Source: Clytia hemisphaerica (taxonomy: Eukaryota > Cnidaria > Hydrozoa > Leptothecata > Clytiidae). Taken from it: 64,000 nucleotides of DNA. This document shows, piece by piece, positions 1 to 64,000 of the stretch. The position numbers and the translations under genes were made by a program. Location of the stretch: positions 37,527 to 101,526 of the forward strand of contig CACVBU010000534.1 in NCBI GenBank assembly GCA_902728285.1, in the 5' to 3' direction. The notes beneath the pieces were generated by a model that did not search any database, was not told the origin of the DNA, and was given only the letters and a program-made list of their open reading frames with translations. Within the stretch, counting starts at the first letter, position 1. Each line of letters starts with the position of its first letter.

Positions 1-540
1 TTACATATTGCATCAAGACTTGTATGGTTCTGAGTAGAAGACATAAAAATGCCAAGAAAGACGAGAACAGATACATTGTCAAGTCCAGGTGGATGGTAAC
101 ATTATTATTAATCTTGATGCTTTGTGTTTGGTTTGTCTTTTTCGCCTGATTTTTGAATTTTGAAAAAGTAAACAGAATTTTAAATTTTATTTTAAATTAG
201 CATTGCTACCACCATTTGGGGTTACTTTCTCCAACATGGGGTTACTTTCTCCAATCTACCTAATGGTTTCGGGGCATTCAGACAGAGCGAACCCATGGCC
301 AATTTGCATATAACCCACAAATTGCAATCTGTTAAAATCTTCGAAGTTACCCAATCTCACGGTATAATCAAAGAAAAGGCCCGGCATAGCTCAATCATCT
401 TGTTAAGTTACTATTCTGTTCTGTTTGTGGCCCTTCGTGGAAAAAAATCCTCAGTTGTCTAATTAAATTGTTTAATTTTTTCGCTCGAAGTATACCACAT
501 AAACCAGCCCCCTCGCTCGGAACGGCTCGACAACGGAGTG
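1..540. other. Intergenic, no gene seen
   Basis: No supported coding frame or RNA gene. The only structure noticed is a short direct repeat: TGGGGTTACTTTCTCCAA occurs at 217-234 and again at 237-254. Confidence 0.5.
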
Positions 541-865
541 ATGGATTACTTATCGATATCCGGATAGGAGATCGATAGAGGATTAAGCCATAAAAAATGT
601 TGAGTATTGATCCTTTGTCGATCCCTTATCGATCCATATTTTGATTGATTGTCGATCGATCTTTCGTCATCGATTACCAATCAATCTATTTTCGATCGGA
701 TATCGAGTACGTCTATTTATCGATTATGGATCGATAAACGATCTTGGTCCAAAAAATCTTGAGTATCAATCTTCGATCGATCTGTTATCCGGATTGATAA
801 GTAATCCATCAATCACATATCGATCCGTCATCGAGACGTTCCGATGATCAATCCTATCGAGAGCG
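541..865. repeat. Degenerate ATCGAT-rich tract
   Basis: The stretch is built from many imperfect copies of GATCGAT and ATCGATT, in which the palindrome ATCGAT recurs every 10-25 bases. Short open frames here on both strands are by-products of the repeat. Related ATCGA/TCGAAC-rich sequence appears near 18.7-19.5 kb and 38.6-39.7 kb. Confidence 0.6.
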
Positions 866-2334
866 GGGGTATGGCATAAAATATTTGTTACCGTCAACGG
901 CTCTGACTTGGGAAAGTCTGATAAAACATTTGACAACAATTCGGCCATCATTTTACCGAACCTCCAAAGTTATTTAATAACATTGCCCAATGGTCAAAAT
1001 AAGGTCGGTAATTTTAGTGAATCGCCCTGAGGGGTTGAAAATTTTGAAAAAGTTTATTTTGACGAGAACAAACACTAAGTAATTCCGTATTATTTTCAAG
1101 AAACCATGAAAATGTGTAAGTTAGTCTGTTCGAATGCAAGAATAGTGGAAATTCTTAATAGAAATCAATGGATACTCAAGTCAACTGGATCACCATCAAC
1201 CAAAATGTAAAGTATTGGTGGGTCATTTTCTCTAAATCCATAAATCTTCGGGTCGGAGATTTATATTTTGGTCGGTTTTAACCGATAACCGACCACTATT
1301 TCGATCACTGCTGTCTCAAATGTCAAAGAAAATAAACTTGTTGCCAAGAGAGGTTTAACAGTAAGAGAGTCAACCATCCCATGATATGACCACTCATCCC
1401 AAGTTAGAGCCGTTGACAGTATCGATATATTAATAGCAGTATTCTGTATGTCGTTTTGTATGTTTGTCTGTTATACTTTCGTTTTCGCACGCAATGTTTT
1501 TGTTCTTCCAAAAGATAACTTTTAGTTCTTGATTCACAAATTTGTTTAACGATATTCGCGCCGTTTTATAAAGACTTTGTTTTGATTAGACTTTTTCTTG
1601 TTTTTTCTTTCTTTTCTTTTGTTTTATGTTTTCGAATGTAATTAACGACCTTATTCGATTTGAGACATTCGAATTCTTTTCAAAACAAAAGAAATCTTTT
1701 AAACAGAATCTGTTAAAGAAAAGAACAAATATAAAATAGAACACAAGAATCACATAACAAGTTTGTTAGAACAACAGCAACATTAAAAATACATTTAAAA
1801 GGCGGTAAAAACTAGGATTCTTTCTTCGTAAAAAGGGACCTTTATACATCTATGTCGATAATTATTTTGCTGTAAATCTAAGTCATTGTTGAATTTGAAA
1901 AATTATTAAAGTTATGACGAAGTTATTTTATAAAAAACAATATAAAATTGCGCTATCTATCACGCTTTTTTGTATGCGTGTCCTAGCTGCCTTCCGGACT
2001 ATGGTTGCGAGCTGACTTTTGGCCCTGCCCCTCGGAACCTTAGCAGAATAAAGAGGAGAAGAAACAAGGGAAATTGTGTGAATTTTAATTCATATTTAGG
2101 AACTAATTTGACCAAATTTCTATCTTTCTGGGGGCAAAAAGTTGAAATTTTTCTATTTTTCCGACTCTTAGTGGGACTGAAGTTTGATTTTCCGATTTTT
2201 CAAACTGCCATGTTTCAAAAAGGCACCCTTAAGGCCGGCACATACCCATACCCTTCTCTTGCTTAAGTACCCCCCCCCCGGGCTACCTTTTTTCGACGAA
2301 TCGCGTGTCATGTCTATTATGTGACTTCCCAAGC
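866..2334. other. Intergenic, no gene seen
   Basis: AT-rich sequence without a convincing exon. A C-run lies at about 2269-2279. The 98-codon frame at 1970-2266 has no protein-like composition and was not accepted. Confidence 0.45.
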
Positions 2335-2900
2335 GATTTAAAGTACCTGAAAATCAGACCGGTCTTGGTCCGGTATTATGAGCGGTCTAGTAGCGGTCAA
2401 ATTTTTGTTTTAGATCGGCCTCCAGACTCTCTAGAAATGTGATCTGTAACGGTCGTGGCCGCTTCTAGACACTCGTGGCCGATCGTTAGACCGGTCGTGG
2501 TCGCTTATTTTTCCTGAACATCAAGAACTACGGCAAATATAACGCGAGCGAAGCGAGAAAAAAAATCTAATTGCAGAGCCGTCTCGGACGTCGCTGGTCG
2601 CTGGTGCGGATTTTTTTTCCGTCAACGAACGAAGACCTACGCTAGCGGCCGAATACCTTTAAAACTTTAATGCGCGGTTTTCCAGCGGCCGAAGACCTAC
2701 GCTAACGGCCGAAGACCTACAAATTTAATGTGCAATCAGTTTTCAGCGGCCGAAGACCTGCAAAACTTTGAAATTTGAGAATCTAAATCTGAGCCAGCGG
2801 ACGAATTCCTGAAATGTTCAAAAATAAAATTATTCACACCGTCTTGGCTATCAAACTATTAAAGTCTTTGTTTGAAGCGGCCGTATACCTACAAAAGTAA
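2335..2900. repeat. Degenerate GC-rich short repeats
   Basis: At 2355-2510 GACCGGTC/GGTCGTGGCCGC-like words recur on both strands. At about 2620-2890 the phrase GCGGCCGAAGACCTAC recurs four or five times, separated by AAACTTTAATG-like spacers. This is an old tandem or hairpin element; no termini could be fixed. Confidence 0.5.
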
Positions 2901-3319
2901 GGCATCCTTTTGTTCTACATCAAGTCTTTCTTGTTGTATTGCTAGAGCTGAAAACATGTGCTCCAAACTTTTAACAATGGTGAGTACCCTTTTTTGTATA
3001 AAACATTTTATTGGAAATTTATTTTGGTACATCATATTGATCCGATTAGATCGAGGGTGCACTTACTTTGTTGCACGATTATTGCACTCTTCTCTTTTGT
3101 GCCTTATTGTGGAGGGGCTGTTATTAGTGGGGAGATTGGTTTTCATCTTCCCTAGTAAAATAATAAAGTTTTTGAGACTTTTTGGCAATTTTTGGGCAAA
3201 AAAGTTAAGAAATTTGGGGGTTTGATGAGATAAAGTGATACCTAGGTAAAAAATCAGAAAAATTGCAATTTGAGCTCCCTCCCCCTACAATTTGGCACGA
3301 AAGAGTGCCATTCAATGCT

Positions 3320-3783
3320 TACCTTAAGGGAAGAAATTTTCGCGAGAAGAAATTTTCACGAAAGAAATTTTCGCGGAATTTAATTTCGCGAATTTGGGTG
3401 TAATTCGCGAAATTAAGTTCCGCGAAACACACCAAAATTGTTAAATCGCGAAATTAAATTCCGCGAAATTCGATTTTTTTTCTTCTTCTTTTATTTTGTT
3501 GTTTTTGACCAGGTATTACCAAAAAATATGGACACAATTGATTTTTAAGCATTATAACGTGTATTTCTTATCAAATATAAACAAATATAAATAACTCCGT
3601 GGTGGTTAAAAGTTAATTTAAGTTGATAACTTCTTCTTAATCGCGAAATTAAATTCCGTGAAACTTTTGAAATCGGCTCATTCGCGAAATTAAATTCCGC
3701 GAAATTTGCCATTTTGAAACTCTGATTCGCGAAATTAAATTCCGCGAAAATTTCTTCTCGCGAAAATTTCTTCCCTTAAGGCA
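3320..3783. mobile_element. Hairpin MITE with CTTAAGGGAAG termini
   Basis: The left end (TACCTTAAGGGAAGAAATTT) and right end (AAATTTCTTCCCTTAAGGCA) are inverted copies. The arms consist of repeated TTTCGCGAAATTAAATTCCGCG phrases in both orientations, so most of the 464 bp can fold back. It encodes nothing. A related element with the same TACCTTAA ends lies at 51877-52098. TA at the left edge suggests TA insertion; the right edge reads CA. Confidence 0.75.
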
Positions 3784-3834
3784 TATGAACGAGGAGTGTT
3801 CACTTCGCGTTTAGTGAAGTAGTTCGCGAGCGCA

Positions 3835-4197
3835 ATGTCTCTCAAGAATGTCGAAGCAAGTAGAATATTTCAAAAGCGCCAAGGAAGAAAACTTTTTCTG
3901 ACAGAGAAAGCAAGCCATAATAAAAAATGCAAAACATCACCAAAAGAAGGAGTACATCATAAATACAAGCCTTTGGAACTTTCAAAAGATGGATCTTCAA
4001 AGCTGTTTTCAAGACATTCGAGATTCGACCAGTATAATTCAGAAGTTTTCATAATAAAAGAGACTGATACAGAGGCTGAGGAGGAAGTTGTAGAAGAAGT
4101 GCTTCCAGCAAAGATGACGTCTATGGTTGAGTTGTTTAAACCAAACGCAGAACTGACAGGCATTATTTGTTTATCTGACACTGATAGTAATTCTTGA
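3835..4197 (+). CDS. Small basic/acidic protein with SUMO-interaction-like motifs
   Basis: 120-codon frame starting at the ATG in GCAATGTCTC. I do not recognise the protein. The N-terminal half is Lys/Arg-rich. Around residues 70-90 a hydrophobic FII core is followed by an acidic run (ETDTEAEEE), and the protein ends with IICLSDTDSNS. Both match the SUMO-interaction pattern of a short aliphatic core followed by acidic or Ser residues. It sits just left of the 221-bp palindromic array and mirrors the 91-codon frame on the far side. AATAAA occurs at 4455. It could be a first or only exon. The reading frame is plausible; the function is inferred from motifs only. Confidence 0.45.
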   Translation: MSLKNVEASRIFQKRQGRKLFLTEKASHNKKCKTSPKEGVHHKYKPLELSKDGSSKLFSRHSRFDQYNSEVFIIKETDTEAEEEVVEEVLPAKMTSMVELFKPNAELTGIICLSDTDSNS

Positions 4198-4780
4198 TTC
4201 TTTTCATGAGAGTTTTGAGCTTTACTGGGGTATCATTGGTAATTTACAACTGTAAGGCATTTATAGATTCAGTTGCTAAGTTCCATGATGGTGATATTCT
4301 TACTATATTCTTAATATTTTGGCCAATTTGATCATATTCTTATAAAGTATTTTCTTATAAAAAAAGCGTATACATCATATTGATAGCTTTATTGATTTAT
4401 GACATTGATCAATATTGATCGATTGGTTTATGATGTTGTACAATTTAATGATTCAATAAAAATCAATAAATAAGGATAATGGGACAGAGTTTTCAATTTC
4501 TGATATGCATACTTTTAAATGGTGGGCGTTGGTTTGAGATTCTTTGCACTATGGCATTCATTTATCATCTTGTAAAAAAATCCAAACTTTGTTTTGCTTG
4601 AATATCCTATGAGATTTAGAAAAGGTATAGTAAAAATATTTCAAAATATTCCATCATATCTATTTAATAAATCTGAAAATGTAATGTATACTTCTTTGAT
4701 GAACTACCTTCAATGTGTAGACAACTGGTAGCAAATAAATAGCCTGTCAAGTTAAGCTTTCAATTGCTTTCATAGTCCAA
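4198..4780. other. Spacer with decayed edge of the 221-bp array
   Basis: AT-rich. TTCTTATAAAAAAAGCGTATA at about 4350 resembles a recurring repeat end seen near 24340, 29190 and 61300. From about 4725 decayed phrases of the neighbouring array appear (GGTAGC, AGCCTGTC, AGTTAAGC), so the array edge has diverged. Confidence 0.45.
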
Positions 4781-6570
4781 GTTCTTAAATGGGCTACTTT
4801 GACAGTAGCCCACTCGTAGCCAGCTGGTAGCCCACCATTTTTAGCTTAAGATTGCTTGGTAGCCTGTAGCCCGTTCAAATATGCCTAAATTATGATTTCC
4901 CAATGACGTCATGTCAATAATAGGAGAATGGGAACGAATAATAGAGAACGAGACATGCGCACTTAAGTGAAATTTGGACTTTGTCGTTTTTTTAGTAGAA
5001 AATTCTTAAATGGGCTACTTTGACAGTAGCCCACTCGTAGCCAGCTGGTAGCCAACCATTTTTAGCTTAAGATTGCTTGGTAGCCTGTAGCCCGTTCAAA
5101 TATGCCTAAATTATGATTTCCCAATGACGTCATGTCAATAATAGGAGAATGGGAACGAATAATAGAGAACGAGACATGCGCACTTAAGTGAAATTTGGAC
5201 TTTGTCGTTTTTTTAGTAGAAAATTCTTAAATGGGCTACTTTGACAGTAGCCCACTCGTAGCCAGCTGGTAGCCCACCATTTTTAGCTTAAGATTGCTTG
5301 GTAGCCTGTAGCCCGTTCAAATATGCCTAAATTATGATTTCCCAATGACGTCATGTCAATAATAGGAGAATGGGAACGAATAATAGAGAACAAGACATGC
5401 GCACTTAAGTGAAATTTGGACTTTGTCGTTTTTTTAGTAGAAAATTCTTAAATGGGCTACTTTGACAGTAGCCCACTCGTAGCCAGCTGGTAGCCAACCA
5501 TTTTTAGCTTAAGATTGCTTGGTAGCCTGTAGCCCGTTCAAATATGCCTAAATTATGATTTCCCAATGACGTCATATCAATAATAGGAGAATGGGAACGA
5601 ATAATAGAGAACGAGACATGCGCACTTAATGAAATTTGGACTTTGTCGTTTTTTTAGTAGAAAATTCTTAAATGGGCTACTTTGACAGTAGCCCACTCGT
5701 AGCCAGCTGGTAGCCCACCATTTTTAGCTTAAGATTGCTTGGTAGCCTGTAGCCCGTTCAAATATGCCTAAATTATGATTTCCCAATGACGTCATATCAA
5801 TAATAGGAGAATGGGAACGAATAATAGAGAACGAGACATGCGCACTTAAGTGAAATTTGGACTTTGTCGTTTTTTTAGTAGAAAATTCTTAAATGGGCTA
5901 CTTTGACAGTAGCCCACTCGTAGCCAGCTGGTAGCCAACCATTTTTAGCTTAAGATTGCTTGGTAGCCTGTAGCCCGTTCAAATATGCCTAAATTATGAT
6001 TCCCCAATGACGTCATATCAATAATAGGAGAATGGGAACGAATAATAGAGAACGAGACATGCGCACTTAAGTGAAATTTGGACTTTGTCGTTTTTTAGTA
6101 CAAAATTCTTAAATGGGCTACTTTGACAGTAGCCCACTCGTAGCCAGCTGGTAGCCCACCATTTTTAGCTTAAGATTGCTTGGTAGCCTGTAGCCCGTTC
6201 AAATATGCCTAAATTATGATTTCCCAATGACGTCATATCAATAATAGGAGAATGGGAACGAATAATAGAGAACGAGACATGCGCACTTAAGTGAAATTTG
6301 GACTTTGTCGTTTTTTTAGTAGAAAATTCTTAAATGGGCTACTTTGACAGTAGCCCACTCGTAGCCAGCTGGTAGCCCACCATTTTTAGCTTAAGATTGC
6401 TTGGTAGCCTGTAGCCCGTTCAAATATGCCTAAATTATGATTTCCCAATGACGTCATATCAATAATAGGAGAATGGGAACGAATAATAGAGAACGAGACA
6501 TGCGCACTTAATTGGAATTTGGACTTTGTCGTTTTTTTAGTAGAAAATTCTTAAATGGGCTACTTTGACA
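4781..6570. repeat. Left arm of palindromic satellite: eight 221-bp units
   Basis: GGGCTACTTTGACAGTAGCC begins at 4791, 5012, 5233, 5454, 5674, 5895, 6115 and 6336, and a partial unit starts at 6557, giving a period of 220-221 bp. Each unit holds several GTAGCCC/GGGCTAC words, a perfect TGACGTCA (the CRE/ATF consensus), GGAGAATGGGAACGAATAAT and ACATGCGCACTT. A diagnostic site alternates between GGTAGCCCACC (units 1, 3, 5, 7, 8) and GGTAGCCAACC (units 2, 4, 6), so the array probably grew as 442-bp dimers. Identity between units is very high. Confidence 0.95.
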
Positions 6571-8062
6571 ATCATAATTCTTAGATACTGTATTCCATTC
6601 TCCTATTTTCAATGTGACGTCACTCTAAGTAAGACATTTTACCATATTTCACCGGGCTACGGGCTACCAAACAACTTCAAGCTAAAATTGATGGGCTACC
6701 AGTTGGCTACCAGCGGGCTACAATCAATGTAGCCCATCTTAGAAAGAATTCGATGAAAATTAACAAAGTCCACATTTTCATGAAGTGCGCATGTCTCGAT
6801 CTTAGATACTGTATTCCATTCTCCTATTTTAAATGTGACGTCACTCTAAGTAAGACATTTTACCATATTTCACCGGGCTACGGGCTACCAAACAACTTCA
6901 AGCTAAAATTGATGGGCTACCAGTTGGCTACCAGCGGGCTACAATCAATGTAGCCCATCTTAGAAAGAATTCGATGAAAATTAACAAAGTCCACATTTTC
7001 ATGAAGTGCGCATGTCTCGATCTTAGATACTCGTTTCCATTCTCCTATTTTCAATGTGACGTCACTCTAAGTAAGACATTTTACCATATTTCACCGGGCT
7101 ACGGGCTACCAAACAACTTCAAGCTAAAATTGATGGGCTACCAGTTGGCTACCAGCGGGCTACAATCAATGTAGCCCATCTTAGAAAGAATTCGATGAAA
7201 ATTAACAAAGTCCACATTTTCATGAAGTGCGCATGTCTCGATCTTAGATACTCTATTCCATTCTCTATTTTTAACATGACGTCACTCTAAGAAAGATATT
7301 TTACCATATTTCACCGGGCTACGGGCTACCAAACAACTTCAAGCTAAAATTGATGGGCTACCAGTTGGCTACCAGCGGGCTACAATCAATGTAGCCCATC
7401 TTAGAAAGAATTCGATGAAAATTAACAAAGTCCACATTTTCATGAAGTGCGCATGTCTCGATCTTAGATACTCGTTTCCATTCTCCTATTTTCAATGTGA
7501 CGTCACTCTAAAAAAGACATTTTACCATATTTCACCGGGCTACGGGCTACCAAACAACTTCAAGCTAAAATTGATGGGCTACCAGTTGGCTACCAGCGGG
7601 CTACAATCAATGTAGCCCATCTTAGAAAGAATTCGATGAAAATTAACAAAGTCCACATTTTCATGAAGTGCGCATGTCTCGATCTTAGATACTCTATTCC
7701 ATTCTCCTATTTTTAACATGACGTCACTCTAAGAAAGATATTTTACCATATTTCACCGGGCTACGGGCTACCAAACAACTTCAAGCTAAAATTGATGGGC
7801 TACCAGTTGGCTACCAGCGGGCTACAATCAATGTAGCCCATCTTAGAAAGAATTCGCTTAAAATCAACAAAGTCCACATTCTCATGAAGTGCGCATGTCT
7901 CGATCTTAGATACTCTATTTCATTCTCCTATTTTTAACATGACGTCAATCTAAAAAAGATATTTTACCATATTTGAATGGGCTACGGGCTACCAAGTAAC
8001 TTCAAGCTAAAATGGGACGGCTACCAAAGGGCTCCCCAAGGGCTACTCTCAAAGTAGCCATA
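6571..8062. repeat. Right arm of palindromic satellite: seven 221-bp units, inverted
   Basis: ACCGGGCTACGGGCTACCAA recurs at 6651, 6872, 7093, 7313, 7534 and 7755, with a diverged copy near 7976. The unit is a diverged reverse complement of the left-arm unit: GGGCTACC, TGACGTCA, AAGTGCGCATGTCTCG and ACAAAGTCCA correspond in order and spacing. The arms abut near 6570 with no real spacer. Alternating variants (TACTCGTTTCC versus TACTCTATTCC) again indicate dimeric growth. The repeated 66-codon frames here are repeat artefacts. Confidence 0.93.
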
Positions 8063-8242
8063 TTTGTAAAAAACAATGAAAAATTACAAAGTGTCCAGTG
8101 TAAATGTGTGCGCATGCGTTACTTAAAAAAGTCTGCCTCGTTGTGATGAATTTACCTCATTTTCATTTTGTTGTTACTTAAATAGTGTCTTACAGTTAGT
8201 CTGTCACCTTTCTTTTAATCTGGTGTTCAGTAAGCACAGAAC

Positions 8243-8518
8243 ATGCCAAAACGCAAGATTGACGATGTTATATATCTTGACTCCGCTGATTCCAGCGGAG
8301 TCGAAACAGAATACGAGACAACCGTATACAAAATTGATGGCATGCCTTGCCTAAAGAGGAAACGGCTATACAAAGTGCGGTACCAGCGAATTTTGCCACA
8401 GTGGCTTGTCACGGAAGAACATGAAGCAAAAGAGGAATTGAAGGAGGTAAAGAAAAAGGAAGAAGCAAAAGAGGAATTGAAGGAAGTAAAGAAAAACGAA
8501 GAAGCAAAACAGAAATAA
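8243..8518 (+). CDS. Small protein with N-terminal SIM-like motif and Lys/Glu repeats
   Basis: 91-codon frame. After MPKRKID comes DDVIYLDSADSS, a hydrophobic VIYL core followed by acidic and Ser residues, as in SUMO-interaction motifs. The C terminus is a near-perfect repeat of EEAKEELKEVKK (about residues 58-88) that should form a charged helix or coiled coil. AATAAA overlaps the stop codon (8514). It lies between the right satellite arm and its decayed copies, and like the 3835-4197 protein pairs a basic region with a SIM-like motif. Family unknown. Confidence 0.45.
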   Translation: MPKRKIDDVIYLDSADSSGVETEYETTVYKIDGMPCLKRKRLYKVRYQRILPQWLVTEEHEAKEELKEVKKKEEAKEELKEVKKNEEAKQK

Positions 8519-8689
8519 ACATTTAAAGCTCTTGGCAATTTTAGAATGATTTTAATTTTTATTCAGAATAATTTTCTTTATATCGTTATCTATATGTCGT
8601 GCAAATAGTACTGAAATATAAGTGAAATATCCTACTGAAAGCTCAAAAACCTTTGTCTTTTATTCTTGAATGCAACAACTTAGAAACTC

Positions 8690-9240
8690 AAAATCTTTCT
8701 TATTTGAATAGGCAATGGAATTGCTTTTGTAGCCAAATGGCCAGTTGATTTAAAGTAGTACTATGTTTTTTAATGACGTCACTGACAATTTGATAGAAAA
8801 TCGGACAAAAATAGTCATGTGAAGCTTTATTTCGTTATTTGGAAATTCCTATCTCTGTCCAATACCCTATTGAATTGTCAACAATATCATTCAAAATGGC
8901 TGGAACTACCATAAATTTATTGGCTACTGGGTTATCAAAGCAAGTTAAAAGGAAAATTGGCAGGCTATTTATTTTCTACTAGTGGTCTACATTCGAAATA
9001 GTTTATCGATCAAAAAGAATTAAAAATGACAAAGTTTTACTTCTTATTGAGTGCGCATGTCAAAAAATTACAATTTTATTATGTCCTTTTCTATTTTCAG
9101 TTACGTCATTCATAGAAATAACTTTCTTATTCTTCCAAAAATCATTTGGCTACTTGGCTATCATGTAAATTGTAGACTAAAATCGACAGACTTTCTATTT
9201 GCTACCAGTGGTCTGCAGTTAGAGTAGTCCTTTTGAGGAA
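8690..9240. repeat. Decayed copies of the right-arm 221-bp unit
   Basis: The order of landmarks matches the array unit at much lower identity: TGACGTCA near 8774, GGCTACTGGGTTATCAAAG near 8920, GAGTGCGCATGTC near 9050, TTACGTCA near 9102, then TTTGGCTACTTGGCTATC. These are older copies outside the young centre, so divergence rises away from the palindrome axis. Confidence 0.65.
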
Positions 9241-9420
9241 ATAAATTCAAAATTTCAAAATTTGAAATGAATGGGAATGTATTACTACTATACAAGTAGA
9301 GAATTGCATAGCAGAACAATATAATTATCTTAAATGACACTGGCCTATACAAATTTCCAATATTCAATTTTCAAATATTTAATTAACCGTTTAAATAACA
9401 CTTTAAAATTCATAGTCAAT

Positions 9421-11436
9421 TTACATTTTCAAAAGCTTTTTAAATTTTGCTGAATCTGCTCGTACCCTCAACGAGTCTCTTGTCCTTGAGGGGTGAAATT
9501 CAAATGTTTTGTCTTTTATAATGGCTGCCCAATTCTTCTCACCATGTTTTTGTATCCCTTTTAAAAGCTCCCCATCTTCCTCTTGTGAAAATTTGATATT
9601 TCTAGATTTTCTTGTCTCTTTAATGGCAATTTCCTTTTTCACCTCTACACTTTCAGTTATTCTTCTTTTGTCGTAACTCTTAGCGTTTTGAGGACGTTTT
9701 GGTGTAGAGGATACAGTTGACCTTACGACTTCCATTTGTACGTCTCTTGACTCGTTTAGATTTTGATTTGAGATAGGTGAAGTCGAACACATTGATTGTA
9801 CACGTTGCATGATGTTGTTCACTTCAGTGCATTGAGCCTCGATATTACTTGGTTCGAATGCGTCATCGTCTGAATCTACTATCATTGGAATCAGATTGTT
9901 TGTTGAGGTTGAAGAAGAAGATGAACTAGCAACTGCGTCTTGACTTGGTCGTGATTCAATTGTATTTCTTGACAGGGCAGCTAAATCTCTGAGCACGCCT
10001 GAACATGCTTCTTGGTGATCCTTTCGTGTAGTACCAAGCATTTTCTCCATGCATTGACGACCTTGTGTGGCGACTATTCTCGATTGTTTCTTTTTGTAGT
10101 GAACCTTTGCAACATCAGAGCTATGTTTTTGATCCTCTGATATTATCTCCTGTTCGGATCGAGATAATCTATCCGCACTTGCTGTTTCAACTATTTGTCG
10201 ATATCTTGTTGGATGGATATACTTTCCTATGGCTTGATGTACAATTAAAGTCATTGCAGTTGTCAAAGATTGATATTGATTCCCTGTTGTCGATACTAAC
10301 AGATAGTCACAACTTGGTTTCATAAGAGGTCTAACAAAGTCTGTGTATGTGTCCAAGACAGTAAATACTTCTTCAGTTAAGATGAGAGTATCAAAAAGAT
10401 ATTTACCTGTCGTTTTGAACTCCCTCTGGTCAATGAAACCATCAGCCTGCTTTGCTTTTTCGATCATTGTTAGAGTCAAGTATTGAAATGTCATTGGTCT
10501 ACTGCACTTCACACGTAAAAATAAAAAGGTTGTGATGAAACGAGTACAGAATGTAAGCTCTTGTTTATTGGGTAATGGTTGTTGTACTTTGCACTTGTTA
10601 ACGATTTCTTTGAATTTGAAGATATGATAAGGAATGACTCCCTCCATTTCTTCTAAAGTGGCCCAGCTGTCTCGACCAATGAGAGTTTCTAGGTCAAAGT
10701 TTCTCGTGCCGTCAAGGCGTTTCTTCTTTCTCAGATTTTCCTTTGCTCTCCTCAAATAAACTTCTGTGATTGTAAAACACCTCAATTTATTATCATTGAT
10801 TCCAAATGATTTTCTATAATCCATTAAATCAGAAATAGCTTTAACATAATTAAGTGCCCCTGAAGAAGATAGTTTCCATTGTTCGTCTAAAACAGTCAAA
10901 AATGTCAATATTATTGTTGTAGACCCTAAACAACAATCAATCAGTTCATAAGTTAAGGGTGTTTGAGATTCGTTATCCCCAGTACTGCTCATCAAAAACT
11001 TCAAAGCTCGTTTAGCGACTTGTTTAGCTTCTCTGTCATTTTTACCTCCACCGCAGGTAGTGGTCAACCACCTATAAAACGATTTTCCGATCCCTTCATC
11101 GATTGAATAGTAAGGTTTGGAACTTGTAGAGGCTTTCTTTTGTATAATAGGCTGGTTAAGTTCGACTTCTTCCCTTTTAATTTCTGGCTGGTCATCAAAA
11201 TAGTAATACCAAGGGTGCTTGTTATCTATGTGTTTTCTTAAACCTCTTTTGCTTTCAAAGTCCGAATGTAAGCACAATTTAGCTGGACATGTAAATTTAC
11301 CTTTATCATTTTCATTGAACGATAACTTTCGTTTTCCATTGGCTGATCCATTGACAGAATGCCAGTCGACGAAGAGCACCCTCCGGCGGGCCATGTTGGC
11401 CTTCCTTATGATCAGTGAGTGTTTAAACTGTGTCAT
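9421..11436 (-). CDS. Zinc-finger / tyrosine-recombinase / SANT protein (Crypton-like)
   Basis: Intronless 671-codon gene. Residues 50-74 form a C2H2 finger (C50, C55, H69, H74). Residues about 280-460 carry a tyrosine-recombinase signature: R313 in CSRPMTFQYLT, K341 in FKTTGKY, H408-P-T-R411, H438 and Y447. The H438-to-Y447 spacing of nine equals that of XerC-type enzymes, so the catalytic set appears complete. A Ser-rich linker carries IPMIVDSDDD (about 516-525), a SUMO-interaction-like motif. Residues 613-671 are a Myb/SANT domain (FSQEEDGELLKGIQ, then NWAAI) with a third helix reminiscent of telobox Myb proteins. Likely role: cutting and joining DNA as a Crypton-type or domesticated recombinase in the nucleus. 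M15 is an alternative start. No frame damage was seen. The gene ends beside the 221-bp array. The recombinase call is strong; the element's boundaries are unknown. Confidence 0.82.
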   Translation of the reverse strand: MTQFKHSLIIRKANMARRRVLFVDWHSVNGSANGKRKLSFNENDKGKFTCPAKLCLHSDFESKRGLRKHIDNKHPWYYYFDDQPEIKREEVELNQPIIQKKASTSSKPYYSIDEGIGKSFYRWLTTTCGGGKNDREAKQVAKRALKFLMSSTGDNESQTPLTYELIDCCLGSTTIILTFLTVLDEQWKLSSSGALNYVKAISDLMDYRKSFGINDNKLRCFTITEVYLRRAKENLRKKKRLDGTRNFDLETLIGRDSWATLEEMEGVIPYHIFKFKEIVNKCKVQQPLPNKQELTFCTRFITTFLFLRVKCSRPMTFQYLTLTMIEKAKQADGFIDQREFKTTGKYLFDTLILTEEVFTVLDTYTDFVRPLMKPSCDYLLVSTTGNQYQSLTTAMTLIVHQAIGKYIHPTRYRQIVETASADRLSRSEQEIISEDQKHSSDVAKVHYKKKQSRIVATQGRQCMEKMLGTTRKDHQEACSGVLRDLAALSRNTIESRPSQDAVASSSSSSTSTNNLIPMIVDSDDDAFEPSNIEAQCTEVNNIMQRVQSMCSTSPISNQNLNESRDVQMEVVRSTVSSTPKRPQNAKSYDKRRITESVEVKKEIAIKETRKSRNIKFSQEEDGELLKGIQKHGEKNWAAIIKDKTFEFHPSRTRDSLRVRADSAKFKKLLKM

Positions 11437-11699
11437 TTATACTGTTTGAAAACAGTAAACATATCCTCAACAGGGGGTTCTATTGTCATAAATGTCATAT
11501 ATTTCTTTGTTTTCTTAGGGAAAATTGATAGGTGATTGGATTGTTACTTGCAAGGGGGTTTCGTATTTTGATGAACGAGTCAAATCTTATCATCAATTGT
11601 CCATGGCTCGTGTGTATTGTTCATATTATGTTCTTTTTCTTGAGATGTAATTATCAGTTGACTAAATATTCCCATGGGAATTGTTCATTTGTTATTCTT

Positions 11700-12180
11700 T
11701 TTTGAGATGTTCATCGTTCAAATTTACTCAAATATATAATATGAAAATATTTACGATCTGAAGGTAATGATAATATATTTAATGTCTTATAATATCATCA
11801 TATCATTTACTACAAATAATATGATTTAAATATTATAATGATTTACTTATTTTATTATAACATGCAATCATATCATATTATTTTATATTATATATGATAT
11901 TTATGATAGGATTTAAATAAGATGATAATGTATTCATTGTTTTATATGTTATCAGAAACTTATAATAATAATATGGTCAAAATATTATGATTGTTTTATC
12001 ATAACCTATTAAAATCAAAATATAGTATAATATTTATGATAGTTTTGAATAATATGATAATATGATAATATAATCATAATATTATATTTATATCTATCAT
12101 ATTATCATGAATATATCATAATATGGTTAATAAGGTATCTATACTATACTACCATATTATAATATATCATAAATGTGATG
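11700..12180. other. Extremely AT-rich ATATTATGAT tract
   Basis: The stretch is composed almost entirely of A and T, with recurring palindromic phrases such as ATAATATGAT and ATCATATTAT. It lies upstream of the recombinase gene. It could be an easily unwound or matrix-attachment-like region; no gene is seen. Confidence 0.55.
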
Positions 12181-12344
12181 ACCTTCTTTGGCCATTTGAC
12201 AGGTACAGATTCTTCTTATCAATTATGAGAAAGTGAACAATAATCAGCACTATTATGACAAAGATTAATTGTTCCCTTGAAAACTGATTTTACTGTTCTT
12301 AGTGATAAGATTTTTTTCGTTTGTTTGAATAATTAAATGAGCAT

Positions 12345-12595
12345 CTATATTGTTCCCATATCAAAAGGGAATAGAATATTCCTCCAATGAATGGAACAAA
12401 TTATTCTACGCGGTATATTTAAATTGTTCCTTCATATAAAGGAACAAATAATTTCCCGCAGTATATCGAAATTGTTCCGTTAAATGAAGGAATAAATAAT
12501 TCCCCGCGGTATATTAAATTTGTTCCATTATATCAAAGAACAAATAATCCCCTGCAGTTTATTAAAATTGTTCTTTCATATAATGGAACATCTTT
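12345..12595. repeat. 48-bp array of TTGTTCC...GGAACAA palindromes
   Basis: About five units with GGAACAA or variants at 12393, 12441, 12489 and 12538, i.e. a 47-49 bp period. Each unit holds the inverted pair TTGTTCC/GGAACAA and a CCCGCGGTATAT-like core. Further single TTGTTCC/GGAACAA words continue to about 12750. It lies about 1 kb upstream of the recombinase start. Confidence 0.75.
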
Positions 12596-12599
12596 GAGT

Positions 12600-13104
12600 C
12601 CACAAGAAAAGAACAAAATAGGGTCATTGTTGTGACCCGATTTGTTCTATTCAAACAAAACAATTTATTCTCTGCAAAGAGAACAAAAGGGAATAAAATG
12701 GAATTCTCAAGAGTAGAGTTTCTTAGATTGTTCCATAAGGAACAAAAAAGAGACTTAATTGGTGTTCCTTCACTGTACATCGCAGCGCGACATTAAATGT
12801 ATCAATTTGGGAATCGTTCTCTATAGAAAAATCCCTAGAAACCGAAAAAAGAATAGCGCCATTGTTAGTAATCCTTTAAAAAGTGATAAAAATCCTTTGT
12901 TATAACAATTGCTAGTTGTTACATAACTTGGGTTTTTGTCTGACGAGATGGTATAAAATCAACTACATTAAGGTATGTCTTCGTACAATTCATCATGATT
13001 AATCAGTCGTAACATTATTAGATAAAATGTTAGATGTTTTATTTCTTATATACTTTCTTTCGTTACTCATAATTGGCCCTATGATTACTTGAGAAAAATT
13101 TCAG
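12600..13104. other. Spacer before protease exons
   Basis: AT-rich sequence with scattered GGAACAA words to about 12750 and no convincing exon. It ends with the acceptor AATTTCAG that opens the first visible protease exon. Confidence 0.4.
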
Positions 13105-15300
13105 TTCTAAATGCACTTCATTAAATTTAAAATTTAAGGAACTCGCCAAAGACACAGAACGTCGTTATTCGATTAAAAGGATAGAACTCCTTGACTATGA
13201 AATACCTAAGACCGTGAGACGAGGAAAAACTACAGAGTTTGTAAGCAGGCACTCGAAAATCGAAAGTTTAGAGAACGGACTAAAAATGAACTTGTTACCA
13301 TCCTTGAACGACATTAAAACAATGATTGACACTATAAAATCAAAGAAAAGTAAATTTGTCATTTTCGATGAAAAGTGTTTTTTCGATTTGAATGATCTTT
13401 ACGCTCTGCAGGTGGTACATGAAATGAAGGGAGTGAAAGAGGCTGTTTTGGAGGAGAAAAAGTGGTTTGGCAAGCTTGAAAAGGGTGTGAAATCACCCCC
13501 GAATTTAAAGAGGATTGGATTTGAAGATTCTTTGAACGGTTTCAAAGATATTCTTTTCAACGGCCGTGATCATGTTTATGCGAGAGAAGAGAATAAGAAG
13601 TTGGTGACCGGGTGTCTTGCATATTTGGTGGGTAGAAGATGGATAGATATTTCAGTTATGAAGTAATTTTCGGATATGCGAAATAATGACAACCACGAAC
13701 CTACGGTATGTTTTAGGCAGTTGGAAGATGAGTTTTCGGCAGGTACATTGGCAGAACGGGTGGAGAGATGGTCAGGGGCTTCAACTATTTCAGTTCTTGC
13801 TAATGTTGGTAAAAAGACTTTCATTTCGACCAAAAATGTCTTCGGTTGTCATTGGGTTTGCTTTTGCATCAACATTGCATCAAAAGAAATTCTATATTGT
13901 GACTCCTCTGCTTGGAGTCTTCCTACAGATTTCTTGAATAGGATTAAGTTTTTTGCGGATATTCTAAACACGACATTTAATGTGAACAAAGATCAACCAT
14001 ATGTGGTAACAAATTCTCATAAAACCCCAACACCTCCGTCAAAGGTCCACAGATGCAGTGACGGGTGTTTGCCACTACCGTATCAAGGACCAGATGGGAC
14101 AATATGTGGTGTAGCTGCTTTGTTTTCTGCTGTCATTCTAAGTGAAAAAGGTTTAGAACAAAGCACACTTCCTCCTTCACTATCATGGTTGACAAGTATC
14201 AACCAATTCAATGATTTTTCACGCTGCATAATGATCAGATGGTACATGCAAAGAGAAATCAACGCTCAAGACATTTGGTTAAGTGGTGAAAGAGTAAGAT
14301 AATTTATCATATTTACTTTCATGTATATACGTATCACTCTTGATTCAAGAGATCCTTTTAAAGGTAAGCTTTGCTAAAAACACTTACACAACTTTCTTAT
14401 AAGAATTACATAAATCGAAAAGAGCCTCCTTCAAGCAAGTCAATTTTCGGTCGAATTAATGGTCGAAATATATTTTCCCTTTTTTGTCTAAAACGTGAGA
14501 AAGAGATGGAGGAAACATAAACCAATTATTTCATTATGGCGTTACAGCATTATTCTTAAAAAATACTTAAAATTTGTGATTCTTATAAAAAAAGACTGCG
14601 TGCTGATTTCTAAACCAGTACACTTTTTTCTCAGAAACCTACAAAATCTTTCGAGCAACCCACTGCTGAACCAATGGATGTTGATTACGGTGAAGATATC
14701 AAGACAAGTGCATTTCAAAGTGATTCAAAAGAAGAAGATGAGCTTTTTTGTAAGAAATATGAAATTTGAGTTAAGGCTTAGGATGTTCTTTATTTTATTA
14801 CATTGTTTACACTGGCTTTGGCATCCCGATCACACAACACCCAAAAGTATTGATATTGAATGCTTAAAATCTCAACTTTTATTGGTCGAGAAGGATTTTA
14901 AGAATAAAATTGATAAGATATTCACAAGATATTTCATTTTTCGTTTCGTTTATTTTTAAGCAAATGTGACATCTAGCGTGACTGATGTGGTTGAGAAAAT
15001 CGAGAATGGAAATCTCAGCGAGTCAAAATCCAAGTTAAATGGTTGGCACATTTACTTGCACGAGAATAAGGTAACACATAATTTCTGGTTCAGTTGCTTT
15101 TTTTTCAGTTCGCTCAGTTGTTTTTTTGCCCTTTAGCTGAAAGACTTGTATATTTCAGTATCAGTACCCTTGATATACTACTATAGTATATTACTTTTTA
15201 CACTCTTCTTATTTTATAGAAAGAGCTGAAAGAGAACTTTGGAACAGGATCAAAAAAACTGAGGAAAAGCTGGAGAGATCTGGAAACAGACCAAAGAGAG
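13105..15300 (+). pseudogene. Ulp1/C48-type SUMO protease with HMG-box-like tail, interrupted by TAA
   Basis: Exons 13105-14293 (with TAA at 13664-13666), 14635-14749, 14961-15070 and 15220-15300 join in frame with canonical GT-AG sites. The C48 core is clear: WID near 13643, catalytic His in CHWVCF (codon at 13850), Asp in YCDSS, Gln in PYQGPDG and Cys in TICGV (codon at 14105). Such proteases mature or remove SUMO in the nucleus, and transposon-borne copies are known. The last exons read GWHIYLHENKKELKENF then KKLRKSWRDLE, an HMG-box-like helix pattern that implies DNA binding. The 5' end and terminal exon were not found. The TAA falls inside the first core helix, so the copy is probably dead unless the 54 nt at 13663-13716, which has GT-AG ends and keeps frame, is spliced out. 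Confidence 0.75.
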
Positions 15301-15517
15301 GTAAGGGAAATATATTTTAATCTTGGTCCATCTAAAATCTGAGATTATAAATCAACAGTTGATAATAGATAGCCTGACAAAAAATCTTTTGTTTCCTTTT
15401 GGTCCATTTGGTCTCACCTGAACCATAGGCTAATTTGTCAGTTTCCCTACTAATAGAGTATAGCTCGGTTATATCAGGGGGATCGGGTTCAATAATCCGA
15501 AATGATAAGCCGTCGTC

Positions 15518-15612
15518 GAACATAGAGGTCGTCGTCGCCACGCATAGAGGCCGTGGTCGGACATAGAGGTCGTCGCCGGACATAGAAGTCGTCGTCGTTC
15601 ATAGAGGTCTCA
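15518..15612. repeat. Short array of 19-bp CATAGAGGTCGTCGTCG units
   Basis: About five diverged 19-bp units (CATAGAGGTCGTCGTCGCC-like). It is the same family and orientation as the longer array at 16553-16813, about 1 kb away. The overlapping minus-strand frames are repeat artefacts. Confidence 0.7.
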
Positions 15613-16552
15613 GCCCAATTTTTTTCGGTCTTTATCGATCGCCTGAGGGCGATTTTAACAGTGTAGATATACAAGTCAAATCTCGTTTTTGAAATCGAAA
15701 GTAAATGTTTGACTCGCTTACCTTTATAAACTCATTAGTTTCCTTACATTTTGTCTGAATAGGAGAGATTTTAAATTTTTTTCAGGCTATATCCCATCCC
15801 CTTCCTCGAAGTGTAACTTTTTTCTCTAGGGTCTACGCTTTACTTTTGCTTTGATCATGTGTTATGTACTGACTAATAATGGCAAAAGTTGCAGATCAAA
15901 TAAAATGTATAACAGCCTTAAGTAGTCTATTGTATTCATCACTTTTGTATTGTTTATGACGTCATTCCCCTATCATTTCAATATTCGTCTCATTTATCCA
16001 TGTTCATTATGCCACATTATGCTTAGAGCTGTTAAATTGATTTACTTCGTTAAGCGAGACAATAATTTCACAGCTGTTTTAAAACGCATGCGTAAACATT
16101 TTGTTTTTTACTACAACGATTTTGATAGTGAAATAAGTGTCCTGAATTGAAATTGCATGGCCTTAGTAACAAAAAAACGATAAAGTAGGTTTTAAAGAGG
16201 TAAGGTTCACTCGACCATTTTACTCGACTTTATAATATCGTCTAGCTGCTCTATTCTTGACATAATTTATCAGAGACAGTTCCGCATCGCAGGGTGTAAA
16301 GTAATAAACCTTGCCTTCTACGACTAAACGAACAAATGGACAAAGTGAAAATTGATTTCTTAGTGAACACTACAGAAGGTTCTTTCTCCGATGATTTTGT
16401 CGGAAATAAGCGATCGCCAACAGTGTGTTTGAAACACGCTGACCTAGTTTTATAAGTTCTGGTCTGGAAATTTGACAACACAGTCTTCAAAATAACACCT
16501 TATCGTATTTGTGTATAGCAAAGTCACGGCAGAACGTCGTCTTCTTCGATAA
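15613..16552. other. Spacer between the two 19-bp arrays
   Basis: No coding exon is supported. It contains a TGACGTCA at 15957 and an AT-rich middle. The matching arrays on both sides suggest the whole 15.5-16.8 kb stretch may be one inserted element. Confidence 0.35.
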
Positions 16553-16813
16553 CATAGAGGTCTTGGCCGGACATAGAGGTCTTGGCCGGACATAGAGGTT
16601 GTCGTCGAACTTAGAGGTCTTGGCCGGACATAGAGGTCGTCGTCGAACATAGAGGTCTTGGCCGGACATAGAGGTCGTCGTCGAACATAGAGGTCTTGGC
16701 CGGACATAGAGGTCGTCGTTGAACATAGAGGTCTTGGCCGGACATAGAGGTCTTGGCCGGACATAGAGGTCTTGGCCGGACATAGGGACATAGAGGTCGT
16801 CGTCGAACATAGA
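16553..16813. repeat. Array of 13-14 19-bp units in two alternating types
   Basis: Units CATAGAGGTCTTGGCCGGA (type L) and CATAGAGGTCGTCGTCGAA (type D) follow each other roughly as L L D L D L D L D L L L D, so much of the array is a 38-bp dimer. There are no spacers and no adjacent cas-like genes. Confidence 0.9.
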
Positions 16814-17034
16814 ATTCGCCGGGGCGGTTCGCATCAACGAAGGCGGTTTATCTGGCGGGGTGGTTCTTGCTCAGGGTGGTTTTTGCGAATATTACCCAGT
16901 TTCCCGTGGCGCGGTCAGAGATTCTTGGAAATTCTTGGGGGGAAAAAATTCAAAATGGTAGCTAAAATGTAAACAAATCGGTAGCGACAGCCAAATACAA
17001 AAGCGAAAGTAAATAAAAAATATAGGAAGGTAGA

Positions 17035-17604
17035 ATGAGCGCGAAGAAGTTAGTTGAAAATGTATCTAAATTTACCAAAGAAGAAGCATTAGAGTGGTTA
17101 AAAGACATTGGTCTTTCTTCAACATGTTCCAAAGATGAGCTGATCAATCGAATCAAACGTTTTATTCGCTACCCAAAACTTGTAAAAAAGCTGAAGAATA
17201 AAGCTAAGAGACATTACAAGTTTTCGTCCAGTTTGAACCCTTTGGAAATTCCTCCTTCTACTGAAAAGTGGTCCAGTAATCATGATTCATATCCAAACAT
17301 CACCAGTGAACAATTCAAATCTTATGCTTCGCAAAAATCAAAAGGAAGTCAAGGGCAGCAGATGAAGGCAGTTAGAATGTTTCAAAGTAGGAAGATAGTT
17401 TCAGTAAGGACAATCCAAGGACTTGAAGGAGGTGATTTGTTTGTAAAAGCCACTCAACGGAAAAAAGGACCGGGTCTTCCGAATTCGGTCGGCATTGTGA
17501 AAAATATACAATCTCAGCCTAAAGTACCATTTCGAGATGTCAATGGACTTTTCCAGTTTTTAGGAGCATCAAAAATAATAATATATGATGTAATAAAAAC
17601 ATAA
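17035..17604 (+). pseudogene. Truncated SAP-domain protein of a YqaJ/SWIM-type transposon family
   Basis: 189-codon frame from a clear ATG. Residues 11-45 resemble a SAP DNA-binding motif (EEALEWLKDIGLSS then KDELINRIKRF). Residues about 95-140 (SQKSKGSQGQQMKAVRMFQS, KIVSVRTIQG, DLFVKA) resemble the N-terminal part of animal proteins that continue into a SWIM zinc finger and a YqaJ-type exonuclease. Here the SWIM Cys/His residues are missing, and the frame drifts into unrelated sequence after about residue 145, so the copy looks 3'-truncated. The family link is from memory of the architecture; an intact first exon with a lost partner exon is the alternative. Confidence 0.5.
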
Positions 17605-18810
17605 ACATTAGGATTTTATTCATATTTTGTGCCTGAATATCAGAAATAGTAAATTTTTAAGATCGGCCGAACTGACGGCTTTTTCAACGATCGCATTGTT
17701 TTCGCCGATACCTACGGCCCCACTTTGGGTCCACTCATTCGGGACTGGTCCTCTGAGTAAAATTAGGCCTTGGCAACAAGCATAACATTATTTTCAGAAG
17801 CCAAAAAGTTGCTAATATTTCTAGTCGTCTAACTTTCAAGAGAATAAGGACGGCTTTGTAATATATGTATTCTTGCTGCCAAAGCTTAGAGTTATGCAGA
17901 ATTTATTTGGCTTTCTAATGGTATATTTTTAATATAGGGTTTTTTAAGTCAATCATACAATTTCAATTTTTTACCCCCTTGGTATCAAAAGGCTAAATAA
18001 AAGTAAAAGTTAATTCTACAGACCGGAATAATGAATTATTTTACGTTTTGCGTTTCGGCGGGAAAAATAGGCGGGGAATAAAAAAATTGTCAGTATGGCA
18101 CTAAAGTTTTCTCAACACTCTCGCTCCGACGGTATAAGAACGTCATGTAAGCTCCGCCAAAGCGGAAATCCCGTGCCTTGATCTAGTTTTGGAGCGTCAT
18201 CATTATTTGTGATGCAAAAAAGAGACGTACTTTGGCAGTTGCTATACTGAAGATATGAAAATTTTTCGAAGCAGTTGGTGGCTGAATGAAGTTGTGCTGT
18301 TGGTTTTTTTCGTATTATAATTATGGTGTCATTTTATAAAGTCAAAGTTTGGATTTTTTTAATTAAATAACCACACAAGATTAATGAATAAATCTGCTAA
18401 AGTTTATCTTTAAGTGTTTTGTTGATAGCAGCAATAGTTGTTTTTAGCTAGGTGATCAATCCATGGGCTGGTCCATGGGAAACCTTAGTAAAAAACTAGA
18501 TACTTGCTACCTACACCAGCATAATTTTTAAGATAATATATCATCTAATTTGTCTTATACAAGACAGTTGTTGTCTAGACACAAAATAATTCATCCGGTT
18601 TGTATATAATTCATCTTGCCTAAACACAATTGTGCTTTGAACCTGATTATTTTTGTTTGAACACAACCACTGATTCCAGATGCCAGATGGTCGTAATCGA
18701 TAAAATTGATCATTGATTTAAATCAATAGTTAATCAATATTAATCGATCGATCAGTTAGAATCTTAGTGCAGAAATGGGAAACTTACACAAAACAACGGT
18801 TGTTTAGGCG
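17605..18810. other. Intergenic, no gene seen
   Basis: AT-rich with short inverted words but no supported exon. From about 18690 the sequence becomes rich in AATCGAT/ATTAATCGATC, foreshadowing the TCGAAC element that follows. Confidence 0.4.
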
Positions 18811-19491
18811 AGGCGGTGTCAATCGAACTGTTTGATTATCGAACTAATCGAACTTAATCGAACCCTATCGAACGATAGCTGTTCGATAACCGAACCCAAT
18901 CGAACACCTATTTGAACCGGGAAAACTTTCGTAAAGTTCGATGACTGTTCGATTATACGATTATAGTTTGATCGCAGTTCGATGAATACGATTGAGGTTC
19001 AATCAGTTCGATTAAGATCGATGAAGTTTGATTGGTTCGATTAAATCGATTTATACCTTGACGCCCAATTTTTTATTCATATTCCGAGGGCGTATTGGCG
19101 GCCGCCCACGGCCCATTCTCGCGGGCCATCCTATATCTATCCCATCGGATGGGACAAGCTGGAGCTTTTACAAGCTCTTTGGTCGTTTAATTTGTAAAAA
19201 AAAAGATTTTAATCGTTATTACTTTCTTTACAGAAAGAAGCATTTGGTGCCTGTGTTTTGATTAAACAACCTCGTAATTTTCTGAAAGGTAAAGAAAAGT
19301 AGAATCTATCCGACACAACCATCGAACCACATCGAACTTAAATCAAACTCATCGAACATCAATCGAACTTCATTGAACAAAGAAAACTCGATCAGGTTCG
19401 GTAATCGAACAGCTATCGTTCGATTTTGTTTGATAAAGTTTGATGGTTCGATAACGAAAATCGGTTCGATAGGGTTCGGTTGACACCGCCT
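18811..19491. mobile_element. Foldback-like element with TCGAAC subrepeat arms
   Basis: The terminal inverted repeats are AGGCGGTGTCAATCGAAC on the left and GGTTGACACCGCCT on the right. Arms 18811-19050 and 19310-19491 are made of irregular TCGAAC/GTTCGA subrepeats in opposite orientation around an unrelated centre of about 260 bp. TTTAGGC flanks both sides at 18803 and 19494, a possible 7-bp target duplication, although one or two bases intervene. No transposase inside. Confidence 0.75.
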
Positions 19492-20151
19492 GATTTAGGC
19501 AAGCCAAGAGAACGTGTGGTCACAGTTTATCACGTTCAATTTTGTTGAAGCATTTCAAGGGTTTCTTTTAAATAAGTGATGTCACAATTTTCGAAACGCC
19601 AACTGCAAGAGTTTTTTTCTGCTCGCTCCCGCTCAGTGTGACGTTTAGGTTACGAAGGTTCAAAAAGTTAAGAGAAATTTCAAAATGGCGGCAGGAATGT
19701 TTTGTTTGTTTTGAAACGTTTGGTTAAGAAGGTAACCTTCTTTAATGTGGTATTCATAAGTGGGAATTCTATAATTTAGCCCAAATTTCTCCATCCAGCA
19801 TAAATACAGAGATCTTTTACACGTCTTTCCGTCAGCCGCAAGCACAAATAAAAAAAATTATCTTGTCCCTAGGTAACAGTTGTGTTCAATGTTGTGTATT
19901 AGGATTGTCTGCGTGTGAGAGGTAAACAAACATGTTTTGCTAAGGAGGGTTTAGGGAAGTGGGTTCAACTTTCCAGGCAACCAATGGATAAAACTGATTT
20001 TTATTAAATTAAATTGATAGCTAATCAATAGTTGATAATTGATGTTGTCTAGCTGACAATTTTAATAGTTACAGTACAATAATCAATTTTATGTATTGAA
20101 CTTTTGGTACCGATATAATTTTTGGAAAGAAATTTTAAGGTGGTATACTTT
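19492..20151. other. Intergenic, no gene seen
   Basis: AT-rich, without supported exons. The 61-codon minus-strand frame at 19660-19845 has no recognisable features. Confidence 0.35.
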
Positions 20152-20278
20152 GGGCCGTCCACATAGTACGTACGCACAAAAATGAGGAAAATCAATTACC
20201 CCTCCCCCTGTACGCAAGCATACGCTTTTGATAAGGCTCCCCTCCCCCCTTAGTGGTACGCACTATGTGGATGACCCC
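20152..20278. mobile_element. Short MITE with GTCCACATAGT termini
   Basis: The left end GGGCCGTCCACATAGTACGT is matched by the right end GTACGCACTATGTGGATGACCCC read in reverse. The whole element is 127 bp with a C-rich centre. No target duplication was identified. Confidence 0.7.
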
Positions 20279-20521
20279 TATCATGAATAGAAAGTGTATT
20301 AAAACCATTTGACATAACTTTAAGAAAAGTTCCAAAAATCAACCATTTATTAAGACTATTTGTTTTAACTTAAAAGCTTTATTTTTTGACTAAGAGTGTT
20401 TGTTTTTACGAAGAATCTTTGTTCTTTACTAAGAAGAAAATTTTCCACAAACCAATCTTTCTCTGATTACTTTATTTAGGATAACTGATAAAATATGGAA
20501 AGAAAGACAAACTGATGAATC

Positions 20522-23500
20522 ATGTCTCTCTTAGACCCATTGTCGTGTGGTTTTGCTAAGGTAGCAGTCTATGAGTTGCTTAGAGATGCAAAAGAACTTC
20601 TTAGCAAAAAAAGTATCAAATCGAACCAACATCAACATACTGTTTATGTTGAGCACGTGAAAAGGTGAGCATCAAAAACATTGTCAAGGAGACTCTTGAA
20701 AATTTTTTATTTTATTATATTGTTAAGAGAAATAGTTAAATTCCATGGCTAAGGTTTCTTTAAATATTAGTGTTACTCTTACAATTTTGACAAAACTCAA
20801 CAAATTTTCCAAGATTAAGTACTGTCAAAATGAATTTCCTTCAAGAATCAATCGAAAATGGTATAACTAAATGTTTGGTTTGGCAATAAAGGAAAGGAAA
20901 TAGCTATATTTAGCTTTGAAAACAAGAAGTAACGATTTTGAAAAGTCAAGTTACAAGGTGTCAAAAAGAAAAAGAATCAAAATCCCAAAGCATGAAGAAT
21001 CAATTTATGTTTTCTTTTTTTTTTAGATTCAATGAGCTCTTCAATTTCAATTTGACGGTTAAAACGTATCGTAGGAACTTTATCAATATTAAAGTAAAAA
21101 TACACCAACTTGGTAAAAATGCTGAACTGAAACAGTTAGTTTTGGACAAATTTGGAACTGAAGCTTGGCAAAATCTAAGCAATGCTAAAAAAGCAAAACA
21201 TACTGTGTTTGATTGCAAAGATGGGTGTCTAAAAGATGAAGATTTAAGATATGCTCTGGGTCTTTTTCCCATTGATGAAAAGGATTTTGCTGGGAAAAAG
21301 AGAGCTGAATTAGGAGGCCTTTTTCGACCAACATCGTCCGAAGTGCAGTCTGAGACAAAATCACTTGTCAGCGAATTGAATTCCCAGTACAGAACTATGT
21401 ATGGCACAACTTTTGACAGTCAATATAGAAAATGCAAAGGACAAAAAACCAAGGCTGAGGTAAGGGGTTTTCAAGCAGTTGGTATCAGACAAATAAATTA
21501 TTTTCAATTAAAATTTCTAACGACATTTTTGGATGCATCTAACACAAATTGAAAAAAGAGTGAATTGAAATTTTCATAGAGGGAATTCTTTTTTTAACCA
21601 GGTGGGTAACTTGTTTGAAGCTTCAGTCATGCTATAAACAATTTTCAATATAAAAAAACTTATTGCGGATGGTAAGTCAATCAAAGTAAAATGTTCAAAA
21701 ACAAAAAATACCTAGAATTAGATGATTTATTTTGGTGTAACACATAGCATACTTGTTTTATTTATTAGAACCCAGTTTATAAGAACTTAGGGATGATTTT
21801 TCGGGGAAAAATACTATCCTAAGAACATGGCTATCCTAAGAATTGAATAGATCAGAAAAATTTGCTCAAGATTATTAGTTTTCCTATAATTGCAGTAATT
21901 TTTTTATACTTCTCAACTTTATATTTGAGCAGACTTGAGGGCCAAGCAAAATTCAAAAGTAAGTTTTCAAGTTGACAGTCTTTCATGTTTGATTTGATAG
22001 GCTAGAAAGGAAGTCATTAAGGAAGTGGTGAAGGGTATTGAAAATCAGAACAATGAGACAATCATAAAGCGGTAATTATACAGTAGGGGGGGGGCTCAAG
22101 CAGTTATTCATCATCACTATGCATGATTATCCATTCTGTAGTTGGATATTTTATTTGACAGTTCCAAACTAATTTGAAATGGACATTATATTGGACAGTT
22201 ACTAGATTGTGATAATAAATTCCATACATAACTGCTTGATTCCCTCCATAGTTTCCTAGTTTTAGTTCCATACTTGTCTTCTTTTTTTTATTTTTTCTTA
22301 GCATTGTTCTTTCTATTACTACTATTGATAGATTTGTGTTAGCGCATACTAGTCTTGCAAAATGTGAGCATGGTCTTTAAAATCCAGGATTTTTCATTCC
22401 TTTGTTCAACTTTCTAGAGTTTATGGCACCAATACATCATTGACTTGCCACGATGAAACTCGAAGAATGCAAACTCTTGAACCCTATGCCACTTCAATCA
22501 GTATGCCTGAAAAAGCTCTTAGACCTTCTGTTGCAAATGCTGGTAATGTCAAGAACTACAAATTTGACGATGGTATGATTGAAGAGGTATATATTACATG
22601 ATATTGCATTCATAGATAAGAAAATCAGCAGATGTCAGCAATATTTCACTCACTCTGGAGAATCATCTTTTTGCGTAGACTGCTGCAATGATGTCCTTTC
22701 TAACTTTTTCTTCCTTTTTAGGGCAAAGAGTTGGTAGAAGCAGGAGAAGAAATCAATTTAACAAGATTAGGTTTGAAGTATCATCTAATGCACTCCGAGA
22801 CAAAAAATGTACCCGGACATATCAGTCAAGTCACGAAAGAAATTCTTCTCGCGAATGGTGTGGACGGTGACAAGATGAAGCTTGGAGCAACAAGTGGGAC
22901 GCGTCGTCGTAGGGCCAAAAGAAAGTACGTTTTTATAAACATTACAGGTTCTTTCAAAAATGAGAATTGAAAAATGAAAAAAAACTCAAAGTGCTATAAA
23001 TATGAACTCTTAATCATTGAATTAAGGGAATACTTATTAGATTTCGAGGTATAATCCCACTTTTTTTCAAATTTTACGAGTTGAGTATCGTCGAGGATTC
23101 CATACTAAGAGTTTTTTATGTAAGTTTTTATGCTTATAAAAACTTTATTTTTTATCAACTTCGAATCAACTTTAATCTGTGGATTTTGCAGGATTCTCGA
23201 CACCAATATCCCGGTACCGACGGACGAGAGCAGTTCAAAAATCAAGACTCGCCTCAAAGACGCAGTAAACAATGTAAGAGTTGTTTTCTGATATCTTCGA
23301 AATTAGACAGATGGATGGGTTCGACCTGTGAGAAAAACTTTCTGCCTTAATTTATAGTTAATTTGAAAGATTTTATTAGAAGGAACACTGGGCGAAATAA
23401 TGTCTTTCAAATCGTCGGAAAGATGTAGGAAGGTCACATTTCCACACCTTTCGACAGAGTTGAAAGTTGGTCTTTCAACAAATATTGGAAAGATGTGCAC

Positions 23501-26500
23501 CTTACCTTTCAACATCTTTCGACCAGATCATCTTCCCATCTTTCCAAAAAAGTTGAAAGACGACCTTCTCAAACTTTCAAACAGGCTGGGAAAATGAAAT
23601 TCCCAACTTCCTAATATGTTGAAATTTCATATTCTGACATCTTTCGACAGGTTTTAAAGTTGGTCTTTCAACAAGGATTGGGAAGTTGTGCACCTTACCT
23701 TCCAACATCTTTCGACCAGATCGTCTTCCCAACTTTCCAAAAAAGTTGAAAGACCACATTCTCAAACTTTCAAACAGGCTTGAAAAATTACATTCCTTAA
23801 CTTCCTAATATGTTGAAATTTCATATTCCGAAACTTTCTAAATACTTTGGAAGATGATTTTTGCTTTTTTCGAAATCTTTCATTAACACGTCTTCAAAAG
23901 TAAATGAGAGATCTTTTAAATAATTTGTGTTTATGTGCGGATAAATTTTTTCTGTGACATTAAAACGAACAATTCATATATTTACAAAGCATAGAAAACA
24001 GAAAATATGAAACAAAAAAGTACGGTAGTGATGACTTTTTGCTAAAAAATTAAGTAGTCTAAATAAAATAATTCTGAATGACAAATTACACGTTTCGTAT
24101 AAGGAAATTTTATTAGAACACGAGGCTGAAATTTGGCCAAAACCTAAAAACAATTAAGAACAATCTGAGCCTCAGCTTTCAGAAATTATTAAAACACTAA
24201 TTCTAACAGATTTTAACAGATTTCTAAGTAAAGAAACTAAGCGGCTAAGAACATCACAAGAACATTTAAGCCTGGAAAATTGCAAAAATTAAGAACAGCC
24301 CAGCCTGAGCCAGAATTTACTGGTTCTTATAAAAATGCGTGTAATTTCTATAATTTAATTTCATTTTCAATAATATAATAACTAATCTAAATTATAAGTT
24401 TTTAGAATCTTAGTCCCTATCAAGGAATAGATTGGCCATAGGGCTTCAAAGGACATTAAAGGATACATTGAAATTTATATTCCCGTAAGTGCGAAATCCT
24501 CGTTAAATACTTTGGGAATGCTTTCTACAATGGAGATCAATTCTACTAAATTATAGACATTTTTATAAGCATACTGCTAACAAGCATATCCAGACTGATC
24601 TCTTGGAAAAATTAAACATTGCCTATAAAGCATATGCTGAGCCTCAGTTAACAAAGTTTTAAATAATTTAATCTCCTAAATCACAAAAAAAAAACATGTG
24701 TAAATTGCACTATTTAAAATACCCTTATACATAAGTATAAAAAATTGTGTGATCCCTTTGCGAGTTTGAGAGAGAGAGAGAGAGAGCAAACTTTCAATGT
24801 TTGGGAAACTGGAATTGATTCCTCACATCGTCGTCAAAAAGGTTCAACTTATATACCGGGTGTTTCAAAACTATTTCTAATATATTTTTGATAATTAAAA
24901 CAAGACTCTCGAATCCGAGTGGTAAGTCAAAGCTCCTAGAAAAAAGTCAAAAAGTTTCTTGAATGGGCGGATGGTGGAACAAAATTATGGGCGGTGGGGT
25001 TTTAGGGAAGATTAAAGCGCCTGAGGGTATTAGCCGGTATTATAAATATAAAAACTAATGAAGTACAAAATATGAAAAATATAAAAATACTGTATAATAA
25101 ATTAAAAAATTATGCAAATCACTCTAAAAAGATGACACTATGAATAATGAAAGCTATGCCAAATAAACTCTTTTGTGCTCAATTATAGGGGAGGGTAGAA
25201 AAACCATAAAGTACAAGTCATTATTAAAAACTGATATTAAGATGATTTTACAAAAATGCCCTAGTCTGAAAAAACGTCCCACCTACTTTGTAATTTAAAA
25301 AAAAAAATTGTGGACTCCAACATTTTGACAAAATTAATTTCAGGGGTAAACCAAAAGTCTCTCCATTTTCTCAATTTAACATATTCTGGGATATTTTGAA
25401 TGCTTTTGAAGAATACTTTCAAACCTTAAACACATTATCCAACGAAAAATCTACACAGTAAAAGAAGCATAAATCTGAACAAGACCGAAAATTTTTAAAC
25501 TCCACCTTGTTATTCAGACCCCCACTTTTATTAGATTTTGCAATATTTTATCATAATTTATAATATACTTGGGACCTAGAGTAGTCGAAAATGAAGGTTT
25601 TTAAGCCCTTTTCAGAAAAAATTCATAAAATGGGAGGGGGTCTTATAAAATTATATTACAGTGATATTTTCCAAAAATATGACCCACAATCTCACTCCAG
25701 TCCTCAGTTTAGTTGTTCACTTATTAGACTGAGGTTATTGTGATATACAATGGTACAGTATTGTTAATCCCTTGAAGATGGTACAGATTGACTCTTACAA
25801 TTAAGCATTAAAGAGTACAAGAATACCTTCTATCATTCAGCAACCAATTATTGCAATGAAAATATTACCAAGTTATTATTTTCGAAGTTGAAACGAACTA
25901 CCACATGAAGCATATAAATATCTTGATTGCATGGCAGCAACATACATTTTTGTTTTGCAGCATCGTTTTTCAAGTGCATTTCAAAATCAGCCAGTAACTG
26001 TCCTTACGTCATGACCCTAATAAAACAAATAGAAATTGAATCAGTATTGAAATCCAGGCATACAAAATGGTGTATTATAACTAAAAGAGGTTTGTAAAAT
26101 TGTTGATAAGTTATTTACAGCTTTCAGTAGACTATAGTAGAAAGACCCTTTAGTAAGACAAATTATTCAGATTGTTTTTCTATTTCTAAAGAGTTCCAAA
26201 AAAGGTTACAAAAACCTATTTTCAAAAATATTTTGAACTTAGGTCAAGACTTTGTGTACTGTAACAAAATTTTAGCTTCTTTTGATGTACAATGGAATAG
26301 TATCATCAATAGTCTTGTATTACTGGATTATATTACAAAAAATACTTACCGTGTTGTATTTTGTTCCTTGTTCAATGGATAAAATGAATCTATTTTCAAT
26401 GAAATCCCCAAAACTTCAATGGCTCAATGTCGACACACATTCAATGTATCCTATAAACATGAAAGTTTTATGAAAATTTGACACACTGTAAAGCTTGCCA

Positions 26501-29500
26501 CCTCAGAGTTTAAAAAGTAATTTCTCTGTTCTACACATTTTTTATAAGCAATCAGGCTGCTAAGGCTTGAGGCCTCAAATTTGTCAATGATTTTCCACTA
26601 TCTCGAAAAGTGACAGCTGTTTTAGATGATCTAACCATGGCAAACTATAGCCCTTTGACCCAATACACATAAATATGGTAAAATATTATGGGTATTCAAA
26701 GCAATTTTTTCAGAAAATGGACCAGAATGCTAAGTAACCCTAGGCCTGACCAGAAAATTGGAGTTGCTTATTAAAAAATGTGTATTTAATCATGTCATCT
26801 TTTTCAGTTCCATAGCAAAAACAAAAACGTCAACATTTCTTTGTTTTTAGACTAAAAAACTATGTCTAAAAGGCCTACCTTCAGCTATGTTATCATTTGA
26901 TATTCCACGTTGAGTTTAATTTAACATCATTTTTTACTTCAACCATGACAAAATCTTCATTAATTCTAACAGGGAAGTCAGAATAAGAATTTTCCAAAAT
27001 AAAATGATCTGACAGCTTGCATTCCAACCAACCAACTGTTATTTTATCTCCTGAAAATGGAAAGACAACTAGTTAAAACAAAAGTGACCAGCTTTGGTCC
27101 AGGGGGATCAAGCAGTTAGTACAAGACATCATCCCAGTTGGTACCTGGTGGTGTGTTATGTGAATTTGATTTCCTTACAAAAATCTTAAAATTGGTTTGC
27201 GGTCTGCTTCAAGCCAGCAGGGATGTGCCGTTGGAGTTTGAAAAGTGGACCCTGTGAAATATGAATTTTTGGCAAAATTGGGACTCTCTGTCAGAATGAA
27301 AAATTGAAAATTTTTCCCATTTTCACCCTGAAAAGTGGCAAAAATTAATAAAAGTAGATGAAAAATTAAAAGATTTTCGGATTTCCACCCTAAAGATTGT
27401 CCAAAATAATCAAAAATCTAAATTTTTGGGAACCTTTCATATACCGTGAGATTGGGGGAAGATGATAAAAATTGACCGTCAGTCGAACATGGTTTTTTTT
27501 CATATCTACGATTTTGTGTTTCCGGGGGTTTTGTTGTTTCGAATTGATTAACTAACAGTTAGGTAGGGTCAGGGTTGCTAGTAACGGCTTGTCACTGTGC
27601 CGGGTGCATACTCGGCGCCTTGGGCCCCGCAGGGTTGCTAGTAACGGCTCGAATTTCAGTCAGGTTAAAAAAGGGGCAATTTTACCCATATTATAATAAC
27701 ATTACCCCCGTCTTTTTAGTCATTCTATAAGTATTTACAAATTGTGTGTTTTGCTGTGCGAGTGTGGCTCAACGGATAGCGCGCTGGGTTTCTGATCAGA
27801 GACTCTTTCATTTGGTGGGTTCGAATCCCGGTCGGGTCGATATTTGGAGAAAGTTTGAAATATCAAATTCATAGAAAAGTTAGTAGAAATCAGAAAACAA
27901 GTCTCAGAAAGTCAGAAAATAGAAAAGGAGATAGAGAGATAGGAAGTAGAAAAACAGAAGAGTGATGTTCGATTGACGGTCAATTTCTATCACCTTCCGA
28001 GATTGGGCAACTTGCATCAGTGGAGGCTAACATGCATAGCTCTCGAATGATTGACCTGGCTGGTTGGTCATTAAAATACAACATTAAATCAAAACAAAAA
28101 TGGTAGAGTACTACTACTAGCAGAGCTGCGTAGTTCATTTGTTTTGAAATTTTTCTGATTTAATTGGTCAGCCGTCTGATGGCTATGGAGCCTAAAAATG
28201 GGACCCTGTCACCAGCAGCGAAACATACCCAATTTTGCCTAAGTGCCTCCCCCTGGGAGGCTAATACCCTGAAGTTTTTCAAAAGTAAATTGTTGTGGAA
28301 AATCCACATTGTCCACTGGAGGTTAACAGACTATAACTGGAACTGCCCATAGCTTTGAAAAGCTGTGGTGTAGCCATGTGTATGTATAGTCATACAGACA
28401 CATACCACACTTCAATCATACTTTTTGTGTCAAGACTGGACACAAAAAGTATGATTGAAGTGTGGTTGATGATTAGAAATATATAAAAAGGAGCTCACCT
28501 AAGCATCTTTTGATTCCCATTTCATATCTTTAGAATAAAGTTTCCATTTGCAATGCATTTTGGCTTGCTTTGGTTTGCTGTCTTCCTCATTGCCTTCCAC
28601 TCCACAACTTCCAGTTTCAAAAAGAAATTTGCCGGCAATCATCAATCATAACATTCGAAAATAATCTAAGTTTTTTTCCGGGGGTTTGCAAAAGTACTTC
28701 CAATGATGTGGATATTATATTTACAGTATTTAACCGTAAACTGTGTATGTAATACACTTAGAACTATTTCATTTTACAAGAAATTTAGATATTTTAGTAT
28801 CTTCTTGTGTTTTAAACGTCAAAAATTATGCTTCAGATAGTCTTTTTGATCCCCGGTATTCATCAGTGCGGACCTTGGTTCGTAAACGTTTTGGCGCGTC
28901 CTTCTTTCAGCAACATGGAAAAACCAAGAGAAGTTCATCTTTCAAGAAGTTGAAAGACGTCGAAATACGATGAGCGTCGAAATTTTTTCTTTTTTTATAA
29001 GAAGAACCAGAAAATTTTGGCTCAGGCTGGGCTGTCTGGACGGCCTGGACTGTTCTTAATTTTTCGAGGTTTTTAGGCTTAAATGTTCTTACGATTAGTT
29101 TTTTTCCTTAAGAAATTAAAATGGCTTAAAATCTATTAAAATTAAAACCCATTAAAATCAGCAAACTCGTGTTCTTTTAAAATTGTTCCTATAAAAAAGC
29201 GTGTATTTAAAAAATATTAAACATTAAACATTAAACGTAAAAGTGTAAAAGTTCGCCTTTCGAAAAGTTGGAAGACGTCGATATACGAGTTTTAGACATC
29301 TTTTTGAAAAATTGAAAGTTTCTATTTCGAAACTTTTGAAAGACAGAGAAGTTCATCTTTCGAAAAGTTGAAAGACGTCGATAAACGACTTTTCGACATC
29401 TTTTTGAAAAATTGAAAGTTTCTATTTCGAAACTTTTGAAAGACAGAGAAGTTCATCTTTCGAAAAGTTGAAAGACGTCGATAAACGACTTTTCAACATC

Positions 29501-32500
29501 TTTTTGAAAAATTGAAAGTTCATATTTCAAAACTTTTGAAATACAGAGAAGTTCGTCTTTCGAAAAATAGAAAGTTGTTGGAAGATGAATTTTCAACAAA
29601 ATTCAACAAACTTGTAAGTTCGTCTTTCCAAATCTTGGAAAAATAGAGAAGTTCATCTTCCTAAAAGTCGAAAGACATCGAAAGATGAGCTTCCAATATC
29701 TTTCAACAAATTTGAAACTTCATCTTTCGAAAATTTTGGAAATTTGTTGAAAGTTGATCTTCTCAACATCTTTCGAAAATGGAAAGACAAGATTTCGCCC
29801 AGTGGAACCTAAAAGTAAGCACACCCCTTTCTCACAGACCCGGTTGTATTTTTTCAGCCAGTGGGTATAAGAATAACGGACCAAAACTCAATGGGGATAG
29901 ATATTCTGATGTTCTTTAATGGCTGGGGATTAGAACTCTATTGTTTTTAAGTCAGCAAATTCAGTGGGGGTGGAAAAAATAGCACAATTATTAGGGCCTA
30001 AAAATTAAAGTAGGAAATAAAAACAAATTCAGAAAGTTGCGTATTTTTTTAAATTTTCTTTAAGGGCTCTGACCATAGTCCAAAAATTGATTTTGGTATT
30101 TGAACATAGAAGTTATATTTCAGGTTCCTTAACACTTTTAACAAAGAATTGCCTTTATAAATTGCTTTTTAATCGAATCCCTTAAGAGTAATTAAGAATT
30201 TAATTGCAAAAATGACGTTATGAACTTTGAAAAGATGTTAATAATATGTTGCATCCCCTCTTTTACAAAAAGTGCTTAGTTTTAATGGGTAATTAACTTT
30301 TTTGTTTCAAAATTTCTTTACACTGTCCGCAAAGAATTAAAATATTTTAAATTTTGCGGAAAATTTTTCTAAAACGATGTGTCAAAAGTTATCACTGTTT
30401 TTTAAGCAAAATCCAGATGAAAAATTGATGAAAAATCACTATTTTGAAGATTTCGAGACAAAGAAGCATTTACAAAAATTTTCCGCAAAAATTTTTATTG
30501 TTCAGTAAAAGATACACCATCTACTGCGAAAAAATTTTTTAAATGTTTTTTCTTCGCCGAAACTAAGCTCTTCAAAGTTGAAATACTCTTCATCGCAAAA
30601 GTCTTCATTTTCTTCTTCGTCAAATTTTTTCAATGCAATTTTTGAATTTTCAGATTCAGGAATAGTTTGCCTAACAGAAAATGTATAACATGCCATAGTT
30701 TTGTTGGTTACATCAGTCAGAAAACACATTTTAAACACGGCAATTATGAAAAATTCACTATGGTCAGAGCCTTTAAGACAGATTTAATGGGTCATTTGGT
30801 CATTCGGGCCTTTATTATTATGAAGCTCTACTAATTTTGGTGTATTTTGTTATTACTTTTTTTATTTTTTCTCTAACTAACCAGGGAGAATATCAAACCG
30901 GCGAGCAAATCGTACCACAAACTTACGAACGACTTACGTTTGATGAGAATGATAACGTGGAAGTTGAAACATTCGAAGTTTATGGTAAGGAGATATCTTC
31001 ATTTTTGACCACAGTTTGATTTAAAACCCACTTAGAGGAGTTGGTAGAAGGAGGAGAGAAAATCCATAGCCGTAGATATGACGTCTTTATTTCTAGCGAT
31101 GGATTGTATTGTGGCAAACACTTGTCAAATTTTCCGCCTGTGATGTAGATGCCATATTTACGAGCTGAAATGTGTTGTTTTTTATAGGAAGGAAATTCGC
31201 TATCGAAGTTATACGCCAGAAAATGTTGGATAAACACTCGAGATTCATCAGACCAAAATCAGACGAATTCTACGAAAACGCCGGTTTAGATGATATGAAA
31301 TTGGAGTACGCGCGCTTAAATATGAAGCTTGACGAAACGCACGATATACGGGAAATGGCTAACAAATTGAAAAAGCTACAACGGACAAGAAACTTGGCTT
31401 GCTGGCACGACACTTCTTGCATTTCTAATGCTTCTCATTTCCTTGTTTTGTTGAATTGCGTCTACGATGAAGCGATATTTTACACGAGCGAAGAATTTGC
31501 CGCGTTGACAGGTAGGTTCAATTGTTTTATTTTATTATTTAAATTGCGAGATTGTTTACTAATCTTTCGCAGATATTGTAGGTTTCTGATAAAAGAAAAG
31601 AAAAGATGAAATGATTTTGAAATTATCAGTTGTATTTTGTTTTTGTTCTCCCACTCTATTTTCACCGATCGCCATCAATTAGGAAGACGAAACTCATTTT
31701 GAATTAACATATAAAAAATTTCATGAACCGAATACTTTATCGGGGAAAACTTCGTCAGAAAAACTACCGTACGATTTTATAAAAACAAGTCAATCACTTT
31801 GAAATTTTGAGCTTTTCTTTATTTGGAATATCGTCAAAAAATAAAAGTTGATTGAACCCAAATTTTAACGACGAACAAGGCCAACATTACAGCAAATGAC
31901 ATCACTCTTACTTTAAAACAATACCTGAGGTCTTTATATAGACTCCTTTTTTTATGTGCAAGACTTTTGTGTCCAATTAGGCAATCTAGGACTTTTAGGC
32001 ATGTTTTTCGATTGATTTCACAGGGTGTGTGACCATTCGGTCGGCTACATATCTCTGAGCCAAACGGAATTTAAGAAGGAGTGGGAATTCGAACCGAAAA
32101 CCCCTTGTTTGTAGCGCTGACGCCGTAGATTATTTGGCCATCGCATCTCCATATTCCATATAAAATCACTTGATTCAAAATATTAACTCGCAAAATGTTC
32201 TAGACACTAGACACGAAATCAGAATTTCAGATTTTCAGACTTGCTTCCTAAGCAAGCCAATAGGAAAACGATGTAATCTTATCTACGCGTTTTGAATAAC
32301 TTGTGGAACTGTCCTTAGGTTAAACAGTATCAGAGATTAATTAAGTTTTGATTAAATAATGTTTTCCATTATCGGGAAAAAAAATGTCGGAGTTTTTTTT
32401 TGTCGGGGAAAAATTTCGTCACCTAGAGGCATTTTCGTCACTTTCCCCCGACCAAAATTTCAAATTCGTCAATTTCCCCCGACTAAATTGTCCAAATGAA

Positions 32501-35500
32501 ATAGTTTCCTTTACTAGCTCGAAAAAGATCTTGTAATTCGACGTTTAAAGCAATTTTAATTTGGTTGGGGTTTAAAAAATCGGCTAAAAGTTTTGGTCGG
32601 GTGATAAAATATCGGGGAAAAATTCGTCCGGGAAAATTTTCGTCACCCCTTCAAAATTTTCGTCACTTTCCTCCGACATTTTTTTCCCCGATAAGGTATA
32701 ACACGTGCGCAGGGAATAGTCGATTAACAGTAAGTTCGCAATGGAATATTTTTCATTTTTAAGGGACACTCTTTGACATCCCAGATCTTGTTGAAAGGCC
32801 GGAGATGTATATACTGGCAAGGTGTCCGTCAAACGACCAGCAGCTAATGTATAGTTCAATACGTTTTGCCGACATCGAGGAGATGAACAAAAAACCCATC
32901 AAGTACAACGGCGCGGAGATCAACGATAGAATGCGATTTTTCAAAGGTTTTTCATCTATTTCAATTTTATTCGTTTCCGGGAATACATGGTTTTTTATAA
33001 GCAAGTGTCTATATCAGGCTCGCATTACGCTTAGCATTCTATTGTTCTCAAACAGTAGAGCCATTGTTTACTCTCAGGTACCTAATATTCGGGGGACCCG
33101 CTAATTAATTTTTCGAAAATTTTCCACCCAGGACCATGCGAAACTCCTTGATCTTGATGAGAAATGAAGCCACTTATTTCCCATCCAGAACTCCGCGCGT
33201 AGTTTTTACACAAACGCCGGATTGAAACTAAAATCTATCGCTAGATTTCAAAAAGTGTAATCCCCCAAAACAAAGGAACTGCTAGATACAATCCGTCGTC
33301 TTGATTACGGCGCGTTCTATGCGCGTTTTGGATGGGAAATAAGTAGCTTCAATTTCTCTTGCCTGAGAAGGCTTGAAACTCAATGTACAGGACATTTATA
33401 TTCCAACCCCTCCCCCCGTTTATCGATTCTTTTTTTGAAAGTTTCACCTTTTGACCTAATTCTACTGTATTACAGGGGTCACACTCGGCATTTCAATTTC
33501 GCTATCCGTTAAATTTTGTTTTGAAAAGATATTTTTTCAAGCCAGAAAAAGAAAAATTTTTTACAAGCACACACGATTTTAGACTCAATTTGTAGACATT
33601 AAGTCACTGGAGAATTTTGGAGGAAAGTAAACTATAGCAAAGTAAATCGACACAAAAATTGTTATATTCAACTATTAACTATCAATGTAAAAATTTATAA
33701 CAAAATTATTGAATATTTTGCTACAATTCAGGAGATGCTCCAGCCTGTCAGTTGGAGAGTGGTCACAAAAAAGGAGGAAATTACTTTTGTTGGGGTTGCG
33801 AGTGCAATTCTTTCCGCTGCCACGACCTTCAATACGCATTCAATGCCACCAAGATGTCGCTCGATGACAAGTGTGAGAAGTTAAACATGACTGAGGTCGG
33901 TCGGAAACTTCAAAGCGAAGGTGCTCTGCACTACAGTTCCTGCCTGAAAAGTCACGAAGCCCTACTTGAACTCCATTTACGCGATATTGTTGTTCCTGTC
34001 GAAAGTCGTGTTGAAGATTTGAGGAAAGAGATCGATAACGAAATGAAGGGAACACACAGAATGCCAGCTCTGTTGCACAATACTGGCAAATATCGCTTTG
34101 CTGAAGTTGGAATGTGCGATTACGAGGTGCTTCCAGTCGAACCATTGCACGCAATAGGTCACCATATCAATAATCTTTTCGAGGAAATCCCAAGACACCT
34201 TCCGAAAAAAGAACGGGGCGTATTTGAGAGAACTTTGAAAGCTGCTTTTTCTTCAAGGCAAGTCAAAAGAGGGAAAGATTACCGAAATGCATTGCTCCAA
34301 TTAACGACGGCCGTTGATGGACGAATTGATGACAAGATAGTCCAGATTCTGATTTCTCTATGCGAGATACAGGAAATCCTCTACTCGAACGAGAGGTCCG
34401 CTGAATTGATTTTGCGGCTGTACAACGTGACATTTGTTCATGCCATGAAAATGATCGTGGCTTTCGAAACGACTGAGAAGTTGACGAAGCGAAAATTGTT
34501 CGGCCAGTATTTTCACGCACTTGTTTGCCATGCTCCAGAGCAATTCCGCATAATTCCAATGCCCTCATCAAATGCCGAAGATGAGGAAAGGTTCTTTAAT
34601 TTCCTCAAAACATGCACGAAGTGTACTTCCAATCATCATCCGGAAAATGTCTTGGACAACTGCTTTATTCGCTGCCAAGTACGTGAAGAAATCAAGTCCG
34701 ACAAGGATGGCTGTAAAAGAAAAAAAAGAGAGTCATCAATCTCTAAGTCTGGCAAGAAGCTTCCACCCAAGACCGAAACTATAATCCCTTTCCGATTCAT
34801 CACAAAGTTCCCTAGGATATGGCAAGCTCATTTAGAGAGGATAGCTGATTTTTTAGTTGTCAAAGGCATTTGGACAGAAATGACCGATGGCATCAAGTTT
34901 AGCGACCTGAAAAAGCTCAATCTCCCTATCAGTCATTTTCGAGATACAACAATTAAGCAGGAGTTGGTCCGTGTTAAAGAAGTGTGGTCAGATCTCCTCA
35001 AAAGCTCTCCTTCTCAAATTCCTGCCTATGAGATCATTGATGATGACGGAAAGAAGACAAACTTCCTTGTAACCCTAAATCATTTCAAAAAACAAGCTGA
35101 AAAAGGTAAGAAATTATATAAGTTTCTTCGACTAAGGTTCCAGCAGAAGTTTATACTTTGTTTTACTAACATTCCAAATGCCTGCTTCAATTGAATGATA
35201 ATTTTAATAGAAACCTATCAGCACTTTACTCTCAGAATTTTTAAAGTTAGAAAGACTTCCAATTTCTTTATAGCAAATTCGACAAAGCAAAAGAAGGTAG
35301 ATCTCAACGTTACCCCCTCAACTATGATCGCAAACATGCAGCTGAAGAGCCCGCCTGAATCAGGTACAGAGCGCCACATAATGTGGTCTTTTATAAATGC
35401 ACTTTAGATTAAAAAAATTCAACTAGGTCAAATACTTTATCTTCTCCAGTGTAAACCTGGACAGGATTCAAGAATTTTAAAAATATTTCTGTTTAGGTAA

Positions 35501-37121
35501 AACCAAGACAACGTTTGCATCTTCAACTCCATGCAACTCTATGGGCCAGCAAAAATCTTGTGAGTTAATTTTGTTTCAAAAATAACAGACCGAGGCAAAT
35601 AATTACTTTGGTATAGACAGTACTAATCCTTTTGCATCATCAATCTTAAAATGAAGATTTAACAGTTTCCTTGATTTTATATTGTACAATATTTTCTTTT
35701 TTTTAGCATTTCCCAAGTACATCAAGTCAAACTATACTGGAAAAAATGTGGCTGAAGCTGCTAAAGTTGATGGTAAATTCTCCATTATAAATTAGATTTT
35801 AAGGGTTAAACATATTTCTCTGCATGCTACCGATTGCTGGCTCTTCAGCAATGTATTAAACAATCTGTATCTTTGTTTTAGACACACCCATAGATCTTCA
35901 AATTTCAGATGTTCCCATGTATCATACCCAGGCAACCCCTGGACCAAGTCATGAACGTTCATGTAAGTTTCACAAGTTTTATATTTTCTAGCAGTAAAAT
36001 TATTTCTTACCAATGTCCCATGTACACTGTCACACCAATTTTCTTCATTCATAACATTGCGACTTATGACATTTTTAACCTTAAAAAAAGAAATTTAACA
36101 GAATGAATTTTTCTTGTAAATTTTACCAGCAATAAAAATCTTCAGTTTCAGACGTATCAATGATACAAGACCACTCAACACCAGGACCAAGCCATGATAA
36201 CTCTAGTAAGTTTCACCAGATTTCTCTAGCTTGATGTAGAACACTAAGAATATTTGTTTTACCTATTTCACATTTTGGTACACTAGTTCTTGTATTTGTA
36301 GCATCACAAAAGCTGATCACAACTTCAACCTGAGAGGAATTAGATGACAACGTGTTAAAAAAATTTTAAAACAATTTTTTCAGGTTTATCAGCAAGTCAA
36401 GTTGTTTTAACCAGAGGACCTAATCAAAATTTATCGAGTAAGTTTCAATGCAACACGCAATTCATTTATTCAACTAAATCCGCATAACTTAGTGTAACAA
36501 TGATTCAAGCATTTATTTTCAATTAATATGCTATCTAGAATTAATAAAAAACCCATAACACTATGCATAATCATTGTACTGTGTCATTTAGATCAATCAA
36601 TCAATCAAAAAAACCCAATTCGCTGCCCAAGTGATGAGACCCAAAGTAAGTGTTAATATAAAGATAAACTTGCTTACCGTCATATTCTTGCTTAAACTGC
36701 TTTAAAATCCATTACTCGTAAACAATGTCTGACTTGGTTGTCCTGTAAAATGAAAAAAAAATCATTTTATTCTTCCTTAGGTGAAGAGAAACATGCACTC
36801 TTACGTAAAAAATCCTTCTCTACCAAAGAGCTGCTAAATCAAGTGCTAGGAGAAGAAAGCTTGACTGATAGCTATGAGAAAATGAAGAACAGACCAGGAG
36901 GCGAACTTGATCAAATCCTTACTAAGATAGGAGTGAAACTTGTTGTGAGGTGGGAAAAGGCTACTGAGGCTCTAAAATTGTTAGAAAAGAAAGCATTAAA
37001 AACAGACAACGAGTACACATGGCGTTATACCGAAGATGATAAAGAAGAATATGTGAGGGAGAAAAATGCAATGTCGATCATCAAGTGCTTGAAATCAAAA
37101 TTTGATATCATTCTAACTTAG
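20522..37121 (+). CDS. 18-exon gene for a 1294-aa transposase-like protein
   Basis: Exons: 20522-20664, 21027-21459, 22001-22071, 22418-22586, 22722-22924, 23192-23273, 30885-30984, 31188-31511, 32764-32946, 33732-35105, 35274-35363, 35497-35559, 35707-35772, 35882-35962, 36152-36205, 36384-36437, 36592-36645, 36781-37121. All introns are GT-AG, all phases agree, and the 3885-nt sum is divisible by three. The ATG follows an in-frame stop. Residues about 570-605 form a Cys/His cluster (ESGHKKGGNYFCWGCEC, then CHD). About 700-720 read EVLPVEPLHAIGHHINNL. About 820-850 carry YFHALVCH and SSNAEDEER, and a basic KRKKRE lies near 900. I regard it as a transposase-derived family seen repeatedly in cnidarian and sponge genomes (from memory); superfamily unknown. 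It looks intact, so either an active multi-exon transposon gene or a domesticated one. Confidence 0.8.
24768..24786. repeat. GA microsatellite
   Basis: About nine uninterrupted GA units within intron 6. Confidence 0.9.
24840..27120. other. Intron 6 interior, no gene seen
   Basis: AT-rich intronic sequence. ACCGGGTGTTTCAAAA near 24857 resembles a mariner terminus, but no partner was found. Short frames here lack protein-like features. Confidence 0.4.
27457..27998 (+). mobile_element. MITE with 9-bp target duplication and internal tRNA-like promoter (copy A)
   Basis: GAGATTGGG stands immediately on both sides (27448-27456 and 27999-28007), a perfect 9-bp target duplication. The ends GGAAGATGATAAAAATTGACC and GGTCAATTTCTATCACCTTCC are inverted repeats extending about 36 bp. 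It encodes no protein but contains a tRNA-like segment at about 27757-27840. A 9-bp duplication is typical of Mutator-like elements (established knowledge), so a MULE-driven non-autonomous element is likely. Copy B is at 42352-42857. Confidence 0.88.
27757..27840 (+). ncRNA. tRNA-derived segment with RNA polymerase III boxes
   Basis: Box A TGGCTCAACGG (27765-27775) and a perfect box B GGTTCGAATCC (27818-27828) lie 42 bp apart, the usual tRNA spacing. The acceptor stem does not pair well and the anticodon stem is imperfect, so this is a SINE-style tRNA relic inside the MITE, not a functional tRNA gene. Confidence 0.75.
28405..28465. repeat. Perfect 27-bp hairpin in intron 6
   Basis: CCACACTTCAATCATACTTT and the following TTTGTGTC (28405-28431) are exactly inverted at 28439-28465 around the 7-nt loop AAGACTG. 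The stem has no mismatches. Confidence 0.9.
30060..30776. mobile_element. TTAA-flanked MITE in intron 6
   Basis: TTAAGGGCTCTGACCATAGT at the left end is matched by ACTATGGTCAGAGCCTTTAA at the right end, so TTAA lies outside a 16-bp inverted repeat with one mismatch. TTAA duplication is the hallmark of piggyBac-type insertion, though these termini begin GGG rather than CCC. A 78-codon acidic minus-strand frame (30502-30738, with EEENEDFCDEEYF) lies inside; I do not recognise it and do not call it a gene. Confidence 0.7.
32366..32696. mobile_element. MITE with TTATCGGGGAAAA termini in intron 8
   Basis: The left end CCATTATCGGGAAAAAAAAT and right end ATTTTTTTCCCCGATAAGG are inverted. The arms contain repeated TTTCGTCACTTTCCCCCGAC phrases in opposite orientations. 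Related sequences occur near 31735, 41820-41895 and 63040-63150. Confidence 0.75.
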
Positions 37122-37354
37122 ATCACCAGACACAAAATAGAAGTTAAAATAGCTAAGTTTAAACTTTTGAAAGCAGAAATGCTTTTTTAGGATTAACGAG
37201 AGTAAATTTGTGAGATTATAAAAATGTTATGGAATCCTGTCCAGGTTTACACTCATTCCATAAGCAAAATGAATAGCGTAACATTAATTAAGATATAATT
37301 TTTAAAAGAATTTTTACTACATTGTCTCTTCATTTAAATTGTAAATATTATTCA

Positions 37355-37360
37355 AATAAA
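37355..37360 (+). promoter_or_regulatory. Poly(A) signal AATAAA for the 18-exon gene
   Basis: A canonical AATAAA about 235 bases after the stop codon, followed by a GTGTGT-like stretch (CAGTGTGTAAC) as expected downstream of a cleavage site. Confidence 0.55.
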
Positions 37361-37399
37361 TTCAGTGTGTAACATTTGTATGATTGTTATTATTAGTAT

Positions 37400-38220
37400 T
37401 TATATTACTGACACATTCACAAAAATTTCTATATTTATTTTATCACTTTCTAAAAATTATTTTCATTACAGAATTATTTTCATTACAGAATTAAAATTTT
37501 GCAGAAGATAGACTTCCAGATATATACTTCACTTATAAAACTTGTCATTGATAGGTATTTTTTTGAAAATTTACAATAGGACCGTCCACTTAATTTCAGA
37601 AATAATACTATAATGGGCTTATATCATGGAATTTCCATTATAAGCCCATGCTATAATAATGAGCCTGATTAATAGCTTTCTACACAAGAGAAACATGCTG
37701 GGGATCACTGAATTTCAGACAAAGTATAGGCAGAAATCACAAATTTTAATTTTGCATAAATTTCACTTTCTTGGTTTGAAACTTTCAATGAAAATTTGTT
37801 TTCGTCCTATAAGTAAATTATACTAACCGGCCTGAACCGGCTAGAAAAGATATTTTCCTAATCACAGTGCTATGTTGAATATTAAAAATAACTCCAGCGT
37901 ACATAAATCATGATACTCCCAATTTCAATGGATGCAATGCGAAGGAAACAACAACAATAAAAAATATAATCTGTGCCAGTCTGTGCTGGAGTTGGAATGG
38001 AGTTTTTAATTATTCAAGCATGACACCCTGATTAGGAAAAGGTCTCTAGAATGTGAAGAAGTTATGCTGAGACTTTCTAGCTTAAACCTAGCCTAGATGT
38101 CCAGACCGTAAACTATTTTACCGTATAGAGATTTTACTACTGACTCCCCCCTGTGCAAGGTTGTTGCGTTGACCGAGGACAATATTTTCAATACAGCCCG
38201 AAAAAAAAACCGGTCATTAT
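37400..38220. other. Intergenic, no gene seen
   Basis: AT-rich. There is a short hairpin at about 37605-37660 (TATAATGGGCTTAT paired with ATAAGCCCATGCTATA). From about 38174 the phrases ACAATATTTTCAATACAGCCC and CCGGTCATTATTG are inverted copies of 39731-39770, so fragments of one repeat family bracket the next 1.5 kb. Confidence 0.45.
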
Positions 38221-38226
38221 TGTATT

Positions 38227-38527
38227 TGTTAACCGTTTCCTTCAGCTTCAATTGATTTTTAGCGCTTTATCCAGGAAAAATAGCGAAATAAAGCGAAAAA
38301 CAAGCAAAAAGAGATGAAAATTTTTTATGATTTCTGACGTCAGAAATAAAAAATGAGAGAAATGATGTCAACGCATTGTTAATTTTCCTTTGAAAAAGTG
38401 ACGTCACAATGAATTTTCCTAACGACGAGCAACTCTGGACAGTGAAGGCCCGTCGTCATGCGAAAAGAACCAATTGCATTGCGCAAAAAGCAGTGTAGCC
38501 CGCTTCGAAAAAGTAAACGGTTAACAA
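38227..38527. mobile_element. MITE with TTGTTAACCGTTT termini
   Basis: The left end TTGTTAACCGTTTCC and right end GTAAACGGTTAACAA are inverted. Inside are two TGACGTCA palindromes (CTGACGTCAGAAAT and GTGACGTCACAAT), 70 bp apart. The right two-thirds is duplicated almost identically at 39805-40018. Confidence 0.7.
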
Positions 38528-38929
38528 TGAGTAGTAACGCCTGGTCCTATTCAATTTAGTTGATAACCAATCCCAATAATTGATAGTTGATCGAGACTAA
38601 AATCTTGAGTACTGTATATATTGATTGATCATTGTTTTTTTTTAATCTTGTTAGAGCCAATTTATGATCATTCGATCAATCGATAAGCAATCGAGCCTCC
38701 TTTAAAAAAACATGATTATCAAATGGAAAGAGTTATCAGTGTATTGAATGGGAGAGTGTGTGTTAAACCAGACTCTCCCAATCGATACAATCTATAACTT
38801 TTTCCAATTCATGTTGACCAATCGATTGTATATTGATTAATTCCAATAATCGATAGACAATCGCTAATCAGAATTCCAAGGCAGGCTTGATTGCCTGAAT
38901 GAAAAAAAACAATCAAAGATCATGATAGA

Positions 38930-39152
38930 TACCGTAAGTTGGTCTTATGTCTACATCCCTCCTCTAATCTCGACATCCTTCTTTAAAGATAGGAATAATA
39001 GTGAGGTCAGAATCGCGGATTGAAACTAATTTTCTTTGCTGAGCAATCAGTTGAGGAGTCCATTAGTGATTACAACCTTCCTATCATTCCTATCTCTAAA
39101 GAAGGATGTCGAAATTAGAAGAGGGATGTCGACATTAGACCAACTTACGGTA
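38930..39152. mobile_element. Hairpin MITE with TACCGTAAGTTGGTC termini
   Basis: TACCGTAAGTTGGTCTTATG at the left and GACCAACTTACGGTA at the right are inverted. The homology continues inward through ACATCCCTCCTCTAAT and GACATCCTTCTTTAAAGATAGG for about 70 bp per arm, leaving a loop of about 80 bp. It is 223 bp long and non-coding. Confidence 0.85.
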
Positions 39153-39327
39153 CTCAAGATTTCAGAATAAATAGGTACGATACTGCGACAACCTATCGAT
39201 TATCCGAGATCAATCGATTGGTCATCCATTACCACTGGTAACAGTTATCAATTACATATTAATTATCCAAATCGATCGATTGGTTAATCGGTTTGATTAG
39301 TCATCCATGGTAAACAGTGTTATATCC

Positions 39328-39710
39328 AGACGGTGTCAATCGAACGAATCGTACGCCGAATCAATCGAACGCAATTGAACGCAATCGAATAATTGCAATT
39401 CGATTGTCGAACGCAATCGAATCGCAATCGAATATTACCCAGGATTTGCTGTTCGATTGCTTCAATTACGTTCGATTGTATTCGATTACGTTCGATTGAT
39501 TCAATTGTATTAGATTTTATTCGCTTTAGTATGGTACTTAAGCACTCGCCCGCCCATGCTAAGAAGCTCTAACAGAGTGATCCAATTTAATTTAATCGCA
39601 ATCAAACTCATAGTACATAATCGTAATCGAACGATATCGAAGATTAATCCAATGTAATTGACAATCAATCGAACCAATCTAACCTTACTCGAACGTAATC
39701 GAATATTATG
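39328..39710. mobile_element. TCGAAC-repeat element, related to 18811-19491
   Basis: It begins AGACGGTGTCAATCGAACGA, matching the terminus of the 18.8 kb element, and is filled with AATCGAACG subrepeats in both orientations. TATATCC occurs immediately outside both ends (39321-39327 and 39711-39717), a candidate 7-bp target duplication. The right terminus lacks the GACACCG end, so it may be truncated. Confidence 0.6.
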
Positions 39711-39804
39711 TATATCCGCCATTAATACAATAATGACCGGTTAGTGAGGGCTGTACTGAGAAATATTGCCCAAGGTCAAGTAACGACCGAGCTTGCGAGA
39801 AGAG

Positions 39805-40018
39805 ATAAAAAATTGCTATAATTTCTGACGTCAGAAATAAAAAATGAGAGAAATGATGTCAACGCATTGTTCATTTTCCTTTGAAAAAGTGACGTCACAT
39901 GGAATTTTCCTAACGACGGGCAACTCTGGACAATGTAGGCCCGTCGTCATGCGAAAAGAACCAATTGCATTGCGCAAAAAGCCATGTAGCCCGCTTCGAA
40001 AAAGTAACCGGTTAACAA
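39805..40018. mobile_element. Second copy of the TTGTTAACCGG MITE
   Basis: The sequence from AGAGATAAAAAATT through TGACGTCAGAAATAAAAAAT, GTGACGTCACATGG and CCCGTCGTCATGCGAAAAG to GTAACCGGTTAACAA repeats 38310-38527 with few changes and in the same orientation. The left end differs, so this copy is partial or rearranged. Confidence 0.7.
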
Positions 40019-42342
40019 TGATGGGATAGAGTATGGATTGAGTGAACATGCAGCTGTTTTTTCAGATAAAAAAGAAGAGGGCTCTCCTGGGAGCAGACAT
40101 ACCTCTAGTCTACATAAGAACTTGCCTTCAGCTCAATACAGTAGTGAAAGCCATTACACATGGACAAGGGGGTCTCAAATCAACAGTCACAGTGCATAAT
40201 TCTCAAGTTTGAACGTGGGAAAACCTCTAAAAGTTAAAAATAATTATTAAGTTACCTTTTTCAATACTTCTTCAGAATATGCATAGTGAGTGAAACACAT
40301 TCATGACCAATAAATTGGCAGCAGGTCCATTCAAAAGCCTTGAGTTGAGTACCACCAGTTCAATGCACGCTCATCGCCATATTGAAAAGGAAATTACTGA
40401 CCCAAAAGCGTCCAAACGTGAAAAAAGCCGAATCAAAACAAAAATTCGTGGTCACACTTGTAAAAGCTTTCACGGTAGAAATACGCATATTTATTGTTGT
40501 AAGTGAAGCCAGCGAAAAGTTCAAACGCGCTCAAATATGAAATATTTCGAAACCTTTTTCTCTATCCTTTTTTCCGTTGAGTTTCGGTGTTTGAAGAAAA
40601 AAGTGAAGGTATTCCGGTGTCAAACATGCCATGCGGTGACAAAAATAAGGATTTTACCAAATTTTTGCTGTCGGTGTTGACGGTAATCCAAGAAATACGC
40701 GTCGGTATTTCGGTGTCTGCGACCCCCGTACACCCCCTATAATTTCTCTGCAAGAGTTTAACCGTTTTTTTCTAACCAAAAATAAAAGCATTATGGCTTA
40801 GAAAGTCTTCGGGTTTATTATACTAGGAGTAAAGATTCATTGGAGACAAAAATGGTTAAATGTTATTTTGTATATTTTCCAGGATCACAGTTGACTGGTA
40901 AGACGAAGTCGTTCAAATATTATACAGTTCAGATGCTAAAAATCTCAATGCGAGATTGACTTATTCAAAAACAAAGCGAAAATCCTTTTAGTACTCGTAT
41001 ATGACCCCCCTACTCTCAGAACCTTATGCTCTCATATGCGTTAGGTGGATTGATTTTGGCAGGGATTAAACTTTGAAAATCATCTATTTGCCAAATTAAA
41101 TCCCTGCCGAATTTAACAATGTTATTTCTATAAAAATTATATGTAAAATCAGCATTTTTTAGTGAAAGTACCAAGTACCTTATTGGAAGAAATTTTGACG
41201 GGAATTTAATTTGGACGGTGTCTCAAAAAGCTTTTTGAGAGGGAATTTAATTTGGCCGACGATGGTTTTCAAGGTTCAAAGTCAAGGTGAACATGTTGAA
41301 AATTCACCCTTTTTGGGCGTAAATAGTGACTGTTCTAGATCTGTAATCTTGTGATAGCCTGACAGGTGTTAACTCGGGTTATTCATTTCTCTGGCACAAC
41401 CAGAAATTAAACAAATTCTTCGCACATTTGTCTTCGGTTTTGATTCTGTGACTTTTTTGCTATATGGCTTGCGTTGCTTGTACGATAGATCCCGAGCGCT
41501 AATATGGTCTAAATTATGATCTGGAAGGGTTTTTGATTCAAGGTGTCAGACCAAATCAGACTTTATTTCTTTGCCACATATTGGGCATACCTTTATGTAT
41601 TTGTTTTTTTTATTCCTATCGTGTAAGGATATAAAAGAAAAGGTGTACAGCACAATTCATTTTGTTTTTATGCTTACGACTTTGGATACATGATGGCTAG
41701 AGAAAATGTTTTTTTTTTAAATATCAAATAAATCAAGACGTTTGTACAATCTATTGGATACGATACGAAAAGTGAGTTAAGGAAAACTTAATTATAAACT
41801 TTCAATTTGGCCAAAATTTTTAGTCGGCCCAAATTTTAGTCACCAAGCCAAAATTTAGTCACTTAGGGCCGACTAAGTTTTGGCCGATAAGGTAATTGTG
41901 AATGTTTCGTTTGACCTGACTAGAAAGTTTAGTGGTTGGTAGCGCTCCACTTGGTTGCAGGATGTGTGAATAAGCGACTCACACTAGTAAATTTAGGTAT
42001 AAGAAGTTCATTCATAGTGATATAATTTGTGTTTTATGTTCAAATTCGTCATATCCTTCTTCTCTTTCAGTCGTACGGCGACTCGGATACGGCACGCCGA
42101 ACCGGGCTCTAGGCAAACTTTTCAATTCTGCGTATTTCTTTCTTAATCTCTTCTAGATTGTGCTTGATCAACACTTTCTTCTCTTTTGGTTAGATGACGG
42201 GTGACTCAAGTAGCAGGAGATGCTTACTCATGGCCACACCTGTTGTCAGACTTTGGTTCTCATCCATCTGCAATCCATTAATTTCTCAACTTTCTTTAGG
42301 TTCACTTAACGGTTTTCTCTATGCTAATTTGTGTTTCTGTCT
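40019..42342. other. Intergenic with repeat fragments only
   Basis: No exon is supported. At about 41045-41270 phrases such as GGGAATTTAATTTGG and GGCAGGGATTAAAC occur in both orientations, recalling the 3320-3783 MITE family. At 41810-41895 TTTTAGTCAC and GGCCGATAAGG recall the 32366-32696 family. The open frame at 42194-42445 is not protein-like. Confidence 0.4.
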
Positions 42343-42351
42343 GTTTGTCGA

Positions 42352-42857
42352 GGAGGTGATAGAAATTGACCGTCAACCGAACATCATCCCTCTGTTTTTC
42401 TACTTCCTATCTCTCTATCTCCTTTTCTATTTTCTGACTTTCTGAGACTTGTTTTCTGATTTCTACTAACTTTTCTATGAATTTGATATTTCAAACTTTC
42501 TCCAAATATCGACCCGGCCGGGATTCGAACCACCAAATGAAAGAGTTTATGATTAGAAACCCAGCGCGCTATCCATTGAGCAACACTCGCACAGCAGAAT
42601 ACAAAATTTGTAAATACTTATAGAATGACAAAAAAGACCCCCTTTTTAACCTGACTGAAATTCGAGCCGTTACTAGCAACCCTGCGGGGCCAAAGGCGCC
42701 GAGTATGCACCCGGCACAGTGACAAGCCATTACTAGCAACCCTGACCCTACCTAACTGTTAGTTAATCAATTCTAAACAACAAAACCCCCGGAAACACAA
42801 AATCGTAGATAGGAAAAAAAACCATCTTCGACTGACGGTCAATTTTTATCACCTTCC
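42352..42857 (-). mobile_element. MITE with 9-bp target duplication and tRNA-like promoter (copy B)
   Basis: GTTTGTCGA stands directly on both sides (42343-42351 and 42858-42866). Termini GGAGGTGATAGAAATTGACC and GGTCAATTTTTATCACCTTCC match those of copy A. The internal order is the reverse complement of copy A, including TTACTAGCAACCCTG repeated twice and the tRNA-like segment. Independent perfect target duplications in two copies confirm the element's limits. Confidence 0.9.
42508..42596 (-). ncRNA. tRNA-derived segment in MITE copy B
   Basis: On the minus strand, box B reads GGTTCGAATCC (42521-42531) and box A reads TTGCTCAATGG (42573-42583). Box B is preserved and box A carries two changes relative to copy A. 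The stem positions have drifted. Confidence 0.7.
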
Positions 42858-43061
42858 GTTTGTCGATTTGGTATTTGCTGTGTTTTTTTTTTAGTTTTTC
42901 ATTTTTCTTGAGTTTCTTTGTTACTGTCCTGTTTTCGGTCTGCTGCTTTTGTTCTTGTCACGTTGAGTTGTTGATATGATTTTTCATTTGGTTTGAATTG
43001 AATTTGAATTGAATTGAATAATATATTTACTACCAGGTGAGGTAGAGGGTAGCCTAGAAAT

Positions 43062-43129
43062 CTAAGCTAGTTTGATTCAGTCACTTGGATAAATCTGATG
43101 GTTAAGTTGTGACTGAATAACTAGCTTAG
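43062..43129. repeat. Imperfect hairpin
   Basis: CTAAGCTAGTTTGATTCAGTCAC and GTGACTGAATAACTAGCTTAG are inverted, with a 2-nt length difference, around a loop of about 24 nt. Confidence 0.75.
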
Positions 43130-44958
43130 GGGCAGTAAACTCGGTAGCTTATCAACTGACAACAACGACAATTCAAATTTCGCGGCGAGGGAACTCACAT
43201 AATTTGCATAATTATTCGTCGTTGACTTAATTCGTTTCATATCAAAAATATGAATCACACCACACACAGAACACAATATCAAAACATTATTTAGAATTTT
43301 TTTATTTTGTCTTTTTTTCTATCTTCTGATTGGCTCTTCTTGTAAGATTAGATAAACAAACTCTCCGTCTTACAGTTTATGCGCTCCTTTTGTAAAATAT
43401 AAAATGAAATTCTATTGTAAAGTGTGCCGATGGAGAGTGAAGGAAAAATTTGTTCATTTTTTTCAAAAAGTTATGTTTGTGTTTTATGGAAAAGTCAACA
43501 AGAGACAAATTCGTTTCTTGAGTGATAATTTTGTGATTTGACATAAAAGTATTTTGTATGATTTTTACAAAGCTCATCATGAAAATAACCTTCAACAAAA
43601 TAAATAAAAATTACTTTAGACTAGCAGGCTAAAATACTGTAAACAAAACAATGTAATCAATCCCCCCAAAAAAGCAGTTTCTTGAGTCTTGAATTCGTAT
43701 AGCTGTCACTGAAAATAAGCACCGACAATTTTATGTTCTTCGAAAATGAAAGATGTCATTGTCTGTAAAATCGAGCATAAAGTCTAAAATTCATAAACAA
43801 CAAGAAACCACAACCAGTCAAAAACCAAGAACTGTCTATCATCTATCCATTACAGTATAATAAAATATCATGTCATGCAATCCAATCAGAATACAGAACT
43901 ACGAGCATAGGATCTGTACAAGTACTCTCTCTTATATATTGCCACATACACGATAGTCAATGTTCAATCACAAATCTTTACTTTATTATTTGCCATTCTG
44001 GAAACAAGCAACTTTTGCTGTCTTTTTTCTTCATCAGTTCAATTCTTCCCAAAAACAAGAGAAGCACTAATCAGGTCGGGATCAGGTCTTGAAAACTTTT
44101 TCTGATACAGTATTCCAAATATATCTCTCGGCTCTCTCATGGTAATAGTCTCACATCATAATATAATCGAAGGAAGATCTTGCATTCAATGAGTCCCATC
44201 CTCTTCTACTCGTTTTCTGATAAAATAATTATAAACTTCTATCGCTCACGAAAACTCCCGATTTTTTACCACGTGACCCACTCTGACCAATCAGAAGCTC
44301 ACCGAATCCTGCGTTCATATTATGAACGCGCCCTTTCCCTAAGCCAGTATTCCAAGGCAAACTTAAAATCCGTAAATATAAAAAATCTTTAAAGCGCCGA
44401 AAAACGCTATATTGCCATAAGCCGTGTGTCCTAGCCTTGTGAATACGGGCTTAGTTAACTAGGCTAGGTAGAGGGATCACCCCTAATAGAAACTTAATTT
44501 TAATAAAAAATAAAGGGGTCGACCTAAATGTTTAAAGAAATAAAAGAATAATCGCAAAATAGTAAATATTCAAGAAGCTAAAATAAGTAAAATACTATAT
44601 GATTTTTACTTTTAGCTTAACAAGCGTTGTTTATGAATTTTAATTAGCTTTTTCAGATATGTCTTTTTATAAGTTTCTCAAAAGTGAAGCTTTCCTCAGT
44701 CACGCCTTTGCTGTAAAATAAAACTAAATAACTTCCCTACGTACCACTTTATTGGCTGTTATTTTTTTAACGTTGAGAAATATTCTTATAAAAAGGATAA
44801 ATCAGTGACCAATTTGAAGGAAAAAGAATGAGATTGAGTTTGAAAATCCATAAGGGCCAGACTTCTTCAATTCTCTATCTAGATTGCTAATTCTCTAATA
44901 CCTTGCTCAGTAAACCATACAATGAATAACGAATTTTTAGTATTCATAGCTGACGACT
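43130..44958. other. Intergenic, no gene seen
   Basis: AT-rich. Short ORFs on both strands show no domain-like composition, and no further terminal repeats were identified. Confidence 0.35.
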
Positions 44959-45306
44959 TATGCTGGCAAGAAAAGTCTTCTAATTTCCCTGACGATGCAT
45001 AGACTCCTCCGAGCGTTGTCAAAAAAGTCTTGGAATGGCAATGCCGCTTTTCGTTTTCTTTCAACATAAAATCTCTATTGCAGATGCTGCATCCTCGACA
45101 TTACCCAAACTAACTCGTCCATGCCCAGACTGGTTCACTCAAAACGAAAAGGAAAGTTTGGGTAATGTCGAGGATGCAGCATCTGCAATAGAGATTTTAT
45201 GTTGAAAGAAAACGAAAAGCGGCTTTGCCATTCCAAGACTTTTTTGACAACGCTCGGAGGAGTCTATGCATCGTCAGGGAAATTAGAAAACTTTTCCTGC
45301 CAACAT
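44959..45306. repeat. 150-bp inverted duplication at the LINE 5' end
   Basis: Positions 44959-45111 are a near-identical reverse complement of 45155-45306 (few substitutions) around a 43-bp spacer that is itself LINE-like coding sequence. Both arms encode the same peptide segment beginning MLKENEKR on opposite strands, so part of the LINE has been copied in reverse. Confidence 0.9.
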
Positions 45307-47154
45307 AAAAATACGACTATCTTCAATAAAATCAAACGTGCTACTCTCAGTACAACAAATGCTGCAAAATGTGCATGCAATGAACTGAAAGTAGTATTAA
45401 ATCGAGCTAAAAGTACACAGATCACAAAACTATGTACAAACATCAATTCTGGACCAACCCACTTAACCAAGGCACTAAGTTGTTCTGGGACGCCATATCA
45501 CTTCTTAAAAAGGGACTTGATAAACCACCACCAAAGAAACAAGTGATGATGCAGAAAGTTGATGGTAGTAAATGTACCACGCCAGAAGAAAACGCAGAAG
45601 TTTTTCGCGCTCACTTTGAAAAACTTTATAACCGTGAGGAGCTGTTTGATCCCTCCGTTCTTCAATCTATCCCACAGTCTCCTACAATGAACTTGTTATC
45701 TACAATACCTGATGCCGTAGAAATAAAGAAAGCTTTTCTCCGTTTAAAAGATAAAGCACCTGGTTCTTCAGGTATTACTGCTACAATGTTGAAATCCCTT
45801 GTTGATAATGCTCACTGGTTTGATTACTTTGTCAGTATAGTGGTAGATATATGGTCAAACGAATCATACCCATCTACATGGGACTTTGGTAAACTTGTTA
45901 TATTGCCCAAAAAAGGTGATCTCTCGCGACCTGGAAACTACAGGAATAATGTTACTTGAAACTGCTTATAAAACACTTGCTATAATCTTACATAGTAGAC
46001 TACAACCTCTGGTCGAAAGCATTGATCATGAGACGCAATGTGGCTTCCGCACAGGGAGAGGTTGTATGAACGCTGTTTTCTCAGTAAAAATGGCTCTGAA
46101 AAAACGCAGAGAGCAAAATCTCGAATCATGGGTGCTCTTCTTAGATCTAGTCAAGGCATTTGATAGAGTTCCTCGCTCTTTATTGTGGCAAGTCTTACAA
46201 AGATTCGGTGTTCCTGACAAAACGATTGTTATTCTTAAACTCTTACACGCTAATTTCAAAGATTTCGTTCTTACATGAAGACGTTATAACACAAAAGGAT
46301 CAGAATTCTCGGTCGATGACTCGGAATACGCAGACGATACTGCTGTTGTTTTTGAAACCAGATCAGATGTTGTAACTTACTCGCCACTCTTGATGACTGA
46401 CTTTGATAAATTTGGGATGGAAATTCACACAGGTGACCTGCTATCACCTGATAAAGCATCTAAAACGGAGGTTTTATTCGTATCGAAGCCCCCTAAAATG
46501 TATAACGACCCTTTGTCTTTTGATGGTGCCAACCTTTACCAATACTTCTTGGGAATTCGAAATTTTTCCCTATAGTCGACAAATTTTGTTATCCTTGGCT
46601 GTATAATTTCCCGCGCCTGCAAAGACTCCATTGACGTGGCCAATCGTATCATAAAAGCCAGTAATGCGTTTGGTGCTATGAGAAAATCGCTCTTCTCTTC
46701 TCGTGGAATCACAATTGAGGCCAAAGGAACTTCGTACCAATCCTTAGTCTTATCCATCCTCCTCTATGGAGCGGAAACCTGGTGCTTAACAGAATCCCTA
46801 TTTCTACAAATTCGTAACTTCCATTACTCATGTGTACGTGCAATGTGTCGAATTAACCGTAATCATGTCTATTTATATAGAAAATCAAGACGACATATTG
46901 TATTTTATTTTCTAACGTTATCTCATTTCACTGAAGATTGGTGCCTGTGCACCATGAAACTCTGAGTTTGAAACAAAGATATTGTGTCAACTCTTTATAA
47001 TAGAAAATCAACCAAATCTTTGTTAGAAAAATTGAATCTTCAACCGATTGAGCATTATGTTTTTAATCGTCAGTTGTCGTGGCTTGGTCATATAGCTAGC
47101 ATGTCATTTGATAGATTACCAAGAAAATTACTTTGTTCTTGGGTACGTCATTAA
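45307..47154 (+). pseudogene. Non-LTR retrotransposon (LINE) reverse transcriptase, frameshifted
   Basis: Successive frames give an ordered RT: NAEVFRAHFEKLYNREELF, APGSSGITATMLKSL, CGFRTGRGCMNAVFSVKMAL, LFLDLVKAFDRVPRSLLWQV (first catalytic Asp), EYADDTAVVFETR (YADD box), LLYGAETWCLTESL and, near 47070, LSWLGHIASMSFDRLPRKL before a stop. Such enzymes copy their RNA into DNA at a nicked target. Frame changes fall near 45930, 46270, 46560 and 46960. The endonuclease and ORF1 are absent, so it is 5'-truncated and dead. It resembles CR1/RTE-like LINEs, though the clade is not settled. Confidence 0.85.
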
Positions 47155-47325
47155 AGGCCTATAGCTTTGAAATAGTTTGATATTGGTCTTGATTGGAATA
47201 ACTTTGTATATGATCGAAATGTATGGAGAAAATTGATTAACAAAGTTAATGTGTAGTATTGTTTAGTTATTTAACATTTTTCTAATCTTTTCATTATTTT
47301 TCAGCGTAGTGATTTCCTAGGATAT

Positions 47326-47565
47326 TTATATTTTAGGCCAGTTCCTTTGATAGGATGGTTCACTCTCTCTCTCTTCAACATAAAATGAAGTTGATCGATG
47401 TGACAATAGTATGTGTTGACCACTTTCATAAACACTGACACCACTAGGATGATGACTCCCACCAATGTCTTTGCCACAATTTACACAATTTTTAGGCTTT
47501 GCTCTATTGGCATACTCATAACCACATTCCTTGCAAACACCTTTCCCCCTATGGCTTCCTTTCAT
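47326..47565 (-). CDS. Zinc-ribbon exon (79 codons)
   Basis: A minus-strand frame with C11-x2-C14-x12-C27-x2-C30 (CKECGYEYANRAK then NCVNCGKDIGG), a four-Cys zinc-ribbon followed by a short tail rich in Ser, His and Glu. It resembles the Cys-rich exon of transposon-linked animal proteins (KxCxxCG ... CxxCGxxLGG). It may be one exon of a larger gene or a leftover. No partner exon was found; the next minus-strand exon-like segment is at 47920-48050. Confidence 0.45.
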   Translation of the reverse strand: MKGSHRGKGVCKECGYEYANRAKPKNCVNCGKDIGGSHHPSGVSVYESGQHILLSHRSTSFYVEERESEPSYQRNWPKI

Positions 47566-47919
47566 AATTGAATCAAATCAATATTGATCAATTACAAAAA
47601 TTTCAAGCTCGAAATATTTTAGAGTACCTATCGGGATACGAAAAAAAACACTTAAAATGTTATATCAAACTAAAGATTTGGTCTTATTTTGTTATTTTCT
47701 TTTGTGTTCACAAGCATGTTCCACACGTGCGATTTTACGGTGAAAGCCTGGGAAAAAGTTAATTTGCCAAATAAAGAGATCGATATCATAGACAGCAAAG
47801 AAGCGTCCATTAAAATATAATCCAATGCAGTAACTGTTTGAAAAACAAACATTTTATTTTACAGAACAAAAAAAATCTACCGATACTTAAAGCCAGAAGT
47901 GATGGTTAGAATTAAATAT

Positions 47920-48050
47920 TTACCAGTAAAGCTTTACATAGACGATTTTTGTACGTTTACCGTAGTTCCTGTCTCCTTCATTATATTTAAAAACACCTCT
48001 TCTAATGTTTTCTCCTTTTTTCCATTTTTGTAAACCGTTTTTATATACCA
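47920..48050 (-). CDS. Possible terminal exon of an unidentified minus-strand gene
   Basis: On the minus strand CTTTTTTCAG is followed by an open segment of 43 codons in phase 1, reading VVYKNGLQKWKKGENIRRG and ending YVKLYW before TAA. The composition is protein-like and the acceptor is good. Upstream exons were not found. Family unknown. Confidence 0.35.
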
Positions 48051-51000
48051 CTGAAAAAAGAATGAATATTGAAGAACAAATTCAAAATATATCAGATCAT
48101 GAAAATTGGCATGTTTTGTTGTACTGAAGTGGGCGATAGCCTATATTTTTGACAGACGGGTTTTTTACACTGAGTTGGCACCCCCTTTTCTCTGCCAAAG
48201 TAAATTTAAGTACAGAAAAAATGTACTATTCCTTATAAAAATATAGCAAATCTCGAAAACATTGTCGAATATTTTTCGCTGTATACATGCCGTGAAAAAA
48301 TATCAAAATAGCTGAAATGTGCCCTTCTTACTAAGAGAAAGAAATATTAAAGAAATATTAGAATATTTAAGTGCCTATGCGAAAGCATCCGCCAAAGGCA
48401 GACTTCAAAATATCTGTTCTGAAAGCACATTTCAGCTGGATATGGGGGTCTCTTAGCGAACTAAAGAAAAAAGTCTGCTTGAAAGAAGTGGTCTGTTCTA
48501 CTGAAGATTGGGATCAGCTGGAAAAATATGATCTGTTCTTATGAAAAATACTTAGATATCCAGAAATAAGGTGCATAAGAATTTCCTATTTGTTTTGAGG
48601 GAATTTTAAAAAAGTAAAACAGTTTTTGAGATCCGTTCTTTTCCTTCTGAATGTGGTTGCCTGGAGTGGCAGCTGAAAATTCTCCATCTGTTCGCACAGA
48701 CATATAAACTGTTAGCTGGAAATTAATTGATCTGTTCTTAAAAGATTTGTCAGCCCTGGTAGATAATAAGAACAGTTAACTCGCGTAAAATCTGGAAAAC
48801 GAGGAACTGTTCTTAATTTTGGGGAAATCATTCCAGCTGGCAAATCAGAGCAGATATTTGCAAATTTTAGGTCGGTGGCTGATTCTGCCTATGAAATATA
48901 CTATGCCTTAAAAATGAAAATTTAAACAAAAATGAAAGATATCTATATAAAAATGTCTATCTAGGTAGCTTTTCAATTTACCTTCCCCATTATTAAATCA
49001 AAATACTTAAAAAAGTCCTATCTCGAATCACTCTTTAACGTTTAAAAGCATATTTAGGCTCGAATTCGCATAAAAAGCATTCCTTGTTGCTTCGAAATTT
49101 GAAAATTTAATCGGACAGTAGAAAAAAATATTATGTGATTAATATATGATAAATTGTGTTTTTACACCCTTTTCTCAGCGTGGAAGTATGAAAAAGGTAA
49201 AAAGATAAATGTAAATGAGTTAAATATGACAATGTTTTGAAAAAAGCTTTCATAAACACACGACTAAGCATAATTAGAGGTTAAAATGAAATTTTACTAA
49301 GCAAGCATTTAAATCGTCATAACATTTTATCAATGGGTATATTTCAAAGCTACTACATAAGAAACTTTTTTACTAATATTATGATTAAAAAAAAGTCTAA
49401 AACGTGAATAAAAGATTTCCAACTGGCACTCAAAGTTGGATCAAAGAATAAAAGTATATTTCAAATTCTCATTTCTTAGAAAAACCTGTGAGGAAAGTAT
49501 TTTTTTTTTGCATTCAGCTTTAATTATCCAAGAAACCAATCAGAAAAGGATGTTTCGAATTTCATTGAAAAATGTTTTTCCCAAAATAAATCTACAGTAG
49601 TGTATTTTTTATAGCATTCAATCACTCACTAGTCCTCACTGATCATATTGACATTCTTTCTCGTTGATAGTAAGGCATGATGTGGCGTTATCGTGATAAA
49701 AACATGGCCATGGTTTTGATTGAGGATTTTAATGACTCAGAAGATACCAGTGATTCAGACATTCGTAATTTGCCAAATTATTTGTAGTTTAAGTTGTTCT
49801 TCATGAGGCAAGCTTGAACAAACTGAAGATGAGCCCAAAGCCCAGTGAGATTATTGGATGTTTGCCAGTTGGAGGTAAACATGACACTCATGTATATAGG
49901 AAGGACAAAGTCAACCAAAACCATTAGATAATCGCCAATCCACAATCAGAATCACTTAAATTAAAAGTGGGATTGTGTCTTCTGTTTTACTGCTGCATGT
50001 ATCATTTTCTCTTTTTTCGATGTTGATTGTATTGCGCGTACCAGGGCAGATGATACATAACAATAGATGATGACGATTGTGATGTTAGTGTTGTTGTTGA
50101 CAAACGTAGATTGACGAAGGTAGGAAGAAGAGGAGGTTGGTTAGTCGAGTTAGGGTTATGGGCTGTTGACAACTTTGATTAATATTGTTGTGGTTGACAA
50201 GACGTGGATTGGAGAGTTACCATGAAGAAATTAGCGTGACTAAAGTACGTAAACCATATGACTTCGAGCACTCTTTTTAAGCTAACGCTCGAAAGAAATA
50301 AGATGCAGTTGTAAAACTAGGCATGAGTCAATGTTTTTACAGAAGGAGTGAAATTTACGCTCAGAATGATGTCCTCGCATATCTACCACTTAAGACCAAA
50401 AAGTTACGAAAAATGACTTCGGCCAGGCTCAAAACTACTCAACAGTAAAAATATATGAAATTTCCCCACGGTCTTATGATTATAGGTCGGTAACGCTAAA
50501 TGTTACGAAAAGAAGATTGACAGGTATAAACCGGTTTAATGAGTTGGCGCGAGCGATCAGAATTTTAACAATACTAACTTATGTTTATCACTTTCACTGA
50601 TTTTTTGCACAAAGATGCATAGCTATATATAATAATTTATATATAATTTTGGGGCTAATTTGGGCCAAATAACGCTAAAAACGGGTTTTTTGGACTTTGT
50701 GAAAGTAGGTCGAATTTTCTCTGATTTTTTGCATGAAAAGGGTACATCGTAGGTAAAAGATGGCTTAGCATTTTTGCAAAAAAATTTATTGTCAAAAAAC
50801 GCTGTTTATCTATAAATCACTTTAATAAGCTACATCAATTTCTAGTCAAAACGTCAATTTCTTTATGAGATTTTGCTCAGAGGGTTTACTTTTAAAGACA
50901 TGTTGTGTTTCGACATGGAATTTTGGTTGCTTGGCGTGTTTTTATAAATAATGGACAATTCGATATTTTTTTCATAAGGCACATTATCAATTACTTAGGT

Positions 51001-51876
51001 TTCGCTTTTTCTCGAGATTGGCTCTTTCATTTTTATGTTTTTGAAACAAGATGCATAATAAAACCCTGAATGTGACGGACTTGATTCTTGGAAAAAAATT
51101 TTGGTAATTTCAGCTAAAGAGAGAGATGTTTTTTGGCTCTGAAGTCTGAATATGAAAGAATATTTCAAGAGCATGAAATTCGGTTTCTAAACGTGTTTTT
51201 ATAAGAAACAGACGACTAATTTTAATAGATCGTTACTATTTGTGTTTTGAATGATTGTTTAATGGTCACGCTTATGTAGATATCAATTATATATGTGTTA
51301 AATGCATAACCAGGTAGGTCCATAAAAGTATCACTTGTTTAGGTCTGGTTTAGGTTTGGAGATGAAACATCAAAGAACAAGGGTGTGTTATAAGAACGAA
51401 TCTACATCCTGGAAACTGTTTAAAGGTGTAAACTCAGATCCAGGGCTTTTTATAATTTAAACTCGTTTCCACTCCCTCGGTAACTTGTTGTTGGTTCCCT
51501 TATCGGTGAAGACTTTGTAGCGGCAATTTTTTTTTCGGGAAAATATATTCGCGCCTTGGTTCTTTTGTCTTTGTGGACGAAGTTTGGTGACGTGTTCGTT
51601 TTTTTTTACGAAACCATGACGGAATTGACACACTCAAAATATTTGGACTATTCTTTTGTGTCACAGACCCGCTGGGACCCCAGCCCCACTGGAAAATTTG
51701 GCCAAAATTTTGTTCTCAGTGGGAAAATACAAAAATTTAGCCCTACCAGGAAATGAACGATCTCATCCCAATTCAAAATTCAATGTCAAAAATTGCACTT
51801 CATATCCATCCCCAGTGTGGGAGAAAGTTTCACCGGGGCTGTGAGAAAGAGGTGTCATTGTATGAATCATGCATGA
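48051..51876. other. Long stretch without a supported gene
   Basis: At 48360-48850 GAACAG/CTGTTCTT words and AGCTGGAA phrases recur, recalling the inner arms of the intron 6 foldback. A 36-codon acidic frame at 49677-49787 (with IEDFNDSEDTSDSD) looks protein-like but lacks company. At 51655-51850 TCACAGACCCGCTGGGACCCC and CACCGGGGCTGTGA are inverted, probably a short degenerate MITE. Confidence 0.4.
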
Positions 51877-52098
51877 TACCTTAAAGGAACTATTTTTTGC
51901 AGGAACTAACTTTTGCGGTTCGCAGTTCAAGATTTAATAATTTATATTTGCTGGAACTTAATTTAGCGGATTTCTCACTTGAAAGAAAATTAGAGCCGTA
52001 CTGTGAAAAATTTGAAAAATTTTGCGGGAACTTAATTTTAAGGTTTGGGCCTAAATCTGCAAAATTTAGTTCCCGCAAAAATTAGTTCCCTTAAGGTA
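51877..52098. mobile_element. MITE with TACCTTAA...TTAAGGTA termini
   Basis: TACCTTAAAGGAACTATTTTT and GTTCCCTTAAGGTA are inverted. The arms carry TTTGCGGGAACTTAATTTT-like subrepeats in both orientations. It is 222 bp and shares termini with the element at 3320-3783. Confidence 0.8.
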
Positions 52099-52326
52099 GA
52101 TTTAGTGTAAAGTGCCATTGCTTCATATGCACATTAGTTTATAACTTAGTCCCGTCCTTTTTTTATGTATCCGCCCTGTTCAAGATTATTTATTCCTTAT
52201 TCATATGTAATATTACCCACTAAGAAAATATAATGCCCGCCCTTTTTTGTTGAGGAATTCCACATGATTACAACGTAAACAGTATTTACCTATTGTGATC
52301 ATAAACATGATCTTGCTTGCAGGTAT

Positions 52327-52713
52327 CACTACTAGGTCAAAAAACATTGATTAGGCCAATGTTCGATGCTTTTCATTGACTGTCAGCAAGTTTTATTGAC
52401 TGTCAAAATCAAATTATTGACAAAAAGTACTTAACGTTGACTGTCAATCAATTTTCTTAAAAACTAAAAGAATATATTGACTGTCATTATTTACAGTCAA
52501 TTTTTTGTATTGACCGTTCATTACTTACATTGACAGCTGGCAACAAAATAATTGACAGTCAATAAAAATCAATGACTGTAAGAAAGGAAATATTGATGGT
52601 CAATGTAAACAATTTTTTGTCAATAATTTACAATTGACAGTCAATAAAACTTGCTGACAGTCGATGAAATACATTGAACATGGGCCTAATCAATGTTTTT
52701 AGACCTAGTAGTG
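52327..52713. mobile_element. Foldback MITE made of TTGACTGTCAAT repeats
   Basis: The left end CACTACTAGGTCAAAAAACA and right end TGTTTTTAGACCTAGTAGTG are inverted, and the match runs inward for about 80 bp (ATTGATTAGGCC, then CTGTCAGCAAGTTTTATTGA). The interior is a string of TTGACTGTCAAT/ATTGACAGTCAA words. TAT flanks both ends. It has inserted in the 3' end of the pogo-like relic. Confidence 0.88.
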
Positions 52714-54778
52714 TATAGCAATTCCATCGTTCCTCCTCCTCGTCCGCGTATTCTTCTTCGGCGTCACCTCCACCGAGCTGATATCTGAATCCCCAGAATC
52801 AAACGCATCTGTTTCGTTAGATGAATCTGAATAGAAGGCTGCTTGGGGCTGCGATGAACAGCCTACCCCAGGACCATACATTTCCGATATTAGTAGATCG
52901 GCTGCACTGGTTGAAGAAGTCGGCGTGCTGGTGGTACCCCATAACCACGAAGCAGGTTCTGGTTGAATCGGAATTTAATTGGACTACATCGACACCAGCC
53001 TCTTTAGCGAGCTACTTTCCCCATGGCTCTTTTACTTTTACCAATTAAATGTAAAAAAAGAGAAGATGTATCAATCTTATGCTTGTCAATCTTGTCTTTA
53101 TTTTCACCTTTCGTTATATATCAAAAGTACCTGATAAAACCATTAAAATCTCATAATAACTAACCTTGTTCTTGTGGTTTGGGGTGCCCTTTATTCAAAT
53201 TTGCCAAACACGCTTCATTTAAGTACGATTGTACGTTTTGGCCACCAGGATCGCGATTGTTGCGTTCTTCCTTGGGTAGCTTCGACAGGACCTCAGCCTC
53301 ATGGATACAGTCCACACGTTCTAAAGCCTGAAACACATGAAAAACGCTATCGATAATACCTACCATAGTGGAGCAACTTAAAAAACCAAAGATCTGGTAT
53401 ATAATGATATAATTACCGTTTACAAGGGCTTTCCCATAATCCTTATTTACCACGTCCATAATGCGATTGAACAACTTTAGATATTGGGTTTTCGGTATAT
53501 TTTTTGTGCTGCGACTCCCTGCGCCATTAGACTACCGCTTAAAATAAGAAAACCACAATATTAAAACATATAAGGCAATCTCTAATTTGATTGATATCGA
53601 AGCCCTTCGTTGAGTTTTATTAGATAATCCTCCAAACAAGAGACCCGCACCAAAATTTATTAGAAAAAGATGTCGAATGTGCAAGTCTGCAAACTACCTT
53701 AAAGAGAGCCTTTATTCAAGGATAATTAATAGCAACACTAACTGGTAATACCTTGTACCACGTTTGCTTTAACGGCTTAAATACTGTAACGTCCAATGGT
53801 TGTACTAGATGGGTGGCATTTGGGACCAAAGGAATGAGTTTGATCTCCTCTTCACGGCAAATATAACCGATGGTTTGGGTATCTCTTGGAGAGCTTTGGT
53901 AATTAGGTTCTGAAATAATACCAAAAAATCTACCCAGGTCACTGAGACAGGGGTTTTTGCATTCCAAACTTTCCAGCAGCGTTACCGCAGAACATTATAC
54001 TGACGCTTCGTTTTGATATTGGTTGCATCCGTTCCACCTGTCTCAAGCCTTTGGGTGCTATAACCTGAATTGTAAATAATAGAATTTACAATGATAAAGC
54101 CAAAAAGTTATTGAAGGTACTGGTACCCAGGGGAAGGAGGCACTGACCTTGACGGCCTACGGGAACGTGTCACTTGATTTTGAAAAGTGGACCCTGCCAG
54201 ATATGGACCCTGTTCAGTATGAAATATTGAAACATTTTACCATTTTCTTCCTGGAAAATAGCAAAAACTGCTAAAAGTAGACGGAAAAATGAAAAAAAAA
54301 TCTAATTTCCACCCTGAAAATAGTCAGACGTTGACTCTGTCAGATACACATCTGGAAAATAATGAGATTCGGCACCCTGACCAGCGGCTTACCCCATACC
54401 CAATTTTGTCAAAGTGCCTCCCCCGCCAGGACTGGTACAAATAGTTTGATTGCAAGGGATAAACAGACCAAAAGAGGAAATACGTTGACACAGAAACAAA
54501 GTTGTTTTAGTAATTTGTGCAGGAAATTCGTTTCATCGAAATTTAAGTTTAGCTTAGTTTTCTGCTGGTACATCGCCAATTTTTTGTTTCAAATGGTCAT
54601 AAAATTCCAAAACTACGTCTGCCATTACACAGCGATCAGGTTTTACGTTGTCTGCGTACCTTACAGTTAGTTTGCGGATGGTGTATTGTCTTTGAAAACC
54701 TAAATGTAAACAATTCTTATATTTAGTACCTTTCATATTACCAATTTGATTGATACCAATGTGATTTTCACAGAACAA
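52714..54778 (-). pseudogene. Pogo-like DDE_1 transposase relic
   Basis: Minus-strand pieces in order: 54778-54554 (YADNVKPDRCVMADVVLEFY then DHLKQKIGDVPAEN, the segment preceding the first Asp of DDE_1 enzymes), 53967-53716 (IKLIPLVPNATHLVQPLDVT, the hallmark LPPNxTHxxQPLD block with the last catalytic-region residues), 53474-53160 (CIHEAEVLSKLPKEE) and about 52960-52714 (a Ser/Asp-rich tail). The exon with the NxDET and GDN motifs is missing or decayed, a MITE sits at 54126-54427, and the 3' end is cut by the element at 52327-52713. It once cut and pasted DNA; now dead. Confidence 0.7.
54126..54427. mobile_element. MITE with GGAGGCACT termini
   Basis: GGGGAAGGAGGCACTGACCTT and GTCAAAGTGCCTCCCCCGCC are inverted. 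The interior (GAAAAGTGGACCCTG, TTTCCACCCTGAAAA) matches the split copy in intron 6 at 27230-28266. Confidence 0.7.
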
Positions 54779-54799
54779 GGCATGTGAAATCTAATCCAG

Positions 54800-55800
54800 G
54801 GTCCTCTATAGATACGACAGTACTTTTTGAGGAAAAAAGTTATGGTCAAAAGAGTGACATGTGGTAAAAATCAAAAATACCGACAATGAGTTTTTAACGA
54901 TTTTCAAAAATCTTCCATAAGTCGGGATTAAAACAAGGTACAGCCTTCAAATTTTGTAGAAAGCTTCCAAATATGATGCTAAAGACTTTCAAAAAAGAAA
55001 TTCAAAAAATGTCAAGATTGACGATGACGTCACCAAAATGACCAAAAATGACAATTTTTCAACAAAAAATGTTTTTTTTTCATTACGGTTTTCGAACAAG
55101 ATTGTAGGGTTTCTATATAGAAAACCTTAAAGAGTTGAAATTGATGATGACGTGATCAAAATTGACAAAAAATGACCAAAAATGATTTTTCACCCAAAAG
55201 ACATTTTTAATTTTTTTGGATAAAATCTGGCATTATTAAAGTTTGCAATATTACTAATGTTTTATGGTTAAAAGTAAAAGGGTTACATAAATTAAAAAAA
55301 TAGTTATTTAGCGGAATAGTTATTTTTGACATTTGGAAACCATTAAAAATCAGTTATAAAGGTTCCCCCCTTGATTAATTATAGAAAAAAGTACCATTCC
55401 CGCCATTATGAATTTGAGGGTGTTCCCATCTTCGTGGGGGTGGGGATTTTTTTTGGTGGTTCCTGACATGTTCCTGGACCTCTGTGCAAAATTTAATCTC
55501 TACTACATTTTTGTGTGGGTAGTTATGCAATTCTACCTGACTATTGGTGAAAAGAAGCAATCTGAACTGTAATATCTAAAAGAATCATTGTTTGGGAAAA
55601 TTCTTTAGAAATTATACTTTTTAAATTCTCGAATTCGAACAGATAAAAGCCACCTTGGAAAAGCATTTACATAAAAGGTTTTTAAAGCATATTTTATATT
55701 TCTAGAGATTTCCTCGTGGCTTCGTTGGGGGTGAGGTATTAATTTTGTAAGGGGATTTTCACCACAGCAATTATTATGAATATAAGCTGAGTTTGATCTC
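54800..55800. other. Intergenic, no gene seen
   Basis: AT-rich with GATGACGTCACC at 55025 and the related GATGATGACGTGATC near 55145. No exon is supported. Confidence 0.35.
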
Positions 55801-55825
55801 TCTCTAAATGTAATCAAAAAATGGT

Positions 55826-56070
55826 TTAACTAAAAACATCCATAAAGTTTCTATCTTCAAATTCATCATAGATCATGGTAGTTTCATTTTCAGGTTCACT
55901 GAAAGTAGGTTCGCTATTTTTCAAACCAGCATTGCGACAAGTGCATCTGTCCGTTTCACATCTACCCTTGCAACCACAACAGATGACTTTCAAAAGATCT
56001 GCAGGCCCAGCTTCTCCATCAGTCATGATCGGTGAGGATGATTCACCAACAATCTGCCACCCCCACTTTT
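55826..56070 (-). pseudogene. CXC-type Cys-rich tail exon
   Basis: The minus-strand frame reads KWGWQIVGESSSPIMTD, then LLKVICCGCKGRCETDRCTC and RNAGLK before a short acidic tail. The CxCKxxCxxxxCxCRxxGL pattern is the first half of a CXC domain found at the C terminus of many animal transposon-linked proteins and in tesmin/TSO1-like factors. The second CxxC half expected after GLK is absent, so it is a truncated relic. No upstream exons were recognised. Confidence 0.6.
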
Positions 56071-56464
56071 AATTGGTGATAAACTCGTAACCCATGATAG
56101 TAGGCCGCTCTTGGTGAAGGTGGTAAACTCCATGTGTCAATATTTGCCCGGTTTGATAATACAATCTGTTTGTACTTATTTTTTCTGATTGTTGACAAAG
56201 AATCTGATGATGAATGAAGTAGTTCAAAAAAGCGTATGGTTGCATTGCCTATTTCTTCGGGATAAATTTCTTCATAAAATTTGCGAATGAATCTTTTTGC
56301 ATTGGAAAGAGGAAGGATAAACTTAAATTTTGAGGGATCATTTTTTAAATTAGGTCAACTTGATCAAAAGTTATGGCCTAAATGCTAAAAACATCACTTT
56401 TCAAAAAAGTCAAAAAAAGACGAAAAAAGACGAAAAAAGAGGGGATTAAACAGTTTTTTATTCA

Positions 56465-57010
56465 TCATGAAATGTATTTCCATTTTTTCCCAAAGCACTT
56501 ATCGAGGTCGAGGTTAGCTGCAACATTTCTAATTGAAGCTTTCAATCGATTAAGGGTCTGAGGTTGCTCCCAGATCTGCTGTTTCATGTAACCCCACAAA
56601 TCACATACAGTGAGATCAGGCGATCTTGGGGGGTCCTCAACATCTCCTCTATTGCTGACCACCTTTCTGGGAAACTGACCACGAAGATAGCGAAGTGAAG
56701 TGTTGCTTGTGTGGGAGTCGCTCCATCTTGAATCCACCAAGACGCTGCCTTATTGATCCCAAGCCTCACGAAGTCTTGTTGAATGACATTATAACGCACG
56801 ATTCTCATATATTCCCTTGTATCCAACCTCCCCTGAACAAAATATGTATACACTAATCCATTTCCTGTTAAGCCCATCCAAACCATCACCTGATCCGCCC
56901 CTTGCTCAAATTCCACATAGTGGTAATCGGGATGCCCTAGACCATGTTCAGAATAGCAAATAACATTACGAGTATTCACATCAGAGGTCATGCTGAAAAT
57001 TGCCTCACGG
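56465..57010 (-). pseudogene. Tc1/mariner-type transposase fragment
   Basis: Two overlapping minus-strand frames give VMVWMGLTGNGLVYTYFV, SWWIQDGATPTQAT (QDGA, second catalytic Asp) and PPRSPDLTVCDLWGYMKQQI (PRSPDLT and WGYxK, third catalytic position). The frame changes between the QDGA and PRSPDLT parts near 56660. The N-terminal DNA-binding half and first Asp are missing. It belongs to the IS630-Tc1-mariner DDE/D family; inactive. Confidence 0.85.
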
Positions 57011-57182
57011 CGATCTAATCTCGGAAGTTCAAGACACTCTTTTTGACAATTTTTTTCTCTTTCTTAATTACTTCCAAAGCGTTCTGTAAAATATCACCGT
57101 TTTTTTTTTTGACAGAATGTTTATTTAAGAGAGAGGTGCGATTTTTTTCACTTAATTCATAATTACAAATTCCAGTGATAAG

Positions 57183-58128
57183 ATGAGTGACAGTTTTTTC
57201 AACAAAATAAATAAGAATGTCGATTTACGGCTAAAGAAGAAAATCAAGGACAGCAATGTACTGTAGTCAAATCTTGCCAACCCACATTATAAAACGGTAT
57301 CAATCACAGATGTCCATCGAAAAACTTTTGCCTCACTTTACGGAAGAAGGTTCATGTCCGACGAAATTGTATTCGAACCAAAAATCGGACAGAGAAACAA
57401 GAGATTCAATGTCAAAACTTTAGAGCGATTCTCTGAAATTATTCAAGATAATTCAATTATTGTAAAGCCATTGAAATGCAATGATTGTCTGATTTGTCCA
57501 TGGATGCAAGTTGCAGAGGAAATCAATATTGATGTTCAAGTAAAAGGTGCTTCTGCAACATTGCCGTTATGTCAGGGAAGGCTGGTGATTCCCATAACTC
57601 AGAAGGAATCAATGATGAGATGCTTTGTTCCGTGTTGTGGCCTTGATGAAAACTATCAAGTTCCAGACTGGGTTGATTCATTTTCATTAATGGAAAATTT
57701 TGGTCTTAAACTACCATACAACATTCTCAACAGTGAAGAAGGTATTGGGAAAATATCGGTGAAAGAGCCTTTTCGATTTTGGATTCATTCCTAAAGAGCA
57801 AGAAATTAATGATGATGATTTAATAAAGGTTCGAAATGACGTTTATGTTGTGCGTGGTTGGAGCTATGATACATTCGATCCAAAGCTCAAAAGTTTAAGG
57901 TTTACAACAGACTGCAAAAGAAATGCAAACTCAGCTTCTTACGAAGTGTTAATTAAACCTGTGGTAAAGGGGAACTTTATATTGTTACCTGAAACATCAC
58001 TAAAGAACTATCGTTCTATAGACGTAGCATTTACAAAGTGTCAAGGTCTATTTGGACAAATCAACATTTCGTATCAAAATGCATGCTTTAATAGCCTTGG
58101 ATTTTTAACCCATGATATAGCTGTTTGA
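57183..58128 (+). pseudogene. Unidentified protein of about 310 residues, two breaks
   Basis: The frame runs from ATG at 57183 through an in-frame TAG near 57264, is open to about 57775, then needs a +1 shift to join the frame that ends at 58128. I do not recognise it. Visible are a Cys pair (CNDCLICPW), alternating hydrophobic stretches that suggest beta-strands (INIDVQVKGASATLPL), CFVPCCGLDENYQVPDW and a hydrophobic end (NISYQNACFNSLGF). There are no transmembrane segments, and no intron boundaries at the breaks. Composition is clearly protein-like, so a broken gene is more likely than chance. No function is proposed. Confidence 0.5.
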
Positions 58129-58858
58129 TTTTTTTATCTTTATCATGTTTTCCGGTTAGTTTATTTTATTTCATCTAACCCTAAAAGGACTTTTACTTGT
58201 ACATAAATTTACAATGTCTAGAAAAAGAATCCACAAAGCATCCCAATACCTTTTTTGTTTATTATTTATGACGATAAAAATAGTTCACTTTTTCAAACTT
58301 TTGAAATTCGAGAAACACTTGGAACTTTCGATATCTATTTAATTTTTGAAGAAAGTTATGTAAAAATGCGTAAAATCATATATTGTAAAAACCGCCTTCA
58401 CAAATAGTTTTAATAACTTTTAAAGTGTCTTTATAATATTTTGCTTTCTTACTCTTTTCGGCAAAATAATAGGAAGATTCCGTCTCAATTCATTTAGTTT
58501 TTTTTCATAATTCGAAATAGCTTGACATTTTGAATTAAGTATAGTAAAAATGCAATTATATTTCGGATTTAAATTTTTTGCGTTTTTGACTCCAGAGTGA
58601 CCACTCAATGAGAGATTAGAACCATACTGTTATAACTAGACATTTGATTATCTCCATTTCCAAACCTAGTTTTGATCATTGAAGATTGATCAATCATTTA
58701 ATACCACTGAAAAGGTTTAAAGAAGTACAGTTTGACGGCAAAAAACTCAAAATACCATAGAATAGATATGAATGTCAAAAAATGATAATTTTTAAACCCT
58801 CTTGAGTTAAAATACTCTGTATTCCAAAATTTTTACTTTCAGGTTCAATTCATATACA
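58129..58858. other. Intergenic, no gene seen
   Basis: AT-rich, without a supported exon or a terminal repeat pair. Confidence 0.35.
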
Positions 58859-59762
58859 CCGGGTGACCCAGAACGATTTTTCTTGTGATGTAATGGGTTC
58901 TAGATTAATTTTTTTCTCCATACTAGTAGTAAAGTGTAACTTAAATTTGCAACATAAAGATTTGGTTCAGTATTTCTTGAGAAAATCTATTTTGAAGTCA
59001 AAACGCACAATAAAAAGACACCTCCGTTTTACAGGCCCATTTGGACCCCCTACCCTCTGGAAATACAGTCCTAATAAATCGTCCCCGGTGTAAAAAATCA
59101 TAGAAGTTCGTCCCCACTGGAAAAAGGCCAGTCCCTATTGAAAAACCTGAAAATCTTTATATCGCCACTATAAGCTTTGAACTACTTAAATGTCTCATCC
59201 CCACTAATATTTCGAACAAAGAACAATAGAATTTCCTATACTCAGTGAAAACCTTTTGAGATAACTGTTGGATTTTATGTCTCTTTATTTATCCCCCTGA
59301 CAAAAATATTCCCATCGAATCACAGAGACAGGTGTGTAAAAAGAGTCTGAAAACACCTAAAAATGGTGTATCAAATCAAGAATTTTTTTAAAAACTTTTT
59401 CTAAAACTTTTCAAAAATTTCTCAATTTGCGTATTCTTTTGGTTATGAATCTTTATTTTTTATTATTTTATGAATAAAAAACGCTAATGAAAATACGCAC
59501 TAATTGAACAATAAAAGTCATACAATATTTGTTTTCTTGATTAAAAATCATCAAATTCGATACCCTTTTTTTAGTTTTTTTTTATGTTAGTTTTAACCGC
59601 AAACCTTGATATTTCCACTGCAACTAACGAATCAAAAAGATAAAAGCAGTGGCTCAAAATTTAAGGTATAGAGCATCCTCTTTATGATCGATTTTTTTTT
59701 TGGCAAATCAGTATTACTATACAACTCAAATAAACCCCTATATTTTTTTCTGGATCACCCGG
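58859..59762. mobile_element. Non-autonomous Tc1/mariner-like element
   Basis: The left end CCGGGTGACCCAGAACGATTTTT and right end TTCTGGATCACCCGG are inverted with one mismatch in 15. CCGGGTG(A/T)C-type ends are usual for mariner-like families, and TA dinucleotides lie close outside both ends. The 0.9 kb interior has no transposase frame. Confidence 0.6.
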
Positions 59763-60496
59763 AATGTATATATGTCCAGAATATCTTATTTTTTCTATTT
59801 TTTTGTTCCACCACTTTTTTTGAGGGAACAAAACAGTTAACAAAAAAGTATGTTTTAAAATCCTGCGTTATCTAACCATGCTTGGATTTTTATTGGTCAG
59901 TGAGGAAATTAGTAGGCTGCACACATCCCCTAAAATAGTTTTTAATATAAAATTGTAAAATATATGGGTGTTCTGCAAAATTCTTTGAAGTGATATCCGA
60001 GTCCGATTCGAATCCCCTATATCAAAAGTAATCAGAGGGGATGCAGGCAGCCTAGGAAATTATTAAAAAAAGGTCAACATATTCAGAACTAATTTGAAAT
60101 AACTGGCTCTGTTGCCTATAGAAATTATCACACTTCTTTGAAATATGGACGAAGGTTTTTTGAATTCCTAATATATACAGCTCTGTTGAGTTTCCCCTTC
60201 AGACGACACTAATGAAATCAAAAACGAGTCAGTCTTTACATTGAATTTCTATTGTTTTCAGCGAAAAAGTTCGAAACTTCAAAACCAAATTAATCTCGCC
60301 TTTTTTGTAAACTAATCGAAAATTTGAAGGTTTTCTCAGAATCATAAAAGGCATCCTTGGGCCAAATACAAAAATCCTCTATTTCTTTTTCGGAATACCT
60401 AAATTTTAAGCACTTGTCGAAAAATAACGACAATTTCAATTTTGTTTAATAGTAAAATGTTACTAAAAAGTTTTCCACCTGAACTTTATTCGTTTG
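59763..60496. other. Intergenic, no gene seen
   Basis: AT-rich sequence with no supported exon or repeat pair. Confidence 0.35.
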
Positions 60497-60675
60497 TACC
60501 CAGCAGACACGGAACGTTGTTTTGACGTCCAAATAACGCTATTTCAACTTCGGAACGTCATTTGGTCGTTGAAAAACGTTGAATGAAAATGAAACTCTTT
60601 ATGATATATCCATTACGTGATCTTTTCCAGAAGACACGGAACAAACGTTACAATAAAGTATTGTGTCTGCTGGGT
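60497..60675. mobile_element. MITE with TACCCAGCAGACAC termini
   Basis: TACCCAGCAGACACGGAACGTT and GTATTGTGTCTGCTGGGTA are inverted, with TA at each edge. It is 179 bp and contains AACGTT palindromes. MITEs with CCCAGCAGACAC ends are widespread in animals (general knowledge, not checked here). Confidence 0.85.
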
Positions 60676-61941
60676 ATTTTATCATTAACATGGTCAATTT
60701 GTTTTCACCGGGGACTACATTTTATTTAATATTCATCATTGATTTAAAAACTTGCTTTCGAAAGGGATTTTTGTTTTACTTTTTCCACTGCTACAGTGAC
60801 AGTGAGTGGATCGGACAATTTCATAATTCAGTTATATGAAAAATTAAAAGCAGAGACATTAAACTTCATGTGAAAAACTGCTACGATGAAAAATTCAAAA
60901 ATATAACAGTTACGTCCTGTGGGTTTTTTTATTTCATGCATCAATTAGTTCTAATTAATTTCAGATTCGGGATTGTTGGCGAAATTTTATATTTGATGAA
61001 ATACTACAGATGTTTATTTGGGCTATGTGACGTTTTTCTTTATTAGAACAGGTAAATTTTGGTTGAGGCTGGATGTTCTTATTTTTTCAAACGCTTTCAG
61101 CCTTCGATGTTCTTATATAAAATAACAAAAGAATGGATCGTCTCAAGATAGCCCTAATACCTCCGGAATTTTATTTCAACACCAAAAACAATGTTGTTTC
61201 AACAGTCCTCCCTTGCAGCAGAAATTATTTTCTTAATTTCAGGCTAGGCACGTTCTTAAGTGGTTCTTTTTTGACAACATTTTTATAAACTATGTTCTTA
61301 TAAAAAAACGTGTATGCTCGCACAAGTTGATGCAAATAACCGGGATCTCTTTCATAACCTGTTAAATCGGAAACATAAAGAAAGATTATAGGACAACGTA
61401 ATTTCTTTCTAATTTGAAAAATAATGTTCTCTTTAAATAATTAATAATATAATTGTATGAAAAATAATTGCTCAAGTTACTCATATTAATCATCAAATTA
61501 GTAAAAAAGAAAGTTAGATAAATCATATGGGAAATGTTTGTCACCTTCCTAATTACAATAAAGAACTTGTTTCCTAATTACATATAAAGAAAATGGGTCT
61601 TGTATGGACGTCCATAGGACACGTTCTGTGTCCACTGGGGCTAACATTAAACGTGATAAAAAATTCGCGGTCTATACTTTGTGTAAAATACTCCCCTTTT
61701 TACCACCATTCACGAGCGCCCTTCTTGCCACCCTCACTAAAGAGTTGTCTAAAACTTTTTCGGCCTTCCGCCAAATTAAATACCCGTCAAAAGTAGTTCC
61801 CTTAATGAATAGTTTGAAGTTTTTCATACTTCATAAGCAGTAGTTTTTGTCGCAAGCTTCAAAATTGATTTATCCAGAAGTCTATTTTGACATTTTTTGT
61901 CCCATAAGGTAATAAAATATGTGACAGATAGAAAATATAAT
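60676..61941. other. Intergenic, repeat fragments only
   Basis: At 61050-61310 AGAACAGG, GATGTTCTTAT and GTTCTTATAAAAAAACGTGTA recall the inner arms of the intron 6 foldback. At 61590-61810 short phrases (CCAAATTAAATACCCGTC, AGTTCCCTTAATG) recall the TACCTTAA MITE family. No exon is supported. Confidence 0.4.
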
Positions 61942-61947
61942 TTTATT
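61942..61947 (-). promoter_or_regulatory. Poly(A) signal AATAAA on the minus strand
   Basis: TTTATT on the plus strand, 45 bases beyond the stop codon of the minus-strand zinc-knuckle gene, which is the expected position. Confidence 0.55.
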
Positions 61948-61991
61948 TATAAAAACTAGTAAAAACAAAAAAAAATCATAAACTTAATGAA

Positions 61992-63701
61992 TCAAATTTC
62001 ATCAGAAGTTTCTTCTTCATTGTCACTTGGATCGTATTCTAGTTTTGGGTGGCTTGGATGGAAAGGGCAGCTCCGGTTTTTCTTAGTATGCCCTGGTTCA
62101 TTACAAGCTGAACATATCACATTCCGTTTTGGCTCAAGAACGCATGATGCAAAATGAAGCTGTTTTGTACGCATCAATTTGATAATGTTATAAAAACGGC
62201 TTTTATCCAGATTTGTTTCATTCAATTCATAATACTTAATCCGCTTATTCAAATGTTCTCCACTGTTAGTAGAAAACATACCATAGCCCCAGCCGAGGTT
62301 GTAGTAAGTCTGCATTAAAGATCCGATATGTTGCCTCAGGTAGTGCATGTACGGAAGTTGTGAAACAAAAGCGCTGCCAGCATTCAATAAAAACTTTTGA
62401 AAATATTCCTCTGCTCTTTTCTCAAAAGTGGCGATTCTTTCTTCGTTTCCATTTAATGATCGGATATCACTGGAAATAAGGAATAGCATAATATAGAATA
62501 TAAGTAGCAAAATAAAACACTCTTGTATCACAGACTTGACGGGAGCCTATTGGAAAAGTAGGTCCAAAAAACGTTCCCGTTAGAAAATATTCGCCATTTT
62601 GAAAAAAAGAAATATTTTTATCTCCGCTACCCAAATTTAATGTGAGTGGTACTTTGGTGTGACGCAATATAATTCAAATTCCGATGCAAGAAGAGATACA
62701 GGGATGTAACAGTATAAACATTAAAGTAAAAGTCAAAATATTTAGAAAGTCAAATTGTCCGATTGCTATTCCTATATTTATGTAAAAATACTTACACTGC
62801 TAAGTCGGCAAACCTTTTGTAAAGTCTAAGGACTTGTAGCAGCTTCCGACTACGGGGAGAATTCCAATCATCGCCTTTGTCCTCAACAAATTCATTTAAA
62901 AAGGTATCAATATTACTTTCAAGAAGTTTGCAGTCGTTACCAATCATTTTTAACTTTTCAGAACCGTCGTAGTGCTTCTTTTTGCTAAAAATTGAAAAAT
63001 ATAAAAACGTGATTACTACAATGATATACCTTTTTGGGCAAAAAAATGTAGGACAAAAGTGACGAAATATTTTATTGGAGGTGACGAAAATTTTTTCAGG
63101 TAAAAGATTTTGTTCGACGGAAAATAAGTACGACATCTTTATGTCCGATAAAGTAGATTCTTCGTGCCGCCGTGAAATTTTTACTCACATCACAAGATTA
63201 TGGGTTTACCGACGATAATAGACTCGATGAAATATGAATTCTCGAAATCCAATTTACTGTTTTGTGAACTTTTTAGGAAACTTTAAGTAATAACGTAAAT
63301 AGAAATACTAAACAAGATCCTTTGTTCCCAAGAATTCTCAGACACAGTAAATGTTATCATGAATACGTGCAATGTACTTGTATCAATAATAAGGGCCGCT
63401 TTGGGGAGGGGGGTTTCAAAAAGAGAATATCGTACACCCTTGTTGAAAAATCCAACGGGTAGCCAGCAAATGTTTTGATATCCTCAACAGCAGTATAAAA
63501 CAATTCAAAGTAACTTTCTATTTGAAAAGCTATATAGGTACATCCTATCTTCCGTAGCGCAACAGGTATCAGAGATTCTTGATTTCGTTTGCTAATGATA
63601 TCCTGCATGAATTTCCAAAGATATCTATGGTGGGCCAAAATAAGATGGAGACCACATGGTGGGATTAGTTCTATCACGACTCCTTCAAACAAAAGCAGTG
63701 C
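61992..63701 (-). CDS. 3' exons of a zinc-knuckle transposase-like gene, 5' end outside window
   Basis: Three minus-strand exons join in phase: 63701-63436 (phase 0 to 2), 62984-62796 and 62469-61992, with acceptors TTATTTTAG, TTTTTAG and ATTTCCAG. The visible 310 residues include PPCGLHLILAHHRYLWKFM, KLKMIGNDCK, YMHYLRQH, GMFSTNSGEHLNKRIK, a zinc knuckle CSACNEPGHTKKNRSC (C-x2-C-x4-H-x6-C) and an acidic C terminus ending ETSDEI. No stops or frame breaks are seen. I read it as a transposon-derived nuclease-like family: the LHxxxxHH, YxHxLxxH and NxxEH landmarks recur in the 18-exon gene. Upstream exons lie right of the window or were missed. Confidence 0.65.
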
Positions 63702-64000
63702 CTAAAATAAAGATAATAAATCTTAATTTAGAATAAATTTTTTATTCCTACTGGAGTGAAAAGGTTTACCGGAGTGTTTTACTCTCATTTGTCGAATACG
63801 AAACCTGGGGAAGTTCGAGTGGAGCATAATTTTCAAGACTATGATCCCTGCCCAGGTAAATTACTTTCGTTATTAGGGAGGTTAAGTATCCGAGATAAAT
63901 CACGACCACGAACAGGCTTTTTCTCTACTGGAAGGTACGGATAGCAAGGTAGCAAGGTAGATATGCTCCTTTGTTCTAGAACGAAGTTTTCACGATTTTT
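63702..64000. other. Window edge, no exon recognised
   Basis: Probably the intron or 5' flank of the minus-strand gene. GGTAGCAAGGTAG-like direct repeats occur near 63945. The 62-codon plus-strand frame has no clear family. Confidence 0.35.

Follow-up and report, generated by a model that had tools for sequence, protein, structure and literature searches.

The window analysed here, a 64,000-nucleotide stretch of the Clytia hemisphaerica genome, carries a gene for a putative tyrosine recombinase (YR) near inverted arms of 221-bp repeats, which raises the question whether the two form a single mobile element and what the array contributes to it. The first-pass annotation had proposed an undescribed Crypton-like element, and this proved largely right: the locus is one copy of a multicopy element with defined ends, in which gene and array are mobile together.

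Extent, target site and tandem copies

A search of the window's own genome (417 Mb) with the recombinase gave 81 matches, 16 rows of which are full-length and without stops. The window copy was compared with 20 fetched genome copies (the 21 copies referred to below), and the element ends were placed at 3782 and 12973 (9,192 bp, no strand assigned), where homology among copies sited at different places breaks off; seven measured copies span 5.8-9.5 kb. Between these ends lie a 120-codon ORF at one end (ORFa), the inverted 221-bp array, a 91-codon ORF (ORFb) and the recombinase gene; since the mapped ends enclose it, the array is inside the element. Other ORFs of at least 80 aa in 3782-12973 are antisense to ORFa, ORFb or the recombinase gene or fall within the array. 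None of the ORFs in this interval encodes a reverse transcriptase, which sets the element apart from DIRS and Ngaro. By inspection, neither terminus (CATATGAACG..., ...ACTACATTAAGG) is an inverted copy of the other, and terminal inverted repeats are absent. The C48-like gene next to the element, from 13085 on, is not part of it.

The low end adjoins a MITE (3322..3781) with tips CCTTAAGGGAAG... and ...CTTCCCTTAAGG and a TA on its left. The tip carries a TAAGG core (3777..3781), which recurs at the high junction (12969..12973; all three features without strand), and TA follows beyond the element at 12974-12975. In the fetched stretches, all 11 unrearranged non-tandem low ends adjoin a CGCGAAAA-type MITE tip with a TAAGG-like core; nine fit the tip pattern and two, L209 and L224, only loosely, the rearranged low end of L208 being left out of the count. 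Genome-wide, the strict tip pattern is filled at 23 sites and empty at 1,154, and reversed patterns gave 0. The right flank starts with TA in 9/9 readable non-tandem high ends (window, L210, L213, L215-L219 and L232), the tenth, L209, reading N. Where the other MITE tip lies within the stretch, it is empty and followed by TA in six of seven cases; the MITE of L217 lacks TA on its free side. Twelve head-to-tail junctions with a single core were found (control, 0), and two pairs of copies occur on C321, 7,376 bp apart. Because low ends sit at MITE tips and copies join head to tail, the junctions lie at the element ends and not in the array.

Judged from sequence alone, a multicopy element is established. 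Its ends are defined and lack terminal inverted repeats, both junctions carry a TAAGG-like core, it inserts at MITE tips and forms single-core head-to-tail tandems, and its recombinase gene is under purifying selection.

The recombinase gene, accessory ORFs and a proposed circle route

The recombinase gene (9421..11436, minus strand), delimited by its ORF, domain search and profile scores, is intronless, has 671 codons and encodes a C2H2-like finger, a YR core and a Myb domain. Alignment with most full-length copies begins only at residue 9-11, which makes M15 (11394) a more probable start than M1. The catalytic landmarks noted at first pass are present in the expected motif order (R313, K341, H408-x-x-R411, H438 and Y447, nine residues from H to Y), but the register of the HxxR arginine is uncertain (R413 versus R411). 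The same residue set recurs by chance in 130/20,000 shuffles, so that motif order alone is weak evidence. No YR hit was obtained for the protein in Pfam, NCBIfam, PHROGs or PDB sequence searches, and no relatives were found in phages or in IMG/VR, whose scans require exact short peptides. Profile scores are better evidence for YR identity. With hhalign, residues 255-475 scored 29.1 against a 78-row XerD-like integrase profile (maximum 21.1 for 400 shuffles and 20.1 for 38 other window ORFs), and 34.2 with 21 family members (maximum 21.7 for 200 column shuffles). In a looser XerD alignment, H438 and Y447 coincide with the H and Y of XerD, the HxxR arginine is matched by R413, two positions off R411, and the first arginine is left unaligned.

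R313, K341, R411, H438 and Y447 are kept in 21/21 copies and H408 in 20/21, and both R411 and R413 are invariant; the whole surrounding stretch is nearly invariant, so this conservation is not special to catalysis. As for the terminal domains claimed earlier, the C-terminal Myb domain (PF00249) reaches Pfam's cutoff, whereas the finger at C50/C55/H69/H74 is recognised solely from its residue pattern and gets no better than E 0.2 in Pfam; these residues are present in 20-21 of the 21 copies. Uncharacterised C2H2-YR-Myb proteins occur in invertebrate genomes. Two AlphaFold runs without alignment gave pLDDT 35. The gene is under purifying selection, as judged from dN/dS of 0.10 between subfamilies and 0.15-0.27 for all but one of seven closer pairs; the remaining pair, with almost no changes, gave 0.52.

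ORFa (120 aa; 3835..4197, plus strand) starts 54 bp from the low end. Its dN/dS of 0.65-0.77 among near subfamilies indicates weak constraint, and distant subfamilies have an ORF of similar length but different sequence at this position. ORFb (91 aa; 8243..8518, plus strand), located between recognisable and decayed array units, has no known domain; it was also found in L208-L210, L228, L233 and, at 56-63%, in L229. Near the high end are about four 48-bp repeats with GGAACAA/TTGTTCC (12386..12590, no strand) and an outward-directed TATAAAA (12952..12958, plus strand) 22 nt from the end. In an alignment of the whole end region, TATAAAA occurs in 9/9 high ends (window, L209, L210, L212, L213, L215-L218); a second list of high ends was preselected on TATAAA and gives no independent count.

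We consider it very probable, from these sequence features, that the element is a tyrosine-recombinase DNA transposon with a circle route, its DNA probably being cut and rejoined by its own recombinase; the doubt over the HxxR register lowers our confidence in the transposon reading slightly. In the proposed route, the recombinase would join both ends into a circle with the joined site ...ACTACATTAAGG/CATAT..., which would recombine with a MITE tip (...CCnnTAAGG/TA...) by crossover within TAAGG. The end of a resident copy could serve as an alternative target, and recombination there would produce tandems. Once the ends are joined, ORFa would have the conserved TATAAAA upstream of it and may thus be expressed from circles and tandems.

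Mobilization in trans by a DDE-type transposase with a 5-bp TAAGG duplication would leave junctions similar to those observed, with TAAGG on both sides. We think it quite improbable, as the only large ORF of the element is that of the conserved YR-like protein, terminal inverted repeats are lacking, and the two sides differ within five bases in L209 (CAAGG on the left, TAAG then N on the right) and at the sixth base in L213 and L218; within five bases, only L209, with one masked base, speaks against a plain duplication. The unit's TGACGTCA and GTGCGCATG box, together with the position of the last right-arm unit upstream of ORFb, might instead point to a host gene that was domesticated and lies next to an array acting as promoter of ORFb, an explanation that is contradicted by the multiple copies, ends, tandems and target sites and that we regard as hardly credible.

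Relation to known tyrosine-recombinase elements

To our knowledge, apart from fungi and a few animals, there are few descriptions of complete YR transposons that have many intact copies. The element is a new form of a known kind of YR transposon, here compared with the Crypton groups by described traits. It has traits of a Crypton in the broad sense, namely a YR with R-H-R-Y (HxxR register uncertain) and neither reverse transcriptase nor terminal inverted repeats. Animal Cryptons are described by Kojima and Jurka 2011 (PMC3212892) as having neither a C-terminal domain nor terminal repeats. CryptonA and CryptonI resemble the element as YR-encoding DNA transposons without terminal inverted repeats or reverse transcriptase (PMC3212892), whereas the element has in addition the Myb domain PF00249, the finger, two further ORFs, the inverted internal array, the 5-bp direct core and the MITE-tip target. 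CryptonF and CryptonS share terminal direct repeats of 5-6 bp, called likely integration substrates for CryptonF, and in some cases an extra protein; they differ in a GCR1_C or other C-terminus, in a C48 peptidase where the element has ORFa and ORFb, and in their hosts (fungi, oomycetes and a diatom) (PMC3212892).

The telomere-associated recombinases of nimaviruses (PMC10871703) likewise combine C2H2 and YR and insert into defined repeats, but reside in large viral genomes and target telomeres or 28S. The DUF3504 host genes (KCTD1, KIAA1958, ZMYM2-4, QRICH1 and WOC; PMC3212892) are YR-derived, several with added DNA-binding domains, and have lost the catalytic residues; the element keeps them and, unlike a gene at a conserved host locus, is multicopy. 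The contrast with non-catalytic host genes drawn at first pass is thus inapplicable to a multicopy, mobile element. Among the records and passages from open-licence PubMed Central that we examined, none describes a YR element laid out in this way or targeting MITE tips.

The internal array

The left arm (4782..6570, minus strand) contains about 8.1 units of 221 bp and the right arm (6579..8124, end approximate, plus strand) seven, the last diverged. The gene had been placed directly beside this palindrome. The inverted arms hold, but recognisable units stop near 8124 and are followed by ORFb and by decayed units oriented as the right arm (8785..9283, plus strand), which were detected by alignment score (101 versus 28 for the best of 100 shuffles) and continue to about 9283. 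Arm-to-arm identity is 71-74% in the alignment of full units and 75-79% by blast, and higher-order periods of 441 bp occur. Each unit has one TGACGTCA and six GGCTAC boxes, the latter identical between arms at 36/36 positions versus 123/185 elsewhere (p 2.8e-6). The strongest within-unit lag is 10, 11, 20 or 22 in 8/8 units and beats at least 286/300 shuffles in six; the phasing cases number about four independent ones, because the arms, the 222- and the 190-bp units are kin, as are 128 and 112b.

The expectation that the array travels with the gene was largely borne out, a tandem array lying 3' of the gene in 20/21 copies, with inverted arms in 14/21 (controls: direct repeats in 4/9 pieces, single inverted hits in 3/9). 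Unit length and sequence vary by subfamily, with at least three unrelated unit types. Among the contigs listed with 221-type units, a recombinase match lies within 10 kb in 11/19. Separate occurrences, once named as evidence against the pairing, do exist beside the 20 copies with both parts: L224 has the gene and low end without the intervening array, and C265 and C469 have the array and small ORF, their likeness to the window ending at 8716 and 8709, with no recombinase in the following 4.7 kb and, up to where the contig ends, 1.6 kb. In C879 and C890, one side was free of recombinase matches over 6.0 and 6.9 kb. Foldback elements have inverted tandem repeats at their termini; here, all 10 copies with both array and low end in the stretch have the array in their interior.

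These features suggest, with about as much to be said for as against, that the array is a cis-acting platform, offering a DNA-binding protein of the element's own a series of sites at intervals of roughly one helical turn. Candidates for this protein, each of which may or may not bind the array, are the recombinase with its finger and Myb domains and ORFa or ORFb, and regulation, synapsis or replication of the circle are roles of similarly balanced plausibility. On this reading, the array is replaced in sequence but stays in position and often keeps its inverted tandem form. A passive satellite, caught in the element and homogenised without function, is a less likely but serious alternative: the units do not share one sequence in all subfamilies, array edges are decayed, L224 does without an array, and the 441-bp periods reflect ordinary satellite turnover. 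Against it stand the same-side position across at least three unrelated unit types, the boxes conserved between arms and the helical phasing of 6/8 units.

The proposal that the array is the recombination substrate finds its best argument in an inverted GGGCTAC-N7-GTAGCCC that resembles a YR core: 15 sites occur, one per 221-bp unit (one mismatched; chance mean 0.02), and the 222-bp unit of L227 holds a site of this type. The printed 109-, 112- and 128-bp units lack it, and the observed junctions fall at the element ends, in the TAAGG-like core, so that we find the proposal improbable.

The yeast 2-micron plasmid is an episome that likewise encodes a YR next to small accessory ORFs and contains an array of iterated cis-acting sites; it has no MITE target and offers a works-like analogy only. 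By extension of the platform reading, the element may conceivably, though we think it unlikely, be a plasmid-like selfish element. In that case, its own proteins would bind the helically phased iterons of the inverted array, through which the circle would be replicated or partitioned, ORFa would be active solely in the joined state, and the recombinase would park the circle at MITE tips. If the proposed route is true, this is a transposon living on the ends of other transposons. The element supplies a defined recombination core, a reusable target in the tips of an abundant MITE, and tandem accretion, and the place of its array persists while the sequence is replaced; the cis-acting needs of YR elements therefore become testable.

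A likeness of GGGCTA to telomere repeats was dropped, a one-mismatch match having a coincidence probability of ~11% and the window containing no exact telomere pair. The inverted GGGCTAC site occurs in 119 IMG/VR stretches, the 80 listed having one site each, which we take as chance. At 38.3 and 39.8 kb, the window contains further 222-bp repeats, which have TGACGTCA and GTAGCCC in common with the array unit and no longer stretch.

Ends, target and copies of the element

The candidate tyrosine recombinase (YR) DNA transposon occupies 3782-12973 of the window, within contig C374 of assembly G000 (417 Mb, 951 contigs), and contains ORFa at its low end, an inverted array of 221-bp units, the 91-codon ORFb and the recombinase gene (9421-11436, minus strand). 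At an E threshold of 0.01, the encoded protein has at least 81 matches in the genome, with 66 of 633 candidates scored, and a query with its far relative L227 yields at least 85 (80 of 481 scored). Sixteen match rows without stops start no later than residue 11 and end no earlier than residue 670. For comparison, 20 stretches of 10 kb with further copies (L-numbers) were fetched, giving 21 copies with the window.

The likeness of closely related copies to the window begins at about 3.76-3.8 kb and ceases at 12.97 kb. The low-end sequence is CATATGAACGAGG or CATATCATCAAAT, and the high-end sequence TATAAAATCAACTACATTAAGG; both ends are common to L216-L218, copies of 84% protein identity. Seven copies with both ends inside one stretch measure 5,753 to 9,481 bp.

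In all 11 unrearranged non-tandem low ends (the rearranged L208 is excluded), a MITE tip forms the left flank, the MITE being an inverted-repeat element rich in CGCGAAAA; nine of these low ends fit the tip pattern, and L209 and L224 do so only loosely. TA opens the right flank in all nine readable non-tandem high ends, L209 having N there. At 3322-3781, the MITE of the window is bordered by TA on the side away from the element, and another TA lies beyond the element. The unoccupied opposite tip, visible at seven loci, is ...TAAGG/TA at six and ...TAAGG/CC at L217. Genome-wide, the strict tip pattern is found empty 1,154 times and filled 23 times, as counts of exact patterns that miss variant tips and low ends elsewhere; an exact genome-wide search for reversed tip patterns found none.

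The joined-end sequence of head-to-tail copies occurs 12 times genome-wide (control, 0), including L212, L225 and two places in contig C321 with copies 7,376 bp apart. Tandem copies are separated by a single core, that is, the TAAGG-like 5 bp of both junctions, which is the expected trace of integration into the end of a resident copy, or of a circle. Directly upstream of the L212 low end (1969, window orientation) are fragments of a diverged recombinase, with 54-60% identity in two longer ones; different subfamilies may thus be joined in tandems.

The recombinase and ORFa

The ORF, the motif order, the Myb domain and the 221-bp palindrome of the first-pass annotation were all recovered on re-examination. 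YR-type motif spacing arises by chance in 130 of 20,000 shuffles and by itself is not strong evidence for a YR, and the YR models of the Pfam and NCBIfam libraries do not match the protein. Therefore a custom profile was compiled, with XerD and the integrases encoded at 80 IMG/VR loci as input and 78 rows left after filtering. Residues 255-475 of the single window protein score 29.1 against it, the maxima being 21.12 for 400 shuffles and 20.14 for 38 other window ORFs. The 21-member family alignment, whose aligned part ends just past the HxxR box, scores 34.2 (at most 21.7 in 200 column shuffles). In a looser profile alignment, H438 and Y447 match the H and Y of XerD. H408 and R411 are each displaced by two positions, R413 occupies the column of the HxxR arginine, and the first arginine has no aligned counterpart. 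Since R411 and R413 are each invariant in the 21 copies, either may be the catalytic one.

R313, K341, R411, H438 and Y447 are conserved in all copies and H408 in 20 of 21, and residues neighbouring these catalytic-type positions are also nearly invariant. By NG86, the recombinase dN/dS for the window against L216 or L217 is 0.10. Six of seven closer pairs give 0.15-0.27 and the seventh 0.52 at dS 0.005; four window pairs were saturated. Constraint on ORFa is weak, with a dN/dS of 0.65-0.77 in comparisons of near subfamilies; the L210 pair gives 0.26, and a value of 0.25 comes with dS of about 2. In 11 of 13 low ends, 37-54 bp separate the element end from the start of an ORF of 118-129 codons; these include L224 and L225, whose ORF is unlike the window's ORFa in sequence. 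The two L212 rows have ORFs of 38 and 56 codons, the latter clipped by the stretch end.

The array and its association with the gene

By TRF and self-comparison, a tandem array lies 3' of the recombinase gene in 20 of 21 copies, with inverted arms in 14; it is situated between low end and gene in the 10 of these copies whose low end falls inside the stretch. L220-L223, L225 and L226 have direct repeats only, and, as these stretches end before the low end, a second arm may lie outside. Among nine control pieces of the window, four had direct matches (19, 2, 8 and 2) and three had one inverted match each. Direct repeats by themselves are therefore not unusual, and many-fold inverted ones are absent from the controls.

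The units are diverse. Besides the window's 221-bp type, there are its distant relatives of 222-225 and 190 bp, a 109-bp type in L216, L218 and L219 (arms 97-99% complementary), a 128-129-bp type related to one 112-bp unit, and a second, different 112-bp unit; the window array has no match in L216-L226 at E 1e-10. Six GGCTAC boxes are the same in both window arms (36/36), and the remaining positions agree at 123 of 185. The strongest within-unit lag is 10 or 11 bp or doubles of these in all eight units (about four independent cases once relatives are merged); six exceed at least 286 of 300 shuffles and two are indistinguishable from them. Such lags are consistent with rows of putative binding sites on one helix face. 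At the palindrome centre (6548-6578), the left arm terminates within its GGGCTAC-N7-GTAGCCC site, exactly where the 7-bp spacer ends. Elsewhere in the window, two 222-bp repeats (38309-38530 and 39800-40021; 93.7% identical) hold two TGACGTCA, one TGCGCA and a GTAGCCC, and have short matches only to the 221-bp unit.

The suggestion that the array travels with the gene is supported by the 20 copies and by 11 of the 19 listed contigs with 221-type units, where a recombinase match lies within 10 kb; against it stand L224, with no array 3' of its gene, and contigs C265, C469, C879 and C890. A 112-bp tandem array at L224:8665-9984, 5' of the gene, may be relocated or part of a neighbouring copy. 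Of the other listed contigs, C265, C469, C879 and C890 were examined, and C613, C622, C341 and C257 left out. C265 and C469 hold array and ORFb, their likeness to the window ceases at 8716 and 8709, and no recombinase was found over the following 4.7 kb and 1.6 kb (to the contig end), respectively; they are possibly gene-less derivatives. The two copies with these breaks, L228 and L233 (against window 8709 and 8716), part from the window at almost one and the same base, carry array and ORFb, continue without a recombinase and perhaps represent a gene-less subfamily. On one side of C879 (6.0 kb) and C890 (6.9 kb) no recombinase was found; the low end is present on C890.

Proposed mobility and classification

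At the sequence level, the element shows marks of mobility, ends, a core, a target and a conserved recombinase-like protein. We propose that it would be excised as a circle, with crossover within TAAGG, and integrated at MITE tips. An outward TATAAAA lies 22 nt from the high end in all nine high ends located by alignment and is absent from the MITE tip pattern; joining of the ends would leave 75 nt between it and the downstream start of a window-type ORFa. From this arrangement, we would guess that ORFa is expressed from circles or tandems.

In Kojima and Jurka (PMC3212892), animal Cryptons are without C-terminal domain and terminal repeats, and fungal and oomycete Cryptons have direct repeats of 5-6 bp. 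In PMC10871703, nimavirus YRs bear C2H2 and target telomere repeats, and others target 28S rDNA; PMC4157794 treats YR retroelements. The element's layout is not described in the available portions of these three sources or PMC3537659. We class the element among YR DNA transposons and not with CryptonA.

Outside the element, a gene of multi-exon appearance (13085-15300, plus strand) has a weak C48/Ulp1-like match that falls short of the Pfam cutoff, and is interrupted at 13664 by either a short intron or an in-frame stop. An ORF at 17026-17604 (plus strand) has a weak SAP-domain match. Finally, an inverted repeat pair (27457-27995 and 42354-42857; 89.6% identical) probably represents transposon copies.
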